Positions 1-64,000 of a stretch of DNA of 64,000 bases are shown piece by piece. The stretch lies in the NCBI GenBank assembly GCA_003851245.1, contig BHEP01000001.1:62001-126000 (forward strand), in the 5' to 3' direction. The position numbers and the translations under genes are program-made. This DNA comes from Bacteroidales bacterium. GTDB lineage: Bacteria; Bacteroidota; Bacteroidia; Bacteroidales; Azobacteroidaceae. Numbering within the stretch: the first letter of the stretch is position 1; each line of letters opens with the position of its first letter. Below the pieces are notes generated by a model. The model made no database searches. It was not told the DNA's origin and was given only the letters and a program-made list of their open reading frames with translations.

Positions 1-392
1 TCCAGTTCGTAGGCTTCTATGTCTCGCATAGAAATTATTATCCTTTGAAGATCGGGCAGGGAGTCAATAATTTTCCTTACGATATTTACAGCATCTTTCA
101 ATTCTGCATTTGAATATGGAGAGACATTTTCGCAATTCAGCTTGTCAATTTCTGAATTATACATCCATTGTTTGGCTCTCCATTTATCAATGCAGGCATT
201 TTTGCATATGAGCATAACATAGGCATCAAGCTTGGGCTGTTTTTCCAAATCCCCTCTATTGCTCCACAATTTGAGCAAGGTTTCTTGGCTTACATCCTCA
301 GCATCCTCTTCGTCGCCCAATATTTTGAGGGCCAATCGAAATATTTTCCCTCTAAGCGGAAGTATTTTAATTTTGAATTGCTGTAGCTCCAT
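1..392 (-). CDS. ECF-type RNA polymerase sigma factor, partial (C-terminus beyond window)
   Basis: Reading the minus strand from an ATG at 392 gives an uninterrupted frame to base 1 (about 130 codons). The start MELQQFKIKILPLRGKIFRL is followed by DEEDAEDVSQETLLKLW, which matches sigma-70 region 2, the core-binding and -10-recognition helix. Near the window edge, SLPDLQRIIISMRDIE matches the start of region 4; its DNA-binding helix-turn-helix lies outside the window. Family knowledge: such short sigma factors direct RNA polymerase to stress or envelope regulons and usually sit beside an anti-sigma gene, which would be to the left here. The target regulon is unknown. Confidence 0.85.
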   Translation of the reverse strand, partial: MELQQFKIKILPLRGKIFRLALKILGDEEDAEDVSQETLLKLWSNRGDLEKQPKLDAYVMLICKNACIDKWRAKQWMYNSEIDKLNCENVSPYSNAELKDAVNIVRKIIDSLPDLQRIIISMRDIEAYEL

Positions 393-468
393 ACATTAAG
401 ATAACGTACCAATGGAAAATTTATAACATCAGAATGGGTTTTTTAACAAGTGTAGGTATAAAACAAAA

Positions 469-493
469 AAAGAGGACTTAAAAAGTCCTCTTT
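469..493 (-). terminator. Intrinsic terminator after initiator tRNA
   Basis: A perfect 11-bp stem (469-479 with 483-493) closes a 3-nt loop. On the minus strand it is followed by TTTTTTG, so it ends the tRNA transcript 8 nt after the tRNA 3' end. The reverse orientation also has a short T run, so some bidirectional action is possible. Confidence 0.85.
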
Positions 494-500
494 CATTTTG

Positions 501-573
<73 letters not shown>

Positions 574-585
574 GTATTGTGAGTG

Positions 586-615
586 CAAAGGTAGTGCTTT
601 ATTTTTATAAACAAA
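586..615 (-). promoter_or_regulatory. Promoter of tRNA-fMet
   Basis: The minus strand reads TTTTG, 18 nt, then TACCTTTG, a close match to the Bacteroidota TTTG/TAnnTTTG promoter. The -7 box ends 13 nt before the tRNA 5' end. Confidence 0.75.
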
Positions 616-643
616 ATATTTCCGAAGTTTTTTTACTTTATTA

Positions 644-674
644 TTGTCTTGCAGCTCTTTTTGTCGTATTTTTG
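644..674 (+). promoter_or_regulatory. Promoter of TetR-family gene
   Basis: TTG at 644-646, a 20-nt gap, then TATTTTTG at 667-674 fits the Bacteroidota consensus. It predicts a transcript start near 680, which excludes the longer reading frame beginning at 644 and supports the ATG at 716. Confidence 0.65.
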
Positions 675-715
675 CACAGTATTTACGAGAATGTGCAAAA
701 AGAATACTACTTTCT

Positions 716-1300
716 ATGTCTAAAACGAGAGATAATTTAATTGAGGTCGCCCGACAACTGTTTGCAAAATCAGGTGTCGACAATACTACTATGAATGATA
801 TTGCTCAAGCTTCAAAGAAAGGTAGGCGCACTTTGTACACTTATTTTAAGAATAAGAAGGGTGTCTATCATGCGGTGATAGCTTCCGAATTGGATAAACT
901 TTATATTGCCTTGCAGTCGGTGGTGGATAGAGATTTGTCGGCAGACGAAAAATTATTATTGTTTATCAATGTTCGTTTTGAGATACTTAAAGAGGTTGTT
1001 TTTAGAAATGGCACTTTGAGGGGCAATTTCTTTAGGGACATTTGGCGGGTAGAGAATGTAAGGAAAGACTTCGACTTGCTGGAAATAGAATTTATAAAAA
1101 ATATATTGGATGATGGAGTGGATGAGGACTTGTTTGCAATTCCAAATTCCGAGGTGACGGCAGAGATTCTACATCATGCCTTCAAGGGTTTGGAAGTTCC
1201 ATACATACGTGGTATAATGAGTGGCTTTTGGACCCTGAGAGATGGGAAAATAGAAGACGTTATACACCTATTATTTAATGGAATCAAGAAAAACAAATAA
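716..1300 (+). CDS. TetR/AcrR family transcriptional regulator
   Basis: The 194-residue protein starts at ATG 716 (MSKTRDNLIEVARQLFAKSG). Residues about 10-55 form the TetR DNA-binding domain, with helix-turn-helix text TMNDIAQASKKGRRTLYTYF and the typical K-G after it. The C-terminal ligand-binding half is unspecific, as normal for the family. It lies 51 nt upstream of fabG on the same strand. That suggests, without proving it, that it senses a fatty-acid-related ligand or simply shares the transcript. A tandem 15-bp repeat overlapping its stop codon could be an operator. The start was moved downstream because the promoter overlaps the longer frame. Confidence 0.88.
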   Translation: MSKTRDNLIEVARQLFAKSGVDNTTMNDIAQASKKGRRTLYTYFKNKKGVYHAVIASELDKLYIALQSVVDRDLSADEKLLLFINVRFEILKEVVFRNGTLRGNFFRDIWRVENVRKDFDLLEIEFIKNILDDGVDEDLFAIPNSEVTAEILHHAFKGLEVPYIRGIMSGFWTLRDGKIEDVIHLLFNGIKKNK

Positions 1301-1324
1301 TTGTGAATTAAATAATTGTGAATT
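1295..1324 (+). repeat. Tandem 15-bp duplication between tetR-like gene and fabG
   Basis: AAATAATTGTGAATT occurs twice head to tail (1295-1309 and 1310-1324). The first copy contains the TetR-family stop codon. It could be a slippage product or a direct-repeat binding site; the sequence alone does not decide. Confidence 0.8.
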
Positions 1325-1351
1325 ATAAATTACTGAATTAAAATATAAGCA

Positions 1352-2098
1352 ATGAAATTATTAGAAGGAAAGGTGGCTATTGTCACAGGGGCAGCACGCG
1401 GTATAGGTAAATCTATCGCTTTAAAATTTGCAGAAGCAGGAGCGAATATTGCGTTTACAGATTTGAATATTGACGATGTAGCCTTAGCTACCGAAAAGGA
1501 AATAGCAGCCTTGGGTGTCAAGGTAAAGGCATATGCTTCCAATGCTGCAGATTTTGAAGATAGCCACAAGGTGGTTGAAGCCATACACAAAGATTTTGGA
1601 CGAATTGATATTTTGGTAAATAATGCAGGCATTACCCGCGATGGATTGATGATGCGTATGAGTGAGCAGCAGTGGGATATGGTGATTAATGTAAATTTGA
1701 AATCCGCTTTCAACTTCGTTCATGCCCTCACCCCCATTATGATGAAGCAAAAAGTGGGAAGTATCATCAATATGAGTTCGGTGGTCGGTATTTCTGGCAA
1801 TGCAGGCCAGTCCAATTATTCGGCATCTAAGGCCGGTATGATTGGATTGACCAAATCGATAGCCAAGGAAATCGGTTCCAGAGGCGTAAGATCAAATGCC
1901 ATTGCTCCAGGCTTTATCATCACCGACATGACGGGGCAGCTTTCGGAAGAAGTGAGGGCAGAATGGGCAAGGCAAATTCCACTAAAAAGGGGAGGTACGC
2001 CCGACGATGTGGCCAATGTAGCCTTGTTCTTGGCCTCCGATCTTTCTTCGTATGTAACAGGGCAGGTAATTCCTGTTTGTGGAGGAATGAATATGTAA
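1352..2098 (+). CDS. fabG: 3-oxoacyl-[acyl-carrier-protein] reductase
   Basis: FabG reduces 3-oxoacyl-ACP to 3-hydroxyacyl-ACP with NADPH in the fatty-acid elongation cycle (cytoplasm). The 248 residues, the usual FabG length, show the short-chain dehydrogenase pattern: cofactor loop TGAARGIG at 12-19, NNAG at 90-93, catalytic Ser near 142, and Tyr156/Lys160 in SNYSASK. The C-terminal GGMNM ending is also typical. It precedes a pseudouridine synthase gene by one base, so the two are co-transcribed. Other SDR reductases look similar, but length and motif spacing favour FabG. Its partners acpP and fabF lie 7-8 kb away on the other strand. Confidence 0.93.
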   Translation: MKLLEGKVAIVTGAARGIGKSIALKFAEAGANIAFTDLNIDDVALATEKEIAALGVKVKAYASNAADFEDSHKVVEAIHKDFGRIDILVNNAGITRDGLMMRMSEQQWDMVINVNLKSAFNFVHALTPIMMKQKVGSIINMSSVVGISGNAGQSNYSASKAGMIGLTKSIAKEIGSRGVRSNAIAPGFIITDMTGQLSEEVRAEWARQIPLKRGGTPDDVANVALFLASDLSSYVTGQVIPVCGGMNM

Positions 2099-2099
2099 T

Positions 2100-2771
2100 A
2101 TGGAAGTTATATACGAAGACAATCATATTATAGCTGTCAATAAATCGTGTTCAGAGATTGTGCAGGGCGATAAAACAGGCGACGAACCTCTTTCGTCCAT
2201 TGTTCAATCGTGGCTCAAAAAGAAGTACAACAAGCCTGGAAATGTATTTATAGGAGTGGTACACAGATTGGATCGGCCTGTTTCGGGGCTGATTCTTTTT
2301 GCAAAAACCAGTAAGGCATTGAGTAGGCTTAATGAAATGTTTAGAAAGGCAGAAATAAAAAAGACCTATTGGGCAATTGTAAAGAACAAGCCGCCAAAGA
2401 TGAGCGATGAGCTTGTTCATTACCTGATACGAGACGAAAGAAAAAATAAGTCGTATGCTTATGATATTGAGAAACCTCTTTCTAAGAAGGCTATTTTGTC
2501 GTATAAGATTATTGCGCAGTCGGATAATTATTATTTGCTGGAAATAGATCTGCAAACAGGTAGGCACCATCAGATACGCGCACAGCTATCAAAAATAAAA
2601 TGTCCAATCAAGGGCGATTTAAAATATGGCTTTGATAGATCCAATGCCGACGGAGGGATCAGTTTGCATGCGCGCAAAATTTCTTTTATTCATCCTATAA
2701 GCAAAGAGTCAATCAATATAGAGGCAGCAGTTCCAAATAATTCTTTGTGGTATGCTATCACAAATTTTTAG
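2100..2771 (+). CDS. RluA-family RNA pseudouridine synthase
   Basis: Converts uridine to pseudouridine in rRNA or tRNA; the target base cannot be read from sequence. The 223-residue protein has the catalytic motif HRLDRPVSG at 55-63 with nucleophile Asp58, and the later LQTGRHHQIRAQL motif that contacts the flipped base. It lacks an N-terminal S4 domain, so it resembles the short RluA/RluC-like branch common in Bacteroidales. It starts one nucleotide after the fabG stop (TAATATG), implying translational coupling. No oddities seen. Confidence 0.9.
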   Translation: MEVIYEDNHIIAVNKSCSEIVQGDKTGDEPLSSIVQSWLKKKYNKPGNVFIGVVHRLDRPVSGLILFAKTSKALSRLNEMFRKAEIKKTYWAIVKNKPPKMSDELVHYLIRDERKNKSYAYDIEKPLSKKAILSYKIIAQSDNYYLLEIDLQTGRHHQIRAQLSKIKCPIKGDLKYGFDRSNADGGISLHARKISFIHPISKESINIEAAVPNNSLWYAITNF

Positions 2772-2802
2772 AGGTTTTATGCAATAAAGCGAGCTTTTTT
2801 TC

Positions 2803-2832
2803 TTTGAAATGGCAATTATTTGAGTAAATTTG
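2803..2832 (+). promoter_or_regulatory. Promoter of DUF5063-exonuclease-methyltransferase operon
   Basis: TTTG at 2803-2806, 18 nt, then TAAATTTG at 2825-2832, both perfect to the phylum consensus, ending 23 nt before the ATG at 2856. Confidence 0.75.
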
Positions 2833-2855
2833 TGAAAAAAATTATAATTTAGGTA

Positions 2856-3377
2856 ATGAATACTCAACAAGACGAAATTCAGAATCCCATTTTCTCAAAA
2901 TCAAGCATTTCTTTTGTTAAGATAGCCTTGGAGTTCTGCACTTTGGTAGAGAATGTTTTTACGAGTGAAAAACAAGTCTTCATAGATAGTGCATTAAATA
3001 TACTTCCTCTCTTGTACCTTCATGCAAGAATGCTCCCTTCGATAGCAGAAGATTACAACACAGTCTTGGAAATAGGAGTACAAGAAGAGAATTACGAGGC
3101 TATAAATGCACAAATAGGGTCGCTTTTAGGAGAGGACAATATGTATTTAGAAACCTTTCATACAGACATTCAATTTAGCGATCTTCCAGTAGCAGTTCCT
3201 ATTTCTGAAAGTTTGGCAGATATTTATCAAGACATAGGTAATTTTATTTTCAATTTTCAACAAGGAGAAAAAGAAATTATGAGTGATTCTTTGCAGGCTT
3301 GTTCAAGCAATTTTAAAGAATACTGGGGACAAAGCTTGGTAAATGTTTTGCGTGCCTTACATTCTTTGAAAAATTAA
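2856..3377 (+). CDS. DUF5063 family protein
   Basis: A 173-residue acidic, helical protein with no signal peptide or membrane segment, so probably cytoplasmic. I recognise it as the DUF5063 family by its composition and by its neighbours. In Bacteroidales this gene precedes a 3'-5' exonuclease and a class I rRNA methyltransferase, exactly the order seen here. No catalytic motif is visible. Function is unknown; the conserved company with RNA-handling enzymes suggests a role in RNA metabolism, which is inference only. A 49/51-nt structured repeat begins at the base after its stop codon. Confidence 0.8.
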   Translation: MNTQQDEIQNPIFSKSSISFVKIALEFCTLVENVFTSEKQVFIDSALNILPLLYLHARMLPSIAEDYNTVLEIGVQEENYEAINAQIGSLLGEDNMYLETFHTDIQFSDLPVAVPISESLADIYQDIGNFIFNFQQGEKEIMSDSLQACSSNFKEYWGQSLVNVLRALHSLKN

Positions 3378-3428
3378 TTAGAGGTGTCCGCATAAATACT
3401 TGTGGTATGGGTAGGCATCCTTCTCTAA
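3378..3428 (+). repeat. Structured dispersed intercistronic element, copy A
   Basis: This element starts at the base after the DUF5063 stop and ends 37 nt before the next start codon. Over 49 aligned positions (3379-3427) it matches the copy at 34882-34930 at 43 positions. It can fold: an outer helix TTAGAG/CTCTAA (3378-3383 with 3423-3428), an inner helix TGTCC/GGGTA (3385-3389 with 3409-3413, using G-U pairs) and a small apical hairpin around the invariant ACTTGT. Several differences from copy B preserve pairing. I do not recognise a named family. Confidence 0.8.
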
Positions 3429-3465
3429 AAATTAATTATACAATTTAGAATTTAAAAAATATATT

Positions 3466-4071
3466 TTGATAACAAGCATAACAAAAGAAGAGATTTCATT
3501 ACTAGAAACTGAAGAGTTTCCAGGGCGAGTGATAGTTGTAGAATCAGAGTCGGAAGCAGATCAGGCAGTCTCCTATCTATCGGGCTTTGGAGTCTTGGGT
3601 TTCGACACCGAGACTCGCCCAGCGTTTAAGAAGGGCGTTGTCAATGAAGTTTCATTAATTCAATTATCTACCATAGATACCTGCTATTTGTTTCGTCTAA
3701 ATTTATTTGGCTTCCCGCCCTCGCTGGTGAAACTTTTGAGTTCCCCAGAGCTTACGAAGGTAGGCTTGTCTTTGCGTGATGATTTTACAGCTATGAACCG
3801 GCGAATGGTATTGAAACCTCAGGGTTTTGAAGACCTTCAAAGCCTAGCTCCTAAGTATGGCATTGAAGATATGAGTTTACAGAAAGTATATGCCTTACTT
3901 TTCAACAAAAAAATTTCAAAGAGCCAGAGGCTAAGCAATTGGGATGCTCCACAATTGAGCGAATCTCAGAAAAAATATGCCGCTTTGGATGCTTGGGCAT
4001 GTTTGAAAATTTATGAGTGTCTTTTAAGCAAGTCGCAAATCCCAAGTGGGGCTACAAAAAATATAAAATAA
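3466..4071 (+). CDS. DEDDy 3'-5' exonuclease (RNase D / WRN-exonuclease-like)
   Basis: The 201-residue protein carries the three DEDD exonuclease motifs: GFDTET near 45-50 (Asp and Glu metal ligands), the central VGLSLRDDF, and YAALDAWA near 171-178 giving the YxxxD of the DEDDy subclass. It is a single-domain enzyme without HRDC or helicase parts. Substrate is probably RNA, by similarity to RNase D and by the adjacent rRNA methyltransferase; DNA is not excluded. The start appears to be TTG at 3466. Stops close the frame upstream, and the first in-frame ATG would delete the catalytic N-terminus. The stop abuts the next ATG (TAAATG). Confidence 0.87.
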   Translation: MITSITKEEISLLETEEFPGRVIVVESESEADQAVSYLSGFGVLGFDTETRPAFKKGVVNEVSLIQLSTIDTCYLFRLNLFGFPPSLVKLLSSPELTKVGLSLRDDFTAMNRRMVLKPQGFEDLQSLAPKYGIEDMSLQKVYALLFNKKISKSQRLSNWDAPQLSESQKKYAALDAWACLKIYECLLSKSQIPSGATKNIK

Positions 4072-5262
4072 ATGGAATATTGTAAGTTGTATTTAAATCC
4101 CAAGAAAGAATCATCATTGTTGCGTTTTCATCCCTGGGTTTTTTCTGGTGCAATTGCCTATACCGATGGCAAGCCCGAAGAAGGTGATGTTGTGGAAGTT
4201 TACGACTCCAAGAAGAATTTTTTGGCACTCGGTCATTGCCAAATAGGAACAATTACAGTGCGTATTCTTTCTTTTGAGAAGCTTGTAGTTGATAAAACCT
4301 TTTGGAAAAAAAAGTTTGAAAATGCCTACACTTTAAGGAAATTTTTAGGCTTAGTTGGAGGTTCAAGCAACAATATTTATCGACTTGTGCATGGCGAAGG
4401 CGATGGTTTGGCAGGTCTTATTGTAGATATATATGCCAACACTGCCGTTATTCAGGCACATTCAATAGGCATGCATCTTGTTAGAGCCGATTTGGCTGCA
4501 GCCTTGCAAGAGGTTTTGGGCGATAGTCTGAAGCATGTATATTATAAGTCCGAATCAAGCCTTCCATTCAAGGCAGATTTGGGAGTAGAGGATGGCTATC
4601 TCATTGGAGGCGAAGATGCAGGTGCCGCGGCGGCAATTGAAAATGGTATGCAATACAATGTAGATTGGGTGCGAGGACAAAAAACAGGGTTTTTTATTGA
4701 CCAAAGGGACAATAGGAGTCTATTTGAAAAATACTCTCGCGGGAAAAAAGTTTTGAATATGTTCTGCTATACAGGGGGCTTCTCTTGCAATGCTATGCGA
4801 GGCGGAGCATTGCAAGTCCATTCAGTCGATAGTTCGGCAAAAGCCATAGATCTGACAAATCAGAATATTGCAACAAACTTTCCTGAAGATATGCGCCATC
4901 AATCTTTTGCAGAAGATGCTTTTAAGTATTTGGTAAATATGCCACAAGACTACGATTTAATACTCCTTGACCCTCCCGCATTTGCTAAGCATAGAAATGT
5001 TTTGCGCAATGCCCTGCAAGGATATAAGAAATTAAATGCTCTAGCCTTCGAGAAAATTAAATCAGGAGGCGTCTTATTCACATTTTCTTGCTCCCAAATT
5101 GTTTCCAAAGAAGATTTTAGACTGGCTGTATTCAGTGCGGCAGCACAGGCTGGCAGAAGTGTAAGGATACTTCATCAGTTGGCGCAACCTGCAGATCACC
5201 CTATAAATATATATCACCCTGAAGGTGAGTATATTAAAGGCTTAGTTTTATATGTAGAATAA
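4072..5262 (+). CDS. Class I SAM-dependent rRNA methyltransferase, RlmI/RlmK-like (COG1092)
   Basis: Methylates a base in large-subunit rRNA using S-adenosylmethionine; in E. coli the homologue RlmI makes m5C1962. Over 396 residues it shows an N-terminal PUA-like RNA-binding region (LRFHPWVFSGAIAY near 15-30), a middle EEHD-type linker, and a Rossmann methyltransferase domain with VLNMFCYTGGFSCNAMRGG (SAM motif I), LILLDPPAFAK (motif IV) and FSCSQ near the C-terminus (motif VI, cysteine candidate). It directly follows the exonuclease gene. Exact target site is inferred from family only. Confidence 0.9.
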   Translation: MEYCKLYLNPKKESSLLRFHPWVFSGAIAYTDGKPEEGDVVEVYDSKKNFLALGHCQIGTITVRILSFEKLVVDKTFWKKKFENAYTLRKFLGLVGGSSNNIYRLVHGEGDGLAGLIVDIYANTAVIQAHSIGMHLVRADLAAALQEVLGDSLKHVYYKSESSLPFKADLGVEDGYLIGGEDAGAAAAIENGMQYNVDWVRGQKTGFFIDQRDNRSLFEKYSRGKKVLNMFCYTGGFSCNAMRGGALQVHSVDSSAKAIDLTNQNIATNFPEDMRHQSFAEDAFKYLVNMPQDYDLILLDPPAFAKHRNVLRNALQGYKKLNALAFEKIKSGGVLFTFSCSQIVSKEDFRLAVFSAAAQAGRSVRILHQLAQPADHPINIYHPEGEYIKGLVLYVE

Positions 5263-5315
5263 ATCTTATATGTTAAACTTTGTTAAGTGAGAGAAAATAG
5301 TTCGCTAAAAACATG

Positions 5316-5343
5316 TTGTACAACATAAAATCACTTATCTTTG
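5316..5343 (+). promoter_or_regulatory. Promoter of small RNA gene 1
   Basis: TTG at 5316-5318, a 17-nt gap, then TATCTTTG at 5336-5343. There is no reading frame downstream before a strong terminator, so it serves an RNA gene. Confidence 0.65.
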
Positions 5344-5348
5344 TACTG

Positions 5349-5419
5349 TGTTTTTCATGGTATTAGATTTAAGGTTAACAATGAAGATTGGTTGTCGTGA
5401 TGACAACCTTTTCTTTTTT
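5349..5419 (+). ncRNA. Small RNA gene 1, about 70 nt, own promoter and terminator
   Basis: A stand-alone transcription unit in a 301-nt gene-free gap: a consensus promoter ends at 5343, and a 7-bp GC-rich hairpin (GGTTGTC 5390-5396 with GACAACC 5402-5408) is followed by TTTTCTTTTTT. The body reads TTTTTCATGGTATTAG, then TTTAAGGTTAAC. From memory, similar sequence occurs in intergenic regions of other Bacteroidales, and a related unit lies at about 51.0 kb here. There is no open reading frame of note. The function is unknown; I could not compare it with Rfam families. Confidence 0.72.
5390..5419 (+). terminator. Intrinsic terminator of small RNA 1
   Basis: 7-bp stem, 5-nt loop GTGAT, followed by 10 T in 11 positions. 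Confidence 0.88.
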
Positions 5420-5460
5420 AAATACAAGACTCTATCCTCTCGGTCGGTCCTATCTGTCGG

Positions 5461-5486
5461 CACTAAATATTTGCACTAAATATTTG
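5461..5486 (+). repeat. Tandem 13-bp duplication upstream of mutS-like gene
   Basis: CACTAAATATTTG occurs twice head to tail. It lies between the small RNA terminator and the putative promoter of the MutS-like gene. Each unit looks like a relaxed -7 box but does not match it exactly. Confidence 0.75.
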
Positions 5487-5520
5487 CAATGAATATAAGT
5501 GTATTTACAAATAAAAACAG

Positions 5521-5528
5521 TACCTTTG
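5521..5528 (+). promoter_or_regulatory. -7 box of MutS-like gene
   Basis: TACCTTTG, 35 nt before the ATG at 5564. No clear -33 TTG is seen. Confidence 0.55.
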
Positions 5529-5563
5529 AATAAGAGCAAGAAATATTTTCAACTTCCCACTAC

Positions 5564-7354
5564 ATGACTAAACTCAAAACATTTTACAAGCAAAAAATAG
5601 AAGAATCAGCAAATGATATTGCCTCCATCAAGAGAAAAATTCACTGGGTGGGCAGCATACGCTTACTTATTTTTTTATCGACAGCAGCAATCATTTATTC
5701 CTTTTGGGGGCAAGAGATTTTCATCCTTATAGGCATTGCTATTGCGGCACTTATTCCTTTTATTTGGTTAATGATATACCACAACCGCCTGTTTCTACAA
5801 AGACAGCTACATGAGAAAAGAATTGCCTTTAATAGCAAGGAACTAAAAGCCCTTGCCTACGATTTTTCGGACTTCGATGGGGCTCCCGAAAAAATAGGGG
5901 GGGGCCATCCTTTCAGCCTCGACCTGGATGTTTTTGGAGATAAATCCCTTTTTCAGTCTATCAATAGAACAAGTACTAGCCTTGGAAAAAATAAACTAAC
6001 AGAGCTCTTTGAAAAGCCATTAAACAAGAAGGAAAAAATATTGGAAAGGCAGGAGGCTGTCGGCGAACTAAGTAAAAACATAGACTTCTGCCAAGACTTC
6101 TTGATACGTGCATCAATTAATTCTAGCAAGAGCACCGACCTGGAGGAAATAAATAAATTTGTCGCAGCCCCACAAAATTTTAATAAAGATCCCTTGGCAA
6201 AAATAATACGCCTTGCATTGCCCTCGGTTTGGTTGATTCTCTCCGTTTTATATTTTACAGATATTGTATCCTCAGGCCTACTGACTTTTATGTACGCCCT
6301 TTCTATCGTTGTAGGCAATTACAATATAAAAAAAGTCCTTGCCCTTCAAAACTCCCTAGGCAAAAAAGCAGAATTGCTATCCTCCTATTCTATGCTTATA
6401 AATTTGCTCGAAGCAAGGGAAATGAAAAGCGGCGAACTCAAAGAAGAGCAAAAACATTTTATCGTAAAAGATATAAAAGCCTCTACACTGATAAAAAAGC
6501 TATCCTATATTACGGGGCAACTCGATCAAGGCTATATAGGCTTTTTATTACTCAACCCCTTACTGGCTTGGAATATAGACAAGTGCATACAAATCGAACA
6601 ATGGAAGGAAACAAACGCCCCTTCATTAGAAATTTGGATGAAAACCCTTGGCTATTTTGAGGCCTTGTGCTCAATGGGAAATTTTGAGTTTAACCACCCC
6701 AAATTTATATATCCCAAAATATCTGACGAGTATTTTGAACTCAGAGCTAAGGCCATGGGGCATCCGCTTTTAGATGATAATATATGTGTGAAAAATGATA
6801 TAAATATCAGCAAAAGTCCATACTTCCTCATCATTACAGGAGCCAACATGGCAGGCAAAAGCACCTACCTGCGTACTATAGGAGCCAACTACCTACTGGC
6901 TTGCATGGGACTGCCTGTTTGCGCCGATCAAATGTCGATATATCCTGCGCAACTATTTACAAGCCTGCGCACTACCGATTCTCTGTCGGACAAAGAATCG
7001 TATTTCTTTGCTGAACTAAAGCGTTTAAAGATGATTATTGACGAGCTAAATGCTGGCAAAGAACTCTTTATTATACTGGACGAAATACTTAAGGGAACAA
7101 ATTCTGTAGACAAACAAAAAGGATCCATTGCTCTAGTACAGCAGTTTGTGGCACTCAAGTCTTGTGGTATAATAGCCACCCACGACCTTATGCTTGGCAC
7201 ATTGCAAGAAAAATTTCCTGATAGAATACAAAATTTTCGCTTCGAAGCCGATATTACCAATGATGAGCTAACTTTTTCTTATAGCTTACGCCCTGGCATT
7301 GCTGAAAATATGAATGCCTGCTTTTTAATGAAAAAGATGGGCATAACTGTATGA
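5564..7354 (+). CDS. Membrane-anchored MutS-family ATPase
   Basis: The 596-residue protein has the MutS lever/clamp region (domain III) and the C-terminal ATPase (domain V). Walker A GANMAGKST is near 425-433, the ABC-like signature region is KESYFFAELKRL, Walker B FIILDEILKGTNS is near 502, and the switch His is in ATHDLMLG. It lacks the N-terminal mismatch-recognition domain of true MutS. It carries two hydrophobic segments at about 29-70 and two more at about 215-245, so it is probably an inner-membrane protein. Classical mismatch repair is therefore doubtful; the role is unknown. It is monocistronic and ends 19 nt from the convergent M48 protease gene. Confidence 0.85.
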   Translation: MTKLKTFYKQKIEESANDIASIKRKIHWVGSIRLLIFLSTAAIIYSFWGQEIFILIGIAIAALIPFIWLMIYHNRLFLQRQLHEKRIAFNSKELKALAYDFSDFDGAPEKIGGGHPFSLDLDVFGDKSLFQSINRTSTSLGKNKLTELFEKPLNKKEKILERQEAVGELSKNIDFCQDFLIRASINSSKSTDLEEINKFVAAPQNFNKDPLAKIIRLALPSVWLILSVLYFTDIVSSGLLTFMYALSIVVGNYNIKKVLALQNSLGKKAELLSSYSMLINLLEAREMKSGELKEEQKHFIVKDIKASTLIKKLSYITGQLDQGYIGFLLLNPLLAWNIDKCIQIEQWKETNAPSLEIWMKTLGYFEALCSMGNFEFNHPKFIYPKISDEYFELRAKAMGHPLLDDNICVKNDINISKSPYFLIITGANMAGKSTYLRTIGANYLLACMGLPVCADQMSIYPAQLFTSLRTTDSLSDKESYFFAELKRLKMIIDELNAGKELFIILDEILKGTNSVDKQKGSIALVQQFVALKSCGIIATHDLMLGTLQEKFPDRIQNFRFEADITNDELTFSYSLRPGIAENMNACFLMKKMGITV

Positions 7355-7373
7355 TAAATCTATAAAGGAAAGA

Positions 7374-8231
7374 TCAAAACTTCCACTTAGGATCTGTTTT
7401 TCCTGGCGAAATGGTGGACTTAGTATTGTTGCCGGCCTTTACAGTTTGGTAATATTCCATAGCCTCGGGAAGATACTTCTGTATTTCTGTCACACGGCTA
7501 TCATCCGAAGGGTGGGTGCTCATAAATTCGGGAGTGCTCCCTCCCTGTGTAGCCATCCTCTGCCAAAATGGAATTGCTTCGCGGGGATCATATCCGGCAA
7601 TTGCCATAAAAACCAAGCCCAAGCGATCGGCTTCAAGCTCATGTTTTCGTGAAAAAGGAAGCATCACCCCATATTCAGAGCCCAAGCCGTAAACTGTTTG
7701 CCCCAGAGTTTGAACTACCGAGGAAGAATTGCCCAAGATGCCCGATAAGGCAGCAGCCCCATACTGTGTAGCCACCTGCTGCGACATACGCTCGTTGGCA
7801 TGCTTGGCAATGGCATGCGCCACCTCGTGCCCTAGCACAACAGCCAAGCCTGTTTCTGTCTGTGTATAAGGAAGTATTCCCTCATAAACTACGATTTTTC
7901 CCCCAGGCATACAAAAAGCATTTACCTGTGCGTCTTTTACTAAATTAAATTCCCAAGCATAGCCATCCAACATAGATTCCATATTGAGCGACTGATAATA
8001 CAAAAGAATTGCCTTAGCGAGATTTTGTCCTACCCTTACCACCATTGCCGTATTGTTCTTGTCGGTAGAAATAGGAGCTGTTTTGAGATACTCGCCATAC
8101 TGCTGCAAACTCGCGGTCAAAATTTCCTTGTCAGAAACTAAGGACAGCTGTTTGCGACCAGAAATAGGAACGCTACTACAGGCATTGAATAACAATACAA
8201 TAACAAACAGGGGAATTATTTTTTTTATCAT
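7374..8231 (-). CDS. M48-family metalloprotease, lipoprotein
   Basis: The 285-residue protein has a lipoprotein signal (hydrophobic run ending FNAC at about residue 18), so it is probably exported and lipid-anchored. The zinc motif HEVAHAIAKH lies near 136, with the downstream Glu ligand in KHELEADRLG. DPREAIPFWQRM follows, as in periplasmic BepA/LoiP-like proteases that deal with misfolded outer-membrane proteins. No TPR repeats are visible after the catalytic domain, so it is the short single-domain type. It lies 49 nt downstream of rnc on the same strand and may be read through from that operon. Confidence 0.88.
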   Translation of the reverse strand: MIKKIIPLFVIVLLFNACSSVPISGRKQLSLVSDKEILTASLQQYGEYLKTAPISTDKNNTAMVVRVGQNLAKAILLYYQSLNMESMLDGYAWEFNLVKDAQVNAFCMPGGKIVVYEGILPYTQTETGLAVVLGHEVAHAIAKHANERMSQQVATQYGAAALSGILGNSSSVVQTLGQTVYGLGSEYGVMLPFSRKHELEADRLGLVFMAIAGYDPREAIPFWQRMATQGGSTPEFMSTHPSDDSRVTEIQKYLPEAMEYYQTVKAGNNTKSTISPGKTDPKWKF

Positions 8232-8280
8232 AGCAATCTAAGTTTATTTATAAAATATTTATTCGCTAATCATACAATTT

Positions 8281-9036
8281 TTATGGGTTCAATATTTTTT
8301 TTAGCCATTTGGGCTTCCCTTTAATTTTTTTTAGGCTTTCCTCCGAGGCATTTTGCTGTGCCTCTTTTTTTGAAAAGCCAGTACCCGTGCCAGCTTCTAT
8401 AGAATTGAGGTAGGCAATAGTAACAAAAATAGGGAGTTTTTCTTTTTCTGAAACATCTTCAAAAAAATCAAATGTCAGTGCTATCTTATTTTTCTGACAC
8501 CATTCAAGAAGTTTGGACTTGAAATTAAGTTCTTTTTTTGCCAGATCATCAATATTAAGATGCTTATCGACAATCTTTTTTTTAACAAACTCGGAAGTTT
8601 TGTCATATCCCTTATCAAGATATATTGCGCCAATAAGAGCTTCCAAGGCATTTCCCAAGATATGGCTTTTTTGTGTTTGAGTCCTCGAAGAGCTAACCAA
8701 TACCTGCGCCAGGCCTAATTTGGACGCAATATTATCCAAGCTCTCTCTCTTTACAATCTTAGAGCGTGTGTTGGTTAGAAAACCTTCTTTTTTATTGCTA
8801 TACCTACTAAAAACAATATCTGCTATAATGGAGCTAAGTACAGCATCGCCCAAAAATTCCAGTCTCTCGTTATTGATGTATTTTCCAGCCTCATCTTTTT
8901 TTGAAGACGATCTATGCCTTAAAGCTTCTTCATACAAAAGAATGTTTTTAGGCACAAAGCCCAAAATATCATAGAAATAAGAATAAGACTCTTTTTTTCT
9001 AAAGAGCCTTATTCTTTTAAGTATTTTTAGAATCAC
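8281..9036 (-). CDS. rnc: Ribonuclease III
   Basis: Cleaves double-stranded RNA, including rRNA precursors. The 251-residue protein has the RNase III signature NERLEFLGDAVLS at about 56-68, with catalytic Glu and Asp, the second acidic motif ALIGAIYLDKGY, and a C-terminal double-stranded-RNA-binding domain ending in KKEAQQNASEESL. About 20 extra N-terminal residues precede the core, common in this phylum. It follows fabF by one base in the acpP-fabF-rnc order typical of Bacteroidales, so it is expressed with fatty-acid genes. Confidence 0.95.
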   Translation of the reverse strand: MILKILKRIRLFRKKESYSYFYDILGFVPKNILLYEEALRHRSSSKKDEAGKYINNERLEFLGDAVLSSIIADIVFSRYSNKKEGFLTNTRSKIVKRESLDNIASKLGLAQVLVSSSRTQTQKSHILGNALEALIGAIYLDKGYDKTSEFVKKKIVDKHLNIDDLAKKELNFKSKLLEWCQKNKIALTFDFFEDVSEKEKLPIFVTIAYLNSIEAGTGTGFSKKEAQQNASEESLKKIKGKPKWLKKILNP

Positions 9037-9037
9037 T

Positions 9038-10300
9038 CTATTTCTCGAATTTTTTTACTATTAAGCAAGCATTATGTCCTCCAAAACCAAAGGTGTTGGA
9101 AAGAGCCGCTCTAACATCTCTTTTTTGAGCCTTATTAAAAGTATAATTCAGCTTGTAATCGATTTCTGGATCCTCGTCTCCCTCAGTAAAATTGATAGTA
9201 GGTGGAATTATACCATTCTTAACAGCCAAAATACATGCCATTGCCTCCACTGCACCTGCAGCTCCCAGCATATGACCAGTCATTGACTTGGTAGAACTGA
9301 TATTTAGCTTGTAGGCATGTTCGCCAAAAACCTCCTTTATTGCCTTAGATTCTGAGGGGTCACCTACGGGTGTGGATGTGCCATGAACATTGATATAGTC
9401 AATATCTTCGGGGGTCATTTCTGCATCTTCCAAGCAGTTGCGCATCACCAACATCGCTCCCAATCCATCGGGATGAGAAGCTGTAAGGTGGTAGGCATCT
9501 GCCGACATACCGCCGCCGCCAATTTCCGCATAAATTTTTGCTCCTCTGGCAAGAGCATGCTCCATCTCTTCCAAGATAAGGCATACAGCTCCTTCTGCCA
9601 TTACAAATCCATCGCGACTTGCGCTAAAAGGTCGCGAAGCAGTTTCTGGAGAGTTGTTGCGCGTAGAGAGTGCCGTAAGGGCATTGAATCCCCCAACGCC
9701 AGAGATTGTTATTGCCGCTTCAGATCCACCCGTAACAATGACATTGGCCTTACCCAAACGAATAAGGTTGAATGCGTCAATTGCCCCATTGGTAGACGAT
9801 GCACAAGCTGACACTGTGCCATAGTTAGGACCCCTAAAACCATATATCATCGAAATATGACCGGCGGCAATGTCGCCTATCATTTTAGGAATGAAAAATG
9901 GATTAAACTTAGGCCCCATATCTTGGTTAAGGTAATAATTACCCACCTCACTTTCAAATGTTCCAATACCACCTATTCCTGCAGAGAAAACAACCCCTAT
10001 CTTGTCAAGATTTTCTTTTTCCAAATCAAATCCTGCATCTTCGATGGCTTCTTTTGCCGACACTACTGCCAGCTGAGAATAGCGATCAAATTTTCTGAGT
10101 TCTTTACGTTCAAAATGCTCGTTGGGATCAAATCCCTTTACTTCACAAGCAAATTGAGTCTTGCATTTAGAGGCATCGAATAAGGTAATAGGCTTAGCGC
10201 CACTCACCCCATTGATCATAGCGTCCCATGTAGATGCGACATTACTTCCAATAGGAGTGATAGCTCCTAAGCCTGTTACTACTACTCTTTTTAATTCCAT
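9038..10300 (-). CDS. fabF: 3-oxoacyl-[acyl-carrier-protein] synthase II
   Basis: Condenses malonyl-ACP with acyl-ACP to extend fatty acids. The 420-residue thiolase-fold protein begins RRVVVTGLGAITPIG-like (ELKRVVVTGLGAITPIGSN). The active-site Cys is in TVSACASSTN near 160-170, the two catalytic His are in NVHGTSTPVGD and KSMTGHMLGAAG, and the C-terminal NTFGFGGHNA is present. This Cys-His-His set marks an elongating KAS I/II enzyme; the full length and operon with acpP favour FabF. It lies between acpP (22 nt) and rnc (1 nt). Confidence 0.95.
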   Translation of the reverse strand: MELKRVVVTGLGAITPIGSNVASTWDAMINGVSGAKPITLFDASKCKTQFACEVKGFDPNEHFERKELRKFDRYSQLAVVSAKEAIEDAGFDLEKENLDKIGVVFSAGIGGIGTFESEVGNYYLNQDMGPKFNPFFIPKMIGDIAAGHISMIYGFRGPNYGTVSACASSTNGAIDAFNLIRLGKANVIVTGGSEAAITISGVGGFNALTALSTRNNSPETASRPFSASRDGFVMAEGAVCLILEEMEHALARGAKIYAEIGGGGMSADAYHLTASHPDGLGAMLVMRNCLEDAEMTPEDIDYINVHGTSTPVGDPSESKAIKEVFGEHAYKLNISSTKSMTGHMLGAAGAVEAMACILAVKNGIIPPTINFTEGDEDPEIDYKLNYTFNKAQKRDVRAALSNTFGFGGHNACLIVKKFEK

Positions 10301-10322
10301 AAGGTTTTAAAATACGAGTTTT

Positions 10323-10559
10323 TTACTTTACGTTTTCTTCAATATAAGAAACAGCGTCACCAACGGTGCCTATTTTCTCAGCCTGATCGTCAGGAATAGA
10401 GATTCCAAATTCTTTCTCAAATTCCATAATTAACTCTACTGTGTCCAGAGAGTCTGCTCCTAAGTCATTTGTAAAGCTGGCTTCGTTTGTCACTTCTGAT
10501 TCTTCAACACTTAATTTATCAACGATAATAGCTTTTACTCTTGATGCAATTTCAGACAT
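10323..10559 (-). CDS. acpP: Acyl carrier protein
   Basis: A 78-residue, highly acidic four-helix protein that carries acyl chains on 4'-phosphopantetheine. The attachment Ser37 is in the invariant [15 protein letters not shown]. Normal length and charge. First gene of acpP-fabF-rnc. A near-consensus minus-strand box (TTACTTTG, 10611-10618) about 52 nt upstream could be its promoter, facing a plus-strand TATTTTTG box at 10598-10605. Confidence 0.96.
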
Positions 10560-10701
10560 AAAATTTAAATTTTAATTAATAATAAAATAATTGTTTCTAT
10601 TTTTGCACTGCAAAGTAAGGTATTATTCTTGAGATAAAAAACAAAATAAGGAAATAATTGCACAAATAACATTATTGTGTGCAGATAATTACATATAAAT
10701 T

Positions 10702-11295
10702 ATGAATATAAAAGTGGCAATTTTTGCCTCCGGTTCGGGCTCAAATGCAGAGAATATAGTAAGCTACTTTAATGATAAAGAATGGATTAGCATTCCTTTT
10801 ATCATTAGCAACAAAGCGGAGGCTTTTGTACATCAGCGAGCAAAAGCTATGGAAATAAAATCTTTCAGTTTTTGCAAAAAAGAGGACTTTGAAAATGGAT
10901 GTGTATTGAAGTTTTTGAAAGAAAGAAATATAGACTTTATAGTATTGGCGGGATTTTTACTGAAAATACCGGAAAATCTCATAGATGCCTTTCCCAACAA
11001 AATCATAAATATACACCCGGCCCTACTCCCTAAATATGGGGGCAAGGGAATGTATGGAGATCGCGTTCATCAGGCAGCAATAGATGCTGGCGAAATGGAA
11101 ACAGGAATTTCCATTCACCTAGTCAATGAGCAGTATGATCAGGGACGTATCCTCTTTCAAGCCTCCTGCCCTATCGACAAACAAGATGCGGTGCTTGATG
11201 TCGCTAAAAAAGTCCATGAGCTAGAATACAAATACTTCCCTAAAGTGCTAGAAGAGTATTTCAAAAATGGAGTGACAAATAAAAGCACATGCTGA
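10702..11295 (+). CDS. purN: Phosphoribosylglycinamide formyltransferase
   Basis: Third step of purine synthesis: transfers a formyl group from 10-formyl-THF to GAR. The 197-residue protein has the N-terminal phosphate-binding ASGSGSNAENI at 9-19 and the catalytic stretch INIHPALLPKYGGKGMYG near 98-115, containing the Asn-His pair. The substrate Asp is expected in ETGISIHLVNEQYDQG. It is divergent from acpP and monocistronic in appearance. purL lies 27 kb away, so purine genes are scattered here. Confidence 0.94.
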   Translation: MNIKVAIFASGSGSNAENIVSYFNDKEWISIPFIISNKAEAFVHQRAKAMEIKSFSFCKKEDFENGCVLKFLKERNIDFIVLAGFLLKIPENLIDAFPNKIINIHPALLPKYGGKGMYGDRVHQAAIDAGEMETGISIHLVNEQYDQGRILFQASCPIDKQDAVLDVAKKVHELEYKYFPKVLEEYFKNGVTNKSTC

Positions 11296-11372
11296 TTTAA
11301 TCAAATAAATAGATATGCTTGTAAAAAAGGGCAATTAAATATGCAATTCTTCCTGTTCTCATTTTTTAAGAC

Positions 11373-11380
11373 TAACTTTG
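11373..11380 (+). promoter_or_regulatory. -7 box of outer-membrane protein-hemW operon
   Basis: TAACTTTG, 41 nt before ATG 11422. It lies inside the N-terminal extension of the longer frame starting at 11341, arguing against that start. Confidence 0.6.
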
Positions 11381-11421
11381 TTTTTACTTATTATAAACAA
11401 AGTAGCAGTAAACGATTAATT

Positions 11422-12264
11422 ATGAAACTTGACATGAAACTATTTATTAAAAGCGGCTTAGCCTGCTGCAGGCTCTGCATAATCGTATTATCCTTACTCT
11501 TGGTAAGCCTCCATACTTATGGGCAAAAAGATATAGCTCATAAAAAAGGGGATTTTTTTGTCTACTGGGGATGGAATCTTGATGCCTATACCCACTCCGA
11601 CATACGTTTCTGGGGAAACGATTACGATTTTATGCTGCATGATGTAAATGCTAGCGACAGACAAAGTCGCATGAATTACCACAACTACCTACAGCCAAAT
11701 CGAGTAACCATTCCACAAACCAACTTCCGTCTTGGATATTTTATTAAAGACAATCTAGCCCTATCTTTTGGGGTGGATCATATGAAATATGTTATGGAAA
11801 AAGACCAGGTGGTAAGGGCTGTGGGCTATAACAATCGCCCTGGCTATGAACAGATTGGCGACAGGGACTTAAAACTTACAGAGGATTTTCTCCAATTTGA
11901 ACACACTGATGGTCTTAATTACATAAATTTTGAGATTGAAAATTATAAGAATTTATATACCAAAGATTTCTTTAAACTCAATGCCCTTGTAGGAGGAGGT
12001 GCCGGATTCTTGTTGCCAAGAACCAATGCTACCCTCATGGACTTCGAGCGACACGATGATTTTCATCTTGCTGGATGGGGTATTGCAGCAAAAATAGGTA
12101 TTGAATTTTCTTTTTGGAACGTGTTTTCTCTACGCTCCGAAGGCAAACAAGGATATATAGACATGCCAAATATACGTACCACAAAATTCAAAGAAGATAA
12201 GGCCTCTCAGCATTTCTTTTTTGCCCAACTCAATTATACTCTGGGCTTCAACTGGAGATTTTGA
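11422..12264 (+). CDS. Predicted outer-membrane beta-barrel protein, unrecognised family
   Basis: A 280-residue exported protein from ATG 11422 (a second ATG at 11434 is possible). A basic start is followed by a hydrophobic run (CIIVLSLLLVSLHTYGQ), a clear signal peptide with cleavage near residue 33. The mature part alternates hydrophobic and polar residues, is rich in Tyr, Trp, Asn and Gly, and ends LNYTLGFNWRF, an aromatic C-terminal residue as in outer-membrane barrels. I do not recognise the family. Its TGA stop overlaps the ATG of hemW (TGATG), so the two are translationally coupled, which need not mean shared function. Confidence 0.75.
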   Translation: MKLDMKLFIKSGLACCRLCIIVLSLLLVSLHTYGQKDIAHKKGDFFVYWGWNLDAYTHSDIRFWGNDYDFMLHDVNASDRQSRMNYHNYLQPNRVTIPQTNFRLGYFIKDNLALSFGVDHMKYVMEKDQVVRAVGYNNRPGYEQIGDRDLKLTEDFLQFEHTDGLNYINFEIENYKNLYTKDFFKLNALVGGGAGFLLPRTNATLMDFERHDDFHLAGWGIAAKIGIEFSFWNVFSLRSEGKQGYIDMPNIRTTKFKEDKASQHFFFAQLNYTLGFNWRF

Positions 12265-13388
12265 TGGCTGGTATATATATACACATACCTTTCTGTAAAA
12301 CCAGATGTACTTATTGCGATTTCTTTTCTTCTACCTCCATGAACGAAAAGGAGGCGTATATTGATGCCCTTTGCAAAGAATTGTTTTTAAGAAAAGATTA
12401 TCTGCAAAAACAAAAAATTAAAAGCCTGTATTTTGGAGGAGGAACTCCCTCGCAACTTTCAATTGCTGATTTTAAACGCATCTTTGATGCTGTTTATACT
12501 TGCTTTGATCTCTCTTTAGTGCAAGAAATTACCTTGGAGGCAAATCCCGACGACCTCAATGCCCAATACTTACAAGGACTAGCAAAACTTCCTTTCAACA
12601 GAATTAGCCTGGGCATACAGAGCTTTCAGGACCAAGAGCTGCACTTACTAAAGCGACGACACAATGCTCAGGCTGCAATAATTGCTGTGCAAGATTGTCG
12701 CAATGCTGGATTCAACAATATAAGTATAGACTTAATGTATGGACTGCCGGGACAAACCATGGAGATATGGGAAAATAATCTAAGCCAAGCAATTAGATTA
12801 AATGTGCAACACATATCTGCTTATCACCTTATATATGAGGAAGGCACTGTACTATACAAACTGCTGAAAGAAAACACAATAAAAGACATAGACGAAAATC
12901 TTAGCCTCGCCATGTTTGAAAAAATGATGGACACGCTCGATGAAGCTGGATTTGAACACTACGAAATTTCAAGTTTTGCAAAAAATGGATTAGTCGCCAA
13001 GCACAATTCTTCTTATTGGGACGGAACACATTACCTAGGAATTGGCAGCGCGGCACACTCCTATGATGGAAAAAGCAGGCAATGGAATATTTCTGAACTA
13101 CAAACATACATTGAAAGCATAGAAAAAGGTGAACTCGCAATGGAATTGGAAGTAATGGATATAAAACAGAACTACCAAGATTATATACTTACACGACTAA
13201 GAACAAAAAAAGGAATCAATATCAATGAATTGGAGATGCTTTTTGGAGAAGAAATAAAAGCGCACTTTCTCAAAAAAATAGATAGCTATATAAAAAATGC
13301 TACAGTCTGCCAAATAAAAAATGTGTACTCATTGACCAGGAAAGGAATATTCATATCGGATGGTATAATGAGTGGCTTATTTATTTGA
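12264..13388 (+). CDS. hemW: Radical SAM heme chaperone HemW
   Basis: HemW (formerly called oxygen-independent coproporphyrinogen oxidase-like) binds heme and a 4Fe-4S cluster. Starting at ATG 12264 the protein is 374 residues. Cluster ligands Cys11, Cys15 and Cys18 are in CKTRCTYC, followed by Phe rather than the extra Cys of true HemN. The SAM-binding FGGGTPSQL is near 59-67, and a C-terminal HemN_C region covers about 290-370. The missing fourth Cys of the CxxxCxxCxC pattern separates it from HemN. Confidence 0.92.
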   Translation: MAGIYIHIPFCKTRCTYCDFFSSTSMNEKEAYIDALCKELFLRKDYLQKQKIKSLYFGGGTPSQLSIADFKRIFDAVYTCFDLSLVQEITLEANPDDLNAQYLQGLAKLPFNRISLGIQSFQDQELHLLKRRHNAQAAIIAVQDCRNAGFNNISIDLMYGLPGQTMEIWENNLSQAIRLNVQHISAYHLIYEEGTVLYKLLKENTIKDIDENLSLAMFEKMMDTLDEAGFEHYEISSFAKNGLVAKHNSSYWDGTHYLGIGSAAHSYDGKSRQWNISELQTYIESIEKGELAMELEVMDIKQNYQDYILTRLRTKKGININELEMLFGEEIKAHFLKKIDSYIKNATVCQIKNVYSLTRKGIFISDGIMSGLFI

Positions 13389-13605
13389 AAAAATAAACTA
13401 CTCATTATAAACAACTTAACTACTTTTTTAAAAAAAACAAACAAAAAAAATATCTTTTTTAAAAACATTTTACCCCTTTGTTTGTTTTATATACAGAAAG
13501 AGGGCTAAGAGAAGCTATCTACTTTCTATTGTTAATCTCAAGTATGACACATATAAATCATGAACATTAACCAAAACCTTGATTTATTTCTTGTTCAAAA
13601 GCAGT

Positions 13606-13634
13606 AAGCACCCCTATCAGGGGTGCTTATTTTG
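13606..13634 (+). terminator. Intrinsic terminator, possibly of a small RNA
   Basis: 9-bp stem AAGCACCCC/GGGGTGCTT with 5-nt loop, followed by ATTTTG. It stands 218 nt beyond the hemW stop, unusually far. The 200 nt before it have no gene. They contain AT-rich tracts, a possible AGAAAG/CTTTCT hairpin around 13495-13530 and the segment TTAACCAAAACCTT near 13568, whose complement occurs in small RNA 2 at 51.0 kb. Either a long hemW 3' UTR or a separate RNA ends here; no consensus promoter was found. Confidence 0.7.
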
Positions 13635-13643
13635 TAATAGCCC

Positions 13644-13880
13644 CTACCAAGCCGAAGGCATCTCCTTGCATCCATATTTAGCAATCGCATCTTCTAAGAC
13701 CTGGGCACACCATTCAGCACTCATAGCATTAGATACAGACCAGCCTACGGCGTAGCGACTGTGCAAATCAATAATGGCTGTAAAGCGTAGAACCCCATAA
13801 AAAGGAGTGTAATCCACTCCTATATGGGCATATAAAACTTTAGTGTCCACTGTATTGCTGGATGACCAAAAGACTACCAC
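13644..13880 (-). pseudogene. IS3-family transposase (rve integrase) remnant
   Basis: A 78-codon frame whose middle reads FTAIIDLHSRYAVGWSVSN, then WCAQVLEDAIAKYG, unmistakably the DDE integrase core of IS3 OrfB proteins: the first catalytic Asp is in AIIDLHSR. Everything downstream (second Asp, final Glu) and most of the N-terminus is missing, and the flanking codons look degraded. It is therefore an inactive fragment. No matching terminal repeats were found at its edges, although an imperfect inverted repeat lies 100 nt to the right. Confidence 0.88.
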
Positions 13881-13979
13881 CTAAAGAAAACCCAATATTT
13901 GCAGGTGGCGGCAATAGGAGGAGTCAAGTGAATGCTATCAAGGATATTAGGTATTGTGTGCTGATAATAAGATGATCTA

Positions 13980-14051
13980 ATCGCTTGAAATGCGTTTTGC
14001 TAAGTATTAATTTTTTGAATGATTATTATAGCAAGGCTATTTCCAAGCGAT
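13980..14051. repeat. Imperfect inverted repeat near transposase remnant
   Basis: Arms of 22 nt (13980-14001 and 14030-14051) share ATCGCTTG at the outer ends, then AAAT, and TTGCT/AGCAA at the inner ends, separated by 28 nt of AT-rich DNA. It could be the joined or internal termini of a lost insertion element, or a cruciform in the promoter region of the sigma-factor gene at 14118. Confidence 0.55.
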
Positions 14052-14117
14052 ATTTAGTGGATACTTAAAATTTCACGAAAAAAATTGCTACATTTACAGC
14101 AAAATAGATCAGTGCTT

Positions 14118-14675
14118 ATGGAGATGTATAATGAAGAGGAGGTTCTATCCTTGCTGAAAAGCAAGGATGAGGGGCAGAATAAAAAAGCTTTTGGGAGGCT
14201 TGTTTCTTTTTATAGCGAGAAACTTTATTGGCAGATTCGCAAAATGGTTCTCTCGCATGATGATGCTAACGATTTATTGCAAAACACATTTATAAAGGCC
14301 TGGACAAGCATTCATCTCTTTAGAGGCGAGGCAAAGCTATCTACCTGGCTCTATAAGATAGCTATCAATGAGAGTATTACCTTTTTGAACCGCCAGAGAA
14401 GTATGAATAATATCTCCTTAGACGATTCTGATGTTTTTTTGCTCGACAGACTGCAATCCTCAGACTACTTTGATGGCGATGCCTTACAAATAAAATTTCA
14501 AAAAGCATTGCTGCTACTGCCAGCAAAACAGCGCCTGGTGTTTAATATGCGCTATTTTGATGAAATGCCTTACGAAAAAATTGCTGATATTTCGGGAACC
14601 TCCATTGGAGCTCTTAAGGCATCGTATCACCATGCTATGAAAAAAATACGAGCTTTTATATTAGAAGAGGATTAA
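14118..14675 (+). CDS. ECF-type RNA polymerase sigma factor
   Basis: A 185-residue sigma-70 family protein. Region 2 is seen in FYSEKLYWQIRKMVLSHDDA and LLQNTFIKAWTSIHLFRGEA; KLSTWLYKIAINESITFLNR follows. Region 4, in the C-terminal half, has LLLPAKQRLVFNMRYFDEM and YEKIADISGTSIGALKASY (helix-turn-helix). ATG 14118 was chosen over the TTG at 14085 because the latter would sit over a TACATTTA promoter-like box. It is followed by a one-membrane-span protein and a small periplasmic protein, a common Bacteroidales arrangement of sigma, anti-sigma and regulon member. That arrangement implies an envelope-sensing role and probable autoregulation. Confidence 0.92.
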   Translation: MEMYNEEEVLSLLKSKDEGQNKKAFGRLVSFYSEKLYWQIRKMVLSHDDANDLLQNTFIKAWTSIHLFRGEAKLSTWLYKIAINESITFLNRQRSMNNISLDDSDVFLLDRLQSSDYFDGDALQIKFQKALLLLPAKQRLVFNMRYFDEMPYEKIADISGTSIGALKASYHHAMKKIRAFILEED

Positions 14676-14740
14676 AATTAGAAGAAGATTAAACTTTAGC
14701 ATAAATTGAGAGTCAGACAGATACAATAAAAAAAACAGAG

Positions 14741-15097
14741 ATGAAAAAAGAAGATATAGATCAGATTACTAAAACGAATCCTTTTAAGGTTCCTGAAGCT
14801 TATTTCGAGAACTTTTCTACACAGCTCATGTCAAGCCTTCCAGATGTGGTAAAAGAAGAGCCGCAGGAAGTTAAATTGTGGCAGAAGATGAAACCTTGGG
14901 TTTATATGGCTGCAATGTTTATTGGAATGACTCTGATGATAAAAATATTTATAGGAGACACTGCAAGTATGGAGAAGGGTGTTTTGGCAAGTAAAGATTT
15001 GTCGATTAGCGAAATCGATGAGTTTTATGCTTACTACCAAAATCAGTTTGATACCCAAGACCTGCATGAATCCTTGTTTTTTGACGAAGATTTTTAG
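14741..15097 (+). CDS. Putative anti-sigma factor, single-pass membrane protein
   Basis: A 118-residue protein: a cytoplasmic N-terminus with NPFKVPEAYFENF at about 12-24, a single membrane span at about 52-70 (VYMAAMFIGMTLMIKIFIG), and an acidic Tyr/Glu/Asp-rich periplasmic tail. The NPFKVPEGYFE-like motif recurs in small membrane proteins encoded after ECF sigma genes in Bacteroidota. Together with the position 65 nt after the sigma gene, this suggests an anti-sigma factor. No zinc-binding HxxxCxxC motif is present, so it is not a ZAS-type anti-sigma. Assignment is inference from context. Confidence 0.65.
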   Translation: MKKEDIDQITKTNPFKVPEAYFENFSTQLMSSLPDVVKEEPQEVKLWQKMKPWVYMAAMFIGMTLMIKIFIGDTASMEKGVLASKDLSISEIDEFYAYYQNQFDTQDLHESLFFDEDF

Positions 15098-15170
15098 ACT
15101 TTTTTAGCAGGCCCTAATTGGGCTGTTTATTCTAAAATTATTAAAAAAATCATTTAAAAATTAAAAACTC

Positions 15171-15626
15171 ATGAAAAAAAGAGTCGTTTTGATACTTAGT
15201 TCCTTATTATTTTTATTTTCTGCGGTAACATTTGCCCAAGAGGGTAGGGGATCAAGAGATAAGGATGGAAGAGATGTTCAAAGAAAAGCTAAATTTGAGC
15301 AATTTAAAGAAAAGAGGCATGAGTATATCTCCAAGGAGATGGCACTTACCGACAAGGAATCGCTTTTATTTTGGCCGCTTTGTGACGAACTTCAAGAGAA
15401 AAAGTTTGAGCTCAATCGTTCGCTTAGGAGAGACGACCGCAAAAGTGCAATTTCAGAGTCTGATTATGATAAGATGCTTGATGATTATATTGATGTAAAG
15501 CTCAAAGAAGCAAAATTAGATAGGGATTATTTCGAAAAATTTAGGACGGTTATTCCTGCAGAGAAGGTCTTAAAATACATCAGAGCAGAGCGATATGTTG
15601 CACGAAGTTTTTTTGAGAAAAAATAG
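15171..15626 (+). CDS. Small periplasmic protein, Spy/CpxP-like in character
   Basis: A 151-residue protein with a clear signal peptide (basic MKKR start, hydrophobic run, cleavage after FAQ at about 22). The mature part is extremely charged and helical, with repeats of Lys/Arg/Glu and the stretch LTDKESLLFWPLCDELQEK, which resembles the LTxxQ-type and FWPLYNEL motifs in Bacteroidota sigma-regulated periplasmic proteins. It is third in the sigma/anti-sigma cluster. A chaperone-like or signal-damping role as for Spy/CpxP is plausible but not shown by sequence. Confidence 0.6.
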   Translation: MKKRVVLILSSLLFLFSAVTFAQEGRGSRDKDGRDVQRKAKFEQFKEKRHEYISKEMALTDKESLLFWPLCDELQEKKFELNRSLRRDDRKSAISESDYDKMLDDYIDVKLKEAKLDRDYFEKFRTVIPAEKVLKYIRAERYVARSFFEKK

Positions 15627-15638
15627 TTGTCTTAACTA

Positions 15639-16193
15639 TTAAACTTCCATTTTGGGTATTTTATATGCTTTAAGTTCTTTGCAAAGTAATTTAGCCTTCC
15701 CATCACAATAATAATTGAGCAAGGCCCAAAATTTTTCTCCATGATTCATTTCTTTGGTATGACATAATTCGTGTAGAATGACGTAATCAATAAGATGCTC
15801 TGGTAAGAGCATAAGATAAAAAGACAAATTAATGTTTTTAGATGAAGAGCAAGACCCCCAGCGGGTTTTGCTCTTACTTATTTTAAATTCTTGAAACTCA
15901 AAATTATATTTCTCAGCAAGTTCTTTTGCCCTATAAGGTATTGTTTGATGAGCTATGATATACAAATCGAATATTTCTTCTCGGCTGATGCTAGGAGTCT
16001 TATCTTTCTCTTGATTTTCAATTAGAATCTCCCGATGTTTATGAAATATTTGAGCCGCTTCTTTGTACGATCCATTCGGAGGCAATGTAACTATTACTTT
16101 GCCATTTCTGATCTTGATAATATAGCGTTTTGCACGAATGTTTGTGTTGAATGTAACGACACCTAATATGGGGTCAATAATAGTTCTCGTCAA
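15639..16193 (-). CDS. YgjP-like metallopeptidase domain protein (DUF45, SprT-like fold)
   Basis: A 184-residue cytoplasmic protein with the zinc-peptidase motif HELCHTKEMNHGEKFW near 137-152 (HExxH plus the third His ligand region) and the family motif KSKTRWGSCSSSKNINLS. These define the YgjP/DUF45 group, often annotated as M48-family. Substrates are unknown; family members often neighbour type I restriction systems, but none is here. The start is TTG at 16193: no in-frame ATG exists near, and N-terminal residues TIIDPILGVVTF align with family starts. The 5' region holds a (TTAC)10 microsatellite. Confidence 0.83.
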   Translation of the reverse strand: MTRTIIDPILGVVTFNTNIRAKRYIIKIRNGKVIVTLPPNGSYKEAAQIFHKHREILIENQEKDKTPSISREEIFDLYIIAHQTIPYRAKELAEKYNFEFQEFKISKSKTRWGSCSSSKNINLSFYLMLLPEHLIDYVILHELCHTKEMNHGEKFWALLNYYCDGKAKLLCKELKAYKIPKMEV

Positions 16194-16235
16194 TGTACTG
16201 AGTTTGTTTTTAAATTTATTGGTACTTATTACTTA

Positions 16236-17965
<1,730 letters not shown>

Positions 17966-18017
17966 GATTATTTTGTTTTTATAGATATTTTAATTACAAA
18001 TGATTATCAATAATTAT

Positions 18018-18854
18018 TTAGGGTAGCAATATTTTTTTTTCTCCATTTTCAGTGGAGCAAAGCACGTCAAACACTTTTTTTTCAGCCCCTTCGAGTATAG
18101 CCTCTTGGGTTATTTGATAGCCAATTTGAAATAATTCTGTTGCATTGTGTAGCTCATAGGTTTTGAAAGACCCTACTTCCTTGGTTTCAACGAGGATGTC
18201 ACAAAGTTTTCTATCCAGCAAGGTATTTGCTCTAAACATGTAGTGATAAGACCTTTCGGCAATATGTATGATGGACTTATTGTATTTTTTTTGCAATAAA
18301 GGGCTTACATTTATTCCAATAATCTTGTTGCATTGGGCTCTTATATTTGATACGGGAAAATTTTTGAACAAGCCTCCGTCTACATAATTTATACCATTGA
18401 TGATGACGGGGTCAAAAATTATGGGAATACTGCAGGAGGCAATCACGGCATCAATAATTTCCCCTTTATCGAAGATAACACTCACTCCATTATCTAAATC
18501 TGTGGCTACAACTTGCAGGGGAATATTTAGATCCTCAAAACATTTGGCGCGAATGTGTTTTTTCAAAAAATTTCTAAGACCTATTGTGCTAAAAATCCCA
18601 GATCTTGGTATGTGGAGTTCTATAAATTTCTTTAGTTCCCTTCCAGCAAAAAGAGAAAGTATTTCTTCGGGGGAATAGCCATCGGCATAAAAAAGACCCG
18701 CCAAGGCTCCTGCGCTAGTTCCCGAAATAATATCGGGTAGGAGACCAAATTCCTCCATAGCCTTAAAAGCGCCTAGATGGGCAAAACCTCTGACACCGCC
18801 ACCACTAAGGGCAAGTCCAAGTGTATGTCTCTTTGTTTCTAGCTGTTTTCCCAT
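18018..18854 (-). CDS. Patatin-like phospholipase
   Basis: A 278-residue protein with the complete patatin Ser-Asp dyad: oxyanion loop SGGGVRGFAHLG at about 18-29, nucleophile in GTSAGALAG at about 44-52, and the catalytic Asp in YVDGGLFKNFPV near 160. No signal peptide is seen, so it resembles the cytoplasmic RssA/YchK type rather than exported patatin-barrel fusions. It likely hydrolyses acyl esters of phospholipids or lysolipids; no toxin or defence context is seen. It lies upstream of the GH13 gene on the same strand, 52 nt away. Confidence 0.9.
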   Translation of the reverse strand: MGKQLETKRHTLGLALSGGGVRGFAHLGAFKAMEEFGLLPDIISGTSAGALAGLFYADGYSPEEILSLFAGRELKKFIELHIPRSGIFSTIGLRNFLKKHIRAKCFEDLNIPLQVVATDLDNGVSVIFDKGEIIDAVIASCSIPIIFDPVIINGINYVDGGLFKNFPVSNIRAQCNKIIGINVSPLLQKKYNKSIIHIAERSYHYMFRANTLLDRKLCDILVETKEVGSFKTYELHNATELFQIGYQITQEAILEGAEKKVFDVLCSTENGEKKILLP

Positions 18855-18883
18855 ATTTCAATATTTAAGTTCTTGCTTGTATG

Positions 18884-18915
18884 AAAATAGAATTGTATAA
18901 AAATAGAATTGTATA
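18884..18915. repeat. Tandem 16-bp duplication
   Basis: AAAATAGAATTGTATA occurs twice head to tail in the divergent gap between the patatin gene and the amidase gene. Confidence 0.85.
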
Positions 18916-18982
18916 TACTAGCATTTTTTTCTGTAAAATTAGCTATAATAAATGAAAATAAAAATAATAATAATAAAAAGAT

Positions 18983-18990
18983 TAGCTTTG
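18983..18990 (+). promoter_or_regulatory. -7 box of amidase gene
   Basis: TAGCTTTG. It predicts a transcript start at about 18996, leaving almost no leader for an ATG at 18999 but a normal one for ATG 19026. Confidence 0.6.
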
Positions 18991-19025
18991 TAGCTTGAAT
19001 GTATTTAAAATATTACGATATAAAA

Positions 19026-19925
19026 ATGAGATCAGATAATAAGACAATAAAAATAGGAATAATACAGCAATCTAATGTAATTCAGGAGGAGCAAAACAGG
19101 ATGAAATTGACTTCCAGTATTGAGCAATTGGCTTTGGATGGTGCGCAATTGATTGTTCTTCAAGAATTGCACAATGGACTTTATTTTTGCCAACATGAGG
19201 ACGTTTCTCTATTTGATTTGGCTGAAACAATACCCGGACCTTCTACACATTACTATGGAGCATTGGCGCAAAAACTGGGCATTGTATTGGTATTGTCCTT
19301 ATTTGAATATAGGGCTCCAGGTCTGTATCACAATACCGCGCTTGTGATTGAGAGCGATGGTTCTATTGCTGGTAAGTATAGAAAAATGCACATACCCGAT
19401 GATCCTGCGTATTACGAGAAATTTTATTTTACTCCTGGCGACCTGGGTTTTACGCCAATTGATACTTCTTTGGGTAGATTGGGCATACTGGTTTGCTGGG
19501 ATCAGTGGTATCCAGAAGCTGCACGCTTGATGGCTTTGGCGGGAGCCGAATTGCTAATTTATCCCACTGCCATTGGCTGGGAGTCTAGCGATACCGTCCA
19601 AGAGCAGACTCGTCAAAGAGATGCCTGGATGATTTCTCAGAGAGCACATGCTGTAGCCAATGGACTGCCTGTTGTTGCTGTGAACCGAGTAGGGTATGAG
19701 CATGACCTCTCGGGGCAAACACAGGGTATTCATTTTTGGGGTAGTAGCTTTGTTTGTGGGCCGCAGGGAGAAATGATTTTTGAAGCGTCTTCGCAGGAAG
19801 AAATTGCTATGCTTGTGGAAATAGATATGCAGCGTAGCGAAAATGTTAGGCGTTGGTGGCCTTTCTTTAGAGATAGGCGTATTGATGCTTACAAGGATAT
19901 TACCAAGAGATATATTGATCTCTAG
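19026..19925 (+). CDS. aguB: Nitrilase-family carbon-nitrogen hydrolase, N-carbamoylputrescine amidase-like
   Basis: Hydrolyses N-carbamoylputrescine to putrescine, CO2 and ammonia in polyamine synthesis. The 299-residue protein shows the nitrilase Glu-Lys-Cys triad: Glu in LQELHNGLYF, Lys in GKYRKMHIPDD, Cys in LVCWDQWYPEAARL. Close motif agreement (HIPDDP, YEKFYFTPGD) favours the AguB branch over other amidases. Agmatine deiminase, its usual partner, is not next to it. ATG 19026 is preferred over 18999 because of the promoter position. Its stop codon overlaps that of the convergent GH3 gene by 3 bp. Confidence 0.86.
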   Translation: MRSDNKTIKIGIIQQSNVIQEEQNRMKLTSSIEQLALDGAQLIVLQELHNGLYFCQHEDVSLFDLAETIPGPSTHYYGALAQKLGIVLVLSLFEYRAPGLYHNTALVIESDGSIAGKYRKMHIPDDPAYYEKFYFTPGDLGFTPIDTSLGRLGILVCWDQWYPEAARLMALAGAELLIYPTAIGWESSDTVQEQTRQRDAWMISQRAHAVANGLPVVAVNRVGYEHDLSGQTQGIHFWGSSFVCGPQGEMIFEASSQEEIAMLVEIDMQRSENVRRWWPFFRDRRIDAYKDITKRYIDL

Positions 19926-21451
19926 TAGCTTTCTTCGTTTTGTTGGTTTAGGAGCAGTAGCGGCTCTATGTATTCTCTGGAATTGCTCAATCTGGGCACC
20001 TTATGTTGTCCTCCAAGTTTGCCTTTTATTTTTAACCAGCGATAAAAAAGTCCATTTTGGGCAAGGATGATTTCGGGTTTGTCGAGGGTGATATTTTTGT
20101 ATCTTTTTGCCTCGTAGTCGGAATTTGCATCCTTAAGATTTTTATCAAGGAGCTCACAAAACAAGTCCATAGAATTTGGCATTTCTTCAAATTCTATGAG
20201 CCATTGATGCTTGCCTTTTTCCTTGGCAGATATATAAACGGGGGCAAGGGTATATTCGCATATTTTGGCTTGTGTTGCTTGGCAAGCTGCGGCAAGTGCC
20301 TTGTCGGTATTGTGCACCATTAATTCTTCTCCAAAGGCGTTGATGAAGTGTTTGGTTCTGCCAGTTATAATTAGCTTATATGGCGAGCTGGAGGTAAACA
20401 TCACCGTGTCGCCAATGAGGTAGCGCCACAGGCCACTATTGGTAGAGATCAATATGGCATAATTTTTATTTAATTCAATGTCTGTTAAGCAAATAGTTGT
20501 GGGATTTTCTTTGTTTATATCTTCTAGTGGTATAAATTCGTAAAAAATGCCGTAGTCAAGAAGAAGTAATAGGGAGTGTTCGTCCAGGTCGTTTTGCAGG
20601 GCAAAAAAACCTTCGGAAGCATTGTAGGTTTCCATATACTTCATTGTGGGCGATGAAATTATTTTCTTATAATTTTCTCGGTAGGGGTCAAAATTTATTC
20701 CTCCGTGAAAAAAAACTTCAAGTTTGGGCCATATCTCACTCAGGTCATTACAGTTTGTTGTGGATAGTATTTTTTTTATTAGAACCAGCATCCACGAAGG
20801 CACGCCCGAAATATTTGTGATACTTTCTTTTATAGTTTTTTGGCATATGGCATTTAGTTTGGCTTCCCACTCATCCATCAGGATAATTTCTTTTGAAGGC
20901 GACCTAAACTTATTGGCAATAGGGTTCATGTTTTCTATAAGAATAGCCGACAAATCTCCAAATTGTATGTTTTGACTCAAGGAGCTTGGCTTATGACAGC
21001 CACCAAGCACAAGGCTTTTTCCTGCAGAAAACAGGCTGCTGCCAATTACATTATCTAGGTAAGTTGCCACCGTATCTTTTGCTCCCCTGTAATGGCAGTC
21101 CTTGAGAGCACAAGGGCTAACGGGAATGAACTTGCTCTTGTCGTTGGATGTGCCCGAGGATTTGGCAAACCAAGATATTTTTTCGGGCCATAGTATATTA
21201 TTTTCCCCCTGCATCATTCTTTCAATAAACGGTTTTAGCTTATTGTAGTCGCAGATAGGTATGGTTTGCGAAAATTGCTGATAGGTTTTTATTGATGCAA
21301 AATCGTAGAGTCGGCCCCATTCTGTTTTTTTTGCTTGATTGAGATTTTTTTGCAATTGCTGTGATTGTACCAAATCGGGGAAGAGTTCAAATTCTTTTAT
21401 CGATCTGAGCCTATTGGCAAACAAGCAAGTAGCAATTTTTTCTATTATCAT
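19922..21451 (-). CDS. GH3 auxin-responsive promoter family protein (acyl-adenylate/amido synthetase fold)
   Basis: The 509-residue protein resembles plant GH3/JAR1 enzymes, which adenylate carboxylic acids and join them to amino acids. Visible family stretches are WFAKSSGTSNDKSKFIPVS (ATP-binding P-loop-like motif), YNASEGFFALQ and LWRYLIGDTVMF. The real start is ATG 21451 (MIIEKIATCLFANR). A longer frame to 21607 only reads the wzc tail repeat in another frame and was rejected. It lies 31 nt after wzc, so it is in the wza-wzc operon. The substrate is unknown. Such bacterial GH3 proteins are common in Bacteroidota but uncharacterised. Confidence 0.83.
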   Translation of the reverse strand: MIIEKIATCLFANRLRSIKEFELFPDLVQSQQLQKNLNQAKKTEWGRLYDFASIKTYQQFSQTIPICDYNKLKPFIERMMQGENNILWPEKISWFAKSSGTSNDKSKFIPVSPCALKDCHYRGAKDTVATYLDNVIGSSLFSAGKSLVLGGCHKPSSLSQNIQFGDLSAILIENMNPIANKFRSPSKEIILMDEWEAKLNAICQKTIKESITNISGVPSWMLVLIKKILSTTNCNDLSEIWPKLEVFFHGGINFDPYRENYKKIISSPTMKYMETYNASEGFFALQNDLDEHSLLLLLDYGIFYEFIPLEDINKENPTTICLTDIELNKNYAILISTNSGLWRYLIGDTVMFTSSSPYKLIITGRTKHFINAFGEELMVHNTDKALAAACQATQAKICEYTLAPVYISAKEKGKHQWLIEFEEMPNSMDLFCELLDKNLKDANSDYEAKRYKNITLDKPEIILAQNGLFYRWLKIKGKLGGQHKVPRLSNSREYIEPLLLLNQQNEESY

Positions 21452-21482
21452 CGCAAGAATAAATATATTTTCAGAAAAAAAA

Positions 21483-23891
21483 TTATTTCTTTTTTTTCTT
21501 TTTATTTTCACTGCTACTCTCATATCCATACCCGTATCCATATCCATATCCGTACCCATATCCCTTTCCATATCCATATTTGCTACTATGTCTTTTAGTA
21601 ACTCCATTTAGGACGAGAGACATTTGCTTCAATTTTTGATTATCTTGAATCTCATTGATAAGGTTTATTACAGTTTTTGGCGTTTTATTTTCTCTGATAA
21701 CAAACAGGGTGATATCTGACACCCTATTTATCAAATAAGTGTCAGACACACTACCTACGGGAGGAGTGTCGACGATAATATATTCATATTCTTGTCTGAG
21801 CATATGAAAGAGCTTGTCTAGTGCCTCTTCCATCAAAAGCTCGTTGGGATTTGGTGGTATTGGGCCAGCAGGAATAATATCCAAATTGGGGTTTATGCTA
21901 CTGGGGATGATTATGTTTTCTATATCTGTTTCTATTCCTGCCAGAAACGAGCTTATGCCCTTTTGCTTGCCTCGTATGCCAAGGTACTCAGCCAGTTTGG
22001 GCTTTCTGATGTCTAGCCCCACAATGATTGTTTTATATCTTAGGGCAAAAGTTAGAGCCAAATTAATTGAGATGAATGTTTTTCCCTCTCCACCAGCTCC
22101 AGAAGTAATGACTATGACCTTTCTTTCTGGCTCCTGAAGCGAAAATTGTATGTTGGCTCTCAGCAAGCGGAACATTTCAACAATGGGAGCATTTGATGTG
22201 GGAGTAACGACAATGGATGTCTTATCCTTGCTTAAAGGTATGGAGGCAACGACAGGCATATTTGTTTCTTTATGCAATTCGTCGGAAGTTTCTACTTTGA
22301 AACTCAGCAGTTTGCGTAGCTCTATCAAAATCAGAGGAAGTAAAATTGCAATAAAAAGGCACAAGGTAAATATTATCATTCTATTGGGAGAGACAAGGCC
22401 GCTTACAATAGGGTTTGCAATTATTTTTGCACTAGGCGCTGTTACGGCAAGTGATAGTTCGGCTTCTTCTTTCTTTTTTAGTAGCATGACATAAAGATTT
22501 TCCTTTATCTGTTGCTGTCTAGCCATTTCTTGAAATTGCCTTTCTCTAGCAGGGGCACTTCCTAATAATTCGCTGTAAGATTTAGACTGCGATTTAATCT
22601 CTTTTTTTTGCGATTCTCGGGTTTTCTTAAGTCCGGTGATACTTAATTTTATTTGCGCCCTAAGTGCTGTTATTTCTTCGTCTTTTTTTATGATGACAGG
22701 AGTTTCCTCATTGGAGTAAGCTAGTAGTCTTTGTCTTTCCATTATAAGACTGTTGTACTTGTTCATCATTGAATTTAAGCCAGCATCAAAAATATTGAGT
22801 GTTGTGGGGAGTAATCTTTTAGGATCTTTTTTTGCTTCCTCAAAAGAGTTTTCCAAGAAGGCTAGAAGTTCCAATTGCCTTTCAATATCTACACTCTTCT
22901 TTGAGAAATCGTTCTTTTCCCCCATAAATATTTGTGATTCATAAGAAATGTCTGTGAGGCGATTGTCTCTTTTGTATTGTTCTATACGATTTTCGGAGAC
23001 CACTAAATCTTGGCTGATAAATTTTAATCTTTCGTTGATAAAGTTTGCTGCGTTTTGTGTTGCTTTGTTTTTGTCTGCCATTGCGTCCCTATTGTATATC
23101 TCTATCAGTCGGGTGAGAAAGGTTTCTCCTCTTTTTCTATGCGTTTCTTTGAGGTTTATTCTAACCACACTTGTGCTGCTAGAGGCAGGCGATACGCTCA
23201 ATTGATCCAGATAAAACGTGGCAACACTGGTTGGGTTTTTTATTTCTATATCGAGAGGGATATGTCTGTTTAGAAAAACTTCTTTATGCCCGCTCAAATT
23301 TATTTTGCCAATAGGGGTCTCCAAAACATGAGGCAGGCTTGTAAATTCACTCATAAATTCGAGGTTCCCATATTTTCCTTCTACCTTATATATACCAGTA
23401 TTGCTGATGCTAATGTGCAAATTGAGTGAGCCCGAGAGTCTGTATGCCAATTGGGGATTCATGCGTGCTACTACTGGACTTGCATAGTATATGGGATTGC
23501 CTTCGCCAAAAATTTCGGTGTCTTTGAATCTCCCTTTTACTATATATCTGGTATATATATTCATCTCAGTAACAACTGTTCGCATCATGTTGCGTGAATG
23601 TATGACTTCAATTTCATTATCAACATTGTTGCTTCCTCTAATAAGGCCCATGCTCTCGAAGGTCGATAATTCACTGTTTCCTAAACCTCCTTTTTTGTTG
23701 TCTTTGATAACCACGCTGGTGCTAACTTTAAAAACAGGGCTTGCGTAACGAAGGTAGACAAATCCACAAAAAAAGAAAATTATAATGGATAGTACAAACC
23801 ATTTCCAGTATTCTAGAAGGGAGAAAAGAACTGTTTGTATTGACTGTTCCTTATTTTTATTTGAAATGTCTGAGGACGTATTGTTTTCCAT
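21483..23891 (-). CDS. wzc: Polysaccharide co-polymerase / tyrosine autokinase (Wzc-like)
   Basis: An inner-membrane protein that controls capsule or exopolysaccharide chain export. The 802 residues begin with a Wzz domain between two membrane spans (about 32-52 and about 505-527) with a coiled coil in the periplasmic part. A cytoplasmic BY-kinase follows: Walker A GAGGEGKT near 594-602, Walker A' IIVGLDIRKPKL, Walker B YIIVDTPPVG. The C-terminal tail is a Tyr-Gly repeat (about residues 771-790) followed by a Lys run, the expected autophosphorylation cluster. The gene follows wza by 33 nt. No glycosyltransferase genes flank the pair, so the polymer is encoded elsewhere. Confidence 0.93.
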   Translation of the reverse strand: MENNTSSDISNKNKEQSIQTVLFSLLEYWKWFVLSIIIFFFCGFVYLRYASPVFKVSTSVVIKDNKKGGLGNSELSTFESMGLIRGSNNVDNEIEVIHSRNMMRTVVTEMNIYTRYIVKGRFKDTEIFGEGNPIYYASPVVARMNPQLAYRLSGSLNLHISISNTGIYKVEGKYGNLEFMSEFTSLPHVLETPIGKINLSGHKEVFLNRHIPLDIEIKNPTSVATFYLDQLSVSPASSSTSVVRINLKETHRKRGETFLTRLIEIYNRDAMADKNKATQNAANFINERLKFISQDLVVSENRIEQYKRDNRLTDISYESQIFMGEKNDFSKKSVDIERQLELLAFLENSFEEAKKDPKRLLPTTLNIFDAGLNSMMNKYNSLIMERQRLLAYSNEETPVIIKKDEEITALRAQIKLSITGLKKTRESQKKEIKSQSKSYSELLGSAPARERQFQEMARQQQIKENLYVMLLKKKEEAELSLAVTAPSAKIIANPIVSGLVSPNRMIIFTLCLFIAILLPLILIELRKLLSFKVETSDELHKETNMPVVASIPLSKDKTSIVVTPTSNAPIVEMFRLLRANIQFSLQEPERKVIVITSGAGGEGKTFISINLALTFALRYKTIIVGLDIRKPKLAEYLGIRGKQKGISSFLAGIETDIENIIIPSSINPNLDIIPAGPIPPNPNELLMEEALDKLFHMLRQEYEYIIVDTPPVGSVSDTYLINRVSDITLFVIRENKTPKTVINLINEIQDNQKLKQMSLVLNGVTKRHSSKYGYGKGYGYGYGYGYGYGYESSSENKKKKKK
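21521..21580 (-). repeat. Degenerate 6-bp tandem repeat encoding the Wzc Tyr-Gly tail
   Basis: About ten hexamers of TATGGA / TACGGG type (minus strand), each encoding Tyr-Gly, one interrupted by Lys-Gly. Because the unit is six bases, gain or loss keeps the frame and changes the number of phosphorylatable tyrosines by one each time. Confidence 0.85.
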
Positions 23892-23924
23892 AGAGGATTG
23901 TCTTTTATTTATTTCCTGTCGTTT

Positions 23925-24743
23925 TTATTGAGCAATGTATAAAATTAAATTGACCAAGGTCAATACCATTGCTCCTATTGAGATTAGTATGCCTGTTTGT
24001 GCTCCTATGTCTGCTGTGTTGGCCTTGGTTTTGTTGGGTTCAACATACACGATGTCATTTTGTTGTAGGTAGAAATAGGGCGATGAAAGTATGGCGATAT
24101 CACTGATGTCAACGGTGATGATTCTCACCTTTCCTTCACTCTCTTCCCTCATTATTTGAACCCTGTCTCTTTTGCCATATATGCTCATATCGCCTGCCAT
24201 GGCAAGAGCTTCCAGAAGGTTTACTTTTTCGCGGTCAATTCTAAATTGTCCTGGGCGGTTTACTTCTCCCAATACCGAAATATTAAAGTTACACAGTCTA
24301 ATGGTCACTATAGGCTCATCTTTCATATAAGTTTTTAGCTGTTCTTTTAGTTTCTCTACAAGTTCTTTTTGAGAAAGACCCTCTGCATGTATGAGTCCAA
24401 GTATGGGGAAGTCTATTTCCCCTTCCTCGCTTATAAGATAGGTTTGCAAGCCATAGCCCAAATCAAAGCTACCTCCAAAACTAGACTCGGGAGTGCCAGA
24501 GGGCTGGGGTGGAAGGTTGAAAGCCGACGCAGAAAGGGATTCTTTTCCTGAGTTTACAGTGATGCCAAGGATGTCTTTTTTCTGAAATCTTACAATATCG
24601 CTATTGGTTCTTAGCTGCTCTATTTCTTTGTCTGTATGAGTCTTACTTTGCAAATATGGAACTTTCTTGTATGAAGTACATGATGCGTTAAAACATAAAA
24701 CTATAACGAGCAACAATAAGAGAATATGATTATTTTTTGTCAT
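23925..24743 (-). CDS. wza: Polysaccharide export lipoprotein (Wza-like)
   Basis: The 272-residue protein has a lipoprotein signal (lipobox ending NASC at about residue 22), a Poly_export domain (about 45-140: KKDILGITVNSG, then GEIDFPILGLIHAEGLS), one SLBB domain (about 145-230: NISVLGEVNRPGQFRI), and a C-terminal hydrophobic segment (about 245-270, ending LYIAQ). That C-terminal segment may cross the outer membrane as a helix, as in E. coli Wza, which forms the octameric exit channel. First gene of wza-wzc-GH3. Confidence 0.92.
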   Translation of the reverse strand: MTKNNHILLLLLVIVLCFNASCTSYKKVPYLQSKTHTDKEIEQLRTNSDIVRFQKKDILGITVNSGKESLSASAFNLPPQPSGTPESSFGGSFDLGYGLQTYLISEEGEIDFPILGLIHAEGLSQKELVEKLKEQLKTYMKDEPIVTIRLCNFNISVLGEVNRPGQFRIDREKVNLLEALAMAGDMSIYGKRDRVQIMREESEGKVRIITVDISDIAILSSPYFYLQQNDIVYVEPNKTKANTADIGAQTGILISIGAMVLTLVNLILYIAQ

Positions 24744-24847
24744 TTTTATTGTTTCCTAATTTTTATTTGTATCTTATATTTCACTTTGGAAATAGAATGT
24801 TTAAAAGTGTAATTTGAATCTCAGACCAAACTACCCTAATTTGGAGA

Positions 24848-24855
24848 CAAATGTA
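24848..24855 (-). promoter_or_regulatory. -7 box of wza-wzc-GH3 operon
   Basis: Minus strand TACATTTG, giving a leader of about 100 nt before the wza ATG. A -33 TTG at the usual spacing is not evident. A CCAAA/TTTGG inverted repeat around 24825-24844 lies in the leader. Confidence 0.5.
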
Positions 24856-24982
24856 GTGTTTTTTTTACAAAAATAAAAGTATGAAAACTTCTTAAGGCAT
24901 TTTTTTATCAAATAAGCCTCATATTTGACATGCAGGCGACTAAAATTTATATAAAATTCGGTCTTCTCATTTTACTTATTGT

Positions 24983-24990
24983 TACCTTTG
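24983..24990 (+). promoter_or_regulatory. -7 box of kbl-tdh-mutL
   Basis: TACCTTTG, 43 nt before the kbl ATG; -33 element weak. Confidence 0.55.
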
Positions 24991-25033
24991 TGGCTTCAAA
25001 ATAAAATCTGTTACATTTAAAATAAGAAACGCA

Positions 25034-26230
25034 ATGAGTAGCTACACCAATTTTCAAAAACACTTGCAAGGCGAACTGGCAGGTATTGAGTCGTTGGGCT
25101 TATACAAAAAAGAACGCATCATCACTTCGCCACAGGCTGTAGATATACAGCTAGAGTCGGGCAAAAAAGTGATTAACTTTTGTGCCAACAATTATCTGGG
25201 TCTCTCCAATAGCCCCGCACTTATTGAAGCTTCAAAACAAGCACTGGACTCTCATGGTTTTGGAATGAGCTCTGTTAGATTTATTTGTGGTACACAGGAC
25301 TTACACAAGCAATTAGAAAATCAGATTTCTGCATTTTTTGGAACTGAAGACACCATTTTATATGCCGCTTGCTTCGATGCCAACGGGGGAGTTTTTGAAC
25401 CCCTCCTCTGCGAGCAAGACGCCATCATTTCGGATGCTCTCAATCATGCTTCCATCATCGATGGAGTGCGCCTATGCAAGGCTGTGAGGTATCGCTATGC
25501 CAATGCCGACATGGAAGATTTGGAGAAACAGCTAAAAGCATCTCAAGCACAGCGCTTTAGGATAATCGTAACGGATGGCGTTTTTTCTATGGACGGCAAT
25601 GTAGCCCCTCTCGACAAGATTTACAAGCTGGCACAAAAATACAATGCCATGATTATGGTCGACGAATCGCATTCGGCGGGAGTTGTGGGAAAAACGGGTA
25701 GAGGTACTACCGAACTCTATGAGCTCAAAGGAAAGGTAGAAATTATTACCGGCACCTTAGGCAAGGCTTTCGGTGGTGCTATAGGAGGTTTTACAACAGG
25801 CAAAAAAGAAATTGTAGAAAAACTTCGCCAAGGATCGCGCCCCTACCTTTTCTCAAATTCTATTCCCCCCATGGTAGCCGCTGCAGGAACCAAGGCTTTC
25901 AAAATGATAGACGAGTCAAATAAATTGCAAGACCAGTTACACAGCAATACCGACTATTTTGTAGAAAAAATAAAAGCGGCTGGTTTTGATATAAAACCAA
26001 CGCAATCAGCAATTTGTGCCGTCATGCTCTACGATGCCAAATTGGCGCAGGATCTGGCAGCAAAACTTTTGGATGAAGGAATTTATGTTATTGGATTCTT
26101 CTTTCCCGTAGTGCCTAAAGATCAAGCGCGCATTAGGGTGCAAATATCTGCTGCACACAGCAAGCAGCAGCTGGACAAATGCGTAGCTTCCTTCTGTAAG
26201 ATTGGTAAAGAACTAGGTATAATTAAATAA
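25034..26230 (+). CDS. kbl: Glycine C-acetyltransferase (2-amino-3-ketobutyrate CoA ligase)
   Basis: Splits 2-amino-3-ketobutyrate with CoA into glycine and acetyl-CoA; PLP-dependent. The 398 residues (normal length) show the alpha-oxoamine synthase fold: FCANNYLGLS near 49-58, MVDESHSAGVVG with the PLP-binding Asp and His, and the Schiff-base Lys near 244 in GTLGKAFGGAIGG. The next gene is an epimerase-type threonine dehydrogenase, 17 nt away, completing threonine degradation. Related enzymes (BioF, SPT) share the fold, but the tdh neighbour decides. Confidence 0.95.
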   Translation: MSSYTNFQKHLQGELAGIESLGLYKKERIITSPQAVDIQLESGKKVINFCANNYLGLSNSPALIEASKQALDSHGFGMSSVRFICGTQDLHKQLENQISAFFGTEDTILYAACFDANGGVFEPLLCEQDAIISDALNHASIIDGVRLCKAVRYRYANADMEDLEKQLKASQAQRFRIIVTDGVFSMDGNVAPLDKIYKLAQKYNAMIMVDESHSAGVVGKTGRGTTELYELKGKVEIITGTLGKAFGGAIGGFTTGKKEIVEKLRQGSRPYLFSNSIPPMVAAAGTKAFKMIDESNKLQDQLHSNTDYFVEKIKAAGFDIKPTQSAICAVMLYDAKLAQDLAAKLLDEGIYVIGFFFPVVPKDQARIRVQISAAHSKQQLDKCVASFCKIGKELGIIK

Positions 26231-26247
26231 TTGGAAGTTAAAAACGA

Positions 26248-27198
26248 ATGAAAAAAATACTTATAATAGGCAGTACGGGACAAATAGGCTCTGAACTAAG
26301 CATTAAATTACGCTCAATCTACGGCGAGAGCAATGTGGTTTGCGGGTATTTTGCTCCTCCCTTTCCAGAGAATTTTTTTGAGGCTGGCCCTACGGAGGAA
26401 ATAAATGCCCTCGAAAAGGAACAAATAGCCTCGGTTGTAAAAAAATATAATATAGACACCATTTACAATCTGGCAGCCATACTCTCGGCTACAGCAGAGA
26501 AAAACCCCAAATTGGGATGGGACGTAGGCGTAGGCAGCCTTATGAATTGCTTGGATGTTGCCAAAGAATACAAATGCAGTGTTTTTACTCCCAGCTCCAT
26601 AGGAGCCTTTGGTCCAGAAACACCAAGAGACAAAACCCCACAGGATACCATCCAACGTCCCAAAACAGTGTATGGGATAACCAAGGTATTGGGTGAGTTG
26701 ATAAGCGACTACTATTTTCAACACTGGGGAATAGACACTCGCTCGGTACGCTTTCCTGGCATTATTTCAAATCTAACTCCCCCAGGGGGTGGAACAACAG
26801 ACTACGCCGTAGAAATATTTTACAAGGCAATTAAAGGAGAAAAATTTGTCTGTCCCCTCAAGGCAGGCACCTTTATGGATATGATGTATATGCCCGATGC
26901 TCTTGATGCGGCGGTAAATATCATGGAAGCCGATGCCTCAAAACTTATACACCGCAATGCTTTCAATGTCACGGCCATGAGCTTCGACCCCGAAATGCTG
27001 CTTGCCGAAATCAGAAAACATCTTCCAAACTTCCAGATGACTTATGAAATAGATCCGCTAAAACAAAGTATTGCCGACTCTTGGCCCAACTCTTTGGATG
27101 ATTCTTGTGCTAAAAACGAATGGAACTGGCAATCCAAATTTAATTTGGAAACCATGACTGCCGATATGCTAGCAAACTTAAGGGAAAAACAAAAATGA
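26248..27198 (+). CDS. tdh: L-threonine 3-dehydrogenase, NAD-dependent epimerase-type
   Basis: Oxidises L-threonine to 2-amino-3-ketobutyrate. The 316-residue extended-SDR protein has NAD motif GSTGQIGSEL at about 8-17, the Ser in TPSSIGAFGP, the catalytic Tyr-Lys in YGITKVLGE near 142-150, and the RFPGIIS segment. This epimerase-like TDH is a different family from the zinc-dependent enzyme of E. coli, and is the common type in Bacteroidota. It follows kbl and overlaps mutL by 4 nt (ATGA). Confidence 0.9.
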   Translation: MKKILIIGSTGQIGSELSIKLRSIYGESNVVCGYFAPPFPENFFEAGPTEEINALEKEQIASVVKKYNIDTIYNLAAILSATAEKNPKLGWDVGVGSLMNCLDVAKEYKCSVFTPSSIGAFGPETPRDKTPQDTIQRPKTVYGITKVLGELISDYYFQHWGIDTRSVRFPGIISNLTPPGGGTTDYAVEIFYKAIKGEKFVCPLKAGTFMDMMYMPDALDAAVNIMEADASKLIHRNAFNVTAMSFDPEMLLAEIRKHLPNFQMTYEIDPLKQSIADSWPNSLDDSCAKNEWNWQSKFNLETMTADMLANLREKQK

Positions 27199-29000
27199 CT
27201 GATGTAATACATCTGCTTTCAGATGCTATATCCAATCAAATAGCTGCTGGAGAGGTAATTCAACGACCAGCCTCCGTAGTAAAAGAATTGGTGGAAAACG
27301 CCATTGATGCCGCTGCCACTCATATAAAAATATATATCAAGGATGCTGGGCGCTCCCTGATTCAGGTGGTAGATAATGGCAAAGGTATGTCTGAAACAGA
27401 TGCTAGAATGGCTTTTGAACGCCATGCCACATCAAAAATAAAAGTAGCCCAAGATCTTTTTTCCCTGCGCACCTTGGGTTTTAGGGGCGAGGCACTGGCC
27501 TCAATAGCTGCCGTGGCGCAGGTAGAATTAAGAACCTGCATGGAAAATCAAGAACTGGGCACAGTAATTAATATTGCAGCTTCGCAAGTTGAAAGGCAGG
27601 AGGCCATAGCCTGCAATGTAGGAACAGTATTTTCTGTAAGAAACTTATTTTTTAATATTCCTGCCAGAAGAAAATTTCTAAAATCTAATGAGGTGGAGTT
27701 TAGAAATATTTTGTCCGAATTTGAACGCATTGTACTGGTTAATCCTCACATCTCTTTTTTGTTAATTCACAATGACTTAGAAATATCAAACCTACCAGTA
27801 TCAAATAAGGCGCAGCGCATAATCAACTTATGCGGCAAAACCCTAAACCAACAACTATTGCCCATCAATGTAGAAACTTCTCTAATCAATATCGGAGGCT
27901 ATGTAGGAGCTCCTACCTCGGCAAAGAAACGTGGAGCACAGCAATTTTTTTTTGTCAACGGACGCTACATGCGCCATCCTTATTTTCAAAAAGCTATAAG
28001 TCTGGCTTTCGAACCTTTTATACATGCTAGTGAATCGCCAAATTATTTCGTATATCTCGACATAGACCCCACTACAATAGATGTAAATATTCATCCAAGC
28101 AAGACAGAGATAAAATTTGAAAACGAGAAAGCCATTTGGCAAATAATTATGGCGGCCGTCAAAGAATCTATAGCAAAATCCAATGCCATACCGTCCATAG
28201 AATTTGACAGAGAAGGAGCCATAGATATCCCTGTATATGATAGCCGACAGGCAAGCCAAAGTTTTGTTCCGAAAGTCAATCTACAAAAAGACTACAATCC
28301 TTTTAGGGATAGTGGCACATACAAGAAGCCAGGCATGGACTGGGAAGTTTTTTTTGATAAGAAAGAAACAAATCAAGAGGATTATACTTACAATTTTGAA
28401 TTGGAAACAGAGGAAATTCAAGGGGCTTTGTTTGAAAAAGAATCTAAGACTTTCCAATATAAGGGAAAATATCTAATAAGGCCATTAAAATCTAGCTTGC
28501 TAGTGGTTCACCAGCGCAGGGCGCATATCCGTATCTTATTTGATGAATTTATAGGACGTATGGAACGCCATAAGGGAGTTTCCCACGGCATGCTTTTCCC
28601 CGAAATAATAAGTTTCACCACCAAAGAAGCCAATCTATTGCCCTACCTTCTGGAAGACCTTGCATTTATTGGTTTCGACCTCGCCGATCTAGGAGGCAAC
28701 AGCTTTTCTATAAACGGAATACCCGCAGGATTAGAAAAAATAGATCCCATAGAAAGTCTCCAAAATATGGTAGCCATGGCATTGGAAACAGGTTGTGAAA
28801 TAAAAGAAGAGGTAGAAGCTGCCTTGGCTCTATCACTTGCAAAGCAGGCTGCCATTCCTCTTGGAAAAATACTCTCCGACAGAGAAATAAATGATATTAT
28901 TACTCATTTACTTGCATCTTCTGAGATGAACTATACTCCTGAAGGAAAAAAAATTCTCTTTACAATTGATGACAATGAATTCGAAAAAAGATTGCCGTAA
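27195..29000 (+). CDS. mutL: DNA mismatch repair protein MutL
   Basis: The GHKL-ATPase mediator of mismatch repair. In 601 residues the N-terminal ATPase motifs are complete: ENAIDAAATHI (Glu general base), DNGKGM and GFRGEALASIA. The middle transducer domain has KRGAQQFFFVNGRY, and the C-terminal dimerisation domain starts near 420. I do not see a DQHAxxE endonuclease motif; the equivalent place reads VVHQRRAHIRILFDEF, as in several Bacteroidota MutL proteins, so nicking activity is doubtful. The ATG overlaps the tdh stop. Confidence 0.94.
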   Translation: MTDVIHLLSDAISNQIAAGEVIQRPASVVKELVENAIDAAATHIKIYIKDAGRSLIQVVDNGKGMSETDARMAFERHATSKIKVAQDLFSLRTLGFRGEALASIAAVAQVELRTCMENQELGTVINIAASQVERQEAIACNVGTVFSVRNLFFNIPARRKFLKSNEVEFRNILSEFERIVLVNPHISFLLIHNDLEISNLPVSNKAQRIINLCGKTLNQQLLPINVETSLINIGGYVGAPTSAKKRGAQQFFFVNGRYMRHPYFQKAISLAFEPFIHASESPNYFVYLDIDPTTIDVNIHPSKTEIKFENEKAIWQIIMAAVKESIAKSNAIPSIEFDREGAIDIPVYDSRQASQSFVPKVNLQKDYNPFRDSGTYKKPGMDWEVFFDKKETNQEDYTYNFELETEEIQGALFEKESKTFQYKGKYLIRPLKSSLLVVHQRRAHIRILFDEFIGRMERHKGVSHGMLFPEIISFTTKEANLLPYLLEDLAFIGFDLADLGGNSFSINGIPAGLEKIDPIESLQNMVAMALETGCEIKEEVEAALALSLAKQAAIPLGKILSDREINDIITHLLASSEMNYTPEGKKILFTIDDNEFEKRLP

Positions 29001-29151
29001 TTATTCGCCCCTTAATAAATACATTTTAAGCAGCTTTATTCATTAATATTTGCTTCTTGAGCTTATATATTGCTTTGATATGTGTTTGTGTTCCTGTAAA
29101 TCAAAGCTGGTTTTATATTAAAATTCCCAAAACGAGTGCGAAGAAGAATAA

Positions 29152-29424
29152 TTATAAATTAGGCTTTAAAAAAGTCTTTAAGCCAGACAAATATGGAGAT
29201 TCTAAATTCCAAAAATATGCATTTAAGTAGTCTCGTTTTCTCTCTTTGATAAGTTCCTTTTGAGACTTGGATTCACCCAAGAGAGCTTCTAAATAGGCGT
29301 AAATCTTGGTTTTTTTAGCGGGAGTGGTGAGAGCGTTTTCTCTTCCAATTACTTGTTTGTTATAGACTCCAACCAATTCGTCGCCGACGATATTAAGGCG
29401 GATGCAATTAGTAAGTTTAATCAA
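29152..29424 (-). other. Doubtful 90-codon frame, possible gene remnant
   Basis: A frame starting at TTG 29424 with no ATG, in the 460-nt gap between mutL and the DUF1016 gene. The predicted protein is basic and helical (KTKIYAYLEALLGESKSQKE), with no signal, span or motif I recognise. Its 5' end runs into the promoter of the opposite-strand DUF1016 gene. It may be the decayed end of a gene that arrived with the nuclease. The rest of the gap, 29001-29151, holds nothing I can identify. Confidence 0.25.
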
Positions 29425-29431
29425 GTATGAT

Positions 29432-29439
29432 TATCTTTG
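29432..29439 (+). promoter_or_regulatory. -7 box of DUF1016 nuclease gene
   Basis: TATCTTTG, 21 nt before the ATG at 29461, so the gene has its own promoter and a very short leader. Confidence 0.6.
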
Positions 29440-29460
29440 TAGAATATTAAACTTCAAGGC

Positions 29461-30531
29461 ATGCAAGTAGATAGGCAAAATCAATTTTTCGATATTGTAC
29501 GATTGATTAAATCGACACAAGCCAGTGCCATTTCATTAGTAAATACCGAGTTAATAAATCTGTATTGGAATGTGGGTTCGTATATTAGCCTACAAGTGGC
29601 TGGCGCAAATTGGGGAGATAAGACCGTAAGTGAATTGGCATTGTACATCCAGAAAAAGCATCCTGAGGTGAAAGGTTTTAACCGCAGGGGGCTTTATCGA
29701 ATGAAGCAATTTTATGAAACATATAGCTCAATGACATTTGTGTCATCTGCAATGACACACACACAAGTTGCTAATAATGAGACCTCTGAAATTGTGCCAT
29801 CGGCAATGACACAATTGAAAACCGATGATATAAGGACATCTCTTTTGACTAAAATCAGCTGGACACACCATTTGGCATTGATCTCTAGAACAAAAACAAA
29901 TGAACAGAGGGAGTTCTATTTACAACTGTGTATAAAAGAGAGGTATACGGTAAAAGAACTGGAACGACAGATAGACAGCAGCATATTTGAGCGAGTTGTG
30001 CTGGGAAACACAAAACTCTCAACACTGCTGAAAGAAGTTTACCCTAACATTGGTAATAGTTTCAAAGATGAGTATGTAGTCGAATTTCTGGGATTACCCG
30101 AATCACATAGTGAAAGCGAACTGCAAAAAGGGCTAATAAATCAAATGAAGAACTTTATGCTTGAGCTGGGGCGAGACTTTATTTATATTGGTGAAGAGTA
30201 TAGAGTGCAAGTAGGCAACAGTGATTTTTATATTGACTTGCTGTTTTATCATCGTGGATTACAATGCCTTGTGGCTTTCGAATTAAAGGCAGAGAAGTTT
30301 AAGCCTGAACATTTGGGGCAACTCAATTTTTATCTTGAAGCTCTCGATCGTGACGTAAAGAAAGCAAATGAGAATCCAAGTATTGGTATCCTGCTGTGTA
30401 AAGACAAGGATAATGAAGTCGTAGAGTACGCTTTAAGTAGGTATTTGTCTCCGACTATGGTTTCGCAGTATGAGACTCAGCTTCCAGACAAAGAGTTACT
30501 GCAAAGAAAATTACAGGATCTATTCAAGTAA
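29461..30531 (+). CDS. DUF1016/YhcG-family PD-(D/E)XK nuclease
   Basis: The 356-residue protein has an N-terminal DUF1016 helical domain (INLYWNVGSYISLQ at about 27-40; FNRRGLYRMKQFYETY). After a low-complexity linker (about 90-125) with repeated SAMT motifs comes a C-terminal PD-(D/E)XK nuclease core: DFYIDLLFYHRGLQCLVAFE then LKAEKF, giving Asp near 259 and the E-x-K near 275. Family members (E. coli YhcG) are linked to defence loci and horizontally spread genes. Here it stands alone between mutL and serB with its own promoter. The substrate is unknown. Confidence 0.87.
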   Translation: MQVDRQNQFFDIVRLIKSTQASAISLVNTELINLYWNVGSYISLQVAGANWGDKTVSELALYIQKKHPEVKGFNRRGLYRMKQFYETYSSMTFVSSAMTHTQVANNETSEIVPSAMTQLKTDDIRTSLLTKISWTHHLALISRTKTNEQREFYLQLCIKERYTVKELERQIDSSIFERVVLGNTKLSTLLKEVYPNIGNSFKDEYVVEFLGLPESHSESELQKGLINQMKNFMLELGRDFIYIGEEYRVQVGNSDFYIDLLFYHRGLQCLVAFELKAEKFKPEHLGQLNFYLEALDRDVKKANENPSIGILLCKDKDNEVVEYALSRYLSPTMVSQYETQLPDKELLQRKLQDLFK

Positions 30532-30651
30532 GCTTAATTTGTGCAGGAGTCTTATGCCCAAATATCAGTAATATTGCTGATGATTTGAGCAACAAAGTTA
30601 GCAATCTTTTTATGAACAAGTCTATAGATTAAAAAAAACCCTATATTTGCA

Positions 30652-30659
30652 GTCTAAAT
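30652..30659 (+). promoter_or_regulatory. -7 box of serB operon
   Basis: TATATTTG, 63 nt before the serB ATG. The predicted transcript starts just before the leader hairpin at 30664. Confidence 0.55.
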
Positions 30660-30663
30660 TCAA

Positions 30664-30687
30664 GCGGATAGAAAAAAACCTGTCTGC
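30664..30687 (+). promoter_or_regulatory. 5' UTR hairpin before serB
   Basis: GCGGATAG pairs with CTGTCTGC over 8 bp (two G-U pairs) around an A-rich 8-nt loop. It is followed by no T run, so it is not a terminator. It sits at the predicted 5' end of the transcript; it may stabilise the mRNA or bind a regulator. Confidence 0.5.
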
Positions 30688-30721
30688 AATAAAACCAAGT
30701 CATATAAAAAAATAGTAAAAA

Positions 30722-31942
30722 ATGAATGCAAACGAAATTATATTAGTCAATTTTTCTGGACAAGACAAGCCAGGTGTAACTGCTGCTCTTTCTGGGATAT
30801 TGGCCAAATATGATGCCATCATCTTGGATATTGGACAGGCTGGCATACACAATATGCTATCTCTTGGCATATTGTTTCAAACAACAAACGGCAAGTCTGG
30901 AGAAATAATGAAAGACATGCTATTTAAAAGCTATGAGCTCGACATACATATTGTATTCAAGGCCATAGAAGACGAAGATTATTCTAAGTGGGTGAGCATG
31001 CAAGGAAAAAATAGGTATATCATAACCCTATTGGGCAAGATGCTCAGCGCCAAACAAATAGCTGCCGTAACGGAACTTGTCAATGAGCAGGGACTAAATA
31101 TTGATGGCATAACTCGCCTCACAGGGCGCGTGCACCTAGATGAAAAAATACGGGCTACAAAGGCCAGCGTAGAGTTTTCGGTGAGAGGAACCCCTAGTAA
31201 TAAGGATGAGATGCAAAAGAAATTTATGGAAATCTCTGCCAACTTAGAAATGGACATCTCCTTTCAGGAAGAAAGCATGTATAGACGCACACGCCGCCTT
31301 ATATGCTTCGATATGGATTCTACACTTATAGAGACGGAGGTAATAGACGAACTGGCAATGCGCAATGGTGTGGGCGAGGAGGTGAAGGCGATTACAGAAT
31401 CGGCCATGAGGGGAGAAATTGATTTTGCCGAAAGTTTTGAGAAAAGAGTTTCCCTACTAAAGGGACTCGACGAATCGGTGATGCACGAAATTGCACAAAA
31501 CCTACCCATCACAGAGGGTGCCGACAGACTCATTAGAGTACTACAAAAAATTGGATTTAAAATTGCAATCCTTTCTGGGGGATTTTCTTATTTTGGCAAC
31601 TATCTAAAAGACAAGTACAAGCTGGATTATGTGTATGCCAATGAGTTGGAAATAGAAAATGGCATACTCACCGGCAGGCATCTGGGAGATATTGTCGATG
31701 GCAAAAGAAAAGCCGAACTACTGCGATTGATAGCACAGGTGGAGAAGCTAGACATCCGACAAACAGTAGCCGTGGGGGATGGTGCCAACGACTTGCCCAT
31801 GATTAGCATTGCTGGGCTCGGAATAGCATTTCATGCCAAACCCAAGGTCAAGGAAAATGCCAAACAATCAATATCTACAATAGGGCTGGATGGTATATTA
31901 TATTTTTTAGGATATAAAGACTCACACCTCGATGAAATGTAA
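30722..31942 (+). CDS. serB: Phosphoserine phosphatase with N-terminal ACT domains
   Basis: Last step of serine synthesis: hydrolyses O-phosphoserine. The 406-residue protein starts with two ACT-like regulatory modules (about 1-180: ILVNFSGQDKPGVTAALSG and RYIITLLGKMLSAKQIAAV). The HAD phosphatase follows, with nucleophile motif CFDMDSTLIE near 195-204, motif II AILSGGFSYF, Lys in VDGKRKAELL and motif IV VGDGANDLPM. ACT domains suggest feedback by serine or a related amino acid. It overlaps the following membrane glycosyltransferase gene by 11 nt, an odd pairing of serine synthesis with envelope glycan genes. Confidence 0.94.
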   Translation: MNANEIILVNFSGQDKPGVTAALSGILAKYDAIILDIGQAGIHNMLSLGILFQTTNGKSGEIMKDMLFKSYELDIHIVFKAIEDEDYSKWVSMQGKNRYIITLLGKMLSAKQIAAVTELVNEQGLNIDGITRLTGRVHLDEKIRATKASVEFSVRGTPSNKDEMQKKFMEISANLEMDISFQEESMYRRTRRLICFDMDSTLIETEVIDELAMRNGVGEEVKAITESAMRGEIDFAESFEKRVSLLKGLDESVMHEIAQNLPITEGADRLIRVLQKIGFKIAILSGGFSYFGNYLKDKYKLDYVYANELEIENGILTGRHLGDIVDGKRKAELLRLIAQVEKLDIRQTVAVGDGANDLPMISIAGLGIAFHAKPKVKENAKQSISTIGLDGILYFLGYKDSHLDEM

Positions 31943-33113
31943 GGACATAAAAACAATCATTTATAAGAAGAAGTTCGTTGTGGCTCTCTGGTTTATTGTG
32001 GCTTTTGCGGCTACGCTAAAGCAGTTTTCTAGTGGGGTAAGCAACAACTACCTAATATTCAAGCACGTTTTTTTTAATACCCTAGACCAGACAAATTTAT
32101 ATATAGAATCCACACTCTACCACGATACCAATCACTACGGGCCTATTTTTAGCCTCATCATTGCCCCCTTTGCCATATTGCCAGATGCCTTAGGCTCTAC
32201 CCTCTGGGGCTTATGTATGGCACTGAGCCTATATATAGCCATTATAAAACTCCCCGTAGATTGGAAATCGCAAGCACTCATACTTCTCATTGCCACCAAC
32301 GAATTGTTTACAAGCACCACTTCCCTGCAAACCAACCCTCTGGTAGCAGCACTGCTGATTGGTAGCTTTATTGCCATAGACAAGAAAAAAGATTTTTGGG
32401 CCGCTCTATTTATTGCACTTGGACTATTCATAAAGCTCTATGGCATAGTGGGCTTCTGCTTCTTCTTCTTCTCCAAGCAAAAGGCAAGGCTTTTAGCATA
32501 TTTTGTCCTTTGGAGCATAGTTTTGTTTATACTTCCTATGAGCATATCGTCGCCCGAATTTATCTTGCAGTCGTATCAAGATTGGTATCACTCAATTGTA
32601 GATAAGAATATGGAAAATGCAAATTCTCTGATGCAAGACGTATCCGTTATGGGCATTATAAGGAGGGTTTCGGGAAATAGAGAAATTTCCAATATGGCGG
32701 TTATGCTACCTGCACTCATCCTTTTTGCACTGCAATATATAAAAACAGAATTATATAAAGACCTTAACTATAGATTAGCTATACTAGCATCTACCCTTCT
32801 TTTTATTGTATTGTTTAGTTCGAGCTCCGAATCGCCCACTTATATCATTGCCATGACGGGAGTAGGCATATGGTTTGTGATACAAAAAAAACCTGTCAAT
32901 AAATATATAATCTCACTGCTTATCTTTGCCTTGGTGCTCACCAGCCTCTCGCCCACAGATATTGTGCCTAAGGCCGCTCGCATATTTATAAGGGCATACT
33001 CCCTAAAAGCACTGCCCTGCTTGCTTATTTGGCTAGTACTTATATGGCAAATATTTACTTATAAGATGGCTGCTAAAGAGCCAATTATGAAAGATACGAA
33101 AAATATTTTATAA
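31932..33113 (+). CDS. GT87/DUF2029-type polytopic membrane glycosyltransferase
   Basis: The 393-residue protein has about ten membrane spans. The first is FVVALWFIVAFAATL near 15-30, then a periplasmic loop with LYHDTNHYGPIFS (an acidic/His loop as in GT-C catalytic sites), then repeated hydrophobic segments to IWLVLIWQIFTY near the C-terminus. Architecture and loop fit GT-C polyprenyl-phosphate-sugar-dependent transferases (GT87/DUF2029). It is followed by a dolichol-phosphate-mannose-synthase-like GT2 that could make its lipid-linked sugar donor. The acceptor is unknown. It overlaps serB by 11 nt. Confidence 0.78.
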   Translation: MKCKDIKTIIYKKKFVVALWFIVAFAATLKQFSSGVSNNYLIFKHVFFNTLDQTNLYIESTLYHDTNHYGPIFSLIIAPFAILPDALGSTLWGLCMALSLYIAIIKLPVDWKSQALILLIATNELFTSTTSLQTNPLVAALLIGSFIAIDKKKDFWAALFIALGLFIKLYGIVGFCFFFFSKQKARLLAYFVLWSIVLFILPMSISSPEFILQSYQDWYHSIVDKNMENANSLMQDVSVMGIIRRVSGNREISNMAVMLPALILFALQYIKTELYKDLNYRLAILASTLLFIVLFSSSSESPTYIIAMTGVGIWFVIQKKPVNKYIISLLIFALVLTSLSPTDIVPKAARIFIRAYSLKALPCLLIWLVLIWQIFTYKMAAKEPIMKDTKNIL

Positions 33114-33135
33114 CACATAAAAAAACAGGAATAAA

Positions 33136-34071
33136 TTGACTACAAAAAAAATATCTATAATCATCTGCTGCTACAATGAAGAGGCAAACATCCCCGTCAT
33201 TGTTACCAACATTCATCAGCAGATGCAGCATCTGCCATATATTTATGAAATTATTGTTGTCAATGATGGAAGTACCGACAAGTCCTTGGCTATTTTAGAA
33301 GATTTGTGCAAAGACGACAAGCTGCTTTTTTACGTCAATTTCTCGCGCAATTTCGGTCATCAGAATGCCTTAAAAGCAGGACTGGATTTTGCTACTGGCG
33401 ATGCCATAATTAGCATGGATGCCGATATGCAACATCCTCCCGAACTAATACCCTCACTGATTCAAAAATGGGAAGAAGGATTTGATGTAGTATACACTAG
33501 GCGCAAAGACGACAAAAGTCTGTCTAAACGCAAGCGCAAGAGTTCGGCACTATTCTATCGCTTCCTAAACACCGTGTCAGACATAGAGCTAGAAGCTGGA
33601 ACAGCCGATTTTAGATTGCTCGATAGGCAGGTAGCAAATATCATCATCAATATAAAAGGGCAAAACCTATTCTTTAGAGGTATCGTGAGTTGGGTGGGAT
33701 TCAAACAGTACGCTCTGGATTATTACCCTGGCAAACGACATTCGGGAGAAAGTAAGTATACCCTTAAAAAAATGGTCGGATTGGCGGTGCAAGGAATAAC
33801 TTCTTTTAGCGTAAAGCCATTATACATAGCTCTTTATATAGGATTTACAATTGCCCTGCTCTCCCTATTGTTTATTCCCTATGCCATCTTTAGCCTATAC
33901 TACAATCAGCCCGTTTCGGGATGGACTTCTCTAATAGTGACAATTGGTTTCTTGGGGGGCTTGCAGCTATTTATTCTTGGAATTATTGGACTCTATATTG
34001 GAAAAATATTCACCCAAACTAAGCAATACCCTACTTACATCGTTAAAAGCACCAACCTCAACAATTCATAA
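33136..34071 (+). CDS. GT2 glycosyltransferase, polyprenyl-phosphate sugar synthase type
   Basis: A 311-residue protein: GT-A domain with IIICCYNEEANIPV near the start, VNDGSTDKS, the metal-binding MDADMQHPPELI and the conserved KRHSGESKYTLKKM. Two C-terminal membrane spans follow (about 232-255 and 270-295). This matches GtrB/DPM1-like enzymes that load a sugar from a nucleotide donor onto polyprenyl phosphate. The start is TTG at 33136, preceded by AGGA; no ATG is near, and the N-terminal strand would be lost otherwise. Probably feeds the upstream GT87 enzyme. Confidence 0.88.
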   Translation: MTTKKISIIICCYNEEANIPVIVTNIHQQMQHLPYIYEIIVVNDGSTDKSLAILEDLCKDDKLLFYVNFSRNFGHQNALKAGLDFATGDAIISMDADMQHPPELIPSLIQKWEEGFDVVYTRRKDDKSLSKRKRKSSALFYRFLNTVSDIELEAGTADFRLLDRQVANIIINIKGQNLFFRGIVSWVGFKQYALDYYPGKRHSGESKYTLKKMVGLAVQGITSFSVKPLYIALYIGFTIALLSLLFIPYAIFSLYYNQPVSGWTSLIVTIGFLGGLQLFILGIIGLYIGKIFTQTKQYPTYIVKSTNLNNS

Positions 34072-34085
34072 TTACTCCATATAAT

Positions 34086-34874
34086 ATGAAAATTAATAAG
34101 ACCATACTTTTAAGTTTCGACATCGAGGAATTTGATATGCCCATGGAATACGGACGCAGCATCTCCTTTGAAGAGCAAATGGATGTTTCAAAACAAGGAA
34201 CCGAAAAGATACTTAGTCTATTGAGCAATAATGGTGTGAAAGCTACCTTCTACGTAACCGCCAACTTTGCCCTGCATGCTCCCCAATTGGTGCACAAAAT
34301 AATTGTCCAAGGTCACGAACTGGCTTCTCACGGACTATATCACAGCAATTTTGAAATAGCTCACCTCGCTCAATCCAAAGAAATATTGGAAGATATAGGA
34401 AAAACCAAAATCAAGGGATACCGAATGGCTAGAATGATGCCCGTTTCTGAGAAAGAGGTGGCAAAGGCTGGCTACGCCTACAACTCATCTATCAACCCTA
34501 CCTATCTGCCTGGGCGCTACAACAAGCTATACGAGCCACGCAGCTATTTTATGAGGGAGGGCGTGTGGCAGTTGCCCGCCTCGGTTACTCCTATGTTTAG
34601 ATTTCCCCTCTTTTGGCTGTCCTTTCATAATCTGCCGCTCTATATATACCAACTATTGGCAAAGTGGGCTATTGGCAAAGACGGCTACCTAAATGTGTAT
34701 TTTCATCCATGGGAATTTATGGAAATAGGACCCAAAGAAAAATATAATTTTCCATACTATGTATGCCGAAACACTGGAGATAAAATGGTAGAACGCCTAG
34801 ATTCTTTTATTAAGCATGCAAAAAAAAATGCCTATACCTTTGCAAAAACAGAAACATTGATTGAGTCTATATAA
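34086..34874 (+). CDS. Polysaccharide deacetylase family protein (NodB homology)
   Basis: The 262-residue protein has the NodB fold: catalytic-base motif LSFDIEEFD at about 9-17, zinc-binding ELASHGLYHSNF (HxxxH type), the motif-3 region KGYRMARMMPV, and VYFHPWEF near the C-terminus as in deacetylases tied to cell-surface glycan clusters. No signal peptide, so it is likely cytoplasmic or peripheral. It would remove N-acetyl groups from a lipid-linked or nucleotide-linked sugar made by the two preceding glycosyltransferases; this pathway is inferred. A structured repeat follows 5 nt after its stop. Confidence 0.84.
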   Translation: MKINKTILLSFDIEEFDMPMEYGRSISFEEQMDVSKQGTEKILSLLSNNGVKATFYVTANFALHAPQLVHKIIVQGHELASHGLYHSNFEIAHLAQSKEILEDIGKTKIKGYRMARMMPVSEKEVAKAGYAYNSSINPTYLPGRYNKLYEPRSYFMREGVWQLPASVTPMFRFPLFWLSFHNLPLYIYQLLAKWAIGKDGYLNVYFHPWEFMEIGPKEKYNFPYYVCRNTGDKMVERLDSFIKHAKKNAYTFAKTETLIESI

Positions 34875-34879
34875 TAATG

Positions 34880-34930
34880 TATAGAGGTACCCGCATAGAT
34901 ACTTGTAGTCTGGGTAGGCATCCTTCTATA
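34880..34930 (+). repeat. Structured dispersed intercistronic element, copy B
   Basis: Second copy of the element at 3378-3428, in the same orientation relative to its flanking genes and again between a stop codon and the next start. Outer helix TATAGA/TCTATA (34880-34885 with 34925-34930), then GG/CC, and inner helix TACCC/GGGTA (34888-34892 with 34912-34916). The 3' part TGGGTAGGCATCCTTCT is identical in both copies. Alignment starts at TAGAGG in each copy. Confidence 0.8.
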
Positions 34931-34947
34931 AAGTAATAAGTGAGTAA

Positions 34948-36363
34948 ATGGATAACTATAAAAAAATAAGTCTTATGAAAACACTAATTTATGGCGCATT
35001 ACTAAGCTTATTTTTCTTATTTGCTTGCACACAAAAAAAGGAAAAGGCAAGCCTTGAAATTGACGACTTTGAAATCATCAAAGAAAGGAAGGAGCTTGTT
35101 GTCCTTACCCTCTACAGCTCAGTTTCTTACTTTATTTACAGGGGCGAAGAGATGGGCTATGAGTATGATCTGGTGAAAAGCTATGCCGAATCGCAGGGCT
35201 TAAGCCTCAAAATAAAGGTCGCAGACAATGTGAACCAACTAACAGAAATGCTGGAAGCCAAGGAGGGTGATTTGATAGCCTTCAACATTCCAATAAGCAA
35301 TCAGATGAAAGAAAACATACTCTACTGTGGACAAGAAAGTATCAACGAGCAGGTGCTGGTGCAGAGGGCAAACAAGAAAGATACCCTAATAAAAGACGTA
35401 ACGCAAATGATTGGTAAAGAGGTCTATGTAGTAGCAAACAGCAAGTTTGACAAACGCCTTAGCAACCTAAACCAAGAATTGGGTGGCGGCATCATAATCA
35501 AAACTATTGACAAAGACACCATCTCGGTAGAAGACCTCATAGGCCTTGTGGCCACAACAGACAATGAGATAATATATACCCTGAGCGACAAAAATATTGC
35601 AAGACTAAACAAGACTTATCACCCCAACATAAATTATGATTTGGCAATAAGCCATCCTCAACGATCCTCATGGGCGGTAAGGCTATCGGGAGCTAATTTG
35701 GCAGCCAGCATCGATGAGTGGTTCAAAAATTACAAGAAGCAAACAAATTATAGTGCCACCATAAAAAGATATTTTGAAAGAAGCAAGCTTTCCCAAATTG
35801 AGGGTATTCCCATTCTCGACAATGGCAACATATCTATCTTCGACAATATGTTTAAGCACTATGCCACACAAATAAGCTGGGACTGGCGATTGCTATCGTC
35901 TATCGCCTACCAAGAATCTCGCTTCGATACAGCGGGGGTTTCATGGGCTGGCGCCGTAGGATTGATGGGACTAATGCCTCGTACGGCCGAAAATTTTGGA
36001 CTCGATGCCAACAAACGTACCAATCCCGAAGGAAATATTAAGGCCTCAATTGAGTATATACGATCACTAGAAAAGGCATTTACCAGAGTAGAAGATGCGG
36101 AAGAAAAAAAGAAATTTATTTTGGCCTCCTACAATGCTGGATTGGGGCATATTAAGGATGCGCAAGCCCTAGCAAGAAAACTAAACAAAAATCCTTATAT
36201 ATGGGAAGCTAATGTCGAAGAGTGCCTAAAACTTAAGAGCCTCCCCGAATTTTATAATGATAGCGTATGCAAACAAGGGTATTTTAGGGGCTCCGAAACC
36301 TTCGATTATGTAAAACAAGTGATAAAACGATGGAAATATTATGAGCAAAAAGTTCAGCTTTAA
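34948..36363 (+). CDS. MltF-like membrane-bound lytic transglycosylase, lipoprotein
   Basis: The 471-residue protein has a lipoprotein signal (hydrophobic run ending FAC near residue 27; a second ATG at 34975 would give a tighter signal). It has an N-terminal periplasmic solute-binding-like domain (about 50-270: VVLTLYSSVSYFIYRGEEMG) and a C-terminal SLT goose-lysozyme-like domain. The SLT domain has the catalytic Glu in IAYQESRFDT near 325, then SWAGAVGLMGLMPRTAENFG and ASYNAGLGHI. This order is that of MltF, which cleaves peptidoglycan while sensing muropeptides. The 3' end overlaps trmN6 by 23 nt. Confidence 0.9.
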   Translation: MDNYKKISLMKTLIYGALLSLFFLFACTQKKEKASLEIDDFEIIKERKELVVLTLYSSVSYFIYRGEEMGYEYDLVKSYAESQGLSLKIKVADNVNQLTEMLEAKEGDLIAFNIPISNQMKENILYCGQESINEQVLVQRANKKDTLIKDVTQMIGKEVYVVANSKFDKRLSNLNQELGGGIIIKTIDKDTISVEDLIGLVATTDNEIIYTLSDKNIARLNKTYHPNINYDLAISHPQRSSWAVRLSGANLAASIDEWFKNYKKQTNYSATIKRYFERSKLSQIEGIPILDNGNISIFDNMFKHYATQISWDWRLLSSIAYQESRFDTAGVSWAGAVGLMGLMPRTAENFGLDANKRTNPEGNIKASIEYIRSLEKAFTRVEDAEEKKKFILASYNAGLGHIKDAQALARKLNKNPYIWEANVEECLKLKSLPEFYNDSVCKQGYFRGSETFDYVKQVIKRWKYYEQKVQL

Positions 36364-37042
36364 ACAGTTCTGCATTGCTCACGACAAATGTGCTATGAAA
36401 GTTGGTACAGATGGGGTGCTACTTGGTGCCTGGACAAATTGCAAAAATGCTGCAAACATACTTGATGTAGGGACAGGCTCAGGACTAATTGCACTAATGC
36501 TTGCCCAAAGATCTCAGGCGCATATTCAAGGTATTGACATTGATAAAGACGCATCAAGGCAGGCGGCATCCAACTTTGATATTTCTCCATTTGCCAATAG
36601 GCTACAATCTATACAGGGCTCTTTTATTGATTTTCAAACTGATAAAAAATATGACCTCATTGTTTCTAATCCTCCTTATTTTGTTGATTCGATGAAATCG
36701 CCCAGCAAGGCCAGAAATGATGCCAGACACAATGATGGCTTATCTCTATCAGATTTGGTCTGCAAGAGCTGCGCTATGCTAAAACCCTATGGCATAATAT
36801 CCTTGATACTTCCTTTCGATAGCCTTTCTACAATAGAGCCCTTGTCTAAAAGTGCTGGATTGTATCTTAATCGTAAAACTGAAATAAAACCCCTACCATC
36901 TGTTAAGGCAAAGAGGGTTTTATTGGAATATTCATTTATTGATGGAAAGTTGGAGGAAAATGAACTTATCATAGAGCTTTCTCGCCACCTCTACAGCCCT
37001 GAATACATAAAACTATGCAAGGATTTTTACCTAGCCATGTAG
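36341..37042 (+). CDS. trmN6: tRNA1(Val) adenine-37 N6-methyltransferase
   Basis: The 233-residue Rossmann methyltransferase opens FSFKQFCIAHDKCAMKVGTD, the hallmark N-terminus of the YfiC/TrmN6 family. SAM motif I ILDVGTGSGLIALML and catalytic motif IV IVSNPPYF (NPPY, for exocyclic amino groups) follow. In E. coli it makes m6A37 in tRNA-Val1. It overlaps the transglycosylase gene by 23 nt in another frame; this start is supported because the family N-terminus lies there. Confidence 0.9.
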   Translation: MSKKFSFKQFCIAHDKCAMKVGTDGVLLGAWTNCKNAANILDVGTGSGLIALMLAQRSQAHIQGIDIDKDASRQAASNFDISPFANRLQSIQGSFIDFQTDKKYDLIVSNPPYFVDSMKSPSKARNDARHNDGLSLSDLVCKSCAMLKPYGIISLILPFDSLSTIEPLSKSAGLYLNRKTEIKPLPSVKAKRVLLEYSFIDGKLEENELIIELSRHLYSPEYIKLCKDFYLAM

Positions 37043-37131
37043 TAATGTGCCCTTTAGCAGTATCATATCTCCTAAGCAAAGCAAGCCTTTGCAAAAAAAA
37101 TCATATGTTTTGACAATTAAATTCAATATTT

Positions 37132-38103
37132 TCAAAGAGGCCTCAAATCCTCTATCCACGAAATAATTTCTCTAAAAAAAGATTGTATATCATGTATCTG
37201 CACCTGCATAGGCGTTTGTTTGTCGGCTTCGATAGGAGCAATTACCTTAAGACCTGAAGCAATGGTCTGCACATGAATCTCGGAGCCCATTTGCACCGGA
37301 TCGCCATCAATGTGCATTACTCCTGCTTTCTCTCTGCGTATGGTAAGTGCCGACGTTTGATAGTAATTTACCTTATTGTTTTTGTCTATCTGCTTGGCAA
37401 ACAGCTGGATTGCCAGAGGTCCTGCCTCCAGAGGATTGATGGGCGAAATGACTGCTACATCCATTTTGCCATCTTGTATATTTGCCTTTGGAGCTATAAA
37501 CGCATTATTTCCATACTGCGAGGCATTGGCAAAAGTCACCAAAAATGCCTTTTCTTTGACAAGTCCTTCGTCAAAAGCAAACTCATAAGTCTCAGGACGA
37601 AAAGACACATATTCTTTAATCACACTCTTTATATAGGCTATAGAGCCCCTGTTCTTCTCCCCCGAAAATCGCTCACTCACAGAGGCATCAAATCCAAAGC
37701 CGCAGGTGCAAAAAAATATGTGCTCATTGGCTTTGCAATAATCTATGCAAATAACATTTTCCTTAGCAATCACTTCCATGGATTTACGAATATCCAAAGG
37801 AACTCGCAACTCGCGTGCCAGACCATTGCCCGAGCCCAGGGGTATGATGCCCAAGGCTGCATCAGAATGCACCATGGCCCTAGCAACCTCGTTCACAGTT
37901 CCATCTCCCCCCACAGCCACAATATAATGCGCACCCTTATCAATAGCCTCCTTGGTCAAGGCAGAGGCGTGGCCCCCATATTCAGTATAGACTATACTGA
38001 GATTAAATGAGGAGGGCGAAAACAATTCTGCTGCCAGCGAAGGAATCTTTTCTTTAGAGCTGGTTCCTGAAATAGGATTGATGATGAGAACGATATTTTT
38101 CAT
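37132..38103 (-). CDS. Diacylglycerol/lipid kinase family protein (YegS/DgkB-like)
   Basis: Phosphorylates a lipid such as diacylglycerol. The 323-residue protein has the kinase N-terminal domain with INPISGTSSKEK (phosphate contact), GGDGTVNEVARAM near 57-69 (GGDGT nucleotide motif) and PLGSGNGLAREL, then a beta-sandwich C-terminal domain with MHIDGDPVQMGSEI. ATG 38103 is used; a TTG six bases upstream is possible but unnecessary. Convergent with trmN6. Lipid specificity cannot be told. Confidence 0.9.
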   Translation of the reverse strand: MKNIVLIINPISGTSSKEKIPSLAAELFSPSSFNLSIVYTEYGGHASALTKEAIDKGAHYIVAVGGDGTVNEVARAMVHSDAALGIIPLGSGNGLARELRVPLDIRKSMEVIAKENVICIDYCKANEHIFFCTCGFGFDASVSERFSGEKNRGSIAYIKSVIKEYVSFRPETYEFAFDEGLVKEKAFLVTFANASQYGNNAFIAPKANIQDGKMDVAVISPINPLEAGPLAIQLFAKQIDKNNKVNYYQTSALTIRREKAGVMHIDGDPVQMGSEIHVQTIASGLKVIAPIEADKQTPMQVQIHDIQSFFREIISWIEDLRPL

Positions 38104-38123
38104 AAACAAATACTAATATGCAC

Positions 38124-38131
38124 CAAAAGTA
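38124..38131 (-). promoter_or_regulatory. -7 box of lipid kinase gene
   Basis: Minus strand TACTTTTG ending 20 nt before the ATG; -33 not clear. Confidence 0.5.
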
Positions 38132-38146
38132 CAACAAATAAACAAT

Positions 38147-38181
38147 AATTCATAATTAGGAATTCATAATTCATAATTATT
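38147..38181. repeat. Short ATTCATAATT direct repeats
   Basis: Three overlapping copies of ATTCATAATT-type text between the divergent lipid kinase and purL promoters. Confidence 0.6.
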
Positions 38182-38186
38182 ATTCC

Positions 38187-38194
38187 TAACTTTG
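38187..38194 (+). promoter_or_regulatory. -7 box of purL
   Basis: TAACTTTG, 41 nt before the purL ATG. No purine-binding or riboswitch-like structure is visible in the short leader. Confidence 0.6.
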
Positions 38195-38235
38195 CAGTTC
38201 AACTATCAAAGATTAAAAATAAAACTATTTTCAAT

Positions 38236-41200
38236 ATGATTATTTTCTTTAAAACAACAACAGATTCAATCATAGCTCTCGATGTGGCGCAAAAACTTTC
38301 GTCGGAAGACACTAAGAAATTAATTTGGCTTTTTAATCAGGCCGAGCACTTGAAGAAAGAAAGCTTGGAGGGTTGGCTCAGAGGGCCACGTAGAGAAATG
38401 ATAAGCCCTTGGAGTACCAATGCTGTTGAAATAGCTCAAAATATGGGCATTAAAGGAATCACAAGAATCGAACAGTTTGACATAGTTAAAGACAAAGACG
38501 CTCCTTATGATAAGATGCTGCAGCGTATATACTACGGAATAGCTCAAGACGTATTTACGATAAATAAAAAGCCAGAGGCAATTCAACAAATTGACGATAT
38601 AGCGTCCTACAACCAAAAAGAAGGATTGGCACTCAGTATCGAAGAGATAGAATACCTCAATGCTCTAAGCGATAGGCTAGACCGTAAATTAACGGATAGC
38701 GAGGTCTTTGGGTTTTCTCAGGTAAACTCCGAACATTGCAGGCACAAAATATTCAATGGCGTTTTTGAAATTGATGGCATAGAAAAGGAACTTTCCCTTT
38801 TCAAAATGATACGAAAAACCTCGGAACAAAATCCCAACAACTTGGTTTCGGCGTACAAAGATAATGTTGCATTTAATTCGGGCCCTGTCATTGAGCAATT
38901 TGCGCCACTTTCGGGCGACAAACCCGATTTTTTTGCTACCAAGGAAATATCAAGTGTGCTATCATTAAAAGCCGAAACTCACAACTTCCCCACCACCGTA
39001 GAGCCTTTTAATGGAGCGGCTACTGGCAGTGGAGGAGAGATCAGAGATAGGCTAGCGGGAGGTAAGGCCTCACTGCCCCTGGCAGGAACTGCCGTTTATA
39101 TGACTTCTTATCCTCGCTCAGAAGAAGGGCACGAATGGGAGTCTTTAATGAATCCTCGCAAATGGCTGTATCAAACGCCAGAAGAGATACTTATCAAGGC
39201 TTCAAATGGGGCTTCTGATTTTGGAAATAAGTTCGGACAGCCCCTTATTTGTGGCTCTCTGCTAACTTTTGAGCATCATGAAAATAGAAAAAGCTTTGCC
39301 TACGACAAGGTTATTATGCTAGCTGGCGGCATAGGTTTTGGGAATCGCCGAGATGCACTAAAAGACGAACCTGCCAAAGGCGACAAAATAGTAGTCCTTG
39401 GAGGCGACAACTACAGAATAGGAATGGGTGGAAGTGCTGTATCTTCTGTAGATACTGGAGAGTTTGCCAGCGGCATAGAGCTAAATGCGGTACAAAGATC
39501 CAACCCCGAAATGCAAAAACGTGCTGCCAACGTCATTCGTACACTCTCTGAAAGCGACGATAACCCAATTGTTTCCATACACGATCATGGGGCTGGAGGA
39601 CACCTAAATTGTCTCTCCGAATTGGTAGAGACTACTGGAGGCAAAATATATATAGCCCAATTGCCCGTAGGAGATCCTACACTTTCTTCAAAAGAAATTG
39701 TAGGAAACGAAAGCCAAGAGCGGATGGGATTGCTTCTAAAGCCTGATACTGTAGAGAAAGTCAAGGCAATAGCCGACAGAGAAAGATCGCCAATGTATAT
39801 AGTAGGCGAAACTACTGGAGACATGAGATTTGTATTCCAACAAAAAGATGGACACAAACCCCTTGACCTAAAACTGGAAGACTTCTTTGGCAAGCCCCCT
39901 CGCACTGTAATGAAAGACCAAACTTTCACAGAAACCTATGCCCCCTTAAAATATGATGTGAAAGAAATTCACTCCTATATAGAAAATGTATTGCAGATAG
40001 AAGCCGTGGCTTGTAAGGATTGGCTGACCAACAAGGTAGATAGATCAGTTTCTGGAAAGGTGGCGCGCCAACAATGCTTGGGTGAATTGCAATTGCCTCT
40101 AAGTGACCTTGGTGCTGTAGCTCTCGATTATAGAGGTAAGCTTGGCATGGCAACTTCCATAGGCCATGCTCCACAAGTTGCCTTAATAAATCCCGAAGCG
40201 GGCTCTGTGATGGCAATTGCCGAAGCCTTAACCAATATAGTGTTTGCTCCCTTGGCGGAGGGACTAAAAAGCCTATCCTTGAGTGCCAACTGGATGTGGC
40301 CCTGCCGCAATCCTGGCGAAGATGCCCGACTATACAAGGCGGTAGAAGCCTGCTCGGACTTTGCCTGCGAGCTAGGTGTAAATATACCCACAGGAAAGGA
40401 TTCGCTGTCGATGACACAAAAATACGGAGACGAGAAGGTATATGCCCCCGGAACGGTTATTATTTCAGCAGGAGCTGAAGTCTCTGACATCAAGCAAATT
40501 GTATCGCCTGTGCTGCTCAACAAAAAAGCAACTCACATATATTATATAGATTTCTCTTTCGACAAGCTACGATTGGGAGGCTCTGCCTTTGCGCAGACCT
40601 TGGGTAAGCTAGGCGATGATGCCCCCACAGTAAAAGATGCCGATTATTTCAAAACAGCATTCAACGCCACTCAAGAATTGATAAAGCAAGATTTGATATT
40701 GGCTGGACACGACATATCTGCTGGTGGCATGATCACCACGCTCTTAGAAATGTGTTTCGCCAATGTTGATGGTGGCATAGAAATCAATCTTGACAAGATA
40801 AAGGAGGATGACCTCATCAAAATATTGTTCAGCGAAAACCCTGGCATAATCATTCAGGTGAAAGATACCAAGCTTACAGAATCAATGCTGGAAGAAAAGG
40901 GAATTGCGTATTCCAAATTAGGGAAAGTGAGTAAAGAGCGCCACCTCTTACTAAGCAAATCGGGTGTGCAATATCATTTTGGCATAGACCATTTGCGCGA
41001 TATTTGGTATTCTACTTCCTATCTTTTCGATAGAAAACAAAGTGGGGAGCTCTGTGCCCGCAGCCGCTTTGAAAACTACAAACGCCAGGCGCTGCAACAC
41101 AAGTTCAAGAAAACTTTTACGGGCACCCTCGCACACTACGAACTCAGTGCCGATAGAAAGGTATCGTCGGGATGCACTGCCGCCATCATACGAGAAAAAG

Positions 41201-41934
41201 GAACCAACGGAGAGCGCGAAATGGCATATGCCCTTTATCTGGCTGGCTTTGATGTCAAAGATGTGCATATGACCGATTTGATCTCTGGAAGAGAGACGCT
41301 TGAGGATGTAAATATGATAGTTTTCTGTGGTGGATTTTCCAATTCCGATGTTTTGGGCTCTGCCAAAGGATGGGCTGGGGGATTCTTATATAACGAAAAA
41401 GCCAAAACAGCTCTTTATAAATTCTACGAACGTCCCGACACCCTCAGCTTGGGTATCTGCAATGGATGTCAGATGATGGTAGAACTTGGATTGATCAATC
41501 CTAAGCACAAGGAAAAAGTGAGAATGCAGCACAATACTTCTCATAAATTTGAATCGGGCTTCATTAGTTTGCATATACCCAAAAATAAATCGGTGATGCT
41601 TGAGTCTTTGTCGGGATCCCAGTTGGGCGTATGGATAGCACACGGCGAAGGAAAGTTTAGCCTCCCTTATCCCGAAAATAAATACAACGTGATTGCCAAA
41701 TATCTTTATGTGAGTTACCCCGGAAATCCCAATGGCTCAGACCACTCAATAGCAGGATTATGCTCCAAAGATGGGCGACACTTGGCGATGATGCCACACC
41801 CCGAAAGGGCTATATTCCCTTGGCAATGGGCGCATTACCCTTCCGAAAGATTGGGATTAGACGAAGTAAGTCCTTGGATAGAGGCTTTTGTAAATGCCCG
41901 CAAATGGGTAGAGAAAGTAATTGGCAGCAAGTAA
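38236..41934 (+). CDS. purL: Phosphoribosylformylglycinamidine synthase, single-chain
   Basis: Fourth step of purine synthesis: FGAR plus glutamine and ATP to FGAM. The 1232-residue protein has the large-type layout: N-terminal PurS-like domain, linker with the FSQVNSEHCRHKIF stretch, duplicated AIR-synthase-like halves (KAETHNFPTTVEPFNGAATG; HDHGAGG) and a C-terminal class I glutaminase with nucleophile Cys in LGICNGCQMM and catalytic His-Glu in MPHPERA. Slightly shorter than E. coli PurL (about 1295). It ends 21 nt from the convergent helicase gene. Confidence 0.96.
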   Translation: MIIFFKTTTDSIIALDVAQKLSSEDTKKLIWLFNQAEHLKKESLEGWLRGPRREMISPWSTNAVEIAQNMGIKGITRIEQFDIVKDKDAPYDKMLQRIYYGIAQDVFTINKKPEAIQQIDDIASYNQKEGLALSIEEIEYLNALSDRLDRKLTDSEVFGFSQVNSEHCRHKIFNGVFEIDGIEKELSLFKMIRKTSEQNPNNLVSAYKDNVAFNSGPVIEQFAPLSGDKPDFFATKEISSVLSLKAETHNFPTTVEPFNGAATGSGGEIRDRLAGGKASLPLAGTAVYMTSYPRSEEGHEWESLMNPRKWLYQTPEEILIKASNGASDFGNKFGQPLICGSLLTFEHHENRKSFAYDKVIMLAGGIGFGNRRDALKDEPAKGDKIVVLGGDNYRIGMGGSAVSSVDTGEFASGIELNAVQRSNPEMQKRAANVIRTLSESDDNPIVSIHDHGAGGHLNCLSELVETTGGKIYIAQLPVGDPTLSSKEIVGNESQERMGLLLKPDTVEKVKAIADRERSPMYIVGETTGDMRFVFQQKDGHKPLDLKLEDFFGKPPRTVMKDQTFTETYAPLKYDVKEIHSYIENVLQIEAVACKDWLTNKVDRSVSGKVARQQCLGELQLPLSDLGAVALDYRGKLGMATSIGHAPQVALINPEAGSVMAIAEALTNIVFAPLAEGLKSLSLSANWMWPCRNPGEDARLYKAVEACSDFACELGVNIPTGKDSLSMTQKYGDEKVYAPGTVIISAGAEVSDIKQIVSPVLLNKKATHIYYIDFSFDKLRLGGSAFAQTLGKLGDDAPTVKDADYFKTAFNATQELIKQDLILAGHDISAGGMITTLLEMCFANVDGGIEINLDKIKEDDLIKILFSENPGIIIQVKDTKLTESMLEEKGIAYSKLGKVSKERHLLLSKSGVQYHFGIDHLRDIWYSTSYLFDRKQSGELCARSRFENYKRQALQHKFKKTFTGTLAHYELSADRKVSSGCTAAIIREKGTNGEREMAYALYLAGFDVKDVHMTDLISGRETLEDVNMIVFCGGFSNSDVLGSAKGWAGGFLYNEKAKTALYKFYERPDTLSLGICNGCQMMVELGLINPKHKEKVRMQHNTSHKFESGFISLHIPKNKSVMLESLSGSQLGVWIAHGEGKFSLPYPENKYNVIAKYLYVSYPGNPNGSDHSIAGLCSKDGRHLAMMPHPERAIFPWQWAHYPSERLGLDEVSPWIEAFVNARKWVEKVIGSK

Positions 41935-41955
41935 CTGACAGCAAGGAAAAAAACC

Positions 41956-43281
41956 TCAGCTCTCGCCCACAATTACTTTTTTATTTTTTATTTTATGACC
42001 CTTGATCATTTCGAGGGTCATTTGCATTTTAGATTTGCGGATAGCAACAAAAGAGAAGAAGTCTTTGACCTCAATAAGTCCGATATCCTCTTTTCTTAAT
42101 CCTGCCCTATTGCTAAAAAAGCCCACAATATCAACCTTATTGACCTTGTCCTTCCTTCCCAAGTTGAGGTGCAGGGTAGACCACTGAGGATGTTCTGGTA
42201 AACTCTGGTTTGGCAAAAGTTCTATTTCAGCAAACTCGTCGCTCATGTAGGCAGGCAATTTTTCTTCTGGCGATAGTATCAGAATTGCTGTGCCGCTGGC
42301 CTCCACCCTTGCCGTGCGTCCGTTGCGGTGTGTAAAAACATCTTCCGTAAGAGGCATGTGGTAGTGAATGATATACCTAATGTTGGGAATGTCCAGGCCT
42401 CTCGATGCCAAATCAGTGGTAACTAGTAGGTTGGTGCTGCCATTTCGGAACTTACATAAGGCACTATCCCTATCTCTTTGCTCCATGGCTCCATGATAAA
42501 ACTCATTAAAAATGCCCTTGCCCAATAGGTAGTTAGCCGTGCGCTCCACAGATTCCCTATGATTACAGAAAACAATGGTCGATCTATTGCCCAATTGGCA
42601 CACCAAGTTAAAAAGCGTTTCCAGCTTGTCTTTGCCTGAAGATATTACTTTTTTCATCTCAAGGCGGGTAGAAGTATCATCCTCCTTAGGCAAAAAGTCT
42701 ATCTTCTGTGGCGCATTCAATCTTATATATTCTGGAATGTCAATTGCTTGGGTGGCAGAGGTAAGTGTACGTTTTTTTAGTGCAGGGATTTCCCCAATTA
42801 TAAATGCCACCTCTTCCTGAAAACCTAGCTCTAGCGACTTATCGAACTCGTCAAGCACAAGGAATGAAACGTCTCGCAAATTTACATTTCCCCTCCTTAT
42901 ATGATCGCACATCCTCCCTGGCGTTGCCACAATAAGGGTAGGAGCCTCCTGTAGATTTTTTTCTTCGGTGGCTCGCAGATGTCCTCCATAGCAGGAAGTA
43001 ATTTTAAGACCCGTTTTCAAAGACTTAAATACTTGTTCTATTTGTTGGGCTAATTCTCGCGAGGGTACTATTATAAGAGCCTGCACCTGCTTGCTTTCCA
43101 AGTCAAAGGAATTGAGCAGGGGGAGTAAAAATGCCAGAGTCTTGCCAGAGCCCGTAGGAGAAAGAAGAATTACATCTCTGTCCTGATCTGCTGCTGCCAG
43201 AGCTGCCAATTGCATCTCATTGAGAGATTTTATTTTCAAATGGGCTAAAATATTGTCTAAAGGAAAATTATTATTTTTCAT
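41956..43281 (-). CDS. DEAD-box-type RNA helicase, DbpA-like, with DEFD in motif II
   Basis: The 441-residue ATP-dependent RNA helicase has Q-motif region SLNEMQLAAL, motif I SPTGSGKT near 41-48, Ia PSRELAQQ, Ib ATPGR, motif II LDEFDKS, motif III SAT, and motif VI HRNGRTAR. Motif II reads DEFD instead of DEAD. The C-terminal about 75 residues (KVDIVGFFSNRAGLRKEDIG) form a DbpA RNA-binding domain that in E. coli targets 23S rRNA hairpin 92. It is therefore probably a 50S assembly helicase. Monocistronic. Confidence 0.9.
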   Translation of the reverse strand: MKNNNFPLDNILAHLKIKSLNEMQLAALAAADQDRDVILLSPTGSGKTLAFLLPLLNSFDLESKQVQALIIVPSRELAQQIEQVFKSLKTGLKITSCYGGHLRATEEKNLQEAPTLIVATPGRMCDHIRRGNVNLRDVSFLVLDEFDKSLELGFQEEVAFIIGEIPALKKRTLTSATQAIDIPEYIRLNAPQKIDFLPKEDDTSTRLEMKKVISSGKDKLETLFNLVCQLGNRSTIVFCNHRESVERTANYLLGKGIFNEFYHGAMEQRDRDSALCKFRNGSTNLLVTTDLASRGLDIPNIRYIIHYHMPLTEDVFTHRNGRTARVEASGTAILILSPEEKLPAYMSDEFAEIELLPNQSLPEHPQWSTLHLNLGRKDKVNKVDIVGFFSNRAGLRKEDIGLIEVKDFFSFVAIRKSKMQMTLEMIKGHKIKNKKVIVGES

Positions 43282-43285
43282 CTTG

Positions 43286-43293
43286 CAAAAGTA
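43286..43293 (-). promoter_or_regulatory. -7 box immediately before helicase start
   Basis: Minus strand TACTTTTG; its last base is 5 nt from the ATG at 43281, implying a leaderless or nearly leaderless mRNA if used. No -33 TTG is visible. Confidence 0.4.
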
Positions 43294-43375
43294 CTATATT
43301 TAGAGTAGTTTTAGGCTCTAATACTTAATTATGTCAGATTTTAAAATGTTTTTGGCAGTATTTAATAGCTGGCAC

Positions 43376-43416
43376 AAACAAAGAAATCGGAACCTATGGC
43401 TCCGATTTCTTTGTTT
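43376..43416 (-). terminator. Terminator of metK
   Basis: A perfect 16-bp stem (43376-43391 with 43401-43416) with a 9-nt loop, 30 nt beyond the metK stop. Stem ends in AAACAAAG/CTTTGTTT, so U-rich ends occur on both strands. Confidence 0.85.
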
Positions 43417-43445
43417 GGTAGTATATGGTATATTAAAAAAATATC

Positions 43446-44744
43446 TTACTTGATTCCAAAAGCTGTTTTTATTTGGCTTATGTAGTCCAATTTCTCCCAT
43501 GTAAAAAGCTCCACTTCCATTGTAACTGGTTCTACATCGTATTTTGAAGAAAATACCTTAGTTACAGTTTCGGGTTTGCGCCCCATGTGTCCATACGATG
43601 CAGTTTCGAGATAGATAGGGTTTCTTAGTTTCAGCCTGATTTCTATTGCTTTTGGACGCATATCGAATATGTCGGCTATTTTTTCTGCAATCTGGCTATC
43701 AGGGATATCAATCTTGCTTCTGCCATAGGTATTTACGAAAATATTCATTGGTTGGGCAACACCAATAGCATAGGCTACCTGCACCAATATTTCGTCACTA
43801 ATGCCAGCGGCAACAAGGTTTTTAGCAATATGGCGAGCTGCATAGGCCGCCGATCTATCTACTTTTGAAGGATCTTTGCCAGAGAAAGCTCCTCCTCCGT
43901 GTGCGCCTTTCCCTCCGTAGGTATCGACGATAATTTTTCTCCCTGTGAGTCCTGTGTCGCCATGGGGTCCGCCAATAACAAATTTTCCAGTGGGATTGAC
44001 GTGGTACTTTATTTTATCATTGAAAAGAGCTTGTACTTGTGGAGGATATTGTGCCTTAATTCGCGGAATAAGAATGGCGATTACATCTTTTTCAATTTTC
44101 TGCTGCATAGCCTTGTCAGCTGCTATTTGGGCTTCATGGGTATTGTCTTTAGGCAATATAAATTCGTCGTGCTGGCTTGATATTACAATTGTATCGATGG
44201 CTTCGGGCGTGCCATCTTCGTGGTACTGTATTGTAACTTGCGATTTTGCGTCGGGGCGCAAATAAGGCATTAGCTGTATTTCTTTTTTGCGTATTTGTGC
44301 CAATTCAATGAGTAAGCTATGCGAAAGATCTAGTGCTAGGGGCATGTAGTTTTCAGTTTCGTTACTTGCATAACCAAACATCATACCTTGGTCGCCAGCT
44401 CCTTGGTTGAGGGGGTCTTCTCTTTCTACTCCTCTGTTGATGTCGCCAGATTGCTCGTGAATGGCACTAAAAACCCCACAGGATTTGGCTTCAAATTGGT
44501 ACTCACTTTTGGTGTATCCAATATCTTGAATAACTTTTCTTGCCACTTCAGGCACGTCAATATAGGCTTTTGATTTTACTTCTCCCGCAAGCACTACCTG
44601 CCCTGTAGTTACGAGAGTTTCGCAGGCCACTTTGGAGTTGGCATCATATGCCAAAAACTGATCTAATAAGGCATCAGAAATCTGATCTGCCACTTTGTCA
44701 GGATGTCCTTCAGACACCGATTCGGAGGTGAATAAGTAACTCAT
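43446..44744 (-). CDS. metK: S-adenosylmethionine synthetase
   Basis: Makes SAM from methionine and ATP. The 432-residue protein has [19 protein letters not shown] at about 7-25 (methionine/ATP site), the flexible loop, the hexapeptide-type [12 protein letters not shown], and the P-loop-like [16 protein letters not shown]. It is about 40 residues longer than E. coli MetK, as usual in Bacteroidales. The 263-nt gap upstream holds a promoter, a SAM-II-like aptamer and a long AT-rich spacer, so expression is probably repressed by its own product. Confidence 0.96.
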
Positions 44745-44909
44745 ATTTAAAATAATTTAGTAATTGAACAAGTCAATTAAATTTAATAATTAAGTCTAAT
44801 AATAAAATTTGCTAATACGATTTAACTTATTAGTTTTTATTATTATTATTATAATATTAAAAAAAAGATGGGATGAGTACTAATAAAAATAGCTAAGGGA
44901 GAATAAATA

Positions 44910-44966
44910 AATATTCAGTTTAGCATTTTTTTTAGTGGTTGCAAGCATACAAATCCGTCCACGTTC
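44910..44966 (-). ncRNA. SAM-II-like riboswitch aptamer in metK leader
   Basis: The minus strand reads CGTGG (44963-44959), then GGATTTG, then GCTTGCAACCAC (ending 44935), an A-rich run and ATGCTAAA. From memory this follows the SAM-II order: P1 5' strand, GATTT loop, GCTTGCA-CCAC closing P1, A-rich segment, GCTAAA. P1 forms as GTGG/CCAC. Position in the leader of metK supports SAM sensing. Unusually, the aptamer lies about 165 nt from the ATG, with no intrinsic terminator between. A covariance-model search would confirm. Confidence 0.75.
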
Positions 44967-44979
44967 TTATATTATTCTA

Positions 44980-44987
44980 CAAAGTTA
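44980..44987 (-). promoter_or_regulatory. -7 box of metK
   Basis: Minus strand TAACTTTG, with a TTG 23 nt upstream. The predicted start at about 44974 places the SAM-II-like aptamer at the very 5' end of a roughly 230-nt leader. Confidence 0.65.
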
Positions 44988-45007
44988 CGAAAACAATTTG
45001 GTATAAT

Positions 45008-45490
45008 CTACAATTTAGATTTTTTTAGATGAGTATTAAGTTCTTTTATATTTTTTTTGAGTTTTGGATGTATTTTATTGGCTGCAATTTCGCAAAGCGG
45101 CTCAAGCACGAAGTCTCTTAGGTGGAGTAGGGGATGAGGGATTGAGAGCTCTTGGGATTCTATTATGAGGTCGTCAAAGAATAGTATGTCTATATCTATT
45201 GTCCTGTCTTGATAGGTGTTTTTATTTTTCTGCACTCTTCCCAAGGATTTTTCAATGGACTGTGTTGTTTTTAGCAGCTCTTGGGGGTTTAGTTTTGTTG
45301 ATAGAGCGATTGCTTGGTTTAAAAAAGTATTTTCAGAAATGTATCCCCAGGGGCTTGTTTGAACCATGGATGAGTAGGCAGTAATTTTTCCTGCCAGCCT
45401 TTCAAGTTCTTTAGTACAGTCTAGGAGACATTGCTTTTTATCGCCCATATTACTTCCCAGCGATAGGTATACAGTGCTAGTTTTGGTCAT
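45008..45490 (-). CDS. folK: 2-amino-4-hydroxy-6-hydroxymethyldihydropteridine pyrophosphokinase
   Basis: Transfers pyrophosphate from ATP to the pterin in folate synthesis. The 160-residue protein, standard for HPPK, has LSLGSNMGDKKQCL near the N-terminus (pterin pocket), TSPWGYISENTFLNQA, and the magnesium-binding QDRTIDIDILFFDD near 91-104. It is the last gene of the ftsX-to-folK run but has its own putative promoter in the 96-nt gap after queA. Confidence 0.94.
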   Translation of the reverse strand: MTKTSTVYLSLGSNMGDKKQCLLDCTKELERLAGKITAYSSMVQTSPWGYISENTFLNQAIALSTKLNPQELLKTTQSIEKSLGRVQKNKNTYQDRTIDIDILFFDDLIIESQELSIPHPLLHLRDFVLEPLCEIAANKIHPKLKKNIKELNTHLKKSKL

Positions 45491-45539
45491 ACATTTTGTA
45501 ATGTATATTAATAATTTAGGTTTTATGCTTGTAAATTAT

Positions 45540-45572
45540 TGCTTACCTGGGCATATCTTGCAAAGGTAAGCA
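45540..45572 (-). promoter_or_regulatory. folK promoter box inside a 9-bp inverted repeat
   Basis: TGCTTACCT (45540-45548) is the exact inverse of AGGTAAGCA (45564-45572). The right arm overlaps minus-strand TACCTTTG (45568-45561), a -7 box for folK 71 nt from its start. No T run follows in either direction, so it looks like an operator or RNA hairpin rather than a terminator. Confidence 0.45.
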
Positions 45573-45586
45573 GTAATTTTTTTTTT

Positions 45587-46636
45587 TTACACTATAAACA
45601 TAACATCTCCAAAGGCTCCAAATCTATATTTTTCTTTGATAGCTTCTTGGTATATACTCATTATTTGGTCATATCCTCCAAAAGCACTGGTTAGCATAAG
45701 CATGGTTGAAAGAGGGGTATGAAAGTTTGTAATCATACAATTTGCTACAGAAAAATCGTAGGTGGGGAAGATAAATTTATTTGTCCATCCACCAAACTCT
45801 TTAAGTAAGCCCTGTGTAGTTACTGTGCTCTCGGTAGCTCTTACTACAGATGTTCCTACAGCACAAACTTTTTTATTTTTCGTTTTTGCCTCATTTACAA
45901 TCCTAACAGCTTCTTCTCCAATAACAGCTTGTTCGGAGTCCATTTTATGCTTTGTAAGATCTTCAACATCAATCTCTCTAAAGTTGCCTAGACCTGTGTG
46001 AACAGTTATAAATGAAAATAAGCAGCCCTTAATTTCCAATCTTTTCAGCAATTCTCTGCTGAAATGCAATCCTGCGGCAGGGGCAATAACAGCGCCTTCA
46101 TTTTTGGCAAATATGGTTTGGTAGCGTTCGGAGTCGGACGCTTCTACTGGCCTATCTATATATTTTGGTATAGGAGTCTCGCCTAGAGAATGCAATGTTT
46201 TCTTAAATTCTAGGTTAGAACCATCATATAGAAAGCGCAAAGTTCTACCCCTAGAGGTGGTATTGTCAATCACTTCAGCAACCATAGAATCATCTTCACC
46301 AAAGTATAGTTTGTTGCCTATTCTAATTTTGCGTGCAGGATCTACCAAAACATCCCATAGGCGGAGATCTTCATTCAACTCTCTTAGTAAGAAAACTTCT
46401 ATTTTAGCCCCCGTCTTTTCTTTATTTCCATAAAGGCGGGCAGGAAACACCTGCGTATCATTGAAAATAAAGACATCCTGATCATCAAAATATTCAAGAA
46501 TATCTTTGAATATTCTATGTTCTATTTTTCCACTATCTTTATGTACAACCAGCATCCTGGATTCGTCCCTATTTGCTTGAGGATACTGTGCTATAAGCTC
46601 CTCAGGAAGGTTAAATCTAAATTTTGACAGCTTCAT
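45587..46636 (-). CDS. queA: S-adenosylmethionine:tRNA ribosyltransferase-isomerase
   Basis: Adds the epoxycyclopentanediol precursor of queuosine to preQ1-modified tRNA, using SAM. The 349-residue protein has the QueA signature stretches [20 protein letters not shown] near the N-terminus, [24 protein letters not shown] and the C-terminal [18 protein letters not shown]. It lies 17 nt downstream of truB in an RNA-modification and envelope operon. No preQ1 riboswitch is visible nearby. Confidence 0.95.
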
Positions 46637-46653
46637 ATTTTATTGTTTTATTT

Positions 46654-47364
46654 TTAATTTGAAGTTTGAACTTCAGGCGAACAATCAAATAATTGTTCAA
46701 TATTTTCTATATCCATACAGTCTTTTAGGCAAACATCTCCGATTCGCGTGCGTATCAAACTGCTTAGGTATGCACCAGAGTTTAAAGCTAGACCTATGTC
46801 TCTCGCAAGTGATCTTATATAGGTTCCTTTGCTACAAACTACCCTTATTGTGATTTTGGGGAAGTTATAAGCAAGAAGTTCTATTTCGTCAATGACCAAT
46901 ATTTTGGGTGCCAAATTGACTTCTATTCCCTTTCTTGCCAAGCTGTATGCCCTTTCACCATTGATTTTGCAGGCAGAATATGCAGGTGGAATTTGCTCTA
47001 TTGTGCCAATAAATTTCAAGAGTGTTTTTTCTACGAGTTCTTGAGAAATATGATCCGTATCATATCTGCAATCAATGGGGGTTTCTAAGTCAAAAGATGG
47101 AGTGCTAGCTCCTAGCTCAAGGCAGGCCACATATTCTTTTGTATGATCTTGAAACTCTGAGATCCGTTTCGTCGCCTTGCCTGTGCAGATTATCATCACA
47201 CCTGTTGCTAAGGGGTCAAGAGTTCCGGCGTGTCCTACTTTGAGTTTTTTGATGTTTAATCGATGGGAGAGTGTATATCTTATTTTGGCAACCAAGTTGA
47301 ATGATGTCCACTCTAAGGGCTTATTAAAATGTAAAACCTTTCCATTTTCATAAGTTGTGCTCAT
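46654..47364 (-). CDS. truB: tRNA pseudouridine-55 synthase
   Basis: Makes pseudouridine 55 in the T loop of tRNA. The 236-residue protein has the catalytic motif KVGHAGTLDPLATGVM near 42-57 (Asp nucleophile), the active-site Tyr/Lys stretch QIPPAYSACKINGERAY and KGTYIRSLARDIG. The C-terminus is short, without a PUA domain, as in many Bacteroidota. Downstream of uppP by 4 nt. Confidence 0.95.
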   Translation of the reverse strand: MSTTYENGKVLHFNKPLEWTSFNLVAKIRYTLSHRLNIKKLKVGHAGTLDPLATGVMIICTGKATKRISEFQDHTKEYVACLELGASTPSFDLETPIDCRYDTDHISQELVEKTLLKFIGTIEQIPPAYSACKINGERAYSLARKGIEVNLAPKILVIDEIELLAYNFPKITIRVVCSKGTYIRSLARDIGLALNSGAYLSSLIRTRIGDVCLKDCMDIENIEQLFDCSPEVQTSN

Positions 47365-47368
47365 AGAC

Positions 47369-48172
47369 TTATGTAATATTTAAGTTTATTCCTAAGAAAG
47401 ATAGTATCAAAAGAATAGATCCAAGAATGATACGATAGTATCCAAAAGCCTTAAATCCATATTTGCTAACATAGGATATGAAAAACTTTATGGTAATAAG
47501 GGCTACTATGAATGCCACGACGTTTCCGAAAATAAGGATGTCTAAATTTTCCATCAACACGGCCCTGCTATTAGAACTCATCATTAGCTTCAATAGCTTG
47601 TAGGCTGTTGCTGCAAACATGGTGGGGACGGCCAAGAAAAAAGAAAATTCGGTGGCATTTCTGCGTGTTAGCCCTTGTCCCATTCCTCCTACTATGGTTG
47701 CCATGGAGCGCGAAACTCCAGGGATCATAGCAATACATTGGGCAACGCCTATTTTGAGAGCCTTTATGTCTGTAACCTCCTGATCTTTAACGGGTTTGTT
47801 GAACCATTTGTCCACAAATAGCATTATTATACCCCCCAAAACAAGGGATATAGCTACCACTTCTACGCTTTCCAAGAGTTCGTCGATAAAGTCGCTCAAA
47901 GCAAATCCGAAGACTGCTGCGGGTATAAATGCAATAAAAAGCGTCCTGTAAAAAGCGAAGCTTTGAAAAAAGCGTTTGCGATATACTACTACTACCGAAA
48001 GGATTGCTCCTAGCTGAATTATAACCGTAAATGCTTTTACAAATTCGGTGCTTTGCACATTTAGTATTTTTTGTGCAATTATCATATGCCCTGTAGACGA
48101 TACAGGCAAAAACTCTGTGAGTCCCTCTATTATTGCAATAATGAGGGTTTGTATCCAATTCATTTGCTCCAT
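47369..48172 (-). CDS. uppP: Undecaprenyl-diphosphatase
   Basis: Recycles the undecaprenyl-PP carrier of peptidoglycan and other glycans, giving bacitracin tolerance. The 267-residue integral membrane protein of the BacA/UppP family shows the two conserved motifs EGLTEFLPVSSTGHMI near 15-30 (catalytic Glu and Ser) and GVSRSMATIVGGM near 160-172, with about seven to eight hydrophobic segments. Located between DUF3098 and truB in the same operon. Confidence 0.95.
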   Translation of the reverse strand: MEQMNWIQTLIIAIIEGLTEFLPVSSTGHMIIAQKILNVQSTEFVKAFTVIIQLGAILSVVVVYRKRFFQSFAFYRTLFIAFIPAAVFGFALSDFIDELLESVEVVAISLVLGGIIMLFVDKWFNKPVKDQEVTDIKALKIGVAQCIAMIPGVSRSMATIVGGMGQGLTRRNATEFSFFLAVPTMFAATAYKLLKLMMSSNSRAVLMENLDILIFGNVVAFIVALITIKFFISYVSKYGFKAFGYYRIILGSILLILSFLGINLNIT

Positions 48173-48198
48173 ATAAGCTTTATTCTGATTTTATTTAG

Positions 48199-48435
48199 TC
48201 ACTTGTTTCTTTGCTTATCTTTTTTAAGTATACCCCAAATGACCATAATAAAGCCAGCCATTGTAACTATTGGGGCAACTACAATTTGTCTTTTGCCAAA
48301 AATAGATGGGTCAAAGCCAGTTTCTTCAGTTGTTTTACCTCCTGTCATAAGCGCAAAACCTATGGTAATGACTATCATGGCGATTGCAATAAGTACGAAA
48401 TTTGTTTTGCCTAAGGCAAATTCTTTTTTATCCAT
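48199..48435 (-). CDS. DUF3098 small membrane protein
   Basis: A 78-residue protein with two membrane spans (about 13-30, LIAIAMIVITIGFALM; about 52-70, VVAPIVTMAGFIMVIWG). Between them is a polar loop containing GFDPSIFGKRQ, the mark of DUF3098, a Bacteroidota-specific family. Found between ftsX and uppP, as in related genomes, so it probably belongs to envelope or division functions; no activity is known. Confidence 0.85.
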   Translation of the reverse strand: MDKKEFALGKTNFVLIAIAMIVITIGFALMTGGKTTEETGFDPSIFGKRQIVVAPIVTMAGFIMVIWGILKKDKQRNK

Positions 48436-48448
48436 ATTATATTAATTA

Positions 48449-49327
48449 TTATATTTTATACATTTCACCAATATTCATTCTTAAATATTTATTTACAGAC
48501 CAATATGTTGCTATTAAAGATATGCCTATGCCGAGAGCAAGCACGATAATGAATACAATAATGAGAGTGTCTATACTCATTAGCCCAGAAAAATTACTTA
48601 TGCCTTCGGAAATATAAAAAAGGAGTCCTAGGAGCATAGTAATCGCAATGAAGGCGGCCACAATTCCAGAAATAAGATTGGCCTGTAAGAATGGTTTTCT
48701 GATAAATCCATCCGTGGCGCCTACCAATTTCATTGTGTATATAAGAAATCGTTTGGAATAAATCATGAGTCTTATGGTGTTGTTTATCAGTGCAAAGGAG
48801 ATTAGTAGTAGAACCGACGATAATATCGCTAATATTAATCCGGCGCGGTTCATATTTTCGTTCACTGATTGCATAAGTTCTTTTTTGTACAGGACATCTT
48901 GGATATTTGTTTTTGTTTTTAGGTCTTTTTCAATCATTTGAATGCTGTCGCTGTTGGCATATTCCGATTTTAGACGAATTTCTATTGATGCCGAAAGAGG
49001 ATTGAATCCCAAGAAGTCATCAGGGTTTTCTCCTAATTCCTCTTCAAGCTCTTTTGCTGCCTGTTCTTTAGAAATGTAAGTGGCCGATTTGACGTAAGTA
49101 GCCAAATCCAGGCTTTTTTGCAATTGTTTTATCTCAGCATTGCTCATTTTGTCATTCAAAATGATGGTAAAAGAAAGATTTTCTTTTATGTAGATGGATA
49201 ATTTATTCGCAAAAAGAGCCAGCATAACAAGTAGTCCTAGTAAAAAGAGGACTAATGCTATGCTAATTGTTGCTGTAACTTTAGAATTAATAAAAGTAGC
49301 AGAAGTAATTCTAGCGCTTTTCTCCAT
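48449..49327 (-). CDS. ftsX: FtsX-like cell-division permease
   Basis: The 292-residue protein has four membrane spans (about 21-42, 168-190, 215-240, 262-285) and a large periplasmic loop after the first. This is the FtsX topology: with ATPase FtsE it controls peptidoglycan hydrolases during division. ftsE is not adjacent, which is normal in Bacteroidota. First gene of ftsX-DUF3098-uppP-truB-queA. A promoter-like box lies 82 nt upstream. Confidence 0.9.
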   Translation of the reverse strand: MEKSARITSATFINSKVTATISIALVLFLLGLLVMLALFANKLSIYIKENLSFTIILNDKMSNAEIKQLQKSLDLATYVKSATYISKEQAAKELEEELGENPDDFLGFNPLSASIEIRLKSEYANSDSIQMIEKDLKTKTNIQDVLYKKELMQSVNENMNRAGLILAILSSVLLLISFALINNTIRLMIYSKRFLIYTMKLVGATDGFIRKPFLQANLISGIVAAFIAITMLLGLLFYISEGISNFSGLMSIDTLIIVFIIVLALGIGISLIATYWSVNKYLRMNIGEMYKI

Positions 49328-49408
49328 TGTTTTATTTAGAAGTTTGGCAAAACCAAATCTTTATTTTTTTTTACAGCAAAATTGAAAACAATCTCGCCAA
49401 ATTCACTG

Positions 49409-49416
49409 CAAAAGTA
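49409..49416 (-). promoter_or_regulatory. -7 box of ftsX operon
   Basis: Minus strand TACTTTTG in the 138-nt gap between miaB and ftsX; no clear -33. Confidence 0.45.
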
Positions 49417-49465
49417 CATAGAAAAAAGTATATTCCCTATTATATTTTGTCTTTTTATTGTTTTA

Positions 49466-50833
49466 TTATTCAATAGGCTCTCCAAATAGAGTGGCCGAGG
49501 ATGCGTCAGTGACCCTTACCATCACTAAATCGCCGACCTTATAATTATGTTTTTCAAAAATAATTACATTGTTTTGGGAGTTTCTACCATAAATTTTATC
49601 CTTAGATCGTTTGGAATAGCCCTCGACTATAATTTCATAGGTCTTGCCGATAGCATTTTTGTTGTTTTCCAAAGATATTTCTCTTTGCAGATCAATAATT
49701 TCTTGTAAGCGTCGACTTTTAATCTCTTCAGAAACATTGTCGGGAAGATTTTTTGCGGCATAGGTGCCAGGGCGTTCAGAATATTTGAATGTAAAAGCCA
49801 AATCAAATTTCACCTCTCTAATCAACGAAAGTGTTTCTTGGTGGTCTTCTTCGCTTTCTGAATGGAAACCGCAAAAAAGATCTGTAGACAAGGCGCATTC
49901 AGGAATAAGCTGCTTAATCTTGGCTATTCTTTGCATATACCATTCCCTGTCGTAGGAGCGATTCATGGCCTTGAGTATTTTTGAGCTGCCCGATTGTGCT
50001 GGTAGGTGTATGTGCTTACAGATGTTGTGATATTTGGCAATAATGGCTATTGTTTCGTCGCTCATATCCTTTGGGTGGGAGGTGTTGAAGCGTATTCGCA
50101 TCTGCGGAGCTTCTAGGGCTACTGTTTCTAATAGTTGCGTAAAGTCAATATTTTCAGACTCGTTTTTATACGAGTAAGAATTTACATTTTGTCCAAGTAA
50201 GGTGACTTCTTTATAGCCTTGCTCTTTAAGATTATTTAGTTCGCTTAAGATGCTCTCTATTTCCCTGCTTCTCTCTCTACCCCTTGTATATGGCACAATG
50301 CAATAAGTGCAAAAGTTGTTACATCCTCTCATAATAGATATGAAGCTAGATATTTTAGCCCCTGTTATTTTCAATGGCATAACATCTCTGTAGGTCTCTG
50401 TAGTAGACAGGCTCACATTAATAGCTTTTTCTCCATTTTCTACAGAGGCAAAAAGATGGGGAAGGTCAAGATAGGCATCCGGCCCTACTACCAAATCTAC
50501 CTTGTGCTGGCTCAAAAGGTCTTCTTTTATGCGTTCAGCCATACAGCCCAATACGCCAATAATAAGGTTTTTGCGCTTCTTCTTTAGGGATTGAAAGTAT
50601 TGTAGGCGAGCGTGCACCTTTTGTTCCGCACTTTCGCGAATGGAGCAGGTATTTACTAAAATGGCATCAGCCTCTTCTATCTTTGTCGTTGTTTTATAGC
50701 CGTCCATTTGCATTATAGAAGCCACAACCTCACTGTCAGCTACGTTCATTTGACAACCGTAGGTTTCAATAAATAATTTTTTTGTATAAATGCCTTCGGT
50801 AGTATTTTTTTTATCTTCTAAATTATAAGTCAT
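49466..50833 (-). CDS. miaB: tRNA-i6A37 methylthiotransferase
   Basis: A radical SAM enzyme adding a methylthio group to i6A37 in tRNA. The 455-residue protein has all three parts: the UPF0004 domain with cluster cysteines (IETYGCQMNVADSE, NTCSIRESAEQK, VLGCMAER), the radical SAM core with MRGCNNFCTYCIVPY, and the C-terminal TRAM domain (about 385-455, ending SSATLFGEPIE). Separate from the ftsX operon by a 138-nt gap with a promoter. Confidence 0.96.
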   Translation of the reverse strand: MTYNLEDKKNTTEGIYTKKLFIETYGCQMNVADSEVVASIMQMDGYKTTTKIEEADAILVNTCSIRESAEQKVHARLQYFQSLKKKRKNLIIGVLGCMAERIKEDLLSQHKVDLVVGPDAYLDLPHLFASVENGEKAINVSLSTTETYRDVMPLKITGAKISSFISIMRGCNNFCTYCIVPYTRGRERSREIESILSELNNLKEQGYKEVTLLGQNVNSYSYKNESENIDFTQLLETVALEAPQMRIRFNTSHPKDMSDETIAIIAKYHNICKHIHLPAQSGSSKILKAMNRSYDREWYMQRIAKIKQLIPECALSTDLFCGFHSESEEDHQETLSLIREVKFDLAFTFKYSERPGTYAAKNLPDNVSEEIKSRRLQEIIDLQREISLENNKNAIGKTYEIIVEGYSKRSKDKIYGRNSQNNVIIFEKHNYKVGDLVMVRVTDASSATLFGEPIE

Positions 50834-50962
50834 CTTTTTTTATTTTAGTTAAATATTATTGGGCTTAAAATATTTTTTATGTTTTTAACTGTTAAAAATA
50901 GGCATATATTAATCAATTTGCATGAATTAACATTAATTAATATTATTTTTAAGCATAAAATT

Positions 50963-50992
50963 TTGTATTTCTTAAAAAACCTTTTATCTTTG
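50963..50992 (+). promoter_or_regulatory. Promoter of small RNA gene 2
   Basis: TTG at 50963-50965, a 19-nt gap, then TATCTTTG at 50985-50992: a full consensus promoter with no reading frame after it before the terminator hairpin. Confidence 0.75.
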
Positions 50993-50997
50993 CAATT

Positions 50998-51080
50998 GAA
51001 AAACGTAAAATTTTTTCATAGTTAAGGTTTTGGTTAAATGGATTAGGGGTGGTTGTGAAACTACCCCTAATGGTTTTAAA
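50998..51080 (+). ncRNA. Small RNA gene 2, about 80 nt, related in form to small RNA 1
   Basis: Starts about 6 nt after the promoter. The body has TTTTTTCATAGTTAAGGTT and GATTAGG, resembling TTTTTCATGGT, TAAGGTT and GATTGG in small RNA 1 in the same order. It ends in a 13-bp hairpin (51042-51054 with 51059-51071) capped by a GTGA tetraloop, followed by GGTTTTAAAT. The next gene has its own promoter, so this is not its leader. The 127 nt before the promoter (50834-50960) are plain AT-rich DNA. Function unknown. Confidence 0.68.
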
Positions 51081-51102
51081 TAAACTTTTCACTTCATTTT
51101 TT

Positions 51103-51132
51103 TTGTTCTTATCATTTTTCTTACTAAATTTG
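51103..51132 (+). promoter_or_regulatory. Promoter of small membrane protein gene 51155
   Basis: TTG at 51103-51105, 19 nt, then TAAATTTG at 51125-51132, ending 22 nt before the ATG. Confidence 0.72.
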
Positions 51133-51154
51133 ACCTGCAAAAATAAACATTTTT

Positions 51155-51550
51155 ATGGACAATCTAAAAGAATACATACCCTTATTGATAATTGCGGCCT
51201 CTTTTTTGTTTTCGTGGTTGGGGTCTTCAAAGAGGAAAAAAGCTAATGCAGCTAAAGTTGGATTACCTCCTATAATTACTCAAGATGCTGGTAATAAAAG
51301 ATCTAAGCCTAAGCCTATTCCCTTGTTTAGGCCTTCAAAAAAGGAATCCTCTCCCTCTATTACTGCGGAAGTATTGGAATCCTCAGACACTATTGACCAT
51401 TACTTTTCAGCGTCTTTGGAAGTCTCATCGCCAGAAGAATATAATATTGAAGATGCTCCATTGAGTACATTCGATTTTAGAGCCCTGCAAAACGCCGAAG
51501 AGCTAAAAAAGGCGGTTCTCTACTCCGAGATTTTGGCACGTAGGTTTTGA
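51155..51550 (+). CDS. Conserved Bacteroidales single-span membrane protein, unknown function
   Basis: A 131-residue protein with one N-terminal membrane span (about 8-22, YIPLLIIAASFLFSWLG) followed by a Lys/Arg stretch that keeps the rest cytoplasmic. A Pro/Ser-rich linker leads to an acidic C-terminal part ending ELKKAVLYSEILARRF. From memory, that tail (AVIYSEILNRK-like) is conserved in small proteins of this order. No catalytic motif. Good promoter and regular spacing make it a real gene; function not known. Confidence 0.8.
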   Translation: MDNLKEYIPLLIIAASFLFSWLGSSKRKKANAAKVGLPPIITQDAGNKRSKPKPIPLFRPSKKESSPSITAEVLESSDTIDHYFSASLEVSSPEEYNIEDAPLSTFDFRALQNAEELKKAVLYSEILARRF

Positions 51551-51627
51551 ACAAACTCCAGCTTTTACGATAGCAAAATTAAAAATAATTTTAAATTTAT
51601 ATATATTAAATATTTTAAGTACAAATT

Positions 51628-53121
51628 ATGGCTTTTAAATCAATTTCTGCCGAAGAGGCAGCGAGTTTCATTCAGCACGATGATGTTGTAGGTTTTAGTG
51701 GCTTTACGGCTGCTGGCTGCCCCAAGGCAGTAACAATGGCTTTGGCAAAACGTGCAGAGGCAGAGCACGCAGCAGGTCGCCCTTTCAAGATAGGCATGTT
51801 TACGGGAGCCTCCACAGGCGATTCCATTGATGGTTGCCTCTCGAGGGCTCATGCCATAAAATTTCGCTCGCCCTATCAGTCTACCAAAGACATGCGAGTA
51901 GAGCTAAACAATAGGGATGCTCATTATTTTGATCTGCATCTGTCGGAGTTAGCTCAATATTTGCGTTATGGCTTTTTGCCCAGACCTAGGGTTGTGATTT
52001 TGGAAGCCTGCGATATTACCGCCGACGGGAAAATTACTCCTACATCAGGAGTTGGAATAGCTCCCACCCTGGCTCATCTTGCCGATATTGTTATTGTAGA
52101 GCTCAACAAGCAACATCCTAAGAGTCTTTCTGGGATGCACGATATTTATGAGCCCCTGGATCCACCCTTGCGCAGAGAAATTCCTATTTATAGTCCCAGC
52201 GATAGGATAGGAGTTCCATATATACAGGTAGATCCCAAGAAAATTGTGGGTATTGTAGAGACCGATTTTCCCAATGAGGTTGGCGATTTTGCCCCCCTTG
52301 ACGAAGTTACGGAGCTGATAGGTAAAAATGTGACCGATTTTTTTGTTTCTGAAATTAAATTGGGAAAGATACCTGCTACTTTTTTGCCCATTCAGTCGGG
52401 CGTAGGAAATATTGCCAATGCCGTATTAGGAGCACTGGGTATGAACAAAGATATTCCCGCATTTCAGGTTTATACTGAAGTTATTCAAGATGCCGTAATT
52501 GACTTAATGAAAAAAGGAAGGGTTACCTTTGCTAGTGGATGCTCTCTTACCTTGAGCAGTGCCGCGCTGAAGGAGGTATACGACAATATAGAAGATTTTA
52601 AGAAAAAAATGGTTTTGCGCCCCCAAGAAATATCTAACAATCCAGAGATTGCTAGACGATTGGGACTTATAGCTATCAATACAGCCTTGGAAGCTGATAT
52701 TTTTGGTAATATCAATTCTACCCATGTTGTAGGAACTAAGATGATGAACGGTATTGGAGGCTCGGCCGATTTTTGTCGCAATGCCTACCTATCGGTATTT
52801 ACTACCCCTTCTACAGCCAAGGGCGGAAAGATTAGTGCCATAGTACCTATGGTGTCTCATCAAGACCACAGTGAGCATTCTGTTAAGGTATTGATTACCG
52901 AATGTGGAGTTGCCGACTTGCGAGGTCTATCGCCAATTCAAAGGGCTGAGTCCATTATTGAAAATTGCGTACATCCATCTTACAAGTCTTCATTGACGGA
53001 ATACCTCAAGCTGGGAGTCAAAGGACATACTCCTCAGCATCTAGGGGCTTGTTTTGCTTTTCATGCAGCCTTCAACAAAACTGGAGATATGAGAAATATC
53101 GATTGGAATCAGTATAAATAA
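51628..53121 (+). CDS. Acetyl-CoA hydrolase/transferase family: succinyl-CoA:acetate CoA-transferase-like
   Basis: A class I CoA-transferase of 497 residues. The catalytic Glu is expected in VYTEVIQDAVIDLM, and the oxyanion/CoA motif is GIGGSADFCRNAYLSVF near 375-392. N-terminal GFSGFTAAGCPKAV and STGDSIDG are also typical of the AarC/SucT group. In succinate- and propionate-forming Bacteroidales it moves CoA between succinate, acetate and propionate. Acetyl-CoA:butyrate-type variants cannot be excluded. A strong palindromic terminator follows. Confidence 0.9.
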   Translation: MAFKSISAEEAASFIQHDDVVGFSGFTAAGCPKAVTMALAKRAEAEHAAGRPFKIGMFTGASTGDSIDGCLSRAHAIKFRSPYQSTKDMRVELNNRDAHYFDLHLSELAQYLRYGFLPRPRVVILEACDITADGKITPTSGVGIAPTLAHLADIVIVELNKQHPKSLSGMHDIYEPLDPPLRREIPIYSPSDRIGVPYIQVDPKKIVGIVETDFPNEVGDFAPLDEVTELIGKNVTDFFVSEIKLGKIPATFLPIQSGVGNIANAVLGALGMNKDIPAFQVYTEVIQDAVIDLMKKGRVTFASGCSLTLSSAALKEVYDNIEDFKKKMVLRPQEISNNPEIARRLGLIAINTALEADIFGNINSTHVVGTKMMNGIGGSADFCRNAYLSVFTTPSTAKGGKISAIVPMVSHQDHSEHSVKVLITECGVADLRGLSPIQRAESIIENCVHPSYKSSLTEYLKLGVKGHTPQHLGACFAFHAAFNKTGDMRNIDWNQYK

Positions 53122-53140
53122 TATTGACGACATTTATATA

Positions 53141-53178
53141 AAAATAAGGAGCTAGCAAATTTGCTAGCTCCTTATTTT
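53141..53178 (+). terminator. Terminator after CoA-transferase gene
   Basis: A perfect 38-bp palindrome (AAAATAAGGAGCTAGCAAAT and its complement), 19 nt after the stop, ending in TTATTTTTT. It can act on both strands. Confidence 0.9.
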
Positions 53179-53259
53179 TTAGTGCCGTGCATGACTTATA
53201 TGGTATACAATGGAAACGCATAAGAACGAAGAGATGTATGCCAAGAAACGATTGGGAAT

Positions 53260-53469
53260 ATGATTGGCAATAGGTCTCGCAATCCAAGACTATACTTCGC
53301 ACTTATGTCATGTCTTATTGGGGGATTATTGTCAGTATTGCAATGGAAAAGCCCCGATAATTATGCCCAGAATATGTTTTTCTTTGTTTGGTTTGGAGTT
53401 TCTTTGACTGTTTTTCTTTTTTTGTTTTATATGTATAAATTTATACAGGAGAGAGAAAAGGATAAGTAG
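53260..53469 (+). CDS. Small two-span membrane protein, unknown
   Basis: A 69-residue protein: basic N-terminus (NRSRNPR), membrane span at about 12-27, a short polar loop (QWKSPDNYAQN), a second span at about 38-58 and a charged C-terminus (EREKDK), so both ends are probably cytoplasmic. ATG 53260 is the only ATG in frame after an upstream stop. It sits alone between two strong terminators. I do not recognise the family; the two-span pattern makes it more likely real than chance. Confidence 0.55.
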   Translation: MIGNRSRNPRLYFALMSCLIGGLLSVLQWKSPDNYAQNMFFFVWFGVSLTVFLFLFYMYKFIQEREKDK

Positions 53470-53505
53470 ATAGGGCGGCTTGAAAGAGTATGCGCCCCTT
53501 ATCAT

Positions 53506-53547
53506 AAAATAAAGAGTCCTCAATAAGTATTGAGGACTCTTTATTTT
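53506..53547. terminator. Bidirectional terminator between convergent genes
   Basis: An 18-bp perfect stem (53506-53523 with 53530-53547) and 6-nt loop, with A/T-rich ends on both sides. It serves the small membrane protein gene (+) and the HEAT/DUF1080 gene (-). Confidence 0.92.
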
Positions 53548-53579
53548 AGTGTACTATTGGCTCTTTCTTTTACAAGTTT

Positions 53580-56500
53580 CTAAAGTTTCTTGATGCGTAT
53601 ATTGCGGAAAGCTACCTCCGAGCCATGGCCTAAAAATCCTATGTGCCCTTTGGTATTGGAGAGTCCCGGATGATTTTGCTTATCCAGTGTTTCAGTAAAG
53701 TTCTTACTGGCTTTGGCAAGGTTACCTTCTGTAATAACTACCCCATTGAGTGTTATCTTTATGTCGTATCCTTTTATCATCACCTCCTGCACATTCCATT
53801 CGCCCAATGGCTTTAGGTGGCCACGCTTTGGGGTGATAACACCATATACAGAGCCATGATATTGGTATGGAGCAAGGTCCTTGTAGGACTGATCTTCATC
53901 ATCCAATATTTGCAATTCCATGCCAGCATATGCTGGATCGCCTACCATGGGCGTACGAATCCCCAGTCCGTTGTTGGCAGCGGGAGTTAGCTGAAACTCA
54001 AAGCGAAAGACGAAATCGTCATATTCCCTTTCGGTATAAAGATTGCCACTACCACCATTCTTGGGCTCGCATTTCATGCTGCCGTCTTGGGCAAAATAAT
54101 CTTTAGTATTGCCTATCCATCCGGTCATATCTACGCCGTTGAACAGGAGTACAAAGCCTTCTTTTTGCTCTTCTGCCGAAAGTACAGCAGGCTCTACTCT
54201 AGGTAATTCCTTAACATAAACATTCCTATATTCTACGCGTTCGCCATGAGCTTGCAATTCTATAGCCTCAGTGGGGAATATTGCCTGTTTGCCATCCCAA
54301 TAGTTTTCAAGCACCACCTTGTCGGTAACGAGAATGCCATTAAGATAAACGGTAACCTTATCGCCCTGCATGCGAATGCGGAAGGTGTTCCATAGGTTTA
54401 CGCCATTGTCGGCAACTACTAAGGGAATGCTCTGGTGTATTCTATTGTTGTACAAACCACCGGAGCCTACTTGCGCCCCAACCTTCACCAAGGCCGTGTC
54501 CCATATCTGCACTTGGGGAGTTCCACGAAGGTAAATACCAGCATCTCCACCAGCCGTAATGCGCCAGTCGAGGGTAAGGTCGTAGTCGGCATACATCTTC
54601 TCAGAACAAAGGTTGTCATATCCAGGACCATCAAATACCAAGGTTCCATCTTCTACCCTCCAGTCCCTATCTCTTATTTCGTCGGCCTTTTTTTGCTTTG
54701 CTGCCAATTGAGCTTTTGTCATTTTGCCACGAGCAATAGGGTTGTCTACCAAGCCCTTCCAGCCTTTTAGGTCTTTGCCATTAAACATAGATACGTAGCC
54801 TCCATCTTCGGGATAGGAAGCAATATATTTCAAAATGGCTTGTTTTTGATATTCTGCCTCTGGATCCTTATTGACGGCTATTGCCTTGCGCAATATTCTG
54901 TTTACCTCAGTTCCCGAATAGCGATTGCTTTTGAGTGCTACCGACATTACTGCCCCTACGGCGGATTGCTGTAATGCGGTATTGTCGAGAAATTCACTGG
55001 CCGTAATCATTGCTAAGAACGTACCTGTTTTGCCAATTTCTTTGATGATCTCATTTTTTTGCTCATTGGTTTTGGCTATTTCCAAGGCTCTACGCAGCAG
55101 CAATAATTTTTGATCGTTGGTATTTTTTGAAGGATTTATCTTGGATGTATAGCTTCTTAAAGCCTGGTCAAAATAAGTTCCTGAGGGATCAGCCTTGCAT
55201 ATTGCAAACAAACTTTCGGTAGCAGCAAAATCCGACCAGCGAGTGAGGGCTTCAAAAGCCGTTGGGCGTGTGGTTTGATCGGTGCTATAAAAGCCATCCG
55301 ACACAATATTTATAGCCGATTTGCCCCCAATTTTTGCCAATACATTGTAGTAAAGTATTTTTTTAGCTCCTTGTTTGCTCATTTCTTGTGCAATCAAGGC
55401 CGTTTGTTTTTCTTGGTCACCAGCCGATTTTATGGCCTGATAAATAGCATCTTGTACATCCATCACCTGCTCTTTGGGAGCATTTATTAGGATATTAGAT
55501 AAGTTGGATAGATCCTTTAGTTGCATCACTGATTTCAGTGCCTTGTAGGCTTCATTTTGCACATCATATAGTGGCGAGGAACAGAGGGCTACAATTTCAT
55601 TGGCATAATTTGTAGCCTTGCGCTGTGCCAATATGTCAATAAATGCAAGCTGCGCATTGGCATTGGCAGTAGGAAGCTTTTGGGCAATTTCGGTTAAAAG
55701 CTCAGTGCCAGGAGTGCTTAATAGCACATTTTTACCAGCCTCAACGATCTGCTTATCTCCATTATTCATTATCTTGATTATGGGCAATAGCATTTGTTGT
55801 TTATCAATTTTTCCTCCCGCAGTGATTGCCGCCTGCACAATGATGGTATTTTTGTCGTTTAAGGCATCCAAAATAATAGGAAGAGCATCCTTATCTCCTC
55901 TTTTGCCTAGGGCTTCAATTATTTCAGCCTTTACTATAGGATTTTTTTCGGATTTAGCTTTTTTTATTAGTTCGGCACTTGTTTTAGAAGAGTTTATCTT
56001 TGCCGAAGAGTTTAGTGCCGCCACTCGATAAATTTTGCTGTCTGATTTTAGTGCTTTAAATATTTCGGGCAATGCTTTTTCTTGGCTTGCCTGTGCATAA
56101 ATATCTAGTGCAATACATCTTGCAGCCAGCTGATTGGGGGCAGTTGTTTGCGAAAGCAGTTTCTTTGAGGCCTTAGTTACCATTGCCTTATCGCCAGCAA
56201 GAAGTCTGTTTTGGAGGTATAGTAAATAAGAGTCAAGGGCATCTGTGGGCTCATATACATAAGCCACTTTTGCTAGAGCCAGTGCCAATATAGGCTCTGA
56301 TTCGGGAGCTGCAATATGCGCCAAGGCATTGAGTGCAGGTTTTTGGAGTTTTGCTTCCTGTCCATTTACAAAACTACTAATTAAGCTTGTAGCCTTGTTA
56401 TTTTTTGTCAAGCCAAGTCCAGAAATCAAAAATACCTCATTGCCTGTATCCTTAGCATTCTCAAGAGCTTGCAATAGTGCTTCTTTGGCATCATTGGTAT

Positions 56501-56975
56501 TTATTCTCACCAGCACCCTTACGGCGGCATCGCAAAGCCTTTTGTTTGTAAGGTATTGGCTAATAGTTGCTACCGACTCGTTGCCAGCCACAAACTGCAA
56601 CTGAATGAGTAGGTAGTCTCGAATCTCGTCGTTTTTGGCAGCCACAATAGCCTTGCAAAGGTCTTGTGCTGTTTGCTGGCGCAATGCGGGATTGGTATTT
56701 TGTGCTACAAACATAGTTAAGCCAGTAATGGCATATCTAGCCTTGCTGTCGTCGCCCTCTGCGGGGCTAAGTAGCTGTTTGGCAATTTGTGGAATAACAT
56801 TGTCTATTTTGCTCAAATCTACCATCAGTTTGTTTAGGTCTGCGGTGTTTGTTGCAGGAAGCAGCATAACGGCATCTGCTATTTTTGTTTCCTGTGTTCT
56901 TCTATCGGTTTGAGCAAAGCCCAGGGCGATATTGAAGATTAGAAGTAGGGCTAAAATTTTAAATTTATTTTGCAT
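53580..56975 (-). CDS. Secreted HEAT-repeat protein with two DUF1080 (3-keto-disaccharide hydrolase) domains
   Basis: The 1131-residue protein has a signal peptide (cleavage after GFAQ at about 22). Residues about 35-700 are helical HEAT-like repeats (for example VKAEIIEALGKRGDKDALPI). Two DUF1080/PF06439 concanavalin-like domains follow: about 720-935 (YVSMFNGKDLKGWKG; GDAGIYLRGTPQVQIWD) and about 945-1131 (FVLLFNGVDMTGWIG; NNGLGIRTP). PF06439 members cleave 3-keto-glycosides. The upstream Gfo/Idh/MocA oxidoreductase fits a pathway that oxidises sugars at C3. The HEAT part may mediate binding. Size and double domain are unusual. Confidence 0.88.
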   Translation of the reverse strand: MQNKFKILALLLIFNIALGFAQTDRRTQETKIADAVMLLPATNTADLNKLMVDLSKIDNVIPQIAKQLLSPAEGDDSKARYAITGLTMFVAQNTNPALRQQTAQDLCKAIVAAKNDEIRDYLLIQLQFVAGNESVATISQYLTNKRLCDAAVRVLVRINTNDAKEALLQALENAKDTGNEVFLISGLGLTKNNKATSLISSFVNGQEAKLQKPALNALAHIAAPESEPILALALAKVAYVYEPTDALDSYLLYLQNRLLAGDKAMVTKASKKLLSQTTAPNQLAARCIALDIYAQASQEKALPEIFKALKSDSKIYRVAALNSSAKINSSKTSAELIKKAKSEKNPIVKAEIIEALGKRGDKDALPIILDALNDKNTIIVQAAITAGGKIDKQQMLLPIIKIMNNGDKQIVEAGKNVLLSTPGTELLTEIAQKLPTANANAQLAFIDILAQRKATNYANEIVALCSSPLYDVQNEAYKALKSVMQLKDLSNLSNILINAPKEQVMDVQDAIYQAIKSAGDQEKQTALIAQEMSKQGAKKILYYNVLAKIGGKSAINIVSDGFYSTDQTTRPTAFEALTRWSDFAATESLFAICKADPSGTYFDQALRSYTSKINPSKNTNDQKLLLLRRALEIAKTNEQKNEIIKEIGKTGTFLAMITASEFLDNTALQQSAVGAVMSVALKSNRYSGTEVNRILRKAIAVNKDPEAEYQKQAILKYIASYPEDGGYVSMFNGKDLKGWKGLVDNPIARGKMTKAQLAAKQKKADEIRDRDWRVEDGTLVFDGPGYDNLCSEKMYADYDLTLDWRITAGGDAGIYLRGTPQVQIWDTALVKVGAQVGSGGLYNNRIHQSIPLVVADNGVNLWNTFRIRMQGDKVTVYLNGILVTDKVVLENYWDGKQAIFPTEAIELQAHGERVEYRNVYVKELPRVEPAVLSAEEQKEGFVLLFNGVDMTGWIGNTKDYFAQDGSMKCEPKNGGSGNLYTEREYDDFVFRFEFQLTPAANNGLGIRTPMVGDPAYAGMELQILDDEDQSYKDLAPYQYHGSVYGVITPKRGHLKPLGEWNVQEVMIKGYDIKITLNGVVITEGNLAKASKNFTETLDKQNHPGLSNTKGHIGFLGHGSEVAFRNIRIKKL

Positions 56976-57077
56976 TGTTATTTATAATTTGATGTTTTAT
57001 ACTCAAGGGGACTTCTATAAATTGCTTTTTATTACTTGTCTGCGGGATTCTAATTTATAATTAATTGCACGGGTCTC

Positions 57078-58331
57078 CTACAATTGAAATGGTCCTCTCA
57101 TGGGCTGATTAATGAGTGCATTGGCAGCAGGATCATCAATAAATTGGAGTTTTTCGGGATCAAATTTTAGGGAGCGCCCTAGTCTAACGGCAATAATAGC
57201 CATATTTACCATGGTGTTTGAGCGGAATCCGTTGTCTTCGTTGAGTGCAAATTTTTGGCGAGTGCGTACAGCCTCACTAAAATCTGTCATTTGCACCTCA
57301 GGGTTTGGCATTGCCGCCACTTTCTTTTCCAGATCAGGAATATCAGAGCGCAGATTTGGATATAATTTACCCTTAGGGCCTTCTATGTATGCAGCATTTG
57401 TATCTTTATTATCTCCATCAAGCACTATTTTGCATCCATCGGCATATGTTAGTTCTATGCGCTTCCAGGTGCCACAGGCATCCGAATCTTGCTGGGCAGT
57501 GTCTACATCTACTCGTATGGGGCTGGTATGATCCTTGCCCAAAATGTATTGTACGGGGTCGAGATAGTGTTGTCCCATATCTCCAAGACCACCACCATCG
57601 TAGTCCCAATATCCTCTAAAAGTGCCGTGCACCCTATGTTCGTTGTATGGCTTAAAAGGAGCGGGGCCTAACCACATATCGTAGTCCAAGGATGCTGGTA
57701 CGGGCTCAGTGGCCAATCCTGTTTTTCCTACCCAATAAAACTTCCAGTCGAAGCCAGTGGCTGCATTGACAGTTATTTTCAGTGGCCATCCAAGGAGTCC
57801 ACTTTCCACAATTTTTTTGATGGGTTCTACGGGGGTGTTCATTCCATAAAAACTATCTTTAAAACGAAACCATGTGTTTAGGCGAAATACGCGGCTGTGT
57901 GCTTGTACGGCTTCGCGCACACGAATGCCCTCGCCTATGGTTCGGGTCATAGGTTTTTCGCACCATATATCTTTGCCAGCTCTTGCCGCATCTACCGACA
58001 TTTGCCCATGCCAATGGGGTGGACTAGCAATGTGTACTATGTCAATCTCTGGATTTAGCAATAGATCGCGGTAGTCGTGATAGGTCTTAGTACCTGAGGG
58101 ACAGGTTTTTAATGCGATATCAAGATTTTTCTTTTCTACATCACATATGGCAATCAAGCGAGAGCCTGGATATTCAATATGTCCTCGTCCCATGCCCCCT
58201 ACGCCAATTATGGCCTTGGTGAGCTGGTCGCTAGGAGCAAGGTAGTTGTATCCACCAAGTACATGGCGGGGCACTATTGTCAGAGCCGAGGCTGTAAAAA
58301 TAGAGTTCCTGAGAAACTTTCTTCTGTTCAT
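57078..58331 (-). CDS. Exported Gfo/Idh/MocA-family oxidoreductase
   Basis: A 417-residue NAD(P)-dependent sugar dehydrogenase. The N-terminus MNRRKFLRNSIFTASALTIV is a Tat-type signal (RRKFL), so it would be exported folded with its cofactor. The Rossmann motif is GVGGMGRGHIEYPG near 43-56, and the family EKP motif is WCEKPMTRTIGEG. The C-terminal domain has GDMGQHYLDPVQYILG, with catalytic-type residues of the family. Upstream of the DUF1080 gene by 102 nt on the same strand. Together they suggest periplasmic 3-keto-sugar chemistry; the substrate is unknown. Confidence 0.9.
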   Translation of the reverse strand: MNRRKFLRNSIFTASALTIVPRHVLGGYNYLAPSDQLTKAIIGVGGMGRGHIEYPGSRLIAICDVEKKNLDIALKTCPSGTKTYHDYRDLLLNPEIDIVHIASPPHWHGQMSVDAARAGKDIWCEKPMTRTIGEGIRVREAVQAHSRVFRLNTWFRFKDSFYGMNTPVEPIKKIVESGLLGWPLKITVNAATGFDWKFYWVGKTGLATEPVPASLDYDMWLGPAPFKPYNEHRVHGTFRGYWDYDGGGLGDMGQHYLDPVQYILGKDHTSPIRVDVDTAQQDSDACGTWKRIELTYADGCKIVLDGDNKDTNAAYIEGPKGKLYPNLRSDIPDLEKKVAAMPNPEVQMTDFSEAVRTRQKFALNEDNGFRSNTMVNMAIIAVRLGRSLKFDPEKLQFIDDPAANALINQPMRGPFQL

Positions 58332-58427
58332 AAGCAGTTGTATTTATAAGTTAATAATTGACATTTCATAGTTCACGCTTTAGACTTGTTCATAAATATG
58401 CCTTAGAGTTAGGCCGTGTTTAAGGTA

Positions 58428-58435
58428 CAAAGCTA
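58428..58435 (-). promoter_or_regulatory. -7 box of Gfo/Idh/MocA-DUF1080 operon
   Basis: Minus strand TAGCTTTG, about 97 nt before the oxidoreductase start, with a possible TTG 23 nt upstream. Confidence 0.5.
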
Positions 58436-58478
58436 ATAAAATAAATTAAAATAAGCCCCAACAAAATTAAAATAAATT

Positions 58479-59129
58479 CTAGTCTTCAAGCAAATCTACA
58501 AGGAATTTTTTAAGGGGATACATGGCTTCGTACATTTGGGCGGCATATTGTACGAAATCATCCTTTAGTAGCTGCTCTTGTCCTATTGTTTTCATCACAT
58601 AAAACCGTTTTAGCTTTATATATTCTGCTGCTGGATGCTCTTTGTCAAAGCCATTGGGAACGCGCTTGAGGCTGTCGCCATCGCGCCTCAAGTCGCCAAT
58701 ATTGTTCTTAAAAGTTTTGTTGTCTATTATTTCCTTAAAAGTTTCAAAATCCTCATAAATCCCCCTCCTTATTTTTTTCAATTCGTGGGGCTGTGGCATA
58801 TAATATCCGCAGGCTATGAAGCTTTCTTCGGGGGCTATTTGCATGTAGTATCCATGGTCTTTACTCCCCATGCTGGCTCCCATATTGGTTTTGTAGGGCG
58901 ATTTGTCGGGCGAAAAGCGCACATCCCTATAGATACGAAAGACACATTTTTTGGCCTCTCTATGGGCAGCCTCCGAATCAAAAGGGGCAAGTGCCTGTAT
59001 CATTTTTGCAACAAGGAGTTCAAAATCTGCCTTTGCTCTTTCGTACCACTCTTTATTTTCGGCAAACCATTCTCTGTTGTTGTTTTGTTTAAGATTTTCT
59101 AGGAACTGTAATGAATTTTTATTAATCAT
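58479..59129 (-). CDS. DUF2461 family protein
   Basis: A 216-residue cytoplasmic protein from ATG 59129 (a TTG 27 nt upstream is less likely). It shows the DUF2461/TIGR02453 signature: FLENLKQNNNREWFAENKEW at the N-terminus, then FRIYRDVRFSPDKSPYKTN near 70-90 and GYYMQIAPEESFIACGYYMP. The family is widespread and uncharacterised. It is a single gene between the Gfo operon and the secA terminator. Confidence 0.88.
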   Translation of the reverse strand: MINKNSLQFLENLKQNNNREWFAENKEWYERAKADFELLVAKMIQALAPFDSEAAHREAKKCVFRIYRDVRFSPDKSPYKTNMGASMGSKDHGYYMQIAPEESFIACGYYMPQPHELKKIRRGIYEDFETFKEIIDNKTFKNNIGDLRRDGDSLKRVPNGFDKEHPAAEYIKLKRFYVMKTIGQEQLLKDDFVQYAAQMYEAMYPLKKFLVDLLED

Positions 59130-59179
59130 GAGTAATCTTGTGTTTTTTAAAAGCAATTAAAACGTTATAGAGCCAAATA

Positions 59180-59216
59180 AAAAGGCCTTACCCATAAAAT
59201 ATGGACAAGACCTTTT
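59180..59216 (-). terminator. Terminator of secA
   Basis: Minus strand: AAAAGG pairs with CCTTTT, with an inner CCATA/TATGG helix and small mismatches between, followed by TATTTGG. It lies 28 nt after the secA stop. Confidence 0.75.
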
Positions 59217-59243
59217 ACAATAAATATATTTTATATTCGCATG

Positions 59244-62200
59244 TTAAGAAGCCTGACCATGGCAACTTTTGAATTTCTTGCCACTACCGCAAGGGCAAGG
59301 TTCGTTGCGCCCTACCTGCTTCTCTACTCGCATAGGTTCCCTCCTTTGCTCTCTGGTATCAGCTCCAGCTACAGTCTTTGCCTGCACTCTTCGCTCTTCG
59401 AGTTCGTCTTTTTGGGTCTTATATTTGCTATAATCGGTTTTTGTTTCTGGCGACGCTTGCTGAACATCTTCAGCCTCCCTTATAGGTATTTGTCCACGCA
59501 TAAGTATGGCAACCGATTTGCGGTTCATGGTGTCTACCATTCTCTTGAAGAGATTGAAAGACTCCAGTTTGTAAATTAGCAAGGGGTCCTTATTTTCGTA
59601 ACTAGCATTTTGTACCGAGTGGCGCAAGTCGTCCATTTCTCGTAGGTTGTCCTTCCACGACTCGTCTATGGTATGCAAAAGTATGCTTTTTTCAAAAGAT
59701 TTTATAACTTCTTTACACTCGCTATCGTAGGCTGCTTTTAAGTTGCACGAAATATTGTACACTCTTTGTCCGTCGGTGATAGGTATGAGTATATTTTCAT
59801 ACTTATCGCCCTGCTCTTGATAAACCTTACTTATTACAGGCAGTGCCACCTGCGCCATTCTTTCTGTTTTTCTTTTGAAACTTTCCAGGGCTTTCTCAAA
59901 AACTAATTCTGTCAAGGCATCTGTTTTTACCGAGCGAAATTCGTTTTGGCTCAGGGGAGCTTCCATAGCCAATGTTTTTATCAATTCAGCCTTAAAGCCT
60001 TCGTAATCGTTGGATTCTACATATTCGGCACTTATGGTTGATGCAGTATCATAAAGCATATTTACAACATCTAGGCCTATGCGTTCGCCAGCCAAGGCAT
60101 GTCTCCTTCGGGTATATACTACCTCTCTTTGAGAGTTCATCACGTCGTCGTATTCCAACAATCGTTTGCGGATACCGAAGTTATTTTCTTCCACCTTTTT
60201 TTGAGCTCTCTCTACCGATTTATTGAGCATGCTATGTTCCAAAACCTCTCCTTCTTTGAAGCCCAGTTTGTCCATCATGCCAGCAATTCTCTCAGTAGCA
60301 AAAAGGCGCATCAGGTTGTCTTCTAGGGAAACAAAGAATACTGAAGAGCCTGGATCTCCTTGTCGCCCTGCACGACCACGCAACTGGCGGTCTACACGAC
60401 GAGAGTCATGCCTTTCGGTACCTATAATTGCCAAACCACCAGCGCTCTTCACTTCTTGCGAGAGCTTGATGTCGGTACCACGACCAGCCATATTGGTGGC
60501 AATGGTAACTACTCCCGACTGACCCGCTTGTGCAACAATTTCGGCTTCTTTTTGGTGCAATTTTGCATTCAAAACATTGTGCTCAATTTTTCGCATCGTA
60601 AGCATGCGGCTGAGCAGCTGGGAGATTTCTACGGAAGTAGTACCCACCAATATCGGACGGCCCGCTGCTACCAAGAGACTTATCTCCTCAATAGTGGCTG
60701 CATATTTTTCCCTATTTGTTTTATAAATCCTGTCGTTCATGTCGTTACGAGCAATGGGCCTATTGGTAGGAATAACCACAACATCAAGTTTGTAGATGTC
60801 CCACAATTCACCAGCCTCTGTTTCTGCTGTTCCTGTCATTCCCGAAAGTTTGTGGTACATGCGGAAATAATTTTGCAGGGTAACTGTTGCAAAAGTCTGA
60901 GTAGCCGCCTCTATTGTCACTCTTTCTTTTGCCTCAATGGCTTGGTGTAGACCATCAGAATATCGACGGCCTTCCATGATACGCCCTGTTTGCTCATCTA
61001 CGATTTTTACCTTATTTTCTAAGACCACATATTCGTCATCTTTTTCAAACAAGCAATAGGCCTTAAGCAGCTGATTGATGGTATGCACCCTTTCGGACTT
61101 TACGGCATAGTTTTGCATCAATTCGTCCTTACGTATTTGCTTTTCTTCATCAGAAAGGCCCTGGGTTTCTATATCCGCTACTTGGTGGCCTATATCAGGA
61201 AGTACAAAGAACTGGGGGTCATCCGAATTGCCCGTAAGATAGTCTATTCCCTGATCTGTCAAGTCTATGCTATTATTTTTTTCGTCAATCACAAAGTACA
61301 AGGGGTCTGTAATGATGTGCATCTCCTTGTTTTGCTGCTGCATTGAAGTTTCCTCCACCTTTAGCATTGCAGCTTTTACACCCGTCTCACTCAAAAATTT
61401 GATGAGCGGCTTGCTCTTGGGCATTCCCTTGTATGAACGATACAACAATACAGCGCCCTCCTCTTGTACTTTTTGGTCGGAGGAAGCCATTTTATGTTTT
61501 GCTTCTGCAAGAAGCTTAGTGCACATATTTTTTTGAATAGAAACAATGCCTTCTACCTTGGAACGAAACTCTTCATAGAGCTGCTCCTTGGGTTTGGGTA
61601 TCGGGCCTGAGATAATCAATGGCGTACGTGCATCATCTATCAATACAGAATCTACCTCATCGACAATGGCATAATTATGTTTTCTTTGCACTAAATCTTT
61701 TATGCTCATCGACATATTATCTCTCAAATAGTCAAAGCCAAATTCATTGTTTGTTCCAAAGGTAATATCGGCCTCATAAGCCATTCTGCGCCCTTCAGAA
61801 TTGGGTTGGTGCTTGTCTATGCACTCTACCGACAATCCATGAAACATATAAAGGGGTCCCATCCATTCGGAGTCACGCTTGGAGAGGTAGTCATTTACGG
61901 TTACCACATGCACCCCATTTTTGGTCAGCGCATTCAAGAAAACTGGAAGGGTAGCGACCAGGGTTTTTCCTTCACCTGTGCCCATTTCAGCAATTTTACC
62001 CTTATGGAGTACTACGCCCCCAAATAGTTGTACGTCATAATGCACCATGTCCCAGCGAATCTGATTGCCACCCGCCATCCAATGGTTTTTAAAAATCGCC
62101 CGCTCTCCTTCTATGCTAACGAAATCGTATTTGGCGGCTAGGTTGCGGTCAAAATCTGTTGCGGCAACAGATATTTCTTCATTTTCAGTAAAACGACGCG

Positions 62201-62552
62201 CAGTATCCTTGACTATTGAAAATACCTCAGGCAAGACCCTATCCAATTCAGCCTCATATTTTTCGACTATCTCTTTTTCTATCTTATCAATTTCTGCCCA
62301 CGATTTTTCCCTATCTTCCAACGGCACATTCTCAATGCCTGCTATGAGCTCGTCGATTTTATTTCTGTCGGGGGCAACAGCGTCTTGAATTTCTTGCTTT
62401 ATTTGTTCTGTCTTATTTCTAAGCTCATCGTCACTCAGGGCCTCAATAGCAGGATATGCTGCCTTAATTCTTTTTACATAAGGATCTATTTCCTTCAAAT
62501 CGCGCTGGGATTTATTCCCAAAAAGTTTAGATATTAAATCATTAAAACCCAT
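59244..62552 (-). CDS. secA: Preprotein translocase ATPase SecA
   Basis: Drives proteins through SecYEG. The 1102 residues, long for SecA but usual for Bacteroidota because of an insertion in the first nucleotide-binding half, include Walker [13 protein letters not shown]-like [24 protein letters not shown], the NBD2 motifs [13 protein letters not shown] and [10 protein letters not shown], and a C-terminal zinc SEC-C motif [15 protein letters not shown] that binds SecB or ribosomes. It lies 43 nt downstream of the phosphatase gene on the same strand. Confidence 0.97.
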
Positions 62553-62595
62553 ACTGTATTGTTGTTTTATAAAATTTCTAATTTATTCTGTCTTT

Positions 62596-64000
62596 TTATT
62601 CTGTCTTTTGCTTGTTGCTCATCTTTAAGAACTCCGAAAATGGCTCTTCTTTACAAGCATTGGGTGGCCTAATACGCAATACGTGGGCTATAGTTGCTGC
62701 AATTCCATTGGCTTTTACCTGTCTAAAAATATCGGCTCTAGGCAAATTATTGCCATAAAACACAGCAGGCGTAAGTATGGCATTGTTGCGAATTGGCTTT
62801 ATTTGTTGCTTATTTTGCTCATCCATAATCATCCAACCAGGCTGCAGCTCCAAATATAAATCGCCACTTATTTTTTTATACATGCCATTTCTGAAGGCTT
62901 GATTTCCTTCGTCTCGGGTATCGAAAAGCAATTGTCCAAAAGTTGTTACATTTTGTACGCCACTAAATTGGGCAACAAATTCTGCCGACTTCTGTTGCAA
63001 ATCATTAAAATCAATCTTCGCAGTTTCAATCAATTTCCTATTAAAATATATCTGCTCATTGTAGTATCCCTCTACCCAATTTCCATGACCATAAATAGCC
63101 ATCAAATACATATTTAAGAGGGCGGTGCATCTTTTAGGAAAAAACTCCCCCTTGGGCTTCAGCAAGCCTGTATTATTGGTGCTGCTGTCAAAATATCCTG
63201 TGGAGGTAAGGACAATCAAGGTATGTTTGATTCCCACATTTTTTTCTATTAAATCGAGTAGGCGCTCTATTTCCTTATCCAAACGGGCATAAGTATCCTG
63301 TATTTCTAGGCTAAAGTCCTTGTCTGCAACCTCAGCATAGTTTCCTGCATAGTAGCTTATTGACAGCATATCGGGGTTTGTTCTTTTGCCAAGATCAGCA
63401 AATTGAATAAACTTCGCAAAAAGGTTGGTAATCTCTGTATTTACGTAAGGAGAAGATTTTATTCTATGGAATTTATTTTTATCATTTTTATCAAATGAAT
63501 ATTTAAAATCCTTGGTATCTTTGCTATACGGAAAGGCCGTGTACTGAGCCAGGTGGGCGGGAGTCCAGGTTTCGTTATTAGCCTTATTGGAAAGCCCTTC
63601 GCTGGTATTGTGCCTGTCTACATACCACGGCACGTTTTTATAGAAGGTAGAAGTTGCCCATTTCCCATTATAGTCATCTATCCAAAAAGCGGCATTGGCG
63701 AGAGTGCCTGCAGACAAAATAGCAGCATTGGCATCGTGGGCTATGGAGTATACATCACTTCGGCCATCGCTTGCCAACTTCAATTCGTCGCCAAGGGTAG
63801 TGGTCTGCAAGGGCAGGGGGGAGAAAGTTTCGGAAGTATAGTTGCCCATGTAAGCGGGATCATAGATAATGGAGACTTCTCTTTTTTCTTCAAAATCATA
63901 TTTTTTGTCACCAACAATTCCATGGTAGGAGGGATTGGCTCCCGTATGAAGGCTGGCAGTGGATGCCGCCTGACTGAGCTGTGGAAAATCAAATCTGGTA
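62596..64000 (-). CDS. Alkaline phosphatase family protein (type I phosphodiesterase/PafA-like), N-terminus beyond window
   Basis: The frame stays open from 64000; an internal Met at 63849 is not the start. Upstream codons read STASLHTGANPSYHGIVG, the conserved post-nucleophile segment of exported AP-superfamily phosphatases. Later metal-ligand regions appear as DMLSISYYAGNYAEVADKD and LIVLTSTGYFDSS. In PafA-like proteins the latter would read SDHG; here it is STGYF, so a ligand may be altered. About 468 codons are visible. Family members are periplasmic phosphate-releasing enzymes. The N-terminal signal and nucleophile lie outside. Confidence 0.82.
   Translation of the reverse strand, partial: TRFDFPQLSQAASTASLHTGANPSYHGIVGDKKYDFEEKREVSIIYDPAYMGNYTSETFSPLPLQTTTLGDELKLASDGRSDVYSIAHDANAAILSAGTLANAAFWIDDYNGKWATSTFYKNVPWYVDRHNTSEGLSNKANNETWTPAHLAQYTAFPYSKDTKDFKYSFDKNDKNKFHRIKSSPYVNTEITNLFAKFIQFADLGKRTNPDMLSISYYAGNYAEVADKDFSLEIQDTYARLDKEIERLLDLIEKNVGIKHTLIVLTSTGYFDSSTNNTGLLKPKGEFFPKRCTALLNMYLMAIYGHGNWVEGYYNEQIYFNRKLIETAKIDFNDLQQKSAEFVAQFSGVQNVTTFGQLLFDTRDEGNQAFRNGMYKKISGDLYLELQPGWMIMDEQNKQQIKPIRNNAILTPAVFYGNNLPRADIFRQVKANGIAATIAHVLRIRPPNACKEEPFSEFLKMSNKQKTE

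Follow-up and report, generated by a model that had tools for sequence, protein, structure and literature searches.

The metK gene in the stretch of DNA analyzed here (64,000 nucleotides of a Bacteroidales genome, hereafter the window) is preceded by an element that is almost certainly its SAM-II riboswitch, and we put at roughly 0.6 the probability of a fuller model in which this riboswitch would lower metK expression when SAM is plentiful; the parts of it that we infer are that this copy binds SAM, that the switch turns metK off, and that it acts on translation. A cmscan search of the 64 kb window matched positions 44968-44910 of the minus strand to RF01726, the long-loop form of SAM-II, with 58.8 bits against a gathering cut-off of 44 (E = 1e-8 in 64 kb). 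The match covers model positions 1-60 of 60, and is thus full length, and it is the only RF01726 match in the whole genome. The conserved core extends from 44962 to 44919 (minus strand), with stem P1 formed by GTGG/CCAC (44962-44959 with 44938-44935). GGATTTG, GCTTGCAACCAC, an A-run, and then ATGCTAAA, ending at 44919, lie on the same strand, each where an earlier note on this DNA had read the elements of a SAM-II riboswitch in order. Every letter of the invariant RF01726 core (GATTTG, TTGCAACC, and AUGCUAAA) is kept. The downstream gene, at 43446-44744 on the minus strand, encodes a methionine adenosyltransferase of 432 amino acids (TIGR01034, 490.6 bits; cut-off 309.4), so that the aptamer precedes a gene of methionine/SAM metabolism, and folK is the gene upstream of the aptamer. 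The full-length match together with the metK assignment bears out the SAM-II-like riboswitch before metK that the earlier note had described. That note had proposed an Infernal search with RF00521 (SAM_alpha, the alphaproteobacterial SAM-II), which shares with the window P1, a long loop, and a conserved 3' strand in this order and a promoter near P1 (Corbino et al., 2005, PMC1273637). However, RF00521 scored only 15.7 bits on the window (gathering cut-off 36, E = 0.58), and the window has no Shine-Dalgarno sequence to hide; because RF00521 is the other SAM-II model and RF01726 is the one that fits, the proposed search would fail. Elsewhere in the window, positions 5348-5420 of the plus strand match FopS small RNA (RF04319, a Bacteroidetes paralogous sRNA family) with 81.4 bits, the cut-off being 56.

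The earlier note also regarded SAM-II as best known from alphaproteobacteria. The window copy is instead of the Bacteroidota form, and RF01726 was found in 210 of the 294 Bacteroidales genomes sampled (~71%; 128 of 179 genera), in 33 of 48 from the family, and in 38 of 247 drawn from the phylum. SAM-II in Bacteroides thetaiotaomicron was already part of the 2005 description (PMC1273637), and the long-loop form was reported in 2010 from Bacteroidota and marine metagenomes (Weinberg et al., 2010, PMC2864571). SAM-II in Bacteroidales is a known Bacteroidota element, and the window copy is ordinary apart from its spacer, which is unusually long and carries a counter-strand. The aptamer stands before metK in nearly all relatives followed, which gave 193 distinct metK leaders with an aptamer, or 186 once near-identical spacers were removed. 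Like other RF01726 leaders, that of the window has a full-length model match, the same core letters, a position before metK, and a promoter box just before P1; it differs in its short loop, in a spacer longer than ~96% of the leaders collected, and in a counter-strand that targets the 3' half of the aptamer. In one genome with two RF01726 matches, one of them (L221, G129:C269) precedes not metK but a homocysteine methyltransferase-like gene, read as metH-like from its sequence. The matches in class-level relatives from another order (L181-L196) span ~77-109 nt and are long-loop forms proper, whereas the window match is compact, at 59 nt.

Transcription of metK most likely begins from the promoter box ahead of the aptamer. 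TAACTTTG, at 44987-44980 on the minus strand, reads as the -7 box of the primary Bacteroidota sigma factor, whose consensus is TAnnTTTG (PMC7366714). Of the 193 metK leaders, 171 have such a box within the 80 nt that precede P1, in most cases at a distance of 16-28 nt, while the spacers contain just nine occurrences in 16.1 kb. Because the box is coupled to the aptamer and rare in spacers, promoter and aptamer move as one unit, in agreement with the earlier placement of the aptamer just downstream of a promoter box. Nothing indicates a further transcription start closer to the ATG, which the earlier note had suggested looking for, since the window spacer has no TAnnTTTG box and only two one-mismatch matches. 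Three leaders of the sample are arranged differently: in L012 and L019 a tRNA-like 3' end (GGTTCGAGTCCCGTCCGCACCGC) precedes the aptamer, in L039 a similar sequence does, and none of the three has TAnnTTTG in the 60 nt upstream of the aptamer. These leaders may be released through tRNA processing.

The 165 nt that separate position 44910, where the Rfam match ends, from the metK ATG (44744) agree with the earlier reading. Counted from the end of GCTAAA, the window spacer is 174 nt, which is among the seven longest of the 193 leaders (median 81, 10th-90th percentile 64-134, maximum 292); the spacer is thus long but not unique. The accompanying statement that SAM-II normally sits close to the ribosome-binding site needs correction in view of the Bacteroidales spacers, of the A. 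tumefaciens metA aptamer at -161 to -94 (PMC1273637), and of the S. meliloti metA SAM-II, whose target AUG lies 74 nt downstream (PMC9373788). The three-codon micro-ORF noted earlier (ATG CTA AAC TGA) does exist in the window, with its AUG within the conserved AUGCUAAA; it is not conserved, however, the frame from this AUG extending for 3 to 53 codons or staying open into metK across the 193 leaders. We therefore rejected the micro-ORF as a functional feature for want of an evolutionary signal, and read it as a by-product of the sequence.

The feature that sets the window spacer apart is TTAGCTATTTTTATTAGT (also given as UUAGCUAUUUUUAUUAGU), at 44896-44879 on the minus strand, which is complementary to the aptamer 3' half ACTAAAAAAAATGCTAA (44936-44920, including the conserved AUGCUAA strand). 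The complementarity exceeded that of 2000 dinucleotide shuffles at P 0.0025-0.0045, and refolding of the aptamer with 65 nt of spacer gave -19.2 vs -10.5 kcal/mol (P 0.002), P values that are slightly optimistic since several tests were made and that come from folding without pseudoknots or ligand. The duplex of the two strands alone was calculated at -12.0 kcal/mol. The same refold measure was negative in 95% of the 186 leaders. From these folding models, the counter-strand probably does refold the window leader. Since the pairing takes up the conserved 3' strand and the response of SAM-II to SAM requires its pseudoknot (PMC1273637), the aptamer fold and the counter-strand pairing should be mutually exclusive. 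A weak pairing with the aptamer 5' half, in the register usual among relatives, may also form through GTACTCATCCCATCT (44880-44866, minus strand; -7.9 kcal/mol), at a strength in the window not better than that of shuffles (P 0.41-0.67).

The counter-strand of the window thus aims at the aptamer 3' half, while those of its relatives aim mainly at the 5' half. Across the 186 leaders, the spacer pairs with the 5' half beyond dinucleotide-shuffled spacers (mean z -1.24, 81% negative) and with the 3' half to a lesser extent (mean z -0.45), these shuffles taking no account of ancestry. The 5'-half pairing has a fairly fixed place, centered ~31 nt after the core. Exact anti-loop 5-mers occurred in the spacer for its own aptamer in 65 of 185 cases vs 369 of 5581 other combinations. 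This count began after the first 12 nt of the spacer, so as to keep out the pseudoknot strand, and the persistence of the signal led us to reject the pseudoknot's own 3' strand as its source. Furthermore, when sister leaders with differing loops were compared, again leaving out the pseudoknot strand, the own-pairing sum beat the swapped one in 68 of 86 untied pairs and lost in 18 (p = 5e-8), a comparison that accounts for common descent only in part. These results support the presence in Bacteroidales metK spacers of a strand that covaries with the aptamer, mostly with its 5' half, as judged from sequence comparison, and such a strand is the expected anatomy of an expression platform. We found no description of it in the literature searched, although supplements outside that search may contain one. 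TTAGC was not enriched as a general motif (17 leaders vs 20 in shuffles), and the 3'-half counter-strand of the window is therefore not a shared motif.

The Rfam RF01726 model contains no pseudoknot; P2 joins the loop and the 3' strand. Loops with an A before TTGCAA (GATTGA and GACTGA) pair with the nucleotides after GCTAAA, with a mean of 3.3 Watson-Crick pairs in the outer extension for GATTGA, whereas the GTATGC loop, found in the window and in its family, pairs there poorly or not at all. In the window the core letters are kept, and the outer extension after GCTAAA amounts to one Watson-Crick and two G-U pairs of four. The pseudoknot may accordingly be shorter in the GTATGC loop class.

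Under the model that we favor, the TAACTTTG promoter would start transcription immediately before P1. At low SAM, UUAGCUAUUUUUAUUAGU at the start of the spacer would pair with the aptamer 3' half and open the aptamer, and metK would be made; once SAM is bound, the pseudoknot would hold the aptamer together and the counter-strand would be freed. The initiation of translation is the most likely step for the freed strand to act on, and pairing with AUGAGUUACU at the start is a possible means. With the aptamer masked, a weak candidate pairing was indeed obtained between AGTACTCAT (44881-44873, minus strand) and the metK start ATGAGTTACT, at P 0.02-0.31 depending on the stretch tested. Across the order, own start-codon pairing was slightly better than swaps (t about -3.7), CCCA was enriched only in leaders with ATGGG starts, and accessibility modeling was not significant (p = 0.14), for which reason start-codon sequestration is kept as a general output only in the form of a hypothesis. 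No terminator-like site was found in the window spacer, as the earlier note had said, and Bacteroidota initiate translation without Shine-Dalgarno pairing, with structure at the start tuning the process (PMC6847099); on these two grounds we prefer translational control and place termination second, although an output at translation falls slightly short of an even chance. The S. meliloti metA SAM-II likewise has its used start codon far from the aptamer, and its control is probably translational; it differs in having a Shine-Dalgarno sequence inside the riboswitch and a downstream terminator, while the window has no terminator and belongs to a phylum without Shine-Dalgarno pairing (PMC9373788).

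The same riboswitch could instead act through termination, SAM freeing a CU-rich, G-poor spacer for a terminator or for Rho loading, which we consider unlikely for the window. Proteobacterial SAM-II is often tied to terminators (PMC2258182), and terminator-like hairpins occur in 25 of the 186 leaders; many of these belong to the family of the window, where many leaders have a small terminator with compensatory stem changes (TCTGATAA/TTATCAGA vs TCCGGT/ACCGGA). One leader, L266 (G168:C7), has a counter-strand, AAATCTCTCC, that doubles as complement of the aptamer and as 5' arm of an intrinsic terminator hairpin followed by a U-tract; read from its sequence, it is a Bacteroidales SAM-II leader with a textbook attenuator layout and legible SAM-off logic. 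However, most leaders, like that of the window, have no terminator-like site. The base composition of the spacers 10-40 nt after the core (C 0.29, G 0.11; vs C 0.21, G 0.15 upstream of riboswitch-less metK) would also suit Rho loading, but the C-richness may merely reflect complementarity to a G-containing aptamer strand.

Slightly less probable is an aptamer that acts with no counter-strand at all, SAM binding alone blocking or stabilizing the leader (for example, through mRNA decay or ribosome standby) and the window pairing being due to chance. Stabilization of SAM-II mRNAs by SAM binding in S. meliloti (PMC9373788), the chance-level 5'-half pairing of the window, and a 3'-half target unlike that of relatives would fit such an aptamer; the significant refolding of the window leader, the negative refold measure in nearly all leaders, and the order-wide covariation argue against it. 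It is very improbable that the aptamer is decaying and metK regulation lost. The family does include nearly complete genomes (G004, G008, and G013) that have no aptamer, and in G004, a genome of 1.2 Mb, an apparent truncated remnant lies directly before metK (L278). The poor outer pseudoknot pairing of the window would point the same way, but it is common to the whole GTATGC loop class, where core and promoter persist, and the window itself has a full-length match well over the cut-off with an intact core and promoter box. The L278 remnant, TATCTTTG...GAGGGAAAGGAATCTGTATGTTCACAA directly 5' of metK, resembles the aptamer 5' half with the 3' half gone, and may represent riboswitch decay in a reduced genome; no aptamer is recognizable before metK in L277 and L279.

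Returning to a riboswitch with a counter-strand, we tentatively propose that SAM-II of Bacteroidales shares an undescribed counter-aptamer expression platform, without Shine-Dalgarno and mostly without terminator, and that the strand in the window's lineage, once directed at the aptamer 5' half, now targets the 3' half. How riboswitches control genes in a phylum that does not use Shine-Dalgarno sequences is less clear than the element itself, and the covarying counter-strand is a concrete pairing that is open to mutation and rescue.
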